A stretch of 45,787 nt of DNA from Methanocalculaceae archaeon. GTDB lineage: Archaea; Halobacteriota; Methanomicrobia; Methanomicrobiales; Methanocorpusculaceae. Within the stretch, counting starts at the first letter, position 1, and each line of letters opens with the position of its first letter. Made by a program: the position numbers and the translations under genes. Below, in pieces: positions 1 to 45,787 of this stretch. The stretch lies in contig JAISHD010000021.1 in NCBI GenBank assembly GCA_031262705.1, positions 1-45,787 of the forward strand, in the 5' to 3' direction. The notes below the pieces were generated by a model. It saw nothing but the letters and a program-made list of their open reading frames with translations, ran no database searches and was not told the DNA's origin.

Positions 1-224
1 TCGTCGTCGCCATAGACATCGCCCGCGATTGCGGCTGTATTGAGGTTGCGCTTTTTCAGTTCGGGAACGATCTGTTCAATAAGCGAGGTCTTACCCGAGC
101 CGATTGCTCCGAGGAGATCGAATGCGCGAACACCGTGCGCTTTGAAGTGTTCGGCGTTGTGTTCTGCGAGACGGTTGTTGGCGCCGTAAATTTCGGCCTC
201 CATGTGAACATCCACGTGGTGCAT
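1..224 (-). CDS. hypB: Hydrogenase nickel incorporation GTPase HypB, N-terminal part
   Basis: Only the first 74 residues are inside the window; the gene runs off the left edge. HypB is a cytoplasmic GTPase that helps HypA load nickel into [NiFe] hydrogenases, which fits a hydrogenotrophic methanogen. The sequence shows a P-loop, GAIGSGKTS, at about residues 39-47, then AIAGDVYGDD, matching the conserved IAGD region of HypB. I chose the ATG at 222-224 because a TATA-like element lies about 29 bases upstream, giving an almost leaderless transcript. A second in-frame ATG at 201-203 is possible. The family call rests on the P-loop, its surroundings and the IAGD motif, since the metal-binding and GTPase motifs further on are not visible. 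Confidence 0.85.
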   Translation of the reverse strand, partial: MHHVDVHMEAEIYGANNRLAEHNAEHFKAHGVRAFDLLGAIGSGKTSLIEQIVPELKKRNLNTAAIAGDVYGDD

Positions 225-248
225 ATGAGTACTATATGGTGTCCGTCT

Positions 249-257
249 GGTTTATAG
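249..257 (-). promoter_or_regulatory. TATA box of hypB
   Basis: The minus strand reads CTATAAACC here, centred about 29 bases before the hypB ATG. This is the archaeal TATA spacing expected when the transcript starts at or next to the start codon. Confidence 0.5.
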
Positions 258-475
258 ATACACTGTTCTTCGTGCGTATGAGTGTGTCATACCAACGAGT
301 TCAAAAATATGTTTTTAGTTAATTATAACCCACATTAAGTAACTAATACACAACAAAGTGTAAATCAATATTAACATAGACGATCTACTACTTAGTGTCA
401 GAAACATTCTGGCACCCAACTACACATTCTGACCACAATCATACAGGAGATATGCTATCATGAATATACTCGCAA

Positions 476-700
476 ATGATGCAGGTCTCTGTTCCCGGAC
501 ATGAAGATGTGCCCGAGCATGCGGAGCTTCGTCCCTTTTTCCGGGACAGTGATCCTGAATTTGCAGTAATTGATGCTGATATGATCAGTTATCCGGTAGA
601 GAATGCAATTATGCCCAGCGAGGAAGCGTCAATGGTCCCGGCTGCGACCATGACGAGCGGTGAGAAAGGAGGAGTGTACGAGCACGCGGCTATCCCGTAA
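476..700 (+). CDS. Small acidic hypothetical protein, possibly frameshifted at its start
   Basis: I do not recognise this 74-residue frame. It is acidic, with no Cys cluster, signal peptide or membrane segment. The frame has no ribosome site before its ATG-ATG pair at 476. A good GGAGA site at 446-450 instead serves an ATG at 460-462, whose frame stops after 14 codons (TGA at 502-504). Losing one C from the CCC at 495-497 would join that start to this frame. So this may be a frameshifted gene, a very short upstream peptide plus a second frame, or chance. The AT-rich stretch 258-445 before it contains TATA-like sequence (for example near 320) but no other coding signal. Confidence 0.35.
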   Translation: MMQVSVPGHEDVPEHAELRPFFRDSDPEFAVIDADMISYPVENAIMPSEEASMVPAATMTSGEKGGVYEHAAIP

Positions 701-788
701 CCTGAGAGTGAATATACACCTGATCAATATTTTTTTCGGCAGGCTGCCAATTACCTTATAGATTTTCACGCCCAATACTGTAGTGTTC

Positions 789-1061
789 ATGGCAATTCGA
801 TATCTTTATCCCTGCTACTTTAATGCAGAACTGACCCGTTCCGCAGGACGGCGTGTGGCAAAGACGCTTGCGGTTGCGTCACCGAATCTTGCACAGATTA
901 CGCGTGCGGCGAAGCAGTGCGGTCTTACGGTGCTTGATGAGGAGCGGGATGTGCGGCATCCGGCGCACTGGTTTTCCAGCGACGGCAGGCTGCGGGTTGA
1001 GTATGAGGGGAGCAAAGAGAAGCTGCTCCAAAAAGTTGCCCACAAGCTGAGCGGGAAGTAA
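789..1061 (+). CDS. srp19: Signal recognition particle subunit SRP19
   Basis: SRP19 binds the S domain of archaeal 7S RNA and allows SRP54 to join, forming the particle that targets ribosomes to the membrane. The start of the protein, RYLYPCYFNAELTRSAGRRV, is the typical SRP19 opening, and the length of 90 residues is normal for archaea. The basic C-terminus suits RNA binding. I chose ATG 789 over the GTG two codons upstream (783) because SRP19 proteins usually start two or three residues before the YPCYF motif. No Shine-Dalgarno is visible. A TATA-like CTTATAG near 755 suggests a short or absent leader. The PHP gene follows after 3 bases, so the two are probably co-transcribed. Confidence 0.9.
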   Translation: MAIRYLYPCYFNAELTRSAGRRVAKTLAVASPNLAQITRAAKQCGLTVLDEERDVRHPAHWFSSDGRLRVEYEGSKEKLLQKVAHKLSGK

Positions 1062-1064
1062 CCG

Positions 1065-1709
1065 ATGTACGATTTTCACTGCCATACGACGATGAGCGAT
1101 GGGGAGCTGCTGCCGACAGAGTTAATCCGGCGGATGGCGGTTCTCGGATATACGGAGATGGCGATATCGGATCACGCGGATTTTTCCAATGTCCGAGAGC
1201 TGATCCGTGCCGAGGAGGCGGTAAAGCGATCTGCGGAGTTGTACGGGATTCGTTTGTATTCGGGGATTGAAATTACGCATGTGCCGCCGGATCAGATTGA
1301 TGAGCTGGCGGAGTATGCGAAAGGTCTTGGTGCGGAGGTTGTGATTGTACACGGGGAGACGATTGTAGAACCTGTCGCGCCGGGAACGAATGCGGCGGCG
1401 CTTTCGAGTGCGTATGTGGATGTTCTGGCACATCCGGGCATGATTACAGATGAGGATGCCCGCCTCGCAGCCAGAAACGATGTGTTTCTGGAGGTTACGT
1501 CACGCGAGGGACACAACCGTACGAATGGGCATGTGCTGTCGGCGGCCCGCCGCGCGGGTGCGGACGTTGTGGTGGAGTCAGATGCGCACGGGCCAGGGGA
1601 TCTGATGAGTGAACGCATGCGGTATCTAGTTGCACGAGGGGCAGGGATGAGTGAGGAGGAGGCAGAAAAGGTTCTTTCCCAAACGTTTGATTCGTTGTTT
1701 TCTTCCTAA
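1065..1709 (+). CDS. PHP-domain metal-dependent phosphoesterase (histidinol-phosphatase-like)
   Basis: This 214-residue protein is a single PHP domain, a metal-dependent barrel that hydrolyses phosphoesters. The metal-binding set looks complete: H5 and H7 in DFHCHT, D12, D36-H37 in SDHAD, E69 in GIEITH, H96 in VHGET, H123 in HPG, and D173/H175 in ESDAHG. Archaeal relatives are usually annotated histidinol-phosphatase domain proteins. The substrate cannot be told from sequence, and the neighbours are RNA or protein-targeting genes (srp19, gar1, tfb), not histidine biosynthesis. RNase P protein Rpp30 shares a related barrel fold, but it lacks this full metal set, so I do not call this Rpp30. 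Confidence 0.85.
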   Translation: MYDFHCHTTMSDGELLPTELIRRMAVLGYTEMAISDHADFSNVRELIRAEEAVKRSAELYGIRLYSGIEITHVPPDQIDELAEYAKGLGAEVVIVHGETIVEPVAPGTNAAALSSAYVDVLAHPGMITDEDARLAARNDVFLEVTSREGHNRTNGHVLSAARRAGADVVVESDAHGPGDLMSERMRYLVARGAGMSEEEAEKVLSQTFDSLFSS

Positions 1710-1836
1710 CCTTTATTTTACAATTCTGGATAACATTTTTATACCTATCTGTCAGCATAATGTATTGCATATATATCCTGTGGCTTGATTCCGCAGTGAT
1801 CTGCGATATATGCGGTATGATATTTGGGGCTGATTC

Positions 1837-2178
1837 GTGAAGTTTGCAGGAGAGGTTACGGCGGTTCTTGGAAGACGGCTGCTTGTTGTCAGAAGTGATG
1901 CCGGACAGCTTCCGCCTCTGTACTCAGAGGTTGCAGATGCAGACAGCCGCCCGGTAGGGAAGATCGTCGATCTCTACGGGAGCGTTGCACGGCCTTATCT
2001 TACCGTTTTATGCAATGACGGTGTTGCGGCAGGCGTCGGGGACAGTTTGTATGTTGTTCCCGGTTCAAAGCCGGAAATGCCGAAGAAGCGCCGTCATGTA
2101 TCCGGATACAAGGGAGAGGGTGATCCCCGCCGCCCGAAGACCGGAGGTTCAATATGGAAAAAGAAATCGAGAAGCTGA
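1837..2178 (+). CDS. gar1: H/ACA ribonucleoprotein Gar1
   Basis: Gar1 is a subunit of the H/ACA RNP, where it contacts the pseudouridine synthase Cbf5 and helps substrate loading and release. The protein has 113 residues: a beta-barrel core (about 1-85, including [12 protein letters not shown], the typical Gar1 signature) and a basic tail rich in Lys, Arg and Gly. The start is GTG at 1837. A TATA-like ATATATG near 1805-1812 is about 27 bases upstream, implying a leaderless transcript. The last 25 bases overlap the start of tfb, so the two genes are translationally linked. The srp19-php-gar1-tfb order resembles that of other methanogens. Confidence 0.92.
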
Positions 2179-3173
2179 GACAGTTACGAGAGGAGCGCGA
2201 GAAGATGAAGCAGCGGCAGAGTTCCGCTGTGGAGAAGGTAAAGGAGAAGCAGGGCGGCAGTGATGCGACTGCAACGGTATGTCCCGAGTGCGGCAGCCGC
2301 CAGCTTGTGCATGATTATGAGCGTGCGGAGCTGGTGTGCCAGCACTGCGGTCTGGTACTGGATGATGATTTCATTGACCGGGGACCGGAGTGGCGTGCGT
2401 TCGATCATGATCAGCGAATGAAGCGGTCCCGTGTGGGCGCTCCGATGACGTTTACGATTCACGATAAGGGTCTGTCAACGATGATCGACTGGAGAAATCG
2501 CGACAGTTACGGCCGTGCGATTTCGTCGAAGAATCGTGCCCAGCTGTACCGACTGAGAAAGTGGCAGCGCCGTATCAGAGTGTCAAATGCGACGGAGCGT
2601 AATCTTGCGTTTGCACTCTCAGAACTGGATCGCATGGCGTCAGCTCTGGGTCTTCCCAGAAACGTGCGTGAGACGGCAGCGGTTGTGTACCGTGATGCGG
2701 TGGATAAGAATCTGATCCGCGGGCGGAGTATTGAGGGTGTTGCGGCAGCTGCTTTGTATGCGGCATGCCGTCAGTGCAATGTGCCAAGAACGCTGGATGA
2801 GATTGCCGAGGTGTCACGTGTTTCCCGGAAAGAGATTGGCAGGACATACCGGTTCATTTCCCGTGAATTGGGCCTGAAGCTTCTGCCAACGTCTCCGGGT
2901 GATTATGTTCCGCGATTCTGTTCGGGTCTTGGTCTGAAGGGCGAGGTGCAGTCACGTGCGATGGAGATTCTGAAACAGGCAGGCGAGCGGGAACTGACGA
3001 GCGGGCGCGGTCCGACAGGTGTTGCGGCGGCTGCGATCTATATTTCGTCGATTCTGTCTGGAGAACGGAGAACGCAGCGTGAAGTTGCGGATGTTGCGGG
3101 TGTGACAGAGGTCACGATTCGGAACAGATATAAGGAATTGGCAGAACAATTAGATATTGAGATTATTCTCTGA
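2154..3173 (+). CDS. tfb: Transcription initiation factor TFB
   Basis: TFB is the archaeal homologue of TFIIB. It recognises the TBP-promoter complex and the BRE element and recruits RNA polymerase. Domains in order: a charged N-terminal extension (1-40, unusually long and helical), a zinc ribbon with C43, C46, C62 and C65, a B-reader/linker region (EWRAFDHDQ onwards), and two cyclin repeats (about 145-225 and 240-325). The second ends in a helix-turn-helix ([21 protein letters not shown]) that reads the BRE. The start is ATG 2154, preceded by GGAGG inside the gar1 coding region. At 339 residues it is of normal length. It is followed by tRNA-Ala. Confidence 0.97.
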
Positions 3174-3201
3174 TGGGGATTTTTCCCCGATACTTTTTGT
3201 C

Positions 3202-3273
3202 GGGCTCGTATATCAGGGGTAGATAGCTACGTTCGCAACGTAGATGCCGCGGGTTCAAATCCCGCCGGGTCCA
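3202..3273 (+). tRNA. tRNA-Ala(CGC)
   Basis: The 72-base sequence folds into a full cloverleaf. The acceptor GGGCTCG pairs with CGGGTCC with two G-U pairs. The D stem is TATC/GATA, the anticodon stem is CTACG/CGTAG around loop TTCGCAA (anticodon CGC, reading GCG), and the T arm is GCGGG-TTCAAAT-CCCGC. The discriminator is A and CCA is not encoded. It lies 28 bases after the tfb stop. Confidence 0.95.
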
Positions 3274-3286
3274 TTTTTGTTTTTTT
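3274..3286 (+). terminator. T-rich terminator after tRNA-Ala
   Basis: The 3' end of the tRNA is followed at once by TTTTTGTTTTTTT, a typical archaeal oligo-T termination signal. Confidence 0.6.
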
Positions 3287-3565
3287 GAAAAAGAATAGTG
3301 TGTTGTGGGTTTATTTCTGTTTTTTACCCTCTAGGAACAGGCACTCTGGTGCGAGGATCTAGGTTCGATTTGCTCGCATTTGAGGATTTTTCTACCATCT
3401 CACCCAAGATGCGGTATCAGAAAGATCTCTGAAATGTTCAGATACACCAGAACCAACATCTACTCAGCCATGAAAAATCACTGAATTATGCCACACTACT
3501 CGAACATTCCTCTGAAGAAATGTGCAAAAAGAGTGGAACTCTAAAAAACCTCGCAGTATTTTTCC
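3287..3565. other. Intergenic stretch with small hairpins, no gene seen
   Basis: Apart from short inverted repeats I see no gene here. The inverted repeats are GCGAG/CTCGC around 3351-3377 and TCTGAA-ATG-TTCAGA around 3427-3441. Several CTGA tetramers occur but no RTGATGA box C partners them, so a C/D RNA is not supported. The region separates the tfb/tRNA transcript from the convergent 3' end of the flavoprotein gene. Confidence 0.4.
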
Positions 3566-4879
3566 TCACTTCCTCCCCAGACGATCCTCCGCAAACCGGA
3601 TCATCGAATACAACCCGTCCGGAATCGGATGCACCTCAAGCATCGGCGAAAACTCATGCACCGTAACCCCTTTCCGCACCAGATACCCAAGATACGTCCC
3701 CACCACACCCGTACACGGCCCAGAGCTCGCAAATCCCACAATTTTTCCGCTCTCCGGTGCAACCGTCAGTTCCATTGTCCCGACCGACCCGTCCGACACA
3801 TGCCACACCGATCCAGGCCCCGCAATATTCGGGGAGGAGAATGTCACACCCGTCTCGTTCGCAGTCGGACATACTGTATAGTCAAGGCCGAGTACCACCG
3901 TAAACGGAACACGCGACAGGTCCACCGTCCGAGGATTACCCAGAATCGCGTCAGCCGCCGCAAAGCCCTGCAGCCGCGACACCGGCGTAACGTACGGGGC
4001 ACCCGTCACATCACCGCAGGCATACACCCCCAGAACCGATGTTTCCATCCGCTCATTCACGATAATTGACCCGTCTTTCCGCTTCAGAACACCCGACACA
4101 TGCGGACTCGACGGCCGCATACCGGTCGCAAACAGCACCGCATCACAGGCAAATGTCTCTCCGTCCGCAACAACACCACAAACCGCATCAGATCCCAGCA
4201 CCCGCTCCAGCGCATGATGCTCATAGATTTTCACCGAAGAAAGATCCCGCCGCACCGACTTCTGCATCCGCTCCGGCAGAACCGACAGCAGCTCATGCCT
4301 GGCAAACAGCATCACCTCCACACCAAATGCCGAAAAAATATACGCAAACTCCGCAGCCGAAATACCTCCGCCGATGATCGCCATCCGTTTCGGCAACGCA
4401 GGCATTGACCGGATCGTCCGGGCCGTATACGTCCCCGGCAGCTCCGCACCCGGAACATCCGGAATATACATCTCCGCACCGCACGCAACAACCACCGCCT
4501 CCGCCTCGCGTACAACACCATCCACAACCACCCGGCCCTCACGCACCTCAGCCGTCACCCCGTACTCAACCTTCACCCCTGCCTCAATAGTCTCCCGTTC
4601 AAGAATATCGGAAAGTCGCGCCTGAATCCTTTCAAGATTTCTCATCACCTCGGGATATCGCACTGAAACCGAACCCGCAACCGCACCGCAGCCGCACAAA
4701 AACTCCGTATCCCGAATAGCCCGCGCAACATCATTCAGCCCGCACACCAGCATACATCCGTCATGCACACACTGACCACCGAGCGCACGCTGCTCCAAAA
4801 GAGTAACCTCACGACCGGCAGAGGCAAGACGCACAGCCGCCATCCTGCCCGCCGGACCTCCGCCGATAACAATAATCAT
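3566..4879 (-). CDS. FAD-dependent pyridine nucleotide-disulfide oxidoreductase
   Basis: This 437-residue protein belongs to the dihydrolipoamide dehydrogenase/mercuric reductase class of flavin disulfide reductases. It has an N-terminal FAD fold (GGGPAG, residues 6-11) and the redox-active pair C37 and C42 in GGQCVHDGC. An NAD(P)-binding fold (AIIGGGISAAEFAYIF, about 167-182) follows, then the second FAD motif YACGDVTGAP. The C-terminal dimerisation domain contains EVHPIPDGL, where the catalytic His of the family is expected. No 2-oxoacid dehydrogenase genes are nearby, so the disulfide substrate is unknown. Candidates are a thiol cofactor or a dithiol protein. It begins directly after the stop of the upstream gene (TAA then ATG), so the two are tightly co-translated. 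Confidence 0.88.
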   Translation of the reverse strand: MIIVIGGGPAGRMAAVRLASAGREVTLLEQRALGGQCVHDGCMLVCGLNDVARAIRDTEFLCGCGAVAGSVSVRYPEVMRNLERIQARLSDILERETIEAGVKVEYGVTAEVREGRVVVDGVVREAEAVVVACGAEMYIPDVPGAELPGTYTARTIRSMPALPKRMAIIGGGISAAEFAYIFSAFGVEVMLFARHELLSVLPERMQKSVRRDLSSVKIYEHHALERVLGSDAVCGVVADGETFACDAVLFATGMRPSSPHVSGVLKRKDGSIIVNERMETSVLGVYACGDVTGAPYVTPVSRLQGFAAADAILGNPRTVDLSRVPFTVVLGLDYTVCPTANETGVTFSSPNIAGPGSVWHVSDGSVGTMELTVAPESGKIVGFASSGPCTGVVGTYLGYLVRKGVTVHEFSPMLEVHPIPDGLYSMIRFAEDRLGRK

Positions 4880-5830
4880 TTAAAACACTTCACAGCCTTC
4901 ATCCGACGGAAGCGACAGCTCCTCACCGGTATATGCATTCACCTCAACAATATCCTTCTTCCCGCGAACCTGCCACACGGGAACATACACCTTCTCAACA
5001 GTTACCTCAATATTATCCGATGAGGGACGGAACTCCTTTTCCTCCGCAAAAATCGCATCTCCCGAGGTCGTCTTAATCCGCACACGCTTCGTCAGCTTCT
5101 GCATCAGATCCGCACGAACCCGCTCCTCTGTCTCCGCCTTCGTATTCACCGGATTCATTACATCCGCATCCGCAGGAATCGAACCCGGAACCGGAGACAC
5201 ATCTCCGAAATCAGCCTCAAGACCATTGATCGCATTCACCCATCCCGAACCCTCATCATCAAAACTCACCATCTTCCCTTTATAACTCGCCTCACCACGG
5301 CTCGTATACCGGTAATACCAGTACGGAATCATACGAAGCACCGTCGACCCCTCCTGATGTGCAATCCGCACCGCATCGCGATCCGTAATCCGGATAGGCA
5401 ACAGCTGATCACCAGCAGCACCCGAAAAAGGTGAAGAAGAAACACCCATACCCGCAGGGGCATAAGAAACAGTTGCCGGCTCATCCAGATCAAACGGCTC
5501 GGAATAAATCCGTGCCATCGCAGCAGCTGCAATATATCCCTCCAGCTGCTCACGCGACCAGATATACGCCTCCTTCGGACGGAAATAAGCATTACCCGTA
5601 AAAATCAGCTTATCGCACCGGACCTTCGTATCCTCAAGCATTATTGTATACGGTGTCATATCGAACCGTTGAAGAAGATTCAGATCATCCGAACACAGAA
5701 CAATAAGACACTTCCTTCCCCGGACAGCCGAGAGAGTAAACGGCCCCTGCTCCTCCTCGGTATCATAGCCGGCTGTTTCAAGAACGCGGCGTATCTCAAT
5801 AACAGCATTTACGTGTACAAGTTCACCCAT
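4880..5830 (-). CDS. Unknown conserved protein, coupled to the flavin disulfide reductase
   Basis: I do not recognise this 316-residue protein by name. It looks soluble. The N-terminal half has an alternating beta/alpha pattern, including KCLIVLCSDD after a region starting MGELVHVNAVIEIRRVL, which resembles a nuclease- or Rossmann-like core. The C-terminal tail contains VYVPVWQVRG and VNAYTGEE, reminiscent of PepSY-type strands. The frame is open to 5944. I chose ATG 5830 because the protein-like sequence begins there and a TATA-like AAGTATTTTTG lies about 35-45 bases upstream. ATG 5851 is also possible. The stop TAA touches the ATG of the oxidoreductase, so a shared task is likely but its nature is not shown. 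Confidence 0.7.
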   Translation of the reverse strand: MGELVHVNAVIEIRRVLETAGYDTEEEQGPFTLSAVRGRKCLIVLCSDDLNLLQRFDMTPYTIMLEDTKVRCDKLIFTGNAYFRPKEAYIWSREQLEGYIAAAAMARIYSEPFDLDEPATVSYAPAGMGVSSSPFSGAAGDQLLPIRITDRDAVRIAHQEGSTVLRMIPYWYYRYTSRGEASYKGKMVSFDDEGSGWVNAINGLEADFGDVSPVPGSIPADADVMNPVNTKAETEERVRADLMQKLTKRVRIKTTSGDAIFAEEKEFRPSSDNIEVTVEKVYVPVWQVRGKKDIVEVNAYTGEELSLPSDEGCEVF

Positions 5831-6025
5831 ACTTATGTAACTACTATGCATTTCGTGGTCAAAAATACTTTGCAAACCGAAGACGGCCATTGATTCGTTT
5901 ATTGGTGTTTTTCGGTTCGCTCTTTGTCTAACATCACACCACATCTGCCAAGTCCATCGTCACGAATTTGCGACCCGTTTTTCCAGAAATATATCCTTTC
6001 GCCCTGTACGGATTGATCGCTAAGC

Positions 6026-6036
6026 AAGTATTTATG
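6026..6036 (+). promoter_or_regulatory. TATA box of the secreted protein gene
   Basis: AAGTATTTATG lies about 50 bases before the start of the next gene. This would place the transcript start near 6058 and leave a short leader that includes the AGGTG ribosome site at 6074-6078. Confidence 0.45.
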
Positions 6037-6073
6037 CCCGCATACTCATAAATTAGTTACGATAACTCAGATT

Positions 6074-6078
6074 AGGTG
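6074..6078 (+). promoter_or_regulatory. Ribosome site that selects TTG 6085 over GTG 6076
   Basis: AGGTG ends 6 bases before TTG 6085. The GTG at 6076 lies inside this motif and so is unlikely to be the start. The same ten bases, AGGTGTTTTC, precede the ATG of arvA (minus strand, start 19311), supporting this as a genuine ribosome site in this organism. Confidence 0.6.
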
Positions 6079-6084
6079 TTTTCT

Positions 6085-7392
6085 TTGAAACTTTGGAAAT
6101 CAGCACTGATTATAACCGCATGTCTCATGCTTGTGCTCATCGCAGCACCGGTCTCTGCGGCACAGGTTTCTTACTCCACCGCGGGAATTGAATTCTTCGC
6201 ATCCTCCGACGGCGGAAACGAACTTGTCCCAGGAACCGAGTCAGACTTTACGATCAAACTCACGAACAATGCACAATATCAGGTTGTCGCAGCTGAATCC
6301 GGTCTTCAGCGCCAATACGACGTGGCAACCCCGTATCAGCTCCGTGTCTCCCTTGAAGACGCAGAAGGCATCACCGTCAAGACTGACATGCAGACCATCT
6401 CCCAGATCGGTCCCGGCCAGTCCGCAACCCTGACCTATCGCGTCTCCGTTGACCAGTACGCAACCCCCGGACCCCGGACCCTCAAAGTACACGTTGTCTA
6501 CAACGAACTCTTCTCTGTTGACAACTACGGCGACGCGCTCGGATACTACTGGCTCAACGACCGAGTAAAGGACGTACCTCTTGATGTAACCGTCCGCTCC
6601 CAGGTATCTCCGGAAGTGGTGGAAATCTCCAGCGAAGACATCAATGTCGGAACTTCCGGATTCCTGACCCTTGCAATCAAAAATGCAGGCGGAATGGACG
6701 CAAAGAATGCCTACGCATCGCTCATCACCTCAACTTCCGGCGGATCTTCCACCGCAATCGTACCGGTTGAAAGCAGCGTCTTTATCGGCGACTTCCCCGC
6801 AGGGTCCACCCAGAAAGTCACCTTCAAAGTCTCCGTTGCAAGCAACGCAGAAGTAAAGGAATACCCCATCGGCCTGCAGATCGTCTATCAGGACAACTAC
6901 GGTGTTGACCAGAAATCCTCCCCAGTTATTGTCGGTGTGCCGGTTGACGGCAAAGTCGAGTTCAAAGTAACCGACGTCGAAGCAGCACTTGCCCCGGGAG
7001 ATAAGGGTTTAATCAAAGTCACCTACACGAATACAGGAAATACCAAAGTTTACGGTGCGGAGGCCCGCCTGAGCGCAGTTGATCCGTTCTCTTCCAACGA
7101 TGACTCCGCCTACCTCGGCGACATGGCCCCGGGAGATTCCGTTGTCGGTTTCTATGAGGTAACGGTTGACAGCTCCGCAACCGAGAAGGAGTACGGTCTC
7201 AACACCGAAATCCGGTACCGCGATGCAAACGACAACAGTATCCTCTCCAAATCCATGAAGGCAGTAGTTGACGTCAAAGACCAGTCAGGACCGCTGTCCT
7301 TCTTCACCAGCCCGATCTTCCTCATCCTCATTGTAGCAATTGTCTTAATCGGCGGCTACTATGTATTCATGAAGCGCAAGGGCAAGGTATAA
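6085..7392 (+). CDS. Secreted, membrane-anchored beta-sandwich repeat protein (COG1361-like, S-layer-related)
   Basis: The 435-residue protein has an N-terminal signal peptide (LIITACLMLVLIAAPVSAA) and ends with one membrane helix (FFTSPIFLILIVAIVLIGGYY) and a short Lys/Arg tail. The bulk is therefore outside the cell, anchored at the C-terminus. Between them are about three Ig-like/CARDB-type beta domains, each with phrases such as LTIxNxG and GDF/GDMxPG (about 35-160, 165-280, 285-390). This matches the COG1361 family of archaeal envelope proteins. Domain repeats suggest a structural or adhesion role, but no catalytic residues are seen. The start is TTG 6085, chosen from the AGGTG site. It has its own promoter and a T-run after the stop, so it is a single-gene unit. 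Confidence 0.8.
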   Translation: MKLWKSALIITACLMLVLIAAPVSAAQVSYSTAGIEFFASSDGGNELVPGTESDFTIKLTNNAQYQVVAAESGLQRQYDVATPYQLRVSLEDAEGITVKTDMQTISQIGPGQSATLTYRVSVDQYATPGPRTLKVHVVYNELFSVDNYGDALGYYWLNDRVKDVPLDVTVRSQVSPEVVEISSEDINVGTSGFLTLAIKNAGGMDAKNAYASLITSTSGGSSTAIVPVESSVFIGDFPAGSTQKVTFKVSVASNAEVKEYPIGLQIVYQDNYGVDQKSSPVIVGVPVDGKVEFKVTDVEAALAPGDKGLIKVTYTNTGNTKVYGAEARLSAVDPFSSNDDSAYLGDMAPGDSVVGFYEVTVDSSATEKEYGLNTEIRYRDANDNSILSKSMKAVVDVKDQSGPLSFFTSPIFLILIVAIVLIGGYYVFMKRKGKV

Positions 7393-7402
7393 TCCTCCCC
7401 CG

Positions 7403-7411
7403 TTTTTTTTT
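7403..7411 (+). terminator. Oligo-T terminator
   Basis: Nine T residues begin 11 bases after the TAA stop of the envelope protein gene, in the convergent gap before the nadE 3' end. Confidence 0.5.
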
Positions 7412-7548
7412 ATAATCTTATAATCGCAACAAATCTCTGGACTGCGGCAAACGTACCTTTTCATGAAGCTTTCCGAAAAAATGAAAGCAGTTTGCGGACC
7501 AGAAATAAAAACACAAAAAAAAGAAATTCTAAAAAACAGCAGCCGTAC

Positions 7549-8289
7549 TTACAGCAGACTCACCGCTGAAATCCGCTTGTGGGAACTTTTATTCACCAGC
7601 ACAAGAACCTGCTCCTCAAGAGCATTCTGCGGCACAAACTCATGTTCTTCCAGACTTATCAGCGCAGCATCAAGCTCCTGATACGAAAATCCCAATTCTT
7701 CCTCATCGCTCTGACCCTCCCAGAATCCGGCACTCGGCGCCTTCTCAATAATGGACCGCGGAATACCAAGCTCCTCGGCAACCGCATACACATCCTTCTT
7801 CCACAGATGCAGAAGCGGCTGAATATCCGCCGCGGAATCCCCCCACTTCGTACTGTAGCCGATCATATACTCGGTTTTATTGGATGTCCCGCACACCAGA
7901 CAGTTCCGGGCCGCCGCAATATTATAGAGCGTCGCCATCCGCAGACGTGCCGTGTAGTTCCCGCGAAGCACCGGACTGTCCGTCAGATACGGATCAGCAA
8001 ACGCCGCAGCAACAACACCGTCCAGCGGAATCGTAAGTAACTCAACACCGAACCTGCCACAAAGCTCCTCGGCATCCGCACGGTCCAAAGGACTGCCTGA
8101 CGCAGACGGCAGATGTACCCCTAGCACATGTTCGGGTCCCAGAGCCTTTACAGCGACCACAGCGGCAACCGCCGAATCAATACCGCCGGAGATTCCGACA
8201 ACAACACCTTTTGCACCCGACGCCCACAGGGTCTGGCGGATCAGATCTTTTATGCGGGTGACGGCACACCCGATATCCTTACAGAGCAT
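7549..8289 (-). CDS. nadE: NH3-dependent NAD(+) synthetase
   Basis: NadE adenylates deamido-NAD and replaces the adenylate with ammonia to make NAD. The 246-residue protein carries the N-type PP-loop SGGIDS (residues 34-39) followed by AVAAVVAVKALG, and the family blocks GNYTARLRM, GTSNKTE and GYSTKWGD. It has no glutaminase domain, so ammonia is the nitrogen donor. I placed the start at ATG 8289, which overlaps the upstream gene by 11 bases and gives the usual length. The frame is open for 12 more codons upstream. Confidence 0.95.
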   Translation of the reverse strand: MLCKDIGCAVTRIKDLIRQTLWASGAKGVVVGISGGIDSAVAAVVAVKALGPEHVLGVHLPSASGSPLDRADAEELCGRFGVELLTIPLDGVVAAAFADPYLTDSPVLRGNYTARLRMATLYNIAAARNCLVCGTSNKTEYMIGYSTKWGDSAADIQPLLHLWKKDVYAVAEELGIPRSIIEKAPSAGFWEGQSDEEELGFSYQELDAALISLEEHEFVPQNALEEQVLVLVNKSSHKRISAVSLL

Positions 8290-8872
8290 GATTGGTTCTC
8301 TCCAGATACAGTGGGGGCAGGGCATCCCGGACCTGCATCAGTGCATAGGCCGCCGAAGGATGATCCGCCGAGAAATGGTTTAGGAACGCACAGACATCCG
8401 CGGCAAACGGGTCGGGAACAAAAGGACCCGCGTCCTCTCCCTCCCATCCGTGGTGACGGGCATACAGTACAACCTCATTCCGGGGAACGACGGCCAGCGG
8501 ATCAAGCAGTTTTCCTTTGGGGGGAACAAGCACCTCCGCCGCCGTTCCCGCGACGATCTGCTGCAGAAACGCGCAGGCAGAGGAGTCAAGCGTCACCGCC
8601 GAGACAATCGCGGTCGCATCCGCGGGAGCCTGCACAAACGATACATCGCGGCGGCCTGCAAGAATTTCCGCAAGGAGGGCAACGAGTGCAAACGACTCCG
8701 GACCGGAGGAGTTCTGCACATACAGCCGTTCACCGGATGCAATACCGCCGCACTTCCGGATCCGCCGTTTTGACTTCGCCTCCAGATCGCGTGCCGCATG
8801 CACTGGGCAGAGCGCCACACCCGAATAGGGCTGAACGATAACCGCATCCTTCCCGCACCGCGAACACTGCAT
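8279..8872 (-). CDS. Degenerate TtuA/Ncs6-like protein lacking the PP-loop motif
   Basis: The 197-residue protein has the layout of the TtuA/Ncs6 (TIGR00269-like) tRNA thiolases. It opens with a zinc site C3-x2-C6 ... C22-x2-H25 in the typical context QPYSG, and has a basic linker ending KCGGI. Near its end is the block LLDPLAVVPRNEVVLYARHHGWE, matching the family's PLR-x-P-x-KEV-x-LYA region. The ATP-binding SGGKDS is replaced by SSGPES at about 55-60. The protein is about 100 residues shorter than active members, with the middle compressed and the C-terminal zinc finger missing. It is therefore unlikely to activate tRNA, and may bind tRNA or a partner instead. It overlaps nadE by 11 bases. 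The family assignment is my reading of motifs. Confidence 0.6.
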   Translation of the reverse strand: MQCSRCGKDAVIVQPYSGVALCPVHAARDLEAKSKRRIRKCGGIASGERLYVQNSSGPESFALVALLAEILAGRRDVSFVQAPADATAIVSAVTLDSSACAFLQQIVAGTAAEVLVPPKGKLLDPLAVVPRNEVVLYARHHGWEGEDAGPFVPDPFAADVCAFLNHFSADHPSAAYALMQVRDALPPLYLERTNHAL

Positions 8873-8970
8873 ATACTACTCAGTTGGCGTTCGGCGGATA
8901 TGTAGATTCGTTCTCCGACGCCCTCGGACGATGTTGCGCCGGCGTCGTCCATAAAGTCCTGAGATCCACA

Positions 8971-9087
8971 GAAAACACTGAACACACTGAAAGAAAAAAA
9001 CATCATGGAACATACGTGAACAACACGGAAATAATGCATTGAATGGAAATTCCGTCATATTTTTTCTTCTGTGTGTTCTGTGTTTTC
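8971..9087. repeat. Long inverted repeat built from CACAGA-type units
   Basis: The left arm (8971-9010) has three near-copies of CACTGAA/CACAGAA at a 9-base period, then an A-run and CATCATGGAA. The right arm (9050-9087) is its reverse complement with few changes. About 40 bases separate the arms. A related single copy lies at 19458-19513. Neither arm is coding. The repeat lies between the TtuA-like gene and rio2, upstream of both. Confidence 0.65.
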
Positions 9088-9200
9088 CCGCGAAGCGGCG
9101 AGTACGGCTCTGCCGTGCGAATCGTGGGATGCCCAGGAACAAAGGTGCAACACCCCCCCGGACATGATACTTTTATCCCTGCAAAGTCAACCAGTATCTC
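9088..9200. other. rio2 upstream region
   Basis: It contains two tiny hairpins (CCGC-GAA-GCGG at 9088-9098 and ACGGC-TCT-GCCGT at 9103-9115). A TATA-like GATACTTTTATCC near 9167-9179 is placed about 27 bases before the rio2 ATG, suggesting a leaderless rio2 transcript. Confidence 0.4.
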
Positions 9201-10070
9201 ATGCCTCTGTCAGCCGATGACATCAAAAACCTCCATAAATATGAAGTCCGTATCCTTCGCGCACTGGAGAGGATGATGCACCGCTACGCCTGGGTCCCCG
9301 AAGACGACCTCAAAGCCGCGGTCCACCTCTCGGCAGCAGAGACCAAATACCGCGTCGGCAACCTCATTCACCGCGACATGGTCAGATCCGACGCCGTCCC
9401 CTACAAAGGATACGCACTCGTCTTCAAAGGATACGACGCCCTCGCACTCTCCGCCCTTGCGCAGAAAAAAACCATATCGGCACTCGGCACCATGATCGGC
9501 GTCGGCAAGGAATCAGAGATCTACGAAGCACTCGGATTCGGTGTGGTTGTATTAAAACTGCACAAAATCGGTCAGAGATCCTTCCAGACCGTCCGCACCA
9601 ACCGTGAGTACATGCCGGAAAAAACCCACTGCCCCTGGATATTTGCCTCCGCAAAATCCGCCGAACGCGAGTATGAAGCACTCAAAGCCCTCAACGGAAA
9701 AGTAAACGTCCCGGTCCCCATCGACATAAACCGGCACGTAATCGTCATGTCCTTCATCCCCGGTGTAAACCTGCACCGGTGCAGACTCGAAAACCCGGAC
9801 GATATCTGGCAGGATATCCTCTCTCAGATAAAATCCGCATACGACTGCGGATTCATCCACGGCGACCTCTCCGAGTACAACATCATGTATGACGATGCAA
9901 CCGTCTGGATCATCGACTGGCCGCAGTGGATTCCCCCGAATCACCAGAACGCAGAAACAGTCCTGCATCACGACATCGAAACCGTCGCCGCATTCTTTGC
10001 AAAAAAATACCAGCGGGAGTATGACACTGATGACGCAATCCGGTATGTCACCGGCAGGACGGTGGAATGA
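9201..10070 (+). CDS. rio2: RIO-type protein kinase Rio2
   Basis: Rio2 is an atypical kinase/ATPase that matures the small ribosomal subunit. The 289-residue protein has the Rio2-specific N-terminal winged helix (1-85). It then has a nucleotide loop IGVGKESEIYEA (about 99-110), the ATP-contacting K119, the catalytic loop HGDLSEYN (H220, D222, N227) and the metal-binding D239 in IDWPQ. All key residues are present, so it should be active. The stop overlaps the start of the DUF460 gene by 4 bases (ATGA), so the two are translated together. Confidence 0.95.
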   Translation: MPLSADDIKNLHKYEVRILRALERMMHRYAWVPEDDLKAAVHLSAAETKYRVGNLIHRDMVRSDAVPYKGYALVFKGYDALALSALAQKKTISALGTMIGVGKESEIYEALGFGVVVLKLHKIGQRSFQTVRTNREYMPEKTHCPWIFASAKSAEREYEALKALNGKVNVPVPIDINRHVIVMSFIPGVNLHRCRLENPDDIWQDILSQIKSAYDCGFIHGDLSEYNIMYDDATVWIIDWPQWIPPNHQNAETVLHHDIETVAAFFAKKYQREYDTDDAIRYVTGRTVE

Positions 10071-11860
10071 GCGGACGCATTTTTGGCATCGACATCATTC
10101 GCGGATCGGTTCGGTCCGGAACCATCCGGCCGCACTACGCACTCGTCCGGGTAGAAGACGGGACAGTCATCTCCGAAGAAAAAAACGTCACCAGATTCCA
10201 GATCATGCGTTATATCCGTGCCGAACAGCCGGATATTCTCGCGGTTGACAGTATTCAGGAGATTGCACAGGGAACCGCCGACCTGTATGCATTCCTCGCC
10301 GAACTTCCCGCAGGCACAAAACTGGTACAGGTAACCGGCGACGGCGTAAAAATGGAGACGCTGCCCCGCGTCGCCGCCCGCTACAACCTCTCCTTTGACA
10401 AACAAAATCCGATGGAAGAGGCAAAAGCCTCCGCACTCCTTGCCTCGTTCGGTGCGGGATACGAGGTTCTCGCATACACGGGCATTACCGACATCACCGT
10501 CTCCCGCAACCGGTCTCCCGGACGCGGCGGCTGGAGCCAGAACCGGTACGTACGGAAAATGCACGGAGCAGTCCGCACCCATGCCCGCAACATTGAGATG
10601 AAACTGGTCTCTGCAAACCTTGAGTACTCCATGACCGTCCGCCGTGCCTTTGGCGGGGAAAGCCGAGTGGTCTTCACCATCTATGCACCGCGCGAACAGA
10701 TCCCGGTCTCCCCCTCCAGAGGCGGCGATGCACAGATACGCATTGCCGGACGCAGACGCGACAAGATTGCGTTCCAGCCGCTGACGAAGAAACCCCGGTA
10801 TCTTATCGTCGGAATCGATCCCGGAACCACCATCGGCATTGCGGCCCTTGATCTTGACGGAAACCTCGTCTATCTTGCAAGCACCCGGCTGTTCTCCGCA
10901 GTTGATCTGACCCGCGAAATTGCGGACTTGGGAAAACCGCTCATCATCGCATCCGACAAAGCAGAGATGCCGTTCGGGGTGGAAAAGGTCAGGCGTGTCT
11001 TTTCCGCGATTGCCTGGAACCCGAAAAAAGATATCCTGATCAAGGAAAAGTATGTCCTTGCCGCAGGCCATGACTTCAAAAACGATCACGAACGTGACGC
11101 ACTCTCTGCAGCGCTGTACGCCTATCGGACCTACAAAAACAAGTTTGAAAGCATCCTCAAAAGAGCACCGGCAGGAGTTGACACAGACGAACTGCGGGCA
11201 CAGATTGCCCGAGGGCTTTCACTGGAACAGGCACTGTCCCGCATCAGCGGGACGGCGCCCGCGGCAGTACCGGATGCGGCAGAACCGGACGAACTGCCTG
11301 AGATCCTCTTTGATGAGCGGGACGAACGTATTACACGGCAGGAGGAGACTATCCGGCGGCTGAGAACACTTGCAGAAACGCTTTCACACGAGTCTGCCGG
11401 AAAAGACAAGAAAATTTCGGCTCTCCACCGGAAACTCAATGAGGAGCGGGAAGAGCGGCACGCCAAACTGCTTGCCGCAACCGAGATTGCCGAACGTGAC
11501 CATGAGATTGCAACGGTGAAAAAACAGCTCCGAAAGGAGGAACGGCGGTGCAAAAATCTGCGGACACGGCTGGATCGGATGAAACGGTATGTGTCGCTGC
11601 AGGCAGGTGAGGGTTGTTCCGCTCTGAAGGTTCGGCCGCTGCTTGCACGCGATGTAGTCCGGGTGCTTGATGAGGAGATGGGAATCGGTGAAGAGGATCT
11701 GCTGTATGTCCTGAAGATCGACGGGTGGGGAAAATCGGTTGTCCGCGAACTTGCCGAAGCGCGGGTGAAGGCAGTGATTCTGCCGCGCCATGTATATACT
11801 CGGGCACAGGGGATGCAGGACTGCCGGTTCTTTCCGGTACGGATCTCTCGCCGCGGGTGA
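10067..11860 (+). CDS. DUF460 RNase H-like protein (C-terminus apparently cut by a frameshift)
   Basis: This archaeal family has no confirmed function. Three parts are seen. The N-terminal domain begins IFGIDIIRGS. A second RNase H-like (RuvC/YqgF-type) domain begins at about residue 245 with IVGIDPGTTIGIAALD and later has NDHERDALSAALYAY, which suggests nuclease chemistry. A long charged coiled coil (about 415-505) leads to a C-terminal domain with GWGKSVVRELAEARVKAVI. After that the reading turns unlike protein (MQDCRFFPVRISRRG) and stops. One extra G in the GGGG at 11809-11812 would continue as QGDAGLPVLSGTDLSPRVKG and join the next open frame, for a 742-residue product. The 5' end overlaps rio2 by 4 bases. 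Confidence 0.85.
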   Translation: MSGRIFGIDIIRGSVRSGTIRPHYALVRVEDGTVISEEKNVTRFQIMRYIRAEQPDILAVDSIQEIAQGTADLYAFLAELPAGTKLVQVTGDGVKMETLPRVAARYNLSFDKQNPMEEAKASALLASFGAGYEVLAYTGITDITVSRNRSPGRGGWSQNRYVRKMHGAVRTHARNIEMKLVSANLEYSMTVRRAFGGESRVVFTIYAPREQIPVSPSRGGDAQIRIAGRRRDKIAFQPLTKKPRYLIVGIDPGTTIGIAALDLDGNLVYLASTRLFSAVDLTREIADLGKPLIIASDKAEMPFGVEKVRRVFSAIAWNPKKDILIKEKYVLAAGHDFKNDHERDALSAALYAYRTYKNKFESILKRAPAGVDTDELRAQIARGLSLEQALSRISGTAPAAVPDAAEPDELPEILFDERDERITRQEETIRRLRTLAETLSHESAGKDKKISALHRKLNEEREERHAKLLAATEIAERDHEIATVKKQLRKEERRCKNLRTRLDRMKRYVSLQAGEGCSALKVRPLLARDVVRVLDEEMGIGEEDLLYVLKIDGWGKSVVRELAEARVKAVILPRHVYTRAQGMQDCRFFPVRISRRG

Positions 11861-12294
11861 AGGGGAAGATCGGAGTGGTGGATGCCGCAGCCCTTGAAGA
11901 GTCTCTTGCTTTCTGGCATACATCGCAGACAGTTTTTTCCCGGGAGAAGAAAGCTGCGGTGATTGACTCTATGGTCCGGGAGTATCAGGTAGAGCGGGTA
12001 CGGGAGGTGCGGGAACTTGGCATCGATCCGACAACTGTTGTTCCTGAACGCTACCTGAGAACCGCTCCGCCGCCGAAGGAAAAAGAGCCGGTTAGAACCG
12101 TTGTCAAAAAACCCGCAAAGAAAAAGACGGAACAAACAGAAACACCGCAAACACCCGTGCCTCTCACCCCAGCGATTGAAGAAAAAACGCCGGGATCGGT
12201 GGAGGAACCAAAGGCTGTCGCGCCCGATATGCTCACCGCGGTTCTTGCAGAGTACAGAGAAAAGAGAAAAAAAGAGATTTCTGGTGATGAATAA
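11857..12294 (+). CDS. Probable C-terminal continuation of the DUF460 protein
   Basis: As read, this is a frame that could start at GTG 11857, overlapping the DUF460 stop as GTGA. It has no good ribosome site. The frame is already open from before 11725 and encodes GLPVLSGTDL upstream of that GTG, so it more likely continues DUF460 after a one-base loss at 11809-11812. Residues after the junction are GKIGVVDAAALEESLAFW, then a charged helix with REYQVERVREVREL, then a Pro/Lys/Glu-rich flexible tail (about 70 residues). I know no domain for the tail. It ends one base into thiL (TAATG). Confidence 0.55.
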   Translation: MKGKIGVVDAAALEESLAFWHTSQTVFSREKKAAVIDSMVREYQVERVREVRELGIDPTTVVPERYLRTAPPPKEKEPVRTVVKKPAKKKTEQTETPQTPVPLTPAIEEKTPGSVEEPKAVAPDMLTAVLAEYREKRKKEISGDE

Positions 12295-13151
12295 TGGATG
12301 ATAGACAACTGCTTGAAACGATTCGTGACCTGATCGGCCGCAGGGAAACGAGTGACGACTGCGCAGCATTTCCCCTTGACAACGGACGAAAAATTCTGGT
12401 GTCAACAACCGACATGCTGCATAAAAAAACCGATTTTCCGCTAAAGATGACCTCCTGGCAGATGGGATGGATGAGTGTTGCGGCAAGCCTCTCCGACATT
12501 GCAAGCTGCGGCGCACAGCCGACACAGGTTCTGGTGGCGGTCGGTCTTGACCGACCGGAACGGCTGCGGGCAATCATGGAAGGTGCGGTCACCTGCACCA
12601 AATCCTGCGGCGCCGTGGTCGCGGGCGGTGACATTGACAGCCATGCAGAGCTAACGATTGTGACAACCGCATTCGGCATAGTGGAGAAAGAGTACTACTG
12701 CACCCGATCAGGAGCAAAGGTAGGGGATCTCGTCTGCATCACCGGACGTCCCGGATCAGCGCAGGCGGCTCTTGACGGATGCTCCGGATACTGGGAAAAC
12801 CTCGTCATGCCAAAACCGCAGGTCTTCATCGGCCAGCGGATCGCCCGTGCGGGGGCGTCCGCCATGATGGACGTCTCCGACGGCCTTGCAATCTCACTCC
12901 ACGATATGGGAGAGGCATCGGGCGTCGGGTTTATGCTCCGCGAAAATCTGCCGCTGCTTCCAATCGCCGATGCAAAGAAGTACTTCCTCTACGGCGGCGG
13001 CGACTATGGTCTGCTGTTTACCATCCCGCGGGAAAAGTTCGTGAGAATGGACGTTCCGGTCTCCGTAATAGGTGAAGTTGTGGAAGAGCCGGGTGTGTTC
13101 ATCGGCGAAGAGCCGGTGGAAAAACTCGGCTATGCCCATGTGTGGAACTAA
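12294..13151 (+). CDS. thiL: Thiamine-monophosphate kinase
   Basis: ThiL phosphorylates thiamine monophosphate to the cofactor thiamine pyrophosphate. The 285-residue protein has the PurM/AIR-synthase-type fold with the typical blocks SDDCAAFPL and VSTTDMLHKKTDFPLKM (metal and substrate Asp). It also has SDIASCGAQP, VVAGGDIDS, DVSDGLAISL and GGGDYGLLFT. The length is slightly short but complete. GGTGA at 12283-12287 is a good ribosome site for ATG 12294, which overlaps the preceding stop by one base. No other thiamine genes are near. Confidence 0.92.
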   Translation: MDDRQLLETIRDLIGRRETSDDCAAFPLDNGRKILVSTTDMLHKKTDFPLKMTSWQMGWMSVAASLSDIASCGAQPTQVLVAVGLDRPERLRAIMEGAVTCTKSCGAVVAGGDIDSHAELTIVTTAFGIVEKEYYCTRSGAKVGDLVCITGRPGSAQAALDGCSGYWENLVMPKPQVFIGQRIARAGASAMMDVSDGLAISLHDMGEASGVGFMLRENLPLLPIADAKKYFLYGGGDYGLLFTIPREKFVRMDVPVSVIGEVVEEPGVFIGEEPVEKLGYAHVWN

Positions 13152-13188
13152 AAAAATACTTTTTTGAAAAATACAGTTGGAAGAAGGA

Positions 13189-17722
<4,534 letters not shown>

Positions 17723-17890
17723 TTATTTTTCAAAACCGCGCAAAATAACAGGGCACACTCTGAAAAATATTTATTCCTTATTATATTAGTGCAGAAAGCA
17801 TATTAGATTGCTGGATAGAATACATGAGGGCAAGGATGAATCTGCCGGATACAAAACAACGACCCACAAAAACGATCCAAAAAAGAGAGA

Positions 17891-18271
17891 TTACTTTTTC
17901 TGTTTTTTCTTCGACATCGACGGCAGGTCAAGCATATACTTCCCGTCGTCAACTCCGATGATAATGTCCTGTGACTCGGCAAGCCGCTCAAGATTCAGCT
18001 CATACTTGCCGGGACTCACAATACGGACACTCTCCACCCGCTCCAGAATGTCCGTGGGCCGTGATGCCGGCCCCTGATTCCTCACCTCAAGAACTTCCTG
18101 TTTTGTTTCCTGCGCAATGTCGGCGATGCTCTTCCCCTCTAAAACATCTGCATTGCGCACACGGTCACTCACGTAAAGGAACTTCTTTCCGCCGCAACTC
18201 GGGCATCCGCGAAGGATCTCCACCGACCCGTCGCGGAACTCGCGCCCGCACTGAGTACACTTATGTGGCAT
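17891..18271 (-). CDS. arvC: OapC/ArvC-family zinc-ribbon protein
   Basis: The 126-residue protein begins with a zinc ribbon (C5-x2-C8 and C23-x2-C26, in CTQCGREF and GCPSCGGKKF) followed by a helical middle and a C-terminal strand region ending in a Lys-rich tail. It lies third in a row with a small Era-like GTPase and a DUF2073 protein, the arrangement called oapABC next to haloarchaeal origins. In Haloferax the same genes are arvABC, linked to extracellular vesicle formation. I started at ATG 18271 because the zinc ribbon begins there. The upstream frame (to 18328) overlaps arvB and is less protein-like. The 17714-17890 gap after it holds only the gyrB promoter region. Confidence 0.8.
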   Translation of the reverse strand: MPHKCTQCGREFRDGSVEILRGCPSCGGKKFLYVSDRVRNADVLEGKSIADIAQETKQEVLEVRNQGPASRPTDILERVESVRIVSPGKYELNLERLAESQDIIIGVDDGKYMLDLPSMSKKKQKK

Positions 18272-18302
18272 GGCTGTATTTTTTCGATGAACGAAATGGT
18301 GT

Positions 18303-18677
18303 TTACTGTGCAGCAGACGCCCAGGCAATCAGGCGGTCCTTCTCGCGGGTAAGCATCTTCAGCTGATCGACCGGTCCAATCACCATTAGTCTGCCTGCCG
18401 GTGTCTTTCCCCCGCCGAACAGTTTGGAGAACAGACCGCCCTCCGAACCGCCGCTGGACGGATACGTTTCGATCTCAATACCCGAAAATCCTCCGGGGGA
18501 GATCTCCATCATCGTTGTCTCCAGAAGTTTGCCCTGCTCCTCAGGAGTAAGACCCTTCTCCAGAACAACAATGTAGCCCTGACGGACATCATCAAGAATA
18601 AGACGAATCTTCTCCATTGATGTCATCCGGCTCAAGCGATCGCTTGACAGCATATCAATCTGAACGCCCTGAATCAT
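18303..18677 (-). CDS. arvB: OapB/ArvB-family protein (DUF2073)
   Basis: This 124-residue cytosolic protein matches the DUF2073 pattern. It begins IQGVQIDMLSSDRLSRMTSMEK, has a helix LDDVRQGYIVVLEKGLTPEEQGKL, a glycine-rich loop with GLFSKLFGGG (which could touch membrane or a partner), and ends GRLMVIGPVDQLKMLTREKDRLIAWA. It sits between the GTPase and the zinc-ribbon gene; ATG 18677 follows the GTPase stop by 7 bases and has GAGGT upstream. The role is inferred from haloarchaeal ArvB, which works with the ArvA GTPase in vesiculation. No biochemical activity is evident from the sequence. Confidence 0.8.
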   Translation of the reverse strand: MIQGVQIDMLSSDRLSRMTSMEKIRLILDDVRQGYIVVLEKGLTPEEQGKLLETTMMEISPGGFSGIEIETYPSSGGSEGGLFSKLFGGGKTPAGRLMVIGPVDQLKMLTREKDRLIAWASAAQ

Positions 18678-18684
18678 TTTTACC

Positions 18685-19311
18685 TCACCTGAATACCTCG
18701 GAGATCTTTGCATACAGATCATCCATGTTGTTTCCTTCAAGACCGGAGACCATCACTACCGGATGCTGCGGGAATGCGCTCTTAATCCGCTGGGGTGCTG
18801 CATCAGGCAGATCAATCTTGTTGGCAACAATAATGACCGGCAGTTTGCGGGACTCAATGATACCGACCATCATAATGTTCACGTGCATGAACGGGTCCTG
18901 CGTGCTGTCAAGTACGTAGATAACACCGTCAATGTCCTCACGCAGCCAGTGCATTGCCTCGGCAACACCTTCCGTTGCCTCGCGGGCGCGGGCAACCGCC
19001 TCGTCCTGATCCATACCATACTCAAGGAACTCGTGGTAGTCGATCTTTGTGGTGACTCCCGGAGTATCCACAATATCGATCAGAAGCTTGCTGCCGCCGC
19101 TGTTGATCTCAACGCCCTCTTTTCTCCGGGCACGGCGGGTTTCATGCGGTACCTCGCTCACGGGTCCGATTGCCTCGCCCGTAACATCACGAACGATACG
19201 GTTGGCAAGTGTGGTCTTGCCGGCATTCGGCGGACCGTAGATTCCAACACGCGACCGTTTTTTACCGAACAGCTTTGAGAAAAATCCTCTTATACGCGTC
19301 ATTACTGCCAT
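18685..19311 (-). CDS. arvA: Era-like small GTPase, OapA/ArvA family
   Basis: The 208-residue protein has a short amphipathic, basic N-terminus (RIRGFFSKLFGKKRSR) that could lie on a membrane, followed by a GTPase domain. G1 is GPPNAGKTT (26-34), G3 DTPG (about 81-84) and G4 NKID (about 163-166), and the G5-like SGLEGNN lies near the end. The G2 region carries SEVPHETRRARR. In Haloferax the homologue ArvA is needed for extracellular vesicle production. AGGTG sits 6 bases before ATG 19311 and a TATA-like GTTTATATCT lies at about 19354-19363. The promoter therefore drives arvA-arvB-arvC in that order. Confidence 0.85.
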   Translation of the reverse strand: MAVMTRIRGFFSKLFGKKRSRVGIYGPPNAGKTTLANRIVRDVTGEAIGPVSEVPHETRRARRKEGVEINSGGSKLLIDIVDTPGVTTKIDYHEFLEYGMDQDEAVARAREATEGVAEAMHWLREDIDGVIYVLDSTQDPFMHVNIMMVGIIESRKLPVIIVANKIDLPDAAPQRIKSAFPQHPVVMVSGLEGNNMDDLYAKISEVFR

Positions 19312-19430
19312 GAAAACACCTTAATTGGGATACGTAATAGTTCGGTTGTAAAGAGATATAAACGTTCATGTTCGAAGAACTTTGTTCCAAAAATCTGAAA
19401 CCTTGATTCTGCTAGGAATAATCAGGAATC

Positions 19431-19449
19431 AAAAGCCCTTCGGGCTTTT
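19431..19449. repeat. Perfect short hairpin
   Basis: AAAAGCCC-TTC-GGGCTTTT forms eight base pairs with a three-base loop, flanked by A and T tracts on both strands. It could end transcripts in either direction or start the CACAGA element that follows. Confidence 0.6.
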
Positions 19450-19457
19450 CCATCACA

Positions 19458-19513
19458 TCGCGGGAATGCACAGAAACTTCACAGAGCTTCACGGAAAAAA
19501 TGAATATAACACG
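19458..19513. repeat. CACAGA-type intergenic repeat, single copy
   Basis: It has the units GCACAGAAAC, TCACAGAGCT and TCACGGAAAA at about a 10-base period, then ATGAATATAACACGGA. Order and spacing resemble the arms at 8971-9087. Confidence 0.5.
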
Positions 19514-19692
19514 GAGAAGGTACGCACTCTGTTGGTTACTGAAAGAAAAATAAATGCCGGAGACTCTCGAAAAAACAAATACATCCAGACATTGGGAATA
19601 CATTTAGAACAACACCTGTTCGAAGTGAAAAGCCGGACAGACACGTCAGACGAAAACAAAAATCCCAATACTTTGTATCTATGTTCGCCGCC

Positions 19693-19703
19693 TCTATAAA
19701 ATA
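19693..19703 (+). promoter_or_regulatory. Upstream TATA box candidate of the CBS genes
   Basis: CTCTATAAAAT is the strongest TATA match in the region. A start about 25 bases on would fall at or just before the inverted repeat 19723-19740 and give a leader of about 160 bases. Confidence 0.35.
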
Positions 19704-19722
19704 CAATCCCCATAGAGTATAT

Positions 19723-19740
19723 ATACTTCCCGGAAAGTAT
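19723..19740. promoter_or_regulatory. Possible operator, ATACTT inverted repeat
   Basis: ATACTT-CCCGGA-AAGTAT is a 6-6-6 inverted repeat just after a TATA-like box. Its place suggests a repressor site, but no cognate regulator is known here. Confidence 0.3.
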
Positions 19741-19827
19741 GGGAAAACAGCAGAGGATGCCGGATTCCCACAAAATAAACAATGAATTTTACGCGCGTGA
19801 TTTTTGAAAATAGGTCAAAAGATAATG

Positions 19828-19836
19828 AATTTATAC
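19828..19836 (+). promoter_or_regulatory. Proximal TATA box of the CBS genes
   Basis: AATTTATAC is placed so that transcription would start near 19860, leaving a leader of about 27 bases with the Shine-Dalgarno GAGGAGGTGA at 19876-19885. Confidence 0.45.
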
Positions 19837-19886
19837 TGGGAAGGAGTATTACTCAATAATCACCGGAAAAACCGTGAGGAGGTGAA

Positions 19887-20456
19887 ATGAGTATGACGAA
19901 AATACATTCTGATATCCCGGACAATCGGGGCGGTATACGGCTGATAGAAATAATGAAACCGAACCCGACCTTAATTTCCATAGGATCAACCACCGCCGAA
20001 GCTGCGGCCCTCATGTGCAGGGACGATGTAGGCAGCTGCATTATAATCGAAAACGGCAGCCCCAAGGGAATTGTAACCGAACAGGATTTCAACTGCAAGG
20101 TTATGGCAAAAAACCTTCTGCCAGGCTCCGTCCGCGTCGAAGACGTCATGAGCTCACCCTTAATTACCGTGGGCGAAGAAATGCCGGTCTCCGTTGCGGC
20201 AAAAAAAATGATTGAGCATAAAGTGAGAAGACTGCCCGTCACAAACACATATGGAAAAGTGACCGGCATTGTAACTGTTCGTGACCTTCTTGGTATCACC
20301 AATGAGATCAACGAGATCATTACCGAACTTCTCGTGATCAACCGTCCGGACGACAAGAGCGGGATATGCGGTGTCTGCGGCGCAATGTCTGCAGATCTCA
20401 TGCCCATAGACGGCATCCTAGTATGTCCGAACTGCCGCGAGCAGGAACAGATCTAA
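19887..20456 (+). CDS. CBS-pair protein with C-terminal zinc ribbon
   Basis: The 189-residue protein has two CBS motifs (about 20-75 and 83-140), which form one Bateman module that usually binds AMP, ATP, SAM or similar ligands. A zinc ribbon with CGVCG and CPNC (about 161-184) follows. No enzyme domain is attached, so it is probably a sensor or regulator. GAGGAGGTGA precedes ATG 19887. A second CBS gene begins 35 bases after the stop. The zinc ribbon could contact nucleic acid or another protein; this is inference. Confidence 0.88.
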   Translation: MSMTKIHSDIPDNRGGIRLIEIMKPNPTLISIGSTTAEAAALMCRDDVGSCIIIENGSPKGIVTEQDFNCKVMAKNLLPGSVRVEDVMSSPLITVGEEMPVSVAAKKMIEHKVRRLPVTNTYGKVTGIVTVRDLLGITNEINEIITELLVINRPDDKSGICGVCGAMSADLMPIDGILVCPNCREQEQI

Positions 20457-20491
20457 AACAGCCTGATGATCACTTTACATGCAAAAATACT

Positions 20492-21412
20492 ATGACAAAT
20501 ATTCCAAAACAACAGAAGGGGAACCCACGGATTCCAAGTGCCGGAGGAAGAACAAAATCAACCGGCAAAAAAAGCAGCCTCTTGGGCATTGCAACAACCA
20601 ATGTAATATCCGTTCCCCCAACGATGAGTATCATCGAAGGTGTGCAGATGATGAGCCGGCACAGTTTCCGGCGTCTGCCGGTCACCGATCCTGGAAATAA
20701 AAAACTCATCGGCATTGTTACCATCACTGACGTAATCAATATGATGGGAGGTGGAAGCCGTTACAACCTTGTTGCAAACCGGCACAAAGGCTCCCTCCTC
20801 TCGGCATTGAACGACGATATCCGGGCAATTGCCACCGAAAAGGTGGACAGCCTCTCGCCGTCAACCTCAATCCAGGAAGCAATCTGCCTGCTGGTCAAGA
20901 GCGGACACGGGAGTTTCCCGATCACTAATCCTGACAACACTATTGCAGGTATCGTGACCGAGTATGATATCATGAGAATGCTTGCCGGAACCGAGTCAGA
21001 ACTCATTGTTGGCGAGATCATGACAAAGAATCCGAAGGTGGTCGCGCCTGATGTCGCGATCAACTGTGTCACCAAACAGATGGTAGATCACGACTACCGC
21101 CGTCTGCCGGTCGTAGCAGATGATCTCCTCATAGGCATGATCACCGCGACCGATATCATGGGATATCTCGGACGTGGCCGGGTCTTTACCGAAATGAAGA
21201 CCGGATCCGTTGATGAAGTCCTCAACCTGCCGGTGCGGGATCTCATGACCGGAGCAAACATCCGTACGATGTCGCCGGACGAGAAGATCAACGATGTGGC
21301 ACGCGAGATGCTGGAGTTCGGTATTGGTGCGTTCCCGGTGATCGATGAAGGAAAACTGACCGGTATTGTAACCGAGTTTGACCTGGTCAAAGGACTCGCC
21401 GGAAACATGTAA
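20492..21412 (+). CDS. Four-CBS-domain protein
   Basis: The 306-residue protein has a basic N-terminal tail (1-30) and four CBS motifs in a row, at about 30-85, 100-165, 170-225 and 240-302. This makes two Bateman modules and a likely ligand-binding disc. Repeated phrases such as GIVT-x-x-D and FRRLP/YRRLPV mark each CBS unit. I chose ATG 20492 because the upstream part of the open frame overlaps the previous gene and is not CBS-like. No strong ribosome site is seen, so expression may depend on coupling to the first CBS gene. Ligand and target are unknown. Confidence 0.88.
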   Translation: MTNIPKQQKGNPRIPSAGGRTKSTGKKSSLLGIATTNVISVPPTMSIIEGVQMMSRHSFRRLPVTDPGNKKLIGIVTITDVINMMGGGSRYNLVANRHKGSLLSALNDDIRAIATEKVDSLSPSTSIQEAICLLVKSGHGSFPITNPDNTIAGIVTEYDIMRMLAGTESELIVGEIMTKNPKVVAPDVAINCVTKQMVDHDYRRLPVVADDLLIGMITATDIMGYLGRGRVFTEMKTGSVDEVLNLPVRDLMTGANIRTMSPDEKINDVAREMLEFGIGAFPVIDEGKLTGIVTEFDLVKGLAGNM

Positions 21413-21421
21413 CAAAAGATT

Positions 21422-21468
21422 GCACCGGTCGGCTCTGGAAAAAAGAGAACAGATGATCCGGCCGGTGC
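21422..21468 (+). promoter_or_regulatory. Hairpin between the second and third CBS genes
   Basis: GCACCGGTC (21422-21430) pairs with GGCCGGTGC (21460-21468), nine pairs including one G-U. It lies 9 bases after the stop, in a 169-base gap, so it could end or stabilise the upstream transcript. Confidence 0.4.
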
Positions 21469-21581
21469 CAAGATGATACAGACGGCGGGGGCGAGACCTG
21501 CAGGAAGACCAAAAGCTGCAAGGATCGATCCCCGCATACCATGTCGAATACCAAAAAAATCCAAATACAGGAGGAAGCAAA

Positions 21582-22355
21582 ATGAACAAGAAGTTAACCG
21601 TAAAGGATGTAATGTCCAAGCCAGTGTCAATCGCCAAATCAGCATTAATTCCTGAGGCCCTTGACAAGATGCTTGACGAAGGAGTGGACCCCATCGTTGT
21701 GACAAACGACCGAGTGGTTGTCGGTACTGCATCCCGCCGCAGCATTGCGGAGAAGATGGGAAGCAAAAAGACCGGCAACATTCCGGCATCACAGATTCGT
21801 GTTGCAAGCGTGACCCGCGAAGACTTCACCTCGGTTTATCAGGATCAGGACGTGGATTTGTTAGTCCCGCTGCTCCAGAGATACAAAATTGTTGTTGTAT
21901 GGGATGAAGAGCACCGGTTAATCGGACAGGTGACAACGGGTGATCTTCTCAAAGTTGCAAAGCCCGAAGGGTCAATCGATACCATAGTTGAGATTGCCCC
22001 AAGAATCTCTCCGGATGATCGTGTTGTCCAGCTGCACCGCCGTATGGTGGGCGACGGGGCAACACGGTTCATCGTTATGGACGGACACAAAGCGATCGGT
22101 ATTGTAACCGAAACGGATATTGCAAAGATCCTCGTCAAACTCAAGAGTGAGATCGACAAGCACTTTGAAAACGCGCTGCGCAACGTGACGGCGGCAGACA
22201 TTATGTCAAGCCCGCTGATCACAACACCAGCAAACACGCCGGTGTCAAAGGTGGTGGATCTGATGCTTGCAAAGAACATCAGTACCATCCCCATCGCAGA
22301 TGGAGAGAAGGTCATCGGCCTTGCCACCCGCAAGTCGCTGGTTGACGCACTCTGA
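21582..22355 (+). CDS. Four-CBS-domain protein
   Basis: The 257-residue protein is almost entirely CBS units. A first (about 4-58) starts VKDVMSKPVSI. A more diverged second (about 72-125) follows, then a third (about 131-185) and a fourth (about 197-255) with ADIMSSPLITT. Its best ribosome site is GGAGG about 7 bases before ATG 21582. Being next to two other CBS genes on the same strand suggests that the three form one sensory unit. None carries an enzyme, transporter or DNA-binding domain apart from the zinc ribbon of the first. Confidence 0.88.
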   Translation: MNKKLTVKDVMSKPVSIAKSALIPEALDKMLDEGVDPIVVTNDRVVVGTASRRSIAEKMGSKKTGNIPASQIRVASVTREDFTSVYQDQDVDLLVPLLQRYKIVVVWDEEHRLIGQVTTGDLLKVAKPEGSIDTIVEIAPRISPDDRVVQLHRRMVGDGATRFIVMDGHKAIGIVTETDIAKILVKLKSEIDKHFENALRNVTAADIMSSPLITTPANTPVSKVVDLMLAKNISTIPIADGEKVIGLATRKSLVDAL

Positions 22356-22370
22356 ACAGATTCACCCATC

Positions 22371-22379
22371 TTTTTTTTT
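22371..22379 (+). terminator. Oligo-T terminator after the CBS genes
   Basis: Nine T residues lie 16 bases after the stop of the third CBS gene, ahead of the deoxyhypusine synthase promoter. Confidence 0.5.
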
Positions 22380-22440
22380 CAAAACAAACAATAAGAGACA
22401 TTTCAGACATTCGGAGTAAAGGCTCCAGATTCGTCATCAG

Positions 22441-22446
22441 TATAAA
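22441..22446 (+). promoter_or_regulatory. TATA box of the deoxyhypusine synthase gene
   Basis: TATAAA lies 27 bases before ATG 22473, the spacing of a leaderless archaeal promoter. Confidence 0.6.
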
Positions 22447-22472
22447 CCCTGCCGACCAACGTTTTTACCGCT

Positions 22473-23372
22473 ATGCTGAATAACCCCACAAATCCCATGT
22501 ACCCGGCATCAGAGATCGACGAGCTGCTGGAGAGGATGAGCCAAACCGGGTTTCAGGGAAGAAAACTTGGTGAAAGCTATCATATCTGGAAAGAGATGAT
22601 TGAAACACCCGGAGTAAAAATCATTCTCGGTCTCTCCGGCGCGATGATCCCCGCAGGCATGCAGGAGTGCCTCATTCAGCTTGTGGAACGCCGGTATGTG
22701 GATGCCGTAGTCTCAACCGGTGCGAATATCTTCCACGACATCTGCGAACACCTCGGTGTCCGGCACTACAAAGGAACTCATCTCACCAACGATGAAGAGC
22801 TGTACCGGAACGGAATCGACAGAATCTACGATGTGTTCGCCGTCGAAAAGGAGTTTCAGAACGTTGAGCACTACATCGGCGACGTCGGTACATCCCTCGG
22901 GGATGCACGGCTGAGCAGCCGCGCATTCCTCAAACTTCTCGGAAAAAAGATTGCAGCTGAACGGCCGGAAGGCCGTAGTCTCCTTGCCGCTTGTGAAAAA
23001 CACGATGTGCCGGTTCATGTCCCGGCACTTGCGGATTCTGCGATCGGCATCGGCCTTGTTACCGCATACCGGCACGGTGCAAAACTCGTTATCGATCAGA
23101 TCGCCGATGCAAGCGAACTTTCCGCGTTCGTCGAGAGAGCGGAAAAAACCGGCGTCATCTATCTGGGGGGAGGAACACCCAAGAACTTTATCCAGCAGAC
23201 CGAAGTGATCCCGCCGCTTGAAGGCGAGACCTACATCGGAGGGCACGCCTATGCAATCCAGTACACAACTGATGCGCCGCACTGGGGCGGGCTTTCAGGC
23301 TGTACTTTTGAAGAGGCGATCAGCTGGGGAAAGGAACTGCCGGACGCAAAAAAAACTGCAATGTTTCTGTGA
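22473..23372 (+). CDS. dys: Deoxyhypusine synthase family protein, frameshifted near the C-terminus
   Basis: The family transfers aminobutyl from spermidine to a lysine of aIF5A, the first step to hypusine. As read, the protein has 299 residues and stops abruptly after KKTAMFL. The NAD/substrate region STGANIFHD, the block PHWGGLSGCTFEEA and the expected catalytic lysine in SWGKE are all present. Just after that, an A8 run (23348-23355) precedes the stop. With seven A residues the frame continues as LQCFCDVTIALPLVVSALIAADVVRR to a stop at 23434-23436. The result is a 320-residue protein with the C-terminal strand-helix normal for the family. The change is therefore most likely a sequencing error or a recent mutation. 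Confidence 0.88.
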   Translation: MLNNPTNPMYPASEIDELLERMSQTGFQGRKLGESYHIWKEMIETPGVKIILGLSGAMIPAGMQECLIQLVERRYVDAVVSTGANIFHDICEHLGVRHYKGTHLTNDEELYRNGIDRIYDVFAVEKEFQNVEHYIGDVGTSLGDARLSSRAFLKLLGKKIAAERPEGRSLLAACEKHDVPVHVPALADSAIGIGLVTAYRHGAKLVIDQIADASELSAFVERAEKTGVIYLGGGTPKNFIQQTEVIPPLEGETYIGGHAYAIQYTTDAPHWGGLSGCTFEEAISWGKELPDAKKTAMFL

Positions 23373-23436
23373 TGTAACCATCGCACTCCCGTTAGTTGTC
23401 TCAGCACTCATCGCAGCAGATGTGGTGCGCAGGTGA

Positions 23437-23760
23437 ATACCTGAAGCGCTGTACCTTCATTTCCCTGAAGAAACGGAAGGAAGGATTATCCCCGAACATT
23501 TCGGCATACAGCTTGAGATACCGGAAAAGATACAGTGTGAATATATACATTAAACGCAATGCAGACTGCAATAAAAAACGATGCCTGTACTACCCAGGTA
23601 GTATTGAGTGGTAGAGATATATAGGACATCAGCGTAATAACTAATTAACCTATTCGCCAAAAGACGCTTAGGGGAGGAGAAATCCCAGTACCCGTAAAGG
23701 GAAAAGATCACATCCCTTTCCTGTTTGCGTCCCTAACAGCCTGATAGAGAGTGATGTACT
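23437..23760 (+). other. Leader region of the DUF5714 gene, with hairpins and no gene
   Basis: No gene is visible in these 324 bases. The part nearest the next gene (23660-23745) can fold in competing ways. AAAGGGA/TCCCTTT (about 23697-23722) makes a local hairpin. GACGC (23663-23667) can pair with GCGTC near 23728, or TTAGGG can pair with CCCTAA. This could be a regulated 5' leader of about 130 bases. A TATA-like AGATATATAGG near 23613-23623 is a possible promoter. Confidence 0.4.
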
Positions 23761-24468
23761 TTGAGTGGTGGAAAAAAGACAGATATATGTGTACTCTGCG
23801 GTGCTCCGTTGGAAATAATTTATCCTGCGCAGATGATGGAATGCAACATCTGTGGAAGAAAATATAAAGATGTAGTCAGATGTACTGCAGGGCATTACGT
23901 CTGTGAAAGCTGCAGTAAATATCCGGATGTCGCAGTAATCCGCAATATATGTACACAGACAAAATCAAAAGATCCGATCGAGATTGCGACTGCATTGATG
24001 GACCGTCCGGCCATCTTTATGCATGAAACAGGCCACCACAACGTGGTCGCCGCTTCCCTTGCTGCCGCCTACAAAAACTGCGGCGGTACAATCGATCTTA
24101 AGGAAGTGATCAATGAAGTGATCAAACGCGGAGCGACTCTTCCCAACGCTATCTGCGAACAAACAGGAGCCTGCGGCGGGGCAGTTGGAGCAGGAATCTT
24201 TTACTCCATTCTTGCGGAAACAAAAATCCACAATATTGACGAGTGGAGAGAAGGAAACCGACTGATTGCCCAGTGCCTGATGGAGATCGGTGAAATCGGC
24301 GGGCCGCGATGCTGCAAACGCAGTACGTTCACAGCAATCAAAGTTGCTGCAGAACATGCGGAAGAGTACTTCAGAATAAAAATGAATCTGCCGGAGACTA
24401 TCCACTGCAAATATGCAGGAAAGAATCGGGACTGCCTTGGGACACGCTGTCTCTACTTCTCCCCCTGA
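23761..24468 (+). CDS. DUF5714 cysteine-rich protein
   Basis: The 235-residue protein has many paired cysteines: CVLCG and CNICG (about 10-31), then RCTAGHYVCESC, GACGG, and RCCKR near the end. They could bind zinc or an Fe-S cluster. A central block HETGHHNVVAASLAAAYKNCGG is typical of the DUF5714 family found in methanogens and anaerobic bacteria, which has no established function that I know of. The start appears to be TTG 23761, since an in-frame TGA lies 9 bases upstream (23752-23754) and no ATG fits. The ribosome site is weak (GAGTGATG). It is not followed by a partner gene. Confidence 0.72.
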   Translation: MSGGKKTDICVLCGAPLEIIYPAQMMECNICGRKYKDVVRCTAGHYVCESCSKYPDVAVIRNICTQTKSKDPIEIATALMDRPAIFMHETGHHNVVAASLAAAYKNCGGTIDLKEVINEVIKRGATLPNAICEQTGACGGAVGAGIFYSILAETKIHNIDEWREGNRLIAQCLMEIGEIGGPRCCKRSTFTAIKVAAEHAEEYFRIKMNLPETIHCKYAGKNRDCLGTRCLYFSP

Positions 24469-24471
24469 TTT

Positions 24472-25125
24472 TTACCAGTCTTTCCCGTTTACTCTTTTTG
24501 TACTTGCCGCAGGCGAGAGCTTTCGTTTCATCACCTCGCCCGAGTGAACCATTTCATAGGAACGAACCCCGCCGGTAACGACTGCATACGCATCCGATCC
24601 CTCAAGACAACGCACGCCGGACGGCGGGGCTGCGGCAAGCACCATCAGAAACTCGACAGGATCCCCGTAGAGATCAGCGAGCAGTTTTTTCTTTGCAAAA
24701 ATTTCACTGCGAAATCCGCGAACGCCGGACGGGCTGATGATCACCTCGCCGAACACGCGGACACCGTCTGCGGTTTTGATCAGGAGATCCATCTCGGCGG
24801 CAACTTTGCCGCCGAGTCTGAACCGGATGCCGCCGTCACGGGAGTACCACAGACCATCAGGCGCATACTTGTCGTAGGGCACAAACTCGGCATCCGAAAA
24901 CTTTGCGACAACCGAAACAACCGCCTCCGAACGTTCCGCACATCCAAGCAGCAGTTCATAGACCAGAGCTTCAAAATATTTTCCGGTGGCCGAACGGTGC
25001 AGAGGATTTGCCGCATCATACAGCATCGCACGTTCGGGTTTTGTGAGATGATGAACGGCGCGCCGGATATGCGAAGGCGTAATCTCGGCATGCGAGAGGA
25101 GTTCAGAAACTTCGGCGGCGGACAT
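24472..25125 (-). CDS. Hypothetical protein, possible PD-(D/E)xK-like fold
   Basis: I do not recognise this 217-residue protein by name. The N-terminal third is helical (HIRRAVHHLTKPERAMLYDA). The middle has a pattern seen in restriction-endonuclease-like folds: KYFEALVYELLL, then EMDLLI, then VFGEVIIS, with Glu and Asp placed like a PD-(D/E)xK core. FAKKKLLADLYGDPVEFLMVLA follows. This is only a suggestion. It starts 10 bases after the gltX stop, separated by a T8 run, so it may be co-transcribed with gltX at a reduced level. Confidence 0.55.
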   Translation of the reverse strand: MSAAEVSELLSHAEITPSHIRRAVHHLTKPERAMLYDAANPLHRSATGKYFEALVYELLLGCAERSEAVVSVVAKFSDAEFVPYDKYAPDGLWYSRDGGIRFRLGGKVAAEMDLLIKTADGVRVFGEVIISPSGVRGFRSEIFAKKKLLADLYGDPVEFLMVLAAAPPSGVRCLEGSDAYAVVTGGVRSYEMVHSGEVMKRKLSPAASTKRVNGKDW

Positions 25126-25135
25126 GCAAAAAAAA

Positions 25136-26818
25136 TCAGCGGTGGGTGAAGTAAGCTGTGATGCGCTCGTCCTTCACCGAGTCGATTCTGGCAAAACTTA
25201 CACGTTCAAACTGCACAATCTTCTGATCGTACTTCTGCACCGCAGGCTCACAGTAACCCTCGCTTGTTCCTTCCGGAGTCAGAAGTGAGCAGGGAGTACC
25301 TGCTTGTGCCGGAAGCCACTGGACAATCGGCGCTTTTGCGGCACGTGCCTCGGCAAGCGAGTCGCCGGCGTACTCGGCAGAGCCTTCTCCCGTGATTCGG
25401 ATGTTGAAGAGATCTTTTAAGCGGAGCATTTTACCGGTCTCAACATCTGATCTCGGCAGAAGGACTTTGCCGGTAAACGCGAGGACACGCTCCCCGCGTT
25501 CCGGCTGGTTCGGATAGATGGGTGCATGTGCTTCCATTGCCGGAGCGTCTGCAACCTCAACCGTGACTGCGTCCGGCACAAAGAAGTAGCGGTCAGCTTC
25601 TGCGTCGATGACTGCTTTGTTCTGGGCAAACAGATTCTCCCACGAAAACGAGATGTCGGTATCGCCCATACCAATGTCAACGACCGCTGCCCGGACGGCC
25701 TCCGGCCGGATGCCGCGGCGGGCAAGCGCACGGAGTGTTCCGAGGTGAATGTCGTCCCATCCGGTATAGAGTCCCTCATTGATTCCTTTGCGCATGCCGG
25801 ATGTGGAGAGTTCAAGCCCTGCGATGGACATTCTGCCGTAATGGTAGAAGTGCGGCATCTTCCAGCCGAAGTACCGGTAGATGTACTCCTGACGGCGGGT
25901 GTTGGCGATGTGGTCTTTGCCGCGGATGACGTGCGTCATGCCGAGCAGGTGATCATCAACAGCGACGGAGAAGTTCATCAGCGGGTAGACGAAGATGTCC
26001 GGGCGGCGGGGGTGTTTCGTGGAGGTGAGTACCCGCATGGCGGCGAAGTCACGGACTGCCGGGTCGGGGTGGGCAATGTCGGTTTTGACCCGCATGGTGA
26101 TCTCACCTTCTTTGTACTTTCCGGCGAGCATGTCGTCGAAGCGGTGCAGGTTTTCTTCAACGCTGAGGCTGCGGCAGGGACACGGCTGTTTTTTGAGTTT
26201 TTTCTCGCGGAACTCGTCGTTGTCGCAAGAGCACATGTATGCGCCGCCGAGCGTGATCAGTTCGCGGGCGAGGTCGTAGTATATCGGGAACCGGTCGGAC
26301 TGATAGACTACGTCGGTGATGCCGATGCCGAGCCATTTGAGGTCCTCCGTGACCATGTCATAAGCTTCAGGGTCAACACGTTTCGGATCAGTGTCCTCGA
26401 CACGATAGTAGAATTTGCCGCCGTACTTTTTGACATAGTAATCGTTTAAGACCGAGGCGCGGGCATGGCCGAGATGCAGAGGACCTGACGGATTTGGCGC
26501 AAACCGCATGACAACACCGCCGTCTACTTCGGGAAGTTCGGGGAGTTCGTGCACACGCTCCTTTTTCTCGTGCATCTTCTCGATCATCTCGGGCGAGAGT
26601 GCGGTGAGTTTTGCTTCGCGTTCCTCAAGAGACATTGCTTCAACCTCTGCGAGGATTTCGGGCAGCATGGCGTTGATCTCTTTTGCTTTCGGACGAAGCT
26701 CCGGGTGTGCGCCCATGACCGAGCCGAGAATGGCACCGGCTTTGGGGAAGGACTTGTGCTTAACTGCGTTCTGCAGTGCGAAAAGATAGATATCATCACG
26801 AATATTTGTATCGGACAT
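25136..26818 (-). CDS. gltX: Glutamyl-tRNA synthetase, archaeal type
   Basis: GltX charges tRNA-Glu (and tRNA-Gln before amidation in archaea). The 560-residue protein has the archaeal/eukaryotic layout. An N-terminal helical region (1-95) precedes the Rossmann domain with the HIGH-type motif PNPSGPLHLGHAR. An insert contains zinc-binding-type cysteines (CSCDNDEF, PCPC). A KMSKS-like loop (LELSTSGMRKG) and a beta-barrel anticodon domain complete it. It lies downstream of idsA in the conserved supercluster, but here an HD gene and an Imm5-like gene separate the two. A TATA box is placed at 26845-26857. Confidence 0.95.
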   Translation of the reverse strand: MSDTNIRDDIYLFALQNAVKHKSFPKAGAILGSVMGAHPELRPKAKEINAMLPEILAEVEAMSLEEREAKLTALSPEMIEKMHEKKERVHELPELPEVDGGVVMRFAPNPSGPLHLGHARASVLNDYYVKKYGGKFYYRVEDTDPKRVDPEAYDMVTEDLKWLGIGITDVVYQSDRFPIYYDLARELITLGGAYMCSCDNDEFREKKLKKQPCPCRSLSVEENLHRFDDMLAGKYKEGEITMRVKTDIAHPDPAVRDFAAMRVLTSTKHPRRPDIFVYPLMNFSVAVDDHLLGMTHVIRGKDHIANTRRQEYIYRYFGWKMPHFYHYGRMSIAGLELSTSGMRKGINEGLYTGWDDIHLGTLRALARRGIRPEAVRAAVVDIGMGDTDISFSWENLFAQNKAVIDAEADRYFFVPDAVTVEVADAPAMEAHAPIYPNQPERGERVLAFTGKVLLPRSDVETGKMLRLKDLFNIRITGEGSAEYAGDSLAEARAAKAPIVQWLPAQAGTPCSLLTPEGTSEGYCEPAVQKYDQKIVQFERVSFARIDSVKDERITAYFTHR

Positions 26819-26844
26819 TTGCGGGAAGTATATTGGCGGGGGAG

Positions 26845-26857
26845 GTGTTTATACTTT
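26845..26857 (-). promoter_or_regulatory. TATA box of gltX
   Basis: The minus strand reads AAAGTATAAACAC, about 30-38 bases before the gltX ATG, giving gltX its own promoter after the Imm5-like gene. Confidence 0.45.
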
Positions 26858-26934
26858 CCAGCGGAGAGAAAGTCCGGCAGGAAAAATCATCTCCGACAAA
26901 AAATGCGTCCGGATCACTCACTACTGACTTTGGA

Positions 26935-27549
26935 TCATGTCGTTCCCATTCTTTTTTTCCAGAGGAGGAGTTCTTTATTGACTCTGCTGTCATCCAGAAG
27001 AAAATCAGCCCAGGGATGATCCAGGGAATCTATCTTATCCTGACATATTTTGAGAGAGGAGAGGTAGAAGTTGATCTTTTCTTCTACTGCGCGTTCACAT
27101 GTATCTATCCCAAGCTCGCGGACAATGGCGGTTAATTCATAAAAAACCAGACCCACTGCATGTGTTTCCACATGTACAGCCGCACATGCCTGTCCCACTG
27201 CATGACACAACGCGCAATCCCGCGGATTTTTTACCTCCCGGGCCATTGCATGGACCTGCAGCAATGCTTTTTTCGCTGCCGGCATTTTCACTTTTCCCTC
27301 GGCCCACAGTTTACACACACGCACTGCCTCTTCCGGCCTGGTATCCTCAGGATACTCACGCTTCAGAAACGTGACCGGTTCGGTGGCGCATTCAAATGCC
27401 CACATAACAATCGTTCGATGCTTCTGCAGACAAAGCAGCCGGATAAGATCGCGCAGACATGCACTGTCCCGAGAAAACAACAGCTGATTTTTTCGCAGAT
27501 ACTTTTCGCGTACATCATCCAGACTGATTCTTTTTTCCTGCACATCCAT
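26935..27549 (-). CDS. Imm5-like putative immunity protein
   Basis: The 204-residue, all-helical protein fits the Imm5-type family. It has SRDSACLRDLIRLL, WAFECATEPVTFLK, ARREYP-like text (REYPEDTRPEEAVRVCKLWAEGKVKM split here for length), LLQVHAMAREV, and AVGQACAAVHVETHAVGLVFYELTA. In bacteria such proteins often protect against polymorphic toxins. Many members have no toxin partner, and I see none here. The likely start is ATG 27549, giving a 35-base overlap with the HD gene; the frame is open further upstream. The protein also has several His and Cys residues. Function here is unknown. Confidence 0.6.
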   Translation of the reverse strand: MDVQEKRISLDDVREKYLRKNQLLFSRDSACLRDLIRLLCLQKHRTIVMWAFECATEPVTFLKREYPEDTRPEEAVRVCKLWAEGKVKMPAAKKALLQVHAMAREVKNPRDCALCHAVGQACAAVHVETHAVGLVFYELTAIVRELGIDTCERAVEEKINFYLSSLKICQDKIDSLDHPWADFLLDDSRVNKELLLWKKRMGTT

Positions 27550-28222
27550 CCTGATCACGCCTGCTGCATGAAACAGTATACTCCCATTCCGCAAAAAACT
27601 CTGCGAGATATTCTTCCATAAACCGGTGCCGCCGTTCCGCAATTTTTCGCGCTGTGTCAGTGTTCATCCGATCCCGCAGAAGCAGCAGTTTTTCATAGAA
27701 GTGATTGATGGTGGACCTGTTCACATTACGGTACTCCTCCGGAGTACAGATTTCAACACATCCTGACTCAGGATTGTAAATCTCCTGTCCCTTTACCGCA
27801 CCATACGCAAAAGTCCGCGCAATACCGATTGCCCCCATTGCATCAAGCCGGTCGGCATCCTGCACAATCTGTCCCTCGGGAGACAGCGGCGTTCGATCAA
27901 ACACCCCCTTAAAGCCGAGATGCAGAATGTCATAGATGATGCCGTCCCAGACCATATCCGAAAATGCGGCACGGATGCCGAGCTGCTCAACAAGATCGGA
28001 CAGTGCCGCTCCAGCATTGCCGTCATAGAACTTCTCATCAAAAACATCATGCAGCAGAGCGGTCAGCTCAACCCGTAGAGGATCTCCCCCCTCGGCTTCG
28101 CTGATCGTTGCGGCCAGACCTGCAACGCGGGATACATGCCACCAGTCATGACCGGTTGACTCGCCGAGCGAAACCGATCGGACATGTTCACGAACGGCGG
28201 CGGAAATATCTGCCGGATTCAT
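27515..28222 (-). CDS. HD-domain phosphohydrolase
   Basis: The 235-residue protein is a predicted metal-dependent phosphohydrolase of the YedJ/HD type. HD residues include HDWWHVSRV (about 28-36), LLHDVFDEKFYD and DADRLDAMGAIG, which is the typical arrangement. The rest is helical. Substrates of the family are usually nucleotides or (p)ppGpp-like molecules, but no specific one is indicated. I chose ATG 28222 since upstream text of the open frame (MLWLLLFF...) comes from non-coding sequence. Its 3' end overlaps the Imm5-like gene. Both genes lie between idsA and gltX, breaking the usual order of the cluster. Confidence 0.82.
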   Translation of the reverse strand: MNPADISAAVREHVRSVSLGESTGHDWWHVSRVAGLAATISEAEGGDPLRVELTALLHDVFDEKFYDGNAGAALSDLVEQLGIRAAFSDMVWDGIIYDILHLGFKGVFDRTPLSPEGQIVQDADRLDAMGAIGIARTFAYGAVKGQEIYNPESGCVEICTPEEYRNVNRSTINHFYEKLLLLRDRMNTDTARKIAERRHRFMEEYLAEFFAEWEYTVSCSRRDQDGCAGKKNQSG

Positions 28223-28323
28223 TCCCAAGATATTGCCGCCGAAACGATATGAATTCAAGGGAATGCCACAGAAAAAAAGAAGCAACCACAGCAACCGAGC
28301 GAAGCGAGTGGACCGCGCCAGTG

Positions 28324-28377
28324 AAATCGTGCGGAGATGAAAACGTCTGCGGCGTTTTCATCTCCGCATTACGATTT
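28324..28377 (-). terminator. Long hairpin after idsA, likely terminator
   Basis: A perfect 15-bp stem, GCGGAGATGAAAACG (28331-28345) with its complement 28353-28367, sits around a 7-base loop. A further 7 bp (AAATCGT/ACGATTT) extend it after a 3-base bulge. It lies 12 bases beyond the idsA stop. On the minus strand a T-rich stretch (28269-28280) follows about 45 bases later. Confidence 0.6.
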
Positions 28378-28388
28378 TAGCGGGTCGG

Positions 28389-29360
28389 TCAGTATCCTCT
28401 GGTAATGAAGAAATCCACCATCTCAACGATCAGATCCCGCTCCTCGGACTCCGGCACCACATTTGCAAGACCTGCCTTCGAATCAGCGATGAGTTTTTCT
28501 GAGATGTCGCGGACTTTTCCGAGAACACCGGACTCCTCAAGAAGTGCAATTGCTTCTGTGATCTCCTCCTGGGAAAGGTGATCCTTATGGTACTTCGATA
28601 AGTCCACATCCATCTCGCGGGCCGTGATTGCAAGAAGCGTCTGCTTGTTCTCACGGAGATCCGACGCCTGATCCTTCCCCGAGACCTCCGGCGGCGTCAT
28701 CAGATCAATGATATCATCCTGAATCTGGAACGCAATTCCCGTGTTCAGGCCAAGCGTGTAAAACGCAGAGATCTGCTTCATGTCACCGCCTGCAAGAGCA
28801 GCACCGATACCTGCGGCAGCCGCATACAACACACCCGTCTTCTTTCTGACCATCTCAAGGTACTCCTCCGCACGGACATCGTTTCGTGTCTCAAAGGACA
28901 CATCCTCCTGCTGACCCTCGCATATCTCATAGCAGGCGTGCGAAAGCATCTGCACAGCCGCAACCTTCGACTCGGGACTTGCATTCTTCACTGAACACAG
29001 GTATTCAAACGCCTTTGCGTACAGCACATCGCCTGCAAGGATTGCCGTTGCATCGTTCCACACCACATGCACCGTCGGTCTTCCGCGGCGCAGCGAATCA
29101 CCGTCCATAACATCATCATGCACCAGCGTGAACGTATGCATCCACTCAAGTGCAAGAGCCGCGGAAAAAATATCCGCAGACGCTCCCTTCCGGACGGCAT
29201 CAGCTGCAAGCAGAACCATTGCCGGACGGAGGCGTTTTCCTCCGCCAAGCAGCAGATGTGCAGACGCCTTCTGCAGTGTCGTGTCGGTCGCTTTGCTGTA
29301 CTCGTCTGCCTCCTGATCAACTTTTGCGGCAACGGATTTCAGATACTCAGATAACTCCAT
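28389..29360 (-). CDS. idsA: Geranylgeranyl/polyprenyl diphosphate synthase
   Basis: It joins isopentenyl diphosphate units to make the C15-C20 chains for archaeal lipids. The 323-residue protein has GGGKRLRP, the first Asp-rich motif DDVMD (with HDDVMDGD and RRGRPT), KTGVLYAAA, and the second Asp-rich motif DDIID (QIQDDIID). This is a complete active site of a trans-prenyltransferase. The residues just before the first motif are EWMHTFTLVHDD, without a bulky pair obviously set to short chains, so C20 is plausible. ATG 29360 is chosen over a codon 5 upstream. It ends the mevalonate part of the cluster. Confidence 0.95.
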   Translation of the reverse strand: MELSEYLKSVAAKVDQEADEYSKATDTTLQKASAHLLLGGGKRLRPAMVLLAADAVRKGASADIFSAALALEWMHTFTLVHDDVMDGDSLRRGRPTVHVVWNDATAILAGDVLYAKAFEYLCSVKNASPESKVAAVQMLSHACYEICEGQQEDVSFETRNDVRAEEYLEMVRKKTGVLYAAAAGIGAALAGGDMKQISAFYTLGLNTGIAFQIQDDIIDLMTPPEVSGKDQASDLRENKQTLLAITAREMDVDLSKYHKDHLSQEEITEAIALLEESGVLGKVRDISEKLIADSKAGLANVVPESEERDLIVEMVDFFITRGY

Positions 29361-29385
29361 AATACACACTCTCAATTTTTTTTGG

Positions 29386-30729
29386 TTATTTCGGAAGAAC
29401 CAGACGGTCTCCGTTCTGCATAATGTGAATCTCTTTGTTCAGCGTGTAACCGAACTCACGACCGAGCGTCACATATCCGCCCTTCATCTCAAACGGACCG
29501 TGCGACGGAACAATGTGCTCAGGATTCAGCATGGAAATCAGATCATAATGTTCCTGATAGTACGCGTGGCCCGTGACATGAAGACCGTCAAAGATTCTTG
29601 CACCCTGACGAAGCAACAGGCGATCAACCTCCGCACGCTGGGCATAGTTCACCGGATTCGGAATAATGTTTGCCGAAAACATCACTTTGTCGCCTTTTTC
29701 AATTTTAAACGGCGTATCACCGGCTGCCATACGGGACAGCATGGATCCCGGTTCTCCCTGATGACCGGTAACCACCAGCAGGAACTTCTCCTTTCCTTCC
29801 TTTGCCACACGGCGCAGCATTCGGTCAGTTGTCTTGCGGTTGCCGTAGATGCTCGTCCCCTGCGGGAAGGCAACCTGCTTCATCATCTCTGCGGTGCCGC
29901 TGTACCGCTCCATCGATCTGCCCAGAAGAATCGGGACACGATCGATCTCACGGGCACATTCGGTGATGGTTTTGATTCTTGCAATCTGCGAGGCAAACGT
30001 CGAGACGATGATCGCATTCTTGTCGTCCTCGCAGCGGGTAATCGCATCCCGCACCCGCAGACGGGCAACCTGTTCGCTCGGCGCATAGCCGCGGTCGTCC
30101 AGATTCAGTGACTCGACAATCAGAACCTTCACACCCTCTTTTCCGATCGCACGCATGCGTGCAATGTCAGGGGCTTCGCCGATAACCGGCGTCATGTCCA
30201 GTTTGAAATCGTTTGCATACACCACACAGCCCGACGGCGTGTGAAGCACCGCCATAACGGAGTCAATGATACTGTGCTGGACGCGGACGACCTCCAGCGT
30301 TAAGTGCTGCGAGATGGTGTACTTGCCGCCCGCCTTGAGTGCAAACGTCTTGTTCGTTACCGAAAACTTGCGTTCGCCTTCAATCTGCTGTTTTATCAGC
30401 TCGGTTGTGTACGGCGTTGCAATGACCGGACAATTGTACCGGTGAGCGAGTTTCTGGACAGCACCGATGTGATCCAGGTGACCGTGCGTACATACAATCG
30501 CCTTGACCGTACCCTCAACCGAGTTCATCACGGTATCATCAGGGATTGCACCGATCTGGATCAGATCCAGCGAGTGCATATTCTCCATTTCTACATTGTT
30601 GTTTCCTGAGATCGGGTCAAGATACAGACCCATATCAAAGATAACGATCTCTTTGTCGACGCGGACCGCGGTCATATTCCTTCCGACCTCGTTGTATCCG
30701 CCAACAGCAATGACTTCTATGTCAACCAT
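29386..30729 (-). CDS. rnj: Ribonuclease J (beta-CASP metallo-beta-lactamase)
   Basis: Archaeal RNase J is a 5'-3' exoribonuclease. The 447-residue protein has the metallo-beta-lactamase motif THGHLDH, the nearby YANDFKLD, and the beta-CASP part with ILLGRSMERY, VVTGHQGEPGSMLSRMA and VTGHAYYQEHYDL, ending with IVPSHGPFEMK. Catalytic His and Asp are all present. It sits between fni and idsA, as in many euryarchaea. The gaps are 25 bases on each side, consistent with one transcript. Confidence 0.93.
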   Translation of the reverse strand: MVDIEVIAVGGYNEVGRNMTAVRVDKEIVIFDMGLYLDPISGNNNVEMENMHSLDLIQIGAIPDDTVMNSVEGTVKAIVCTHGHLDHIGAVQKLAHRYNCPVIATPYTTELIKQQIEGERKFSVTNKTFALKAGGKYTISQHLTLEVVRVQHSIIDSVMAVLHTPSGCVVYANDFKLDMTPVIGEAPDIARMRAIGKEGVKVLIVESLNLDDRGYAPSEQVARLRVRDAITRCEDDKNAIIVSTFASQIARIKTITECAREIDRVPILLGRSMERYSGTAEMMKQVAFPQGTSIYGNRKTTDRMLRRVAKEGKEKFLLVVTGHQGEPGSMLSRMAAGDTPFKIEKGDKVMFSANIIPNPVNYAQRAEVDRLLLRQGARIFDGLHVTGHAYYQEHYDLISMLNPEHIVPSHGPFEMKGGYVTLGREFGYTLNKEIHIMQNGDRLVLPK

Positions 30730-30754
30730 TGTATTTCTCCGAATTTTTCAGACC

Positions 30755-31843
30755 TTAGGACATTCGCGTATCCGGCTGCTGACCAATCATTTCCCGCAGT
30801 CTTCCTGTGATATACATTCTTGCATGCTGAAGAGCGGAAACATCGGAAGAACCCGTCAGAAACATTGCCGCACGAAGCTGGTAATGCACTGCATCAATGG
30901 TTCTGCATGTTTCCTCCTCGCTGCACAGAGCAGGAGAGAACAGGGGAAGAGCCATACCCCCGAGTGTTGCCCCGAGAGCTATTCCTTTTGCGATGTCACG
31001 ACCCGATCGCAACCCGCCGGTTGCGATCACAGGTCCGGTTCCGGTCCCGGCTACCTCAAAAACACTCACAGCGGTTGGAACTCCCCAGGTAAGGAGAGAT
31101 TCGCCGAGTTCCCGGAGTGCTTTATCACCGGCAGCCCCGCGCTCATTGGCACGGATTCCTTCTATTTTCGCCCACGATGTTCCGCCCATACCGCCGGTAT
31201 CAATGGCAGAGACTCCGGCATCCCAGAGTCTGGACGCAACTTCGCGGGATATGCCGTTTCCGGTTTCTTTGACGATTACCGGGAACTTCACGTCCTTGCA
31301 CAGCTGCCGGATAGCATCCAGACAGCCGACCGCGGAGTGATCACCTTCCGGCTGGATGGCCTCCTGCAGGAAGTTTAAGTGAATGCAGAGAGCGTCTGCG
31401 TCGATCATCTCGACTGCACGTTCCGCCCATTCCGTGCCGTGTTCCACCAGCTGGACGGCACCAAGATTTCCGCAGACGAATGCATGCGGTGCGGTCTCGC
31501 GGACAATGGCAAACGAGTCTGCCAGCTCCGGCTTTTCCAGAGCCGCACGCTGGGAGCCGACGCCGATACCAAGCCCGTAGCGTTCTGCCGCTGCAGCCAG
31601 AACACGGTTGACCTCTGCGGTGTCCGGGTGGCCGCCGGTCATTGCCGCGATGAACAGCGGGGATCCGAGACGTTTTCCGAGAAACTCAACCGAGAGATCG
31701 ATTGCGTCCATGTCGCATTCAGGCAGGGCACAGTGCACCAGATGCACATCGTCAAAGAGTGCGGATCCTGTCTCGATGTCGGTCTGGCTGCAGATACGCA
31801 GATGGTCCATCTTGCGTGATGAGGTAAGTTTCTCTTTTGTCAT
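30755..31843 (-). CDS. fni: Type 2 isopentenyl-diphosphate isomerase
   Basis: Fni uses reduced FMN to interconvert isopentenyl and dimethylallyl diphosphate. The 362-residue protein shows RKMDHLRI at the start (substrate binding), FIAAMTGGHPDTAEVN, GIGVGSQRAAL, LNFLQEAIQPEGD, VIVKETGNGIS, DTGGMGGTSWAKIE, and the FMN phosphate site ATGGLRSGRDIAKGIALGA. All are in the order expected for the family. It lies between ipk and rnj in the mevalonate part of the supercluster and completes, with IPK, the archaeal route to the C5 building blocks. Confidence 0.95.
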   Translation of the reverse strand: MTKEKLTSSRKMDHLRICSQTDIETGSALFDDVHLVHCALPECDMDAIDLSVEFLGKRLGSPLFIAAMTGGHPDTAEVNRVLAAAAERYGLGIGVGSQRAALEKPELADSFAIVRETAPHAFVCGNLGAVQLVEHGTEWAERAVEMIDADALCIHLNFLQEAIQPEGDHSAVGCLDAIRQLCKDVKFPVIVKETGNGISREVASRLWDAGVSAIDTGGMGGTSWAKIEGIRANERGAAGDKALRELGESLLTWGVPTAVSVFEVAGTGTGPVIATGGLRSGRDIAKGIALGATLGGMALPLFSPALCSEEETCRTIDAVHYQLRAAMFLTGSSDVSALQHARMYITGRLREMIGQQPDTRMS

Positions 31844-31851
31844 GATTTTCG

Positions 31852-32604
31852 TTACTGAACGGTTGTTCCGCCGTGGTCACGGTCCTGCAGGAAGTCCATG
31901 ACACGGGAGATGTGGAAGAGGTGGGACGGGATGCCGGCGTCTGCGAGCAGCAGAAGCTCCTCAACTTTTCCCCGCATTCCTCCGGTAACGTCCGTGTTTG
32001 CGGAGTCGCCGAGATCGATTGTACCGACATTTTCGCGGGTGATTGCCGGAACGACCCGGCCTTCGGCAAGAACACCGGGGACGTCGGTTGCAACACCGAC
32101 ACGGGTTGCGCAAAGGGCTTTTGCCATTGCGGGGACGATCTGATCGCCCGAGATGATGCAGGCTCCGCGAACGGTGTCCATCACCACGTCACCGTGCAGA
32201 ACCGGGACGACGCCGAGTGCAAGCAGTGCTTTGATCTGTTCCTCGCCGGAGTACACAAGGCGGCCGTCCTTTGCAAGACTCGTGCAGAATGGGTGCATAC
32301 AGACTGCGTCAACGCCTTCGGCGCGGAGAAGCGATACAAACTCTTCGTTCAGCCGCCGGACGGCAAAGTGGGTGACGGCGATTCCTTCGGCATTGGATTT
32401 TGTGACGCCTTCCTGAATACGGTACTGCTTTGCCTCCGGATGACCGCAGGATCCTGCGCCGTGTACGATGACGAGCGGCACGGATTTTGCGACCGGCGCA
32501 ATCTGTGCAGCGAGTTCACGAATCCGTACGGTGTCAATTACACCTGTTTCGGATTTTTTTGTGACAACGCTTCCGCCGAGTTTGAGTACGGTAATTTCAC
32601 TCAT
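31852..32604 (-). CDS. ipk: Isopentenyl phosphate kinase
   Basis: IPK phosphorylates isopentenyl phosphate to isopentenyl diphosphate, the final kinase of the archaeal mevalonate pathway. The 250-residue amino-acid-kinase-fold protein has KLGGSVVT near the start, the IPK-type loop VHGAGSCGHPEA (with the His used in catalysis), LHGDVVMD, SGDQIVP and TDVTGGMRGKVEELL. The start is ATG 32604, 8 bases inside the end of mvk and preceded by GGAAGG. An open frame reaches farther upstream but is within mvk. Its place next to mvk and fni supports the call. Confidence 0.95.
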   Translation of the reverse strand: MSEITVLKLGGSVVTKKSETGVIDTVRIRELAAQIAPVAKSVPLVIVHGAGSCGHPEAKQYRIQEGVTKSNAEGIAVTHFAVRRLNEEFVSLLRAEGVDAVCMHPFCTSLAKDGRLVYSGEEQIKALLALGVVPVLHGDVVMDTVRGACIISGDQIVPAMAKALCATRVGVATDVPGVLAEGRVVPAITRENVGTIDLGDSANTDVTGGMRGKVEELLLLADAGIPSHLFHISRVMDFLQDRDHGGTTVQ

Positions 32605-33469
32605 CTTTTTCCTTCCGTGCACCTTCGGTGTCAATCGTGGTGATGATGGCGCGTGCATCGCATCCTTCGATGGCTCCGGCAACGCGGTTGCGTGAGCTTT
32701 TGGAACAGATGGCATACATGCATCCGCCGCCGCCGGCTCCTGTAGTCTTTGCGCCTTGCGCTCCTGCGGAGCGGGCAGCAAGTACAAGTTTTGAGAGAAT
32801 CGGATGGCCGACGCCGAGGGCGTCCAGGAGTGCATGGTTCATGTTCATGAGGCTGCCGAGCTCCTTCTGGTTGTCCAGATTGTACATCGCCCGCATGGTG
32901 ATGGCCGCAATGGAGTCGAGGATGGGGTTTGCGATGTCCGGCGAGTGTTTGCGAAGCTCCGCCACTTTCCCAACCATCTCCGATGTGCTGTGCGAGACAA
33001 GCGTGTTGCCGATAACGAGCGAGAAGTTCTGCGGCGGCAGAAGACGGCGCTTTTCGTTGCCGCGAACGAGGACCATGCCGCCGAAGGCGGAGACATAGGT
33101 ATCGGTTGCACTGGCGTGGCCGTTCTGTGCGGACATCTCCACCTGATGGGCAAGGTCGGCGATCTCGGCACGGGTTTTTTCCAGACCGAACTCGTCGTTG
33201 ATTGCACAGAGCGTTGCAACGGTTACCGCTGCAGAAGATCCGAGTCCCGAGGAACTCGGAAGCTGGGATCTGACATAGACGCTGCCCTTGACATTCATCA
33301 GCCGGAAGCATTCGGCGATGTAGGGGGAGTTGGGTTTCTGGTGGTAGCGCGACTCGCGGACGGTGACCATAACGCGGGGTTTGATCGCCATTGCGATGCC
33401 GGGCTTTCCGTACACGACGGCGTGTTCGCCGAAGAGGAAGACTTTGCCCGGAGCGCTCCATGTTGCCAT
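32597..33469 (-). CDS. mvk: Mevalonate kinase
   Basis: It phosphorylates mevalonate to 5-phosphomevalonate. The 290-residue GHMP kinase has PGKVFLFGEHAVVYG at the start and the ATP loop PSSSGLGSSAAV. It then has GHASATDTYVSAFGG (catalytic Asp region) and the third motif KTTGAGGGGCMYA. Length and order are normal for archaeal Mvk. A GGAGG precedes ATG 33469, which shares one base with the stop of the MEMO1 gene (TGATG), so the two are coupled. Confidence 0.96.
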   Translation of the reverse strand: MATWSAPGKVFLFGEHAVVYGKPGIAMAIKPRVMVTVRESRYHQKPNSPYIAECFRLMNVKGSVYVRSQLPSSSGLGSSAAVTVATLCAINDEFGLEKTRAEIADLAHQVEMSAQNGHASATDTYVSAFGGMVLVRGNEKRRLLPPQNFSLVIGNTLVSHSTSEMVGKVAELRKHSPDIANPILDSIAAITMRAMYNLDNQKELGSLMNMNHALLDALGVGHPILSKLVLAARSAGAQGAKTTGAGGGGCMYAICSKSSRNRVAGAIEGCDARAIITTIDTEGARKEKDE

Positions 33470-34311
33470 CAGACAACCTCCATTGCCGCGTAACCGACGA
33501 CTTCGCGGCTGTCGCCGGTTGCGTCGCCCGAGGTCTGATACATGATCACGTTTGCTTCATGTGCGCCGAGATGTTTGCAGACGAGCATCATTACCGCAAT
33601 GCAGCCGTAGCCGCACATGGACGGTTTGATCTCGATGAGTTTTTCATAGAATGCCTGCACATCAAGTTTTGCCGCGGCTGCAAGAACCGTCAGGTCATCG
33701 CGTTCTGCGACGGCAGCCGGTACATAATGCGAGCCGTCACCGGAGGCAATAATCACGACGTCCACATCCACCGCGTCAACTGCCTGTGAAAGTGCAGCCG
33801 CCACGCGGCGGACCTCGGAAAGAGACTGGTCGCCAAGTAAGACGGGCAGGACTTTTGCCTGCGGGAACCGGTAGCGGATGAAGGGCATCTGCACTTCCAG
33901 CGAGTTCTCCTGCACCCGCAGGAGATTGGGACGGTTCGGGATGCCAGCCGCAGTCAGTGCGGCGGCAAGGCGACTGTCCGGCAGAACCGGACCGAGCGGT
34001 GTTTCCCAGATCAGATCTGCGGTTGCGGTCATACAGCCTGCATGGCTTGGACCGATCACCACAAATGTACCGGAAAATGTTTCGGGAATTTTCGCATAAG
34101 CGCACGCAGCACATTTTCCCGAGTAGATGTATCCTGCGTGCGGAACCAACACACCGTACGGAGAGGTTACAGACGTTACCGTAGACGAAAAGAGTGCATC
34201 AAGCAGGGCTTTCAGTTCCTCTGCAACCCCCGGGTAAAACATTCCCGCAAGGTCAGCATGCCGACAGCCTGCATCCGCCGTACCGGCGGCAGGATATTCC
34301 TCTATTTTCAT
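33469..34311 (-). CDS. MEMO1-family protein (AmmeMemoRadiSam system protein B type)
   Basis: The 280-residue protein belongs to the MEMO1/MhpB-related family. It has GMFYPGVAEEL at the start, VPHAGYIYSG and IGPSHAG (the two His of the metal-like site), LGPVLPDSRLA, ENSLEVQMPF, ASGDGSHYVP and CGYGCIAVMM. It could bind a metal, but no activity is proven for archaeal members. In archaea MEMO1 genes are very often next to mvk, as here, and have sometimes been linked to the isoprenoid route by neighbourhood only. Starting at ATG 34311 leaves a TATA-like CATAAAAC 18-25 bases upstream. Confidence 0.9.
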   Translation of the reverse strand: MKIEEYPAAGTADAGCRHADLAGMFYPGVAEELKALLDALFSSTVTSVTSPYGVLVPHAGYIYSGKCAACAYAKIPETFSGTFVVIGPSHAGCMTATADLIWETPLGPVLPDSRLAAALTAAGIPNRPNLLRVQENSLEVQMPFIRYRFPQAKVLPVLLGDQSLSEVRRVAAALSQAVDAVDVDVVIIASGDGSHYVPAAVAERDDLTVLAAAAKLDVQAFYEKLIEIKPSMCGYGCIAVMMLVCKHLGAHEANVIMYQTSGDATGDSREVVGYAAMEVV

Positions 34312-34595
34312 GGATATCAAACGGGTTTTATGCCGTAACCAAAGTTTTCGTCCGCCGATCCGCGAAAGATACTATTGAGATATTGCGGATTGGTGTGTGA
34401 AGGTGGTTATGTGTTGGTTCGGCAGGGCTTTAATGATTGCGCCATGCAGGGTTGTGTCAGATGGTTCGGAAAGTTTCCGGACGGTGTGTACCGGAATTTT
34501 TCAGAAAAAAATCACATGAACTCTTTTCACGGCATCAGATATGTCGAAAAGCCGGAGTCGGGAAATGTACAAAAAAAAGATTGTATCCGAGAAAT
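34312..34595. other. MEMO1 promoter region with hairpins
   Basis: This gap is between rps2 and the MEMO1 gene. It contains a hairpin with ATCCGC/GCGGAT arms (34355-34388) and the perfect palindrome CGGAAA-G-TTTCCG at 34467-34479, which could be a regulator site. A 36-codon frame at 34406 has a ribosome-like GGTGG too close to its ATG, and a longer frame from TTG 34375 has none. I do not call either a gene. Confidence 0.35.
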
Positions 34596-35204
34596 TTAAA
34601 ACTCAGACTCAAAGTCTTCAAAGGTCAGGGAGGACACGATGCCCTTCTGTTTTAAGATCTCACGGGTAAGCAGGAAGTACACCATAGAGAGTGCCTTGCG
34701 ACCTTTGTTGTTCGTCGGAATCACGAGATCGACGTTGTTGGTCTGGTTGTTGATATCACAGAGTGCGATGACCGGGATGCCGCACTGGACCGCCTCGGTG
34801 ATAGCCTGTGCATCTCCGATCGGGTCAGTGACCACGACAACCGACGGTTCGACGTACTTCGGGAGTACCGGGTTGGTGAGCGTACCGGGGATAAACCGGC
34901 CGACGTGGGAGAGTGCGCCAATGGTGTCGGCAAACTTCTGTGCCGGGTACTGGCCGTACTGACGCGACGTCACCACGAAGATCTTCGGGGACTCGTAGCG
35001 TGCAAGGAACTTTGCCACCTGCTTGATGCGTTCGTCGGTCTTTCTGATATCAATGATATACAGACCGTCGGAACGGACGCGGTAGATGAATTCTTTCATG
35101 TCGTCGTCTTTCTGCTGGGTTCCGATGTGGACACCTGCTGCCAGATACTCTTCCACGGATACTAATGGTTCGGTCAGTTCAATTCCAAGTTCATTGTCGG
35201 TCAT
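34596..35204 (-). CDS. rps2: Ribosomal protein S2
   Basis: It is a protein of the small ribosomal subunit. The 202-residue protein has the archaeal S2 signature near the start ([28 protein letters not shown]) and [27 protein letters not shown] and [23 protein letters not shown]-like text (NNKGRKALS). The start is ATG 35204, one base after the eno stop, with GGAG in the eno tail. Slightly acidic, as in many methanogens. Confidence 0.96.
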
Positions 35205-35205
35205 T

Positions 35206-36405
35206 TTAGAAATGCTCCTCAATTCTTATAAGTTCATTTAATTTAGCAATACGCTCGCCGCCAACAACCCCGCACTTGAGGAAACAGCAGTTGAATGCAG
35301 TTCCAAGATGTGCGATTGTGGTGTCGGTTGTCTCACCGGACCGGTGGCTCATGACGGTCTCATACCCGTATTCATGGGCAAGACGAATCGTCTCAAACGT
35401 GTCGGTCAGGGTTCCGATCTGGTTGGGCTTGATTAAGACGCAGTTTCCTGCTTCAAGAGCAATGCCTTCCTCCAGACGCTTTACATTGGTGACGAAGAGG
35501 TCGTCTCCGCAGATAAGCGTGTCACGACCAGAGACTTCCTCGGTCATCTGTGCGAAGCCCGCAAAGTCCTCTTCCTGAATCGGATCCTCTACATAGAGCA
35601 GGTTGTACTGATCCACCAGTTCGGCAATGTATGCGATCTGCTCCTCAGTGGTGCGCTTTGCATTCTTATACACATACCGCTCAAGATCGGCATTCCACAT
35701 CTCGGAAGCTGCAACGTCAAGACCCATCCGGACTTCGATTCCGGTTTCATCCTGCACTTTGTTGACCGCTTCCGCGACAATTTCGAATGCTTCGGCGTCA
35801 CTGACATGCGGGGCCCATGCACCCTCGTCACCTTTGCCGCAGCCTTTGCCGCGCGCAACAAGAATCTCTTTGATCGTCTTGTGCACACGGGCGTTGGTGA
35901 AGACTGCTTCTGCGGCAGTTGCCGCGCCGGTCGGGACAATCAGGAACTCCTGAATGTCGGTTGCGTCCACTGCGTGGACGCCGCCGCCGATCACGTTGCC
36001 AAGCGGAAGCGGTGTCTGGTCCACGAACGCACCGCCAAGGTACTGGAAGAGTTCCATGTTCAGGGAGGAAGCCGCAGCTTTTGCGTTTGCAAGAGAGAGT
36101 GCAACCGCAATGTTTGCACCGATGCCGGAAAGGTCGTCGGTCGCATCCACCACATGGAGCACCTCATCAAAGCCGCGCTGATCTTGGGAATCAAGATCGA
36201 TCAGTTCCGGAATCAGCCGTGCCTGTGCGTCGGCGATTGCTTCTGCACAGGGTCTGACTTTTGCCTCGTAGATACCGGTCGAGGCACCGCTTGGTGCGCA
36301 TGCGCGGCCGTATCCTCCGCTTGTGGTCAGAATCTCCGCTTCAATAGTTTCATTGCCGCGGCTGTCAAGAATTCTCCGGAGAGTAACTCCGTCGATGGTG
36401 GTCAT
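35206..36405 (-). CDS. eno: Enolase
   Basis: Enolase interconverts 2-phosphoglycerate and phosphoenolpyruvate. The 399-residue protein has [24 protein letters not shown], the metal-binding Asp/Glu set ([29 protein letters not shown]), the catalytic Lys in LIKPNQIGT, and [16 protein letters not shown]. It is complete. It lies between rpo6 and rps2 in the classical archaeal order. GAGGT lies ahead of ATG 36405, one base after the rpo6 stop. Confidence 0.97.
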
Positions 36406-36406
36406 A

Positions 36407-36595
36407 TTACTGTACCTCTATTTTGTCACCAATGGGGCGCTTGACAGTGATAGGAACCATATTCTCCTCATACTCAACAAGAGCAATCTCAAGCGGATCG
36501 ATCTTTGTGGTTCTGACAAGAATAGGAGCACCCATCGAAATCTGTAAAGCACGCGCACCGATGATCCTGGCCCGTTCATAACGAGTGTATATCAT
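36407..36595 (-). CDS. rpo6: RNA polymerase subunit Rpo6 (RpoK)
   Basis: It is the archaeal RNA polymerase subunit equivalent to bacterial omega and eukaryotic Rpb6, which helps assembly. The 62-residue protein has [20 protein letters not shown], the typical core, and [22 protein letters not shown] chose ATG 36595 over a TTG six bases upstream because GGATGTGAT leaves the right 5-base spacing only for the ATG. It lies between tRNA-Pro and eno. Confidence 0.95.
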
Positions 36596-36632
36596 TGGCA
36601 ATCACATCCATAAAACATAAAGAATGGAAAAA

Positions 36633-36707
36633 TGGGGTCGCTGAGATTCGAACTCAGGTCACTACGTCCCGAACGTAATAGGATGGTCCAGGCTACCCTA
36701 CGACCCC
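36633..36707 (-). tRNA. tRNA-Pro(CGG)
   Basis: On the minus strand the acceptor GGGGTCG pairs with CGACCCC, and the discriminator is A. The D arm holds TAGCCTGGACC between GGG and ATCC. The anticodon arm is TTACG-TTCGGGA-CGTAG (anticodon CGG, reading CCG), and the T arm is CTGAG-TTCGAAT-CTCAG. The length is 75 and CCA is not encoded. It sits between rpo10 and rpo6, so it may be cut out of the cluster transcript. Confidence 0.95.
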
Positions 36708-36720
36708 GCATCATCATGCA

Positions 36721-36909
36721 TCACGTGTAGGGATACAGCTCATCAACCGTCTCTTTGTGCGAGAGAAGCATGCGTCTGCAGCAGTACCGCTCAAGTCCGA
36801 GAGAGTCGAGAATGTCTTTCGGGTCTTCACCGGCAGCTTTACGCTGTTGATATTCTTCCCATACCGTGGAAATTACCTTCCCACAGGTGAAACATCGAAC
36901 TGGTATCAT
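36721..36909 (-). CDS. rpo10: RNA polymerase subunit Rpo10 (RpoN)
   Basis: It is the archaeal subunit equivalent to Rpb10, placed at the base of the polymerase with Rpo3 and Rpo11. The 62-residue protein has the zinc site CFTCGK (C6, C9) and CCRRM (two adjacent Cys), exactly as in the family, and [19 protein letters not shown] in between. AAGGAT lies before ATG 36909. Confidence 0.97.
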
Positions 36910-36950
36910 TAGTTATCCTTCTAAGGTTATTAATCTGTTGTTTTGCAAAT

Positions 36951-36990
36951 GGGAGTGAGGAATTCACTCCCCTGCAGAACATATGTTCTG
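36951..36990. repeat. Two adjacent perfect inverted repeats in the rps9-rpo10 gap
   Basis: GGGAGTGA-GGAAT-TCACTCCC (36951-36971) has 8 bp with a 5-base loop, and CAGAACATATGTTCTG (36975-36990) is a 16-base palindrome. They lie between the rps9 stop and rpo10, so they may mark RNA processing or reduce read-through. Confidence 0.6.
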
Positions 36991-37001
36991 AAAGCGAATG
37001 G

Positions 37002-37400
37002 TTAACGGTACGACTTCTGGAACCGTGCACGTGCACCGCGTCCATGCGGCTTCTTGGCTTCCTTCTGACGGGAATCGTTGACAAGAAGCGTACGGTCGTA
37101 GCTGAGGTAAACCTCTTTGATGCGCGGGTCGTTGGTCCAGTTCAGGATGCCGCGGCCAAGTGCCGTGCGGACAGCTTCTGCCTGGCCCATGACGCCGCCG
37201 CCGGAGACATCAATGTCAACGTCGACGTTGTCAATTGCACCCGGTGCGAGAGCGATTGCCTCGGCAATCTTCATGCGGATGATCTCGCTGCCGTAGACCT
37301 CGAGCGGAACGGAGTTGATACGGACTCTGCCCTTACCCTCTCTGAGGGTAGCGCGTGCAATTGCCGTCTTTCTCTTACCACTGGTGTTAATGATCTTCAT
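37002..37400 (-). CDS. rps9: Ribosomal protein S9
   Basis: It is a small-subunit protein whose C-terminal tail reaches the P-site tRNA. The 132-residue protein starts MKIINTSGKRKTAIARATLR, has GGGVMGQAEAVRTALGRGIL, and ends with GRGARARFQKSYR, the classical basic tail. GAGGTGG lies 5 bases before ATG 37400. It is downstream of rpl13 with a 13-base gap. Confidence 0.97.
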   Translation of the reverse strand: MKIINTSGKRKTAIARATLREGKGRVRINSVPLEVYGSEIIRMKIAEAIALAPGAIDNVDVDIDVSGGGVMGQAEAVRTALGRGILNWTNDPRIKEVYLSYDRTLLVNDSRQKEAKKPHGRGARARFQKSYR

Positions 37401-37413
37401 CTTTTTCCACCTC

Positions 37414-37836
37414 TTAGTACTTTGCTCCAAGGTTGGTGCTGATTGCGCCAACGGTGACATAGCGTGCGCTGCTTAAGCGGTTGCGGTGCGCCGTATCAAG
37501 AACCTCTGCCTCTGCATCCTTAAACTCGTAAGGAACACCGATGTAGGTCTTGACGCGGCGGAAGGCGGCGGTTCCCGGCCGGGTCTTGTACGGGATCATA
37601 CCGCGGATCGTGCGTTTGACGATCTGATCCGGGCGTCTCGGGTAGAACGGACCGCCTTCAACGGAACCGCGAACGCGCTTTACATAGTACTCTTCCATGA
37701 CCATCGCACGGGAACCGGAGACGATGACCTTTTCGGCGTTGATAATAGCGATCTCCTCGCCTGCAAGAATGCGCTGGGCAACAAGGCTGCACATTCTGCC
37801 GAGCAGAAGATTCTCTCCATCAATAACTGTTACCAT
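37414..37836 (-). CDS. rpl13: Ribosomal protein L13
   Basis: It is an early-assembly protein of the large subunit. The 140-residue protein has IDGENLLLGRMCSLVAQRIL, GGPFYPRRPDQIVKRTIRGMIPYKTRPG-type text (split here) and RRVKTYIGVPYEF, all family features. AGGTGAA precedes ATG 37836, and the gene follows rpl18e after 8 bases. Confidence 0.97.
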   Translation of the reverse strand: MVTVIDGENLLLGRMCSLVAQRILAGEEIAIINAEKVIVSGSRAMVMEEYYVKRVRGSVEGGPFYPRRPDQIVKRTIRGMIPYKTRPGTAAFRRVKTYIGVPYEFKDAEAEVLDTAHRNRLSSARYVTVGAISTNLGAKY

Positions 37837-37844
37837 TTTTCAGT

Positions 37845-38198
37845 TCACCTCAGGATCCGGACGCGGCTGCCCTTCGGATTTGCGGCGACAAGCTCTTCGA
37901 TTGTCATGCAGGTACCGTTGGCTTCCATGATTTTTTCACGCGCGGCGTCGGAGAAGTTGAGTGCGGCGACCTTGACGGGTGCGGCAATCACACCTGCTGC
38001 CAGGACTTTGCCCGGGACCAGGATGATCTCGTTCTCTTTTGCGTAGCGGCTAATCTTTCCGATGTTAACCTCGGCGTAGTTCTTGCTGGACGTGTTCAGA
38101 CGTCCGGCAATTTCGCGCCAGATCTTAGCCTCGTTTTCCCGGGATGCCCGCTTGAGCATACCGATTAAGGATTCGAGGTGGGGGTTTGTCTTATTCAT
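37845..38198 (-). CDS. rpl18e: Ribosomal protein L18e
   Basis: This is an archaeal/eukaryotic large-subunit protein with an L15-like fold. The 117-residue protein has NPHLESLIGMLKRAS, WREIAGRL, VNIGKISRYAKENEIILVPGKVL-like text (split here) and KGSRVRILR at the end. Its ATG touches the rpo3 stop (TAAATG), so the two are coupled. Confidence 0.96.
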   Translation of the reverse strand: MNKTNPHLESLIGMLKRASRENEAKIWREIAGRLNTSSKNYAEVNIGKISRYAKENEIILVPGKVLAAGVIAAPVKVAALNFSDAAREKIMEANGTCMTIEELVAANPKGSRVRILR

Positions 38199-39038
38199 TT
38201 ACAGTCCCTCCGTGGATATGTCCTGTAATGCATCAGTCAGGTCTGTGGATCGTGACTTGATATGCAGCAGTGCTCTTTCGATGATCTCTTTGACCGGCAG
38301 GGAACCGTCGCTTTCGACAACAAAGATGAACTTCGTACTGTCGGCACCGATGGTGATAGCGGGGTTTTCGCCGATTCCGCTGTTCATGCATGCAGTCTCG
38401 CAGAGACGGCACATGGAACAGTCTTTTTCTTTGCTTTCGCCGTTTACTACGCGGACGTGAACAATGTTGTCGGATATTTCGAGAACGTCACGGGGACATT
38501 CGGCAACACATTTTCCACAGGCGTCGCAGCTGTCGTGGATAGTGATTACCGGGAACTCTTTGTAGCCGCAGGCAAGAGTCGGCTGCCATTTGGCATGCTC
38601 AAGACCTGTGTTGAGTTCGGCGGTGGCTTCCAGAACAACCTTCTGACCTTCCCAGAGTTTCACGATTGGGATGGTTTTGTGCACCGGAACGGTGCACGGG
38701 TCCATGGAGATCAGATCACCGGAGGTGACCATTCCGGGACCTTCAACACTGAGGGTGAAAGTAACCGTGCACTGCGGGCAGCCGACACCTTCACAGGTGC
38801 ATTTGCTGCGGGGAACAAACTGGGACAGATCGGTTTTAATCGGAACAAGCCCGAGTCTGTGTGCAAGGATCTCATCAAAGAGAACACTGGTGTTGTCATA
38901 GATGCGAACGTCTTCGATGGCAAGGGTTGGCACCTCGCCGATCATAGAGCGTCTGAGAGCGTTTGCAAATGCCGGAGTCGCTCCGCTGATAGTAAACCGT
39001 GCGACAGAGTCATCAAGCCTGCTGAATACAAGATCCAT
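38199..39038 (-). CDS. rpo3: RNA polymerase subunit Rpo3 (RpoD) with two ferredoxin-type motifs
   Basis: Rpo3 is the alpha-like subunit that pairs with Rpo11 to start polymerase assembly. The 279-residue protein has the alpha N-terminal-like parts (TPAFANALRRSMIGEVPTLAIEDV; split) and, inserted before the last strands, a ferredoxin domain. Its two four-Cys motifs are CDACGKCVAEC and CSMCRLCETAC. All eight Cys are present, so two [4Fe-4S] clusters can form, as in methanosarcinal enzymes. Another CTCEGVGCPQC-type set is in the core. The ATG follows the rps11 stop directly. Confidence 0.95.
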   Translation of the reverse strand: MDLVFSRLDDSVARFTISGATPAFANALRRSMIGEVPTLAIEDVRIYDNTSVLFDEILAHRLGLVPIKTDLSQFVPRSKCTCEGVGCPQCTVTFTLSVEGPGMVTSGDLISMDPCTVPVHKTIPIVKLWEGQKVVLEATAELNTGLEHAKWQPTLACGYKEFPVITIHDSCDACGKCVAECPRDVLEISDNIVHVRVVNGESKEKDCSMCRLCETACMNSGIGENPAITIGADSTKFIFVVESDGSLPVKEIIERALLHIKSRSTDLTDALQDISTEGL

Positions 39039-39434
39039 TCAGACTCTCCTGCCTCTTCTCCCACCCGCTGCGCGGATGCTGTCGTGCGGTACCGGAGTTA
39101 CATCTTCGATTCTGCCGATACGCATACCTGCACGGGAAAGCGCACGGATTGCGGCCTGTGCTCCGGGTCCCGGAGAGCGCTGCTTTCCGTTGCCGGGTGC
39201 ACGGACGCGGATGTGAAGTCCGGTGATTCCCTTTTCCTTTGCTGCCTGGGCAATGTTGATCGCCATCTGCATTGCTGCATACGGGGAAGATTCATTGCGG
39301 GCCTGCTTGACGACCATACCACCGCTGCTCTTGCAGATGGTTTCTGCACCGGACAGGTCGGTGACGGTGATGATCGTGTTGTTGAAGGAGGCAAAGATGT
39401 GTGCAATGCCCCACTTTTCGCTTGCTTCTGCCAT
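39039..39434 (-). CDS. rps11: Ribosomal protein S11
   Basis: It is a small-subunit platform protein. The 131-residue protein has [22 protein letters not shown] at the start (split), [40 protein letters not shown]-like text and the basic C-terminus GGRRGRRV. I chose ATG 39434, which has GGCGTGA 5 bases upstream; a GTG at 39443 overlapping the rps4 stop is the alternative. Its stop abuts the rpo3 start. Confidence 0.95.
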
Positions 39435-39439
39435 TGTCT

Positions 39440-39985
39440 TCACGCCCTCACATTCATAATACGCTGGCGTTCACCGTTTGCATCGTCTGCGAGGCCGGAG
39501 GTTGCATAGTATGCAATGCCTGCTTCTTCGGAGACGGACACCATGTAGCTCGGGACGGACACACGCTGGCCGTTGATGGCGATGTGACCGTGGGTGATTA
39601 ACTGGCGTGCCTGCTTCGGGCTGCGTGCAAGACCCTTGCGGTAGACGATGGTCTGGAGACGGCGCTCAAGGATGTCTTCAATCTTTAAGGAAAGAATTTC
39701 GTCCATTGCAGCGTTTGCTCCGACCATGCCGTAGCGCTGAAGGGTGTTGATCAGTTCGTCGCGGCGTGCGACGGTTTTCGGGGTCTCGCCAACGGCAGAG
39801 ATCATTGCGAGCACTTCACGGGCTCCTCCGCGGTGTTTGCGAAGGACGTCGGTTGCTCTCCAGATCTCACGCTTGTTACGAAGACCGTAGGTGATGGCGA
39901 GTACACGCTCGCTCTCGATACGCGACTTTTCAAAGCGGCGTTTCGGGGAGGAGTACTTTTTGGTGTTCTTTCCTGGGTATCCCAT
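39440..39985 (-). CDS. rps4: Ribosomal protein S4
   Basis: It is a primary 16S-binding protein of the small subunit. The 181-residue protein begins [20 protein letters not shown] and has [18 protein letters not shown] and the S4 RNA-binding domain [36 protein letters not shown] (given in parts). GAGGTGA lies before ATG 39985. It follows rps13 after 16 bases. Confidence 0.97.
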
Positions 39986-40001
39986 TGTTTTTCACCTCAG
40001 A

Positions 40002-40454
40002 TTAGTGCCGCTTCTTGGAAACACTGACAATCTTTCCGAACCTTCCGGTGGACTTGGTGCCCTGACCACGTACCTTCAGGCCGTTCTCATGACGAATGCC
40101 GCGGTAGCAGCGCATCTTCTTCATGAGGTTGATGTCGTCTTCTTTTGCGAGTGCAAGGTCGCTGCCGTAGAGGTGCTTCGGAGCTCCGGAGTACACATCT
40201 ACCGGGCGGTTGACCATCCATGCCGGAACTGAGGTCGGGTATGCAAGTACCTGTTCCTCAAGGCGCGCGACATCTTCGTCCGCAAGGAGACCCATTGTTG
40301 CGTGGGTATCGACTCCTGCACGGCGGGAGATGACGAGTGCGGCGTGGAGGCCGATGCCCTTAATTCCGGTCAGCGCAAGCTGCACCGGCTGGGTACCGTC
40401 CAGATCATTGTTAATGATCCGCACAAAATATTTCAGTTCTGACTCTTCAACCAT
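40002..40454 (-). CDS. rps13: Ribosomal protein S13
   Basis: It is the small-subunit head protein that contacts the subunit bridge. The 150-residue protein has LKYFVRIINNDLDGTQPV, ALTGIKGIGLHAALVISRRAG and the C-terminal RGIRHENGLKVRGQGTKSTG block. It is the first protein gene of the cluster. Upstream are a 92-base leader with four hairpins and then tRNA-Ser. Confidence 0.97.
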   Translation of the reverse strand: MVEESELKYFVRIINNDLDGTQPVQLALTGIKGIGLHAALVISRRAGVDTHATMGLLADEDVARLEEQVLAYPTSVPAWMVNRPVDVYSGAPKHLYGSDLALAKEDDINLMKKMRCYRGIRHENGLKVRGQGTKSTGRFGKIVSVSKKRH

Positions 40455-40463
40455 GATAGTCGC

Positions 40464-40539
40464 CTCTCAGTGGAGAGATAAGTCTCATACGTTATGAGCG
40501 CTTCGTACTCCTGAACGTTTCAGGGATGATTCATCCCTG
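40464..40539 (-). promoter_or_regulatory. rps13 leader with four hairpins, two mutually exclusive
   Basis: In transcript order (minus strand) the stems are CAGGGATG/CATCCCTG (40521-40539), CCTGAA-ACG-TTCAGG (40510-40524), CTCATA-ACG-TATGAG (40484-40498) and CTCTC-CACT-GAGAG (40464-40477). The first two share bases 40521-40524, so only one can form at a time. The second and third have the same ACG loop. This is a good layout for control by a ribosomal protein, but it is not proven. Confidence 0.5.
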
Positions 40540-40546
40540 GAATAAG

Positions 40547-40631
40547 CGCAGACGGAGGGATTTGAACCCTCGAGTCCCAGGGGGACACAGGTTTAGCAAA
40601 CCTGCGCCATACCAGGCTTGGCTACGTCTAC
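40547..40631 (-). tRNA. tRNA-Ser(GCT)
   Basis: The 85-base sequence on the minus strand has the acceptor GTAGACG/CGTCTGC, discriminator G (as in serine tRNAs) and anticodon arm CAGGT-TTGCTAA-ACCTG (anticodon GCT). The variable arm is long and can pair (GTCCCCCTGGGAC), and the T arm is GAGGG-TTCAAAT-CCCTC. It lies at the head of the rps13 cluster. Confidence 0.95.
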
Positions 40632-40635
40632 AGAG

Positions 40636-40805
40636 AACTCCGCATCTTTCCTGCATTGCTGCAGGCAGCACAGAAATCCATCAAGGAGTTTCGTATGCTA
40701 ATCGACACTCGCGGTGCCACTTCCCACGGGAATGATTCCTGTGCGAACGTCCGGGTCAGACCCGGCACACCGCTCCACTAAATTGAGTGCTCTAATAAAT
40801 AGAGC
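40636..40805 (-). ncRNA. Candidate structured RNA upstream of tRNA-Ser
   Basis: I do not recognise a known family, so the call rests on pairing. GGAGTT (40685-40690) with AACTCC (40636-40641) encloses CCTGCA-GCAA-TGCAGG (40650-40665), a hairpin with a GNRA loop on the minus strand. A second domain closes with GCGGTGCC (40711-40718) and GGCACACCGC (40764-40773). It contains two hairpins, 40725-40743 and CCGGG/CCCGG at 40751-40765. GCTCTA/TAGAGC (40789-40805) lies at the expected transcript start. A TATA-like box (40813-40824) faces it. One hairpin pairs better on the plus strand, so strand is not certain. Confidence 0.4.
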
Positions 40806-40812
40806 ATGGAAT

Positions 40813-40824
40813 GATATAATACTT
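40813..40824 (-). promoter_or_regulatory. TATA box for the tRNA-Ser/rps13 transcript
   Basis: The minus strand reads AAGTATTATATC. Transcription would begin near 40790, at the edge of the candidate structured RNA. Confidence 0.45.
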
Positions 40825-40859
40825 GTCCCGAATCGGATCTTCGGGAGTACGACGTCATC

Positions 40860-40866
40860 TATATAG
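40860..40866 (+). promoter_or_regulatory. TATA box of rpo11
   Basis: TATATAG lies 26 bases before the ATG of rpo11, again the leaderless spacing. Confidence 0.6.
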
Positions 40867-40892
40867 TCTCATCCGCCAAATAGGTAATCCGC

Positions 40893-41165
40893 ATGAAGCT
40901 GAAGATCATCGAGCTCGAGAAAAGCAAGATACGGCTGAGCCTTGAAGGGGAAGGACACACATTTATGAATGCACTAACCGAGGAGATTCTGACGGATCCC
41001 GAGGTTGATGTGGCAAAGTATGTGATTGAGTTTCAGTTTTCCGATCCGGAACTGTTTATTACGATGAAGGAAGGGTCAAAGAAGGATCCGGTTGCGGTTA
41101 TCCGTGAGGCATGCGACCGCATCTCGTCGAGATGCGATGATCTGCTTGGCTGTCTGAAGAACTGA
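40893..41165 (+). CDS. rpo11: RNA polymerase subunit Rpo11 (RpoL)
   Basis: Rpo11 pairs with Rpo3 in the first step of archaeal polymerase assembly. The 90-residue protein has LSLEGEGHTFMNALTEEIL, the family core, then VIEFQFSDPELFITM, and ends with a helix (VAVIREACDRISSRCDDLLGC). It is divergent from the rps13 cluster but close to it, so Rpo3 and Rpo11 are made from neighbouring promoters. Confidence 0.95.
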   Translation: MKLKIIELEKSKIRLSLEGEGHTFMNALTEEILTDPEVDVAKYVIEFQFSDPELFITMKEGSKKDPVAVIREACDRISSRCDDLLGCLKN

Positions 41166-41203
41166 GCCGGAAAAAATCCGTCTGGTCCTGTAAACGCAGG
41201 TTT

Positions 41204-41962
41204 ATGGGATACTATGATAATAATACTTTTTTGAGAACCATGCTTGATGAGATACGGTACGCGAGATTGGATGATGCAAGGATTGCGTACCGGATTGTGG
41301 GCTGTGGAATGCCGCTTGTGATCGTCAGCGGTCTTGGCGATTCGATGAAGGACTGGAAGGAGGTTATTATCCGGATACTGGCAAAGGAGTTCTGTGTAAT
41401 TCTGCCGGACAACCGCGGTCTTGGTCTGACCGGGATGGGATCACTATCTCCTCAGATGATGACGATTGCCCGGTATGCAGAGGATGTGCATGCGGTGGTG
41501 GAGGCGGAGGGGTTTTCGGAGATTTTTCTTCTCGGCCATTCGATGGGCGGGATGATTGCCCAGGAGTTTACGCTGATGTATCCGGAGATGGTGAAAAAGC
41601 TTATGCTGTTTGCGACCGATTACGGACCGGAGTCGTCATACCGGGCACATCTGATGAACCGCTGTGTGATTCCGCTTCAGGCGCTGTGCGTGATTGCACC
41701 GTGGCATACGAAGGGGTTCCGGGCAGGTGCGTGTGCGATTGCAGCATGGCCGGGTTCCGGAGACCGGCTTGGTGATATTGTATGTCCGACATTTCTGTTG
41801 TTCGGGGATGCGGATTTTCTGATGCATCCTGATGTGGCATATGAGATGCAGAGGATGATTCCGCAGGCGGAACTGAAACTGGTTCCCGGAGGGACGCACA
41901 GAATGCATGATCTCTACCCGGCGGAGTTTGCAAAAACGGTGCTGGAGTTTTTTGGAACGTGA
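41204..41962 (+). CDS. Alpha/beta hydrolase
   Basis: The 252-residue protein has the alpha/beta hydrolase core: VIVSGLGDSMKDWKEV, LPDNRGLGLTG, the nucleophile elbow GHSMGG (about residue 110-115), the acid in FGDADFLMHP, and the catalytic His in GGTHRMH. All three catalytic residues are seen, so it is probably an esterase or related hydrolase, but the substrate is unknown. ATG 41204 is preceded by a weak AGGT. ATG 41240 (starting MLDEIRYARLDD) is also possible and has AT-rich sequence before it. Confidence 0.85.
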   Translation: MGYYDNNTFLRTMLDEIRYARLDDARIAYRIVGCGMPLVIVSGLGDSMKDWKEVIIRILAKEFCVILPDNRGLGLTGMGSLSPQMMTIARYAEDVHAVVEAEGFSEIFLLGHSMGGMIAQEFTLMYPEMVKKLMLFATDYGPESSYRAHLMNRCVIPLQALCVIAPWHTKGFRAGACAIAAWPGSGDRLGDIVCPTFLLFGDADFLMHPDVAYEMQRMIPQAELKLVPGGTHRMHDLYPAEFAKTVLEFFGT

Positions 41963-42016
41963 GATAAATTTTTTTTGAAAAAGAGTGTTGCCGGGGATTT
42001 TCCCTCAGCAGCTATT

Positions 42017-42631
42017 TTAGAGAATTTTCTGCGTGAATGCAACGGAGCCGGAGATTCTGGTGATCCGCACTTTGACGTTCTGACCGGCTTTGGTTCCGGA
42101 GACGTACAGAATATATTTGCCGATGTGGGCAACACCGTCGCCTTTCTTGCTGATGGATTCGATGTGAACTTCAAGCTCTTTGCCTTCTTCGATTGCCGGA
42201 CCCTGGACTTCGGTCTTTGCTTTGCGTTTTCTGATCGGGCGTTTGGAACCGCATGCTTCGCAGAGAAGCATCTGGACACGGTCGTCTTTGACGAGTTTGG
42301 TGTCCGGACGACCGCATTCAGAGCAGATGACGTAGTCGTTTACGTACGTGGTCACGATTGCTTCAAACTGTGATTCTTCGAACTTTCCGTTGAAGACGCC
42401 ACGGTTGCCGTCGATCTTTCCCGCGGTTCCGAGTTCTCCCAAGATGAACTTCATGAAGTGGTCCTTGTCGCGGTTGAGCATGCCGGCAATGTCGGCGAAG
42501 TTTTCCAGAACGGTGGTCTTGCCCTCGATATAGATCTTGGTTTTGGGCATGATGAACCGCTCGCCGGTGTCCGTCGGCTCAGACATCCCCGAGTACGCCG
42601 ACTTCAGCATATCCTCATATGAATCAACCAT
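42017..42631 (-). CDS. Translation initiation factor aIF2-beta with a TRAM domain
   Basis: aIF2-beta helps aIF2 deliver initiator tRNA. The 204-residue protein has the core with IYIEGKTTVLENFADIAGMLNRD and HFMKFILGELGTAGKIDGNRGV-like text (split), and a zinc ribbon CSECGRPDTKLVKDDRVQMLLCEACG (four Cys; split here). A basic linker RKRKAK leads to a C-terminal TRAM domain (about 143-203) with GDGVAHIGKYILYVSGTKAG (an RNA-binding fold). The added TRAM domain occurs in some methanogens. I chose ATG 42631 since a TATA-like CTTTATGC lies about 27-34 bases upstream. Confidence 0.93.
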   Translation of the reverse strand: MVDSYEDMLKSAYSGMSEPTDTGERFIMPKTKIYIEGKTTVLENFADIAGMLNRDKDHFMKFILGELGTAGKIDGNRGVFNGKFEESQFEAIVTTYVNDYVICSECGRPDTKLVKDDRVQMLLCEACGSKRPIRKRKAKTEVQGPAIEEGKELEVHIESISKKGDGVAHIGKYILYVSGTKAGQNVKVRITRISGSVAFTQKIL

Positions 42632-42758
42632 AATATTACATGTTGGTGCTGGGGGCATAAAGTTCTGGTGTCATACAATGGTGATTATACCTTTGTATGT
42701 TTTCACCGAGGGGACACCGGGAGGTAATTCAGCAGGTGTTTTTTGTAAAAAAATGTGT

Positions 42759-42785
42759 CCGTTCCATTCTTTCAGGATGGGACGG
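42759..42785 (+). promoter_or_regulatory. Hairpin upstream of the purL promoter
   Basis: CCGTTCCAT pairs with ATGGGACGG (9 bp, one G-U) around a 9-base loop. It is before the purL TATA box, so it would act in the upstream transcript or as a DNA site, not in the purL leader. Confidence 0.35.
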
Positions 42786-42864
42786 GTAATGTCTACCGCA
42801 AAAGTAAACATCCATCGTCACAGATTTTCCGAAAATAAGTTTCAGTACCGGATGGATGGTATCA

Positions 42865-42871
42865 TATATAG
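42865..42871 (+). promoter_or_regulatory. TATA box of purL
   Basis: TATATAG lies about 50 bases before the purL start, which predicts a leader of about 25 bases. Confidence 0.45.
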
Positions 42872-42918
42872 TACATACAGGTGTTTTTCTTTGCAGGGGA
42901 TCAATAGATAGAGTAGTT

Positions 42919-45006
42919 ATGCTGGCAGAACATGATGAGGCCTATATCCGATCCGTTCTCGGACGGGATCTGACATCGCTTGAGGCGGATGCATTTGAAA
43001 ATCTGTGGAGTGAACACTGCAGCTACCGTTCCACCAAAAAGTTTCTGAGAACGCTTCCTTCCACCGGTGAGGATGTGATTATCGGACCGGGAGATGATGC
43101 GGCAATCGTGAAGTTTTCGGACGATACGGTTCTGGCAATTGCGATGGAGTCCCACAATCATCCAAGCTACATTAATCCGTACTCAGGGGCTGCGACCGGC
43201 GTCGGAGGTATCGTGCGGGATGTGATTTCAATGGGGGCACAGCCTGTCGGAATTCAGGCGCCCTGGTACTTTGGGAATATTGCGGATGAGAAGACGAAGT
43301 GGCTGATTCGCAATGCAACTGCGGGGGCTGCGGACTACAGCAACACGATCAATGTGCCGGCGCTTTCCGGGTACCAGATGTTTGACGAGAGTTTCTCCGG
43401 CAATCCTCTTATTAATGTGGTCTGTTTCGGGGTGATGAGGCCGAACCGGTTCATGTTCGGCAAGGCGTTCAAGCCCGGATGGAAGCTGATCCTGTTTGGT
43501 GCGGAGACGGGACGGGATGGTCTCGGCGGGGAGGCGTTTGCGTCCAGTGATATTTCGAAGGATGCGGGAGATGAAGGCGTTGCAAATACGTGCGTGGAAG
43601 GCCACCTGGAGATTGAGGCAAACCTGATTGCGGCGACGCTGGAGATGTTTGAGAGGAAGACGATTCTTGCGTGCCGTGATCTGGGAGCAGCGGGACTTGG
43701 CGGTGCGTCGTCTGAGATGTGTGCAGATGTCGGCGCGAGGGTTTTTGCGGATGCGGTGCCGCTCGGTGATACGGGGATGAGTGTAACGGAGATTATGCTG
43801 TCGGAGTCGCAGGAGCGGATGCTGGCGGAGATTCATCCGGACAAGGTCGCTGAGGCTGAGGAGATCTGTGCGAGGTACGGTCTTTCGTGTGCGGTGATCG
43901 GCGAGACGACCGGCAGCGACCGGTATGTGGTCGAGTTCGGCGGAGAAGTGGTCTGTGATCTGCCGATCAAGCTGCTTGCCGGAGGTGCCCCTGAGAAGGA
44001 GTTCCCGGAAAAGCCGTATTCGGGGGAAAGGCCGTTCGCCCGGCCGGAGGGATCGCTGCGGGAGCTGGTGCTTGCGGTTCTGTCGCATCCGGATCTTGCG
44101 GACAACAGTATGCATGCTGCGCAGTTCAATTCGCAGGCACAGGGAAGGACGTACACGGTGACACCGTTCTATTCGGTACTTGAGTTGGAGGGTATGGGGC
44201 TGTCGCTTGCCTGCGGATGCAATGCCCGGCACACGTATCTGAATCCGTATGCGGGGGCGGCGAATACGGTGCTGGAGCTTGCGTCCCATATTGTGTCGGT
44301 TGGCGGGATGCCGCTCTGTGCTCTGGACAATCTGAACTTCGGGTCGCCTGAAAAGCCGGAGGTTATGTGGCAGATTTCGGAGACGGTGAAGGGTATGGGC
44401 GATATGTGCCGTACGCTGCAGATTCCGATTGTGGGTGGGAATGTTTCGCTGTACAATGAGTCGGAGGCGTGCGGTACGAGTATTAAGCCGGCGCCGGCGG
44501 TTGCGATGTTCGGTAAGGGGGATCTGATCGGCTGGGAGTGGCCGGATGCGGGAGACAGTATTGCCGTTGTGGGGGAGACGAAGGCGGAGCTTGGCGGATC
44601 AGTTCTTGATGCGGCGACCGGTTGCGGCGGTGCGGCTCCTGAGGTGGGCAGTGTTGCGGCGCTGCCGGTTATCCGGGATCTGGTGGAGAAGGCGCAGGTA
44701 AGCGGGTCGATGGCGATTACGCGGGGCGGTCTTTTGTATGCGCTGGTGAATCTTGCGGCACAGGCGAAGGTGACGATTACGGGAGATGCGGTGACGAAGC
44801 TGTTTTCGGAGACGTACGGAAGATTTCTGGTGACGTTTTCGGATGAACATTTCCTCAAAGAGAGTGGGTTGTCGTATGAGGTGATCGGGAAGATCACAGA
44901 GGACGGGAAGCTGACGATCCAGACCGATGAGGAAGAGGTTGTGCTGACGCAGCAGGATCTTTTCACGGCGGGAAGTACGATTACGCGGGCCTGCCGGGCA
45001 CGGTGA
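42919..45006 (+). CDS. purL: Phosphoribosylformylglycinamidine synthase subunit PurL
   Basis: PurL converts formylglycinamide ribonucleotide to the amidine with ATP, using ammonia from PurQ. The 695-residue size is that of the small, archaeal/Gram-positive PurL, which needs separate PurQ and PurS; neither gene is in the window. Motifs include LWSEHCSYRSTKKFL, GPGDDAAIV, AMESHNHPSYINPYSGAATG (catalytic region), GMSVTEIMLSESQERM and, in the second half, the repeated PurM-type fold with IVGGNVSLYNES. The start is ATG 42919, where the family begins (LAEHDEAYIRSVLGRDLT); the frame is open upstream. Confidence 0.95.
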   Translation: MLAEHDEAYIRSVLGRDLTSLEADAFENLWSEHCSYRSTKKFLRTLPSTGEDVIIGPGDDAAIVKFSDDTVLAIAMESHNHPSYINPYSGAATGVGGIVRDVISMGAQPVGIQAPWYFGNIADEKTKWLIRNATAGAADYSNTINVPALSGYQMFDESFSGNPLINVVCFGVMRPNRFMFGKAFKPGWKLILFGAETGRDGLGGEAFASSDISKDAGDEGVANTCVEGHLEIEANLIAATLEMFERKTILACRDLGAAGLGGASSEMCADVGARVFADAVPLGDTGMSVTEIMLSESQERMLAEIHPDKVAEAEEICARYGLSCAVIGETTGSDRYVVEFGGEVVCDLPIKLLAGGAPEKEFPEKPYSGERPFARPEGSLRELVLAVLSHPDLADNSMHAAQFNSQAQGRTYTVTPFYSVLELEGMGLSLACGCNARHTYLNPYAGAANTVLELASHIVSVGGMPLCALDNLNFGSPEKPEVMWQISETVKGMGDMCRTLQIPIVGGNVSLYNESEACGTSIKPAPAVAMFGKGDLIGWEWPDAGDSIAVVGETKAELGGSVLDAATGCGGAAPEVGSVAALPVIRDLVEKAQVSGSMAITRGGLLYALVNLAAQAKVTITGDAVTKLFSETYGRFLVTFSDEHFLKESGLSYEVIGKITEDGKLTIQTDEEEVVLTQQDLFTAGSTITRACRAR

Positions 45007-45032
45007 GTGAGTCACTCGTTCTTTTTTTTTTT
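45005..45032 (+). terminator. Intrinsic-type terminator of purL
   Basis: GAGTGA-G-TCACTC (45005-45017) begins inside the stop codon and is followed by a T-run to 45032. This is a hairpin plus oligo-T. Confidence 0.55.
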
Positions 45033-45060
45033 GTTTTTTCTTTTCTTACTACTCTACTAT

Positions 45061-45086
45061 TGTACTGTACTAATTAGTACAGTACA
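45061..45086. repeat. Perfect 26-bp palindrome
   Basis: TGTACTGTACTAA is followed at once by its exact reverse complement. Three more pairs (one of them T-G) extend it on both sides. Pyrimidine-rich left and purine-rich right flanks (CTTACT.../...AAGAAG) can add to the stem. It also contains internal GTACTG/CAGTAC symmetry. Confidence 0.75.
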
Positions 45087-45129
45087 GTAAGATAAGAAGA
45101 AGGGGATTTTATTTTTTGCAAATACCCGT

Positions 45130-45206
45130 CTGTCACTGACAGGACAATGATATATTCCTAAAAAAGATTGTTTGTTTTTCTGAATTCTTTTCAGAGAATA
45201 ATTCAG
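45130..45206 (-). terminator. Hairpins after the small membrane protein gene
   Basis: CTGAATT/AATTCAG (45180-45206) lies 17 bases beyond the stop of the minus-strand gene and is followed on that strand by a T-run (complement of 45160-45165). CTGTCA-C-TGACAG (45130-45142) is a second short palindrome further along. Confidence 0.4.
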
Positions 45207-45222
45207 ATCATTTGCAGAATAC

Positions 45223-45531
45223 TTATTCCAGATCCACTTCAAGACCACCGAAAATTCCGGCGGCAAGATTATAGATAATGGCGGCAATTGCTCTGAAAAT
45301 GAAACCGGCGATGATCATAGCCGCAACGACAAAGATGACGACAGCGATAAGCGCAACAACAATACCAGCGCCGAGGACTGCGAGAACAGATGCTCCGGGA
45401 ACCACAGCCAGCCCGAAGGGTACGATGATCAGTAAAATAATTCCATAAATAACAGCGAAGACAAGACTGATAGCCGCGGCAAGTTTTGCAGCAGACCAGA
45501 CGTCAACGTGTTTGATCTCTCTTGTTTCCAT
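45223..45531 (-). CDS. Small membrane protein, first of a tandem pair
   Basis: The 102-residue protein has a short charged head (METREIKHVDVWSAAKLAAA) and three hydrophobic stretches (about 19-40, 42-65 and 66-92). It ends IIYNLAAGIFGGLEVDLE. It resembles DUF3566-like membrane proteins of unknown function by its head (VDVWSAAKLA) and acidic tail. A second copy of its C-terminus follows upstream on the same strand. GGAG lies about 5 bases before ATG 45531. Confidence 0.7.
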   Translation of the reverse strand: METREIKHVDVWSAAKLAAAISLVFAVIYGIILLIIVPFGLAVVPGASVLAVLGAGIVVALIAVVIFVVAAMIIAGFIFRAIAAIIYNLAAGIFGGLEVDLE

Positions 45532-45585
45532 GAAGGAGTGTTGGTACGGATGACGAATAAAATCTTTGAAAGAAAAAAAAAGAAT

Positions 45586-45787
45586 TTATTCCAGATCCAC
45601 TTCAAGACCACCGAAAATCCCGGCAGCGAGATTGTAAATGAATGCCGAGATTGCGCCGGAGATGAAGCCAACGATCATACCCACAATGGCAGCCACAATA
45701 ATTCCGAGAACAAAGCCAAGATCCCCGGCGGCAGCCACTTCAGCAGTCGGCAGCCCGGTAAAACCAAGAATGGCAAGAATTCCGGAG
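45586..45787 (-). CDS. Second small membrane protein, C-terminal part only
   Basis: The gene runs off the right edge. The 66 visible residues are mostly hydrophobic (GDLGFVLGIIVAAIVGMIVG) and end AFIYNLAAGIFGGLEVDLE, identical in the last 16 residues to the neighbour at 45223. The last 33 coding bases are identical in both, so the pair arose by recent tandem duplication or is kept similar by gene conversion. Confidence 0.7.
   Translation of the reverse strand, partial: SGILAILGFTGLPTAEVAAAGDLGFVLGIIVAAIVGMIVGFISGAISAFIYNLAAGIFGGLEVDLE

Follow-up and report, generated by a model that had tools for sequence, protein, structure and literature searches.

The closest described systems for the gene considered here are the archaeal thiolase NcsA and its eukaryotic counterparts, Ncs6/Ncs2. 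The NcsA of Methanococcus maripaludis (MmNcsA) is a dimer, and its zinc domains have been proposed to clamp the anticodon loop (PMC10067955). Human Ctu2, which has no Fe-S cysteines but keeps the zinc sites, has been modelled as the second half of an NcsA-like dimer, with a proposed role in orienting the tRNA (PMC10067955); the yeast protein, Ncs2, remains essential for thiolation although its own enzymatic activity is lost (PMC10450187). The retention of a dead paralogue beside an active one is also described for the trypanosomatid prozymes of AdoMetDC and deoxyhypusine synthase (PMC5201418, PMC3663545). In the literature searched, whose scope left out most subscription papers, archaeal NcsA figures as a single enzyme, and no description of a dead archaeal NcsA was found.

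The window analyzed here, a stretch of 45,787 nucleotides, belongs to a Methanocorpusculum MAG that is 79% complete and has M. petauri as its nearest named relative (83% identical). An uninterrupted 197-aa frame on the reverse strand (hereinafter gene A) encodes a well-folded, catalytically dead protein of the NcsA family that is under selection, rather than debris. The features of the locus are as follows; residue numbers refer to the product of gene A, and copy B is the second, intact NcsA discussed below.

8279-8872, reverse strand: gene A, dead NcsA orthologue, 197 aa (Pfam/NCBIfam, PDB profile, AlphaFold2 and Foldseek, dN/dS)
8798-8869, reverse strand: N-terminal zinc knuckle, residues 2-25, with C3, C6, C22 and H25 (Pfam TtuA_LIM_N; conservation)
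8819-8833, reverse strand: QPYSG, residues 14-18, an ancestral NcsA signature that stays in dead A and is mostly gone in B (conservation)
8753-8806, reverse strand: basic helix alpha-1, residues 23-40, including K35 and R39, which are found in dead A and not in B (DSSP of the AlphaFold2 model; conservation)
8693-8710, reverse strand: degenerate PP-loop SSGPES, residues 55-60, canonically SGGKDS (alignment)
8645-8653, reverse strand: R74 and D76, which are conserved in A as in most other NcsA but mostly gone in B (conservation)
8612-8632, reverse strand: approximate site, around residues 81-87, of the deletion of the segment from DEGI to the Fe-S motif CxxCGVLRR (alignment with full-length A and intermediate copies of the sister genus g2)
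8576-8593, reverse strand: TLDSSA, residues 94-99, what is left of the NLDDEA motif (alignment)
8459-8500, reverse strand: PLAVVPRNEVVLYA block, residues 125-138 (alignment; no variation at P125 and E133 among 59 dead copies)
8339-8362, reverse strand: HPSAAYAL block, residues 171-178 (alignment; conservation)
7549-8289, reverse strand: nadE, NAD synthase, downstream of A in the same direction (Pfam NAD_synthase, 9.4e-69; start by homology)
9201-10070, forward strand: RIO2 kinase gene, divergent neighbour and order-wide positional anchor of A (Pfam RIO1 and Rio2_N; synteny)

The four zinc ligands of the NcsA/Ncs6 N-terminus are all in place in gene A, and Pfam TtuA_LIM_N matches residues 2-25 above its gathering score (E 2.6e-9). 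The preliminary description had recognized this site together with a PLxxVPxxEVVLYA block of the tRNA thiolase family, which corresponds to the PLAVVPRNEVVLYA block, and had noted that SGGKDS is replaced by SSGPES, that the middle is short and that the last zinc finger is missing. All of this holds: in the alignment, both the lysine and the aspartate of the PP-loop are substituted, the DEGI motif is absent, none of the three Fe-S cysteines of CxxC and CPY remains (the CxxC segment is deleted and the CPY cysteine is substituted), and there is no C-terminal zinc ribbon (CxxC...CxxC). With the PP-loop and the Fe-S cysteines lost, the protein is predicted to be catalytically dead, in line with the earlier claim that it would be incapable of the usual adenylation chemistry.

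Comparison of profiles and structures, which the same description had set as the test that could disprove a relation, places gene A within the NcsA/TtuA fold. A profile of dead homologues retrieves the MmNcsA structure 6scy with an E-value of 3.2e-28; the AlphaFold2 model, built from an alignment of 59 dead homologues, has a mean pLDDT of 95 and a pTM of 0.89, and its closest solved fold in a Foldseek search is, again, 6scy (TM 0.81, E 1.5e-10). Since 6scy outranks the TtuA structures in both searches, identification of gene A as TtuA was rejected. Nor is gene A a chance frame, given this profile match and the orthologues with intact frames throughout the genus. The curated models are less helpful for naming: gene A scores 39.7 bits (E 3.1e-10) against NCBIfam NcsA (NF047749), far below the cut-off of 500 bits of a model tuned to haloarchaeal-type NcsA, and its C-terminal half matches TIGR00269 (E 1.7e-4) far under the curated cut-off. 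The intact NcsA copies of the order also miss the NF047749 cut-off, with ~200 of 500 bits, so that neither A nor B can be named by it. Pfam CTU2 gave no match at E 0.01 in any of the 59 dead copies.

Thus, gene A shares with MmNcsA the fold, the zinc knuckle, QxYSG, K35, R39 and the PxxxIPxxEVxxYA and HP blocks, and its position is orthologous to that of the intact NcsA of the order, but it has neither PP-loop nor Fe-S cysteines nor C-terminal zinc ribbon and is 197 rather than ~300 aa long. With the U54 thiolase TtuA (5mko, 5b4e), it has in common a related fold and a LIM-like N-terminus; it is more distant from TtuA than from NcsA in both profile and fold score, and lacks the catalytic residues.

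In all six Methanomicrobiales families sampled, A diverges from the RIO2 gene, usually at a distance of ~50 bp and often with nadE downstream. The gene at 8279-8872 sits at this position, where many genomes of the order have an intact NcsA. Many genomes also possess, elsewhere, an intact, diverged NcsA, copy B. A tree of the intact copies places A in one clade with a support of 1.0 next to B, the monophyly of which is weak (0.45), with A and B jointly supported at 0.993 within euryarchaeal NcsA. The proposed check for a full-length Ncs6 in the same genome turned up a copy on another contig (C21) that has SGGKDS, DEGI and CSVC; it is truncated by the contig end and complete in sister genomes. 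From the RIO2-linked position and the tree, it follows that this enzyme is the diverged copy B and that gene A is the one that has inherited the position of the ancestral NcsA. Accordingly, the earlier designation of gene A as a paralogue stands as far as membership in the NcsA family is concerned, but is incomplete: gene A, having lost catalysis, is orthologous to the ancestral Methanomicrobiales NcsA, a U34 tRNA thiolase, and it is the full-length enzyme that is the diverged copy.

Such loss occurred repeatedly. The 140 A copies that were read divide into 39 live and 101 dead ones, and no family is without dead copies. Of the dead copies, 97 have all zinc ligands, and the remaining four are fragments or have cut ends. 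As for the other features, 12 dead copies still have the PP-loop lysine and 4 the PP-loop aspartate, all three Fe-S cysteines survive in 13, and 14 have a C-terminal ribbon. Reconstruction on a species tree built from a single gene, RIO2, yields 12 (Fitch) to 18 (irreversible) inactivations, with live and dead A coexisting inside the genera g5, g6, g10 and g11. Early stages, in which A is otherwise near-intact, are represented by the PP-loops SGSKDS (G073), SGSKGS (G079) and SGDGDS (G051), middle stages by copies of 236-247 aa in the sister genus g2, and in Methanocorpusculum both the Fe-S segment and the C-terminal ribbon are gone. In one sub-clade of g5 (L205, L201, L202, L204 and L173, genomes G082-G085), A is 234-235 aa long, with the Fe-S segment cleanly deleted and the C-terminal part well preserved; one of these genomes, G084, has two such copies. 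A live A (L058, genome G046) carries an insertion of ~95 aa, including a tandem repeat, between the halves of the C-terminal zinc ribbon.

The state of A is tied to B. Among 108 genomes at least 90% complete (many of the genomes overall are fragmented MAGs), A is dead in 69 of the 76 that have B and live in 30 of the 32 that do not (Fisher p ~1e-17, phylogeny ignored). The exceptions are seven genomes with live A and B and, the other way, two genomes with dead A in which B was not found, both fragmented MAGs (G049, G085). In four of the seven, B was read, and there its N-terminal module is already mostly lost; this early loss beside a live A speaks against the division of labor proposed below, as B may work by itself or on a different tRNA. 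In the same set, B is present and A not found in a single genome (G135; two contigs, 96% complete), from which the usual RIO2 is missing as well, suggesting a missing block. Thus, dead A is almost always kept, whereas B disappears without trace: in many genomes with only A, no trace of B was seen.

The residues lost by the two copies tend to be complementary. We compared 79 positions at which both live A and the NcsA of other euryarchaea are conserved. At 34 of these, essentially the active site, the residue is gone in dead A and present in B; at seven (Q14, Y16, S17, K35, I38, R39 and P203, with two more partly so) it is gone in B and present in dead A, and nearly all of these belong to the N-terminal module of zinc knuckle and helix. 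Mean retention in this module is 0.87 in dead A and 0.53 in B, as against 0.42 and 0.84, respectively, at the remaining positions. The direction of loss differs between the modules with a Fisher p of 0.002, for a module boundary chosen post hoc, after the data were seen; position by position, reciprocal loss is a weak, suggestive association (Fisher p = 0.065). At 11 signature positions, the mean number of matches is 10.5 in live A, 10.1 in dead A, 10.4 in other non-halobacterial NcsA and 2.6 in B; the choice of positions was based on the contrast between A and B, so that the agreement with the outgroup alone is informative. As the full NcsA framework and the active site are both retained in B, where these signature residues are missing, the fold as such probably does not require them. 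This pattern of retained residues sharpens the earlier suggestion of a tRNA-binding or regulatory role for A, which appears plausible.

Orthologues of A of 181-197 aa are found across the whole genus Methanocorpusculum, with identity down to ~38%. The conservation check that had been recommended gave, in this genus, median pairwise dN/dS values (Nei-Gojobori) of 0.17 (A), 0.13 (B) and 0.08 (nadE), in the same genome pairs where available; outside the genus, the value is 0.28 for dead A and 0.17 for live A. The dN/dS of A stays well below 1 over dS values up to ~1. Together with the order-wide retention and the confident fold, these values led us to reject a reading of A as debris or a pseudogene, as the preliminary description had anticipated.

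A milder form of the same idea is that B has made A redundant and that A is a relic in slow decay. It could appeal to the stepwise loss of motifs and the shortening across lineages, to the somewhat raised dN/dS outside Methanocorpusculum and to a frameshifted copy in a single-contig genome (L141, genome G134), where A lies in two frames of 118 and 217 aa, which is either a frameshifted pseudogene or a sequencing error. Against it speak the low dN/dS, the open frames and full zinc site in nearly all dead copies, the fact that the same residues outlast all of the independent inactivations, and the confident AlphaFold2 fold; for Methanocorpusculum, selection, frames, residues and fold already refute it, and for the order as a whole we consider it improbable. 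Maintenance of the frame as a translational-coupling leader for nadE, to which the overlap of the two genes in this clade might point, is hardly credible: selection acts at the amino-acid level, the spacing between A and nadE lies anywhere between -11 and +161 bp, and for many A copies, live as well as dead, no nadE was seen within the flank read; with both spacing and adjacency variable, this reading was rejected. Very improbable, too, is some other catalytic activity, one independent of the PP-loop and the Fe-S cluster. Some conserved polar residues are left for it (R39, R74, D76, E133 and H171), but the same residues are conserved in ordinary NcsA, no alternative site is apparent, and the dead copies differ freely from one another at the ATP-binding and cluster positions.

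We propose, instead, that the functions of the ancestral NcsA homodimer have been divided between the two copies: B would perform adenylation and sulphur transfer, A would supply the module of zinc knuckle and basic helix that positions the tRNA, and the two would pair, most likely as a heterodimer with A as the non-catalytic partner, like eukaryotic Ncs6/Ncs2 (Ctu1/Ctu2). We give this division of labor a probability of roughly one half. The further suggestion of many parallel origins of a two-subunit U34 tRNA thiolase in Methanomicrobiales, with B contributing the chemistry and A the N-terminal tRNA-handling residues, is offered tentatively, at somewhat less than even odds. The competing possibility, rather unlikely in our judgment but deserving serious attention, is that A is functional and non-catalytic independently of B, its zinc knuckle and basic helix binding tRNA or another partner in a function that pre-existed in live A. 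Where B is absent, live A conserves the N-terminal signature to the same degree, so that the module may serve the tRNA itself or any partner, and this partner need not be B. However, A dies almost only alongside B, which catalytic redundancy alone could also explain, and the same module is lost in B, which points to one job shared by both copies.

If functions are indeed divided between A and B, the Ncs6/Ncs2 split of eukaryotes would have been repeated in archaea, with a small natural series of intermediates. Like Ncs2/Ctu2, A derives from NcsA, has lost the catalytic and Fe-S residues and is accompanied by an intact paralogue in the genome; of the zinc sites, it keeps the N-terminal one and has lost the C-terminal one. 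Unlike them, it probably had separate, repeated origins within a single archaeal order, is much smaller, and has B as no more than a putative partner. The prozymes of AdoMetDC and deoxyhypusine synthase are alike in the principle of a dead paralogue beside an active one, but the enzymes are unrelated. Every stage of inactivation is preserved within this one order, which would be a case of repeated, directional subfunctionalisation of an enzyme, and gene A, a naturally minimal, confidently folded, putative dead subunit, makes the role of such subunits directly testable.

The overlap of gene A with nadE, pointed out in the preliminary description, does exist, but amounts to 11 bp rather than 47 bp: the nadE frame opens at 8325, and homologues put its start at MLCKDIGC (8289), so that a heavy overlap was rejected. 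That nadE is itself a PP-loop enzyme is incidental to its place beside A, which it was found to adjoin in only part of Methanomicrobiales. Nearby, a 354-aa frame (4880-5944, reverse strand) has only a weak resemblance to PepSY near its C-terminus (E 0.0039, not reaching the cut-off). On the other side of A, the gap to RIO2 (8873-9200) measures 329 bp, compared to ~95 bp in the closest relatives, and contains a 28-bp inverted repeat (8971-8998 and 9060-9087, 86% complementary). A stretch of 89 bp of this gap is found again on another contig (C56) with 88% identity, and the insert is possibly a small non-autonomous mobile element.
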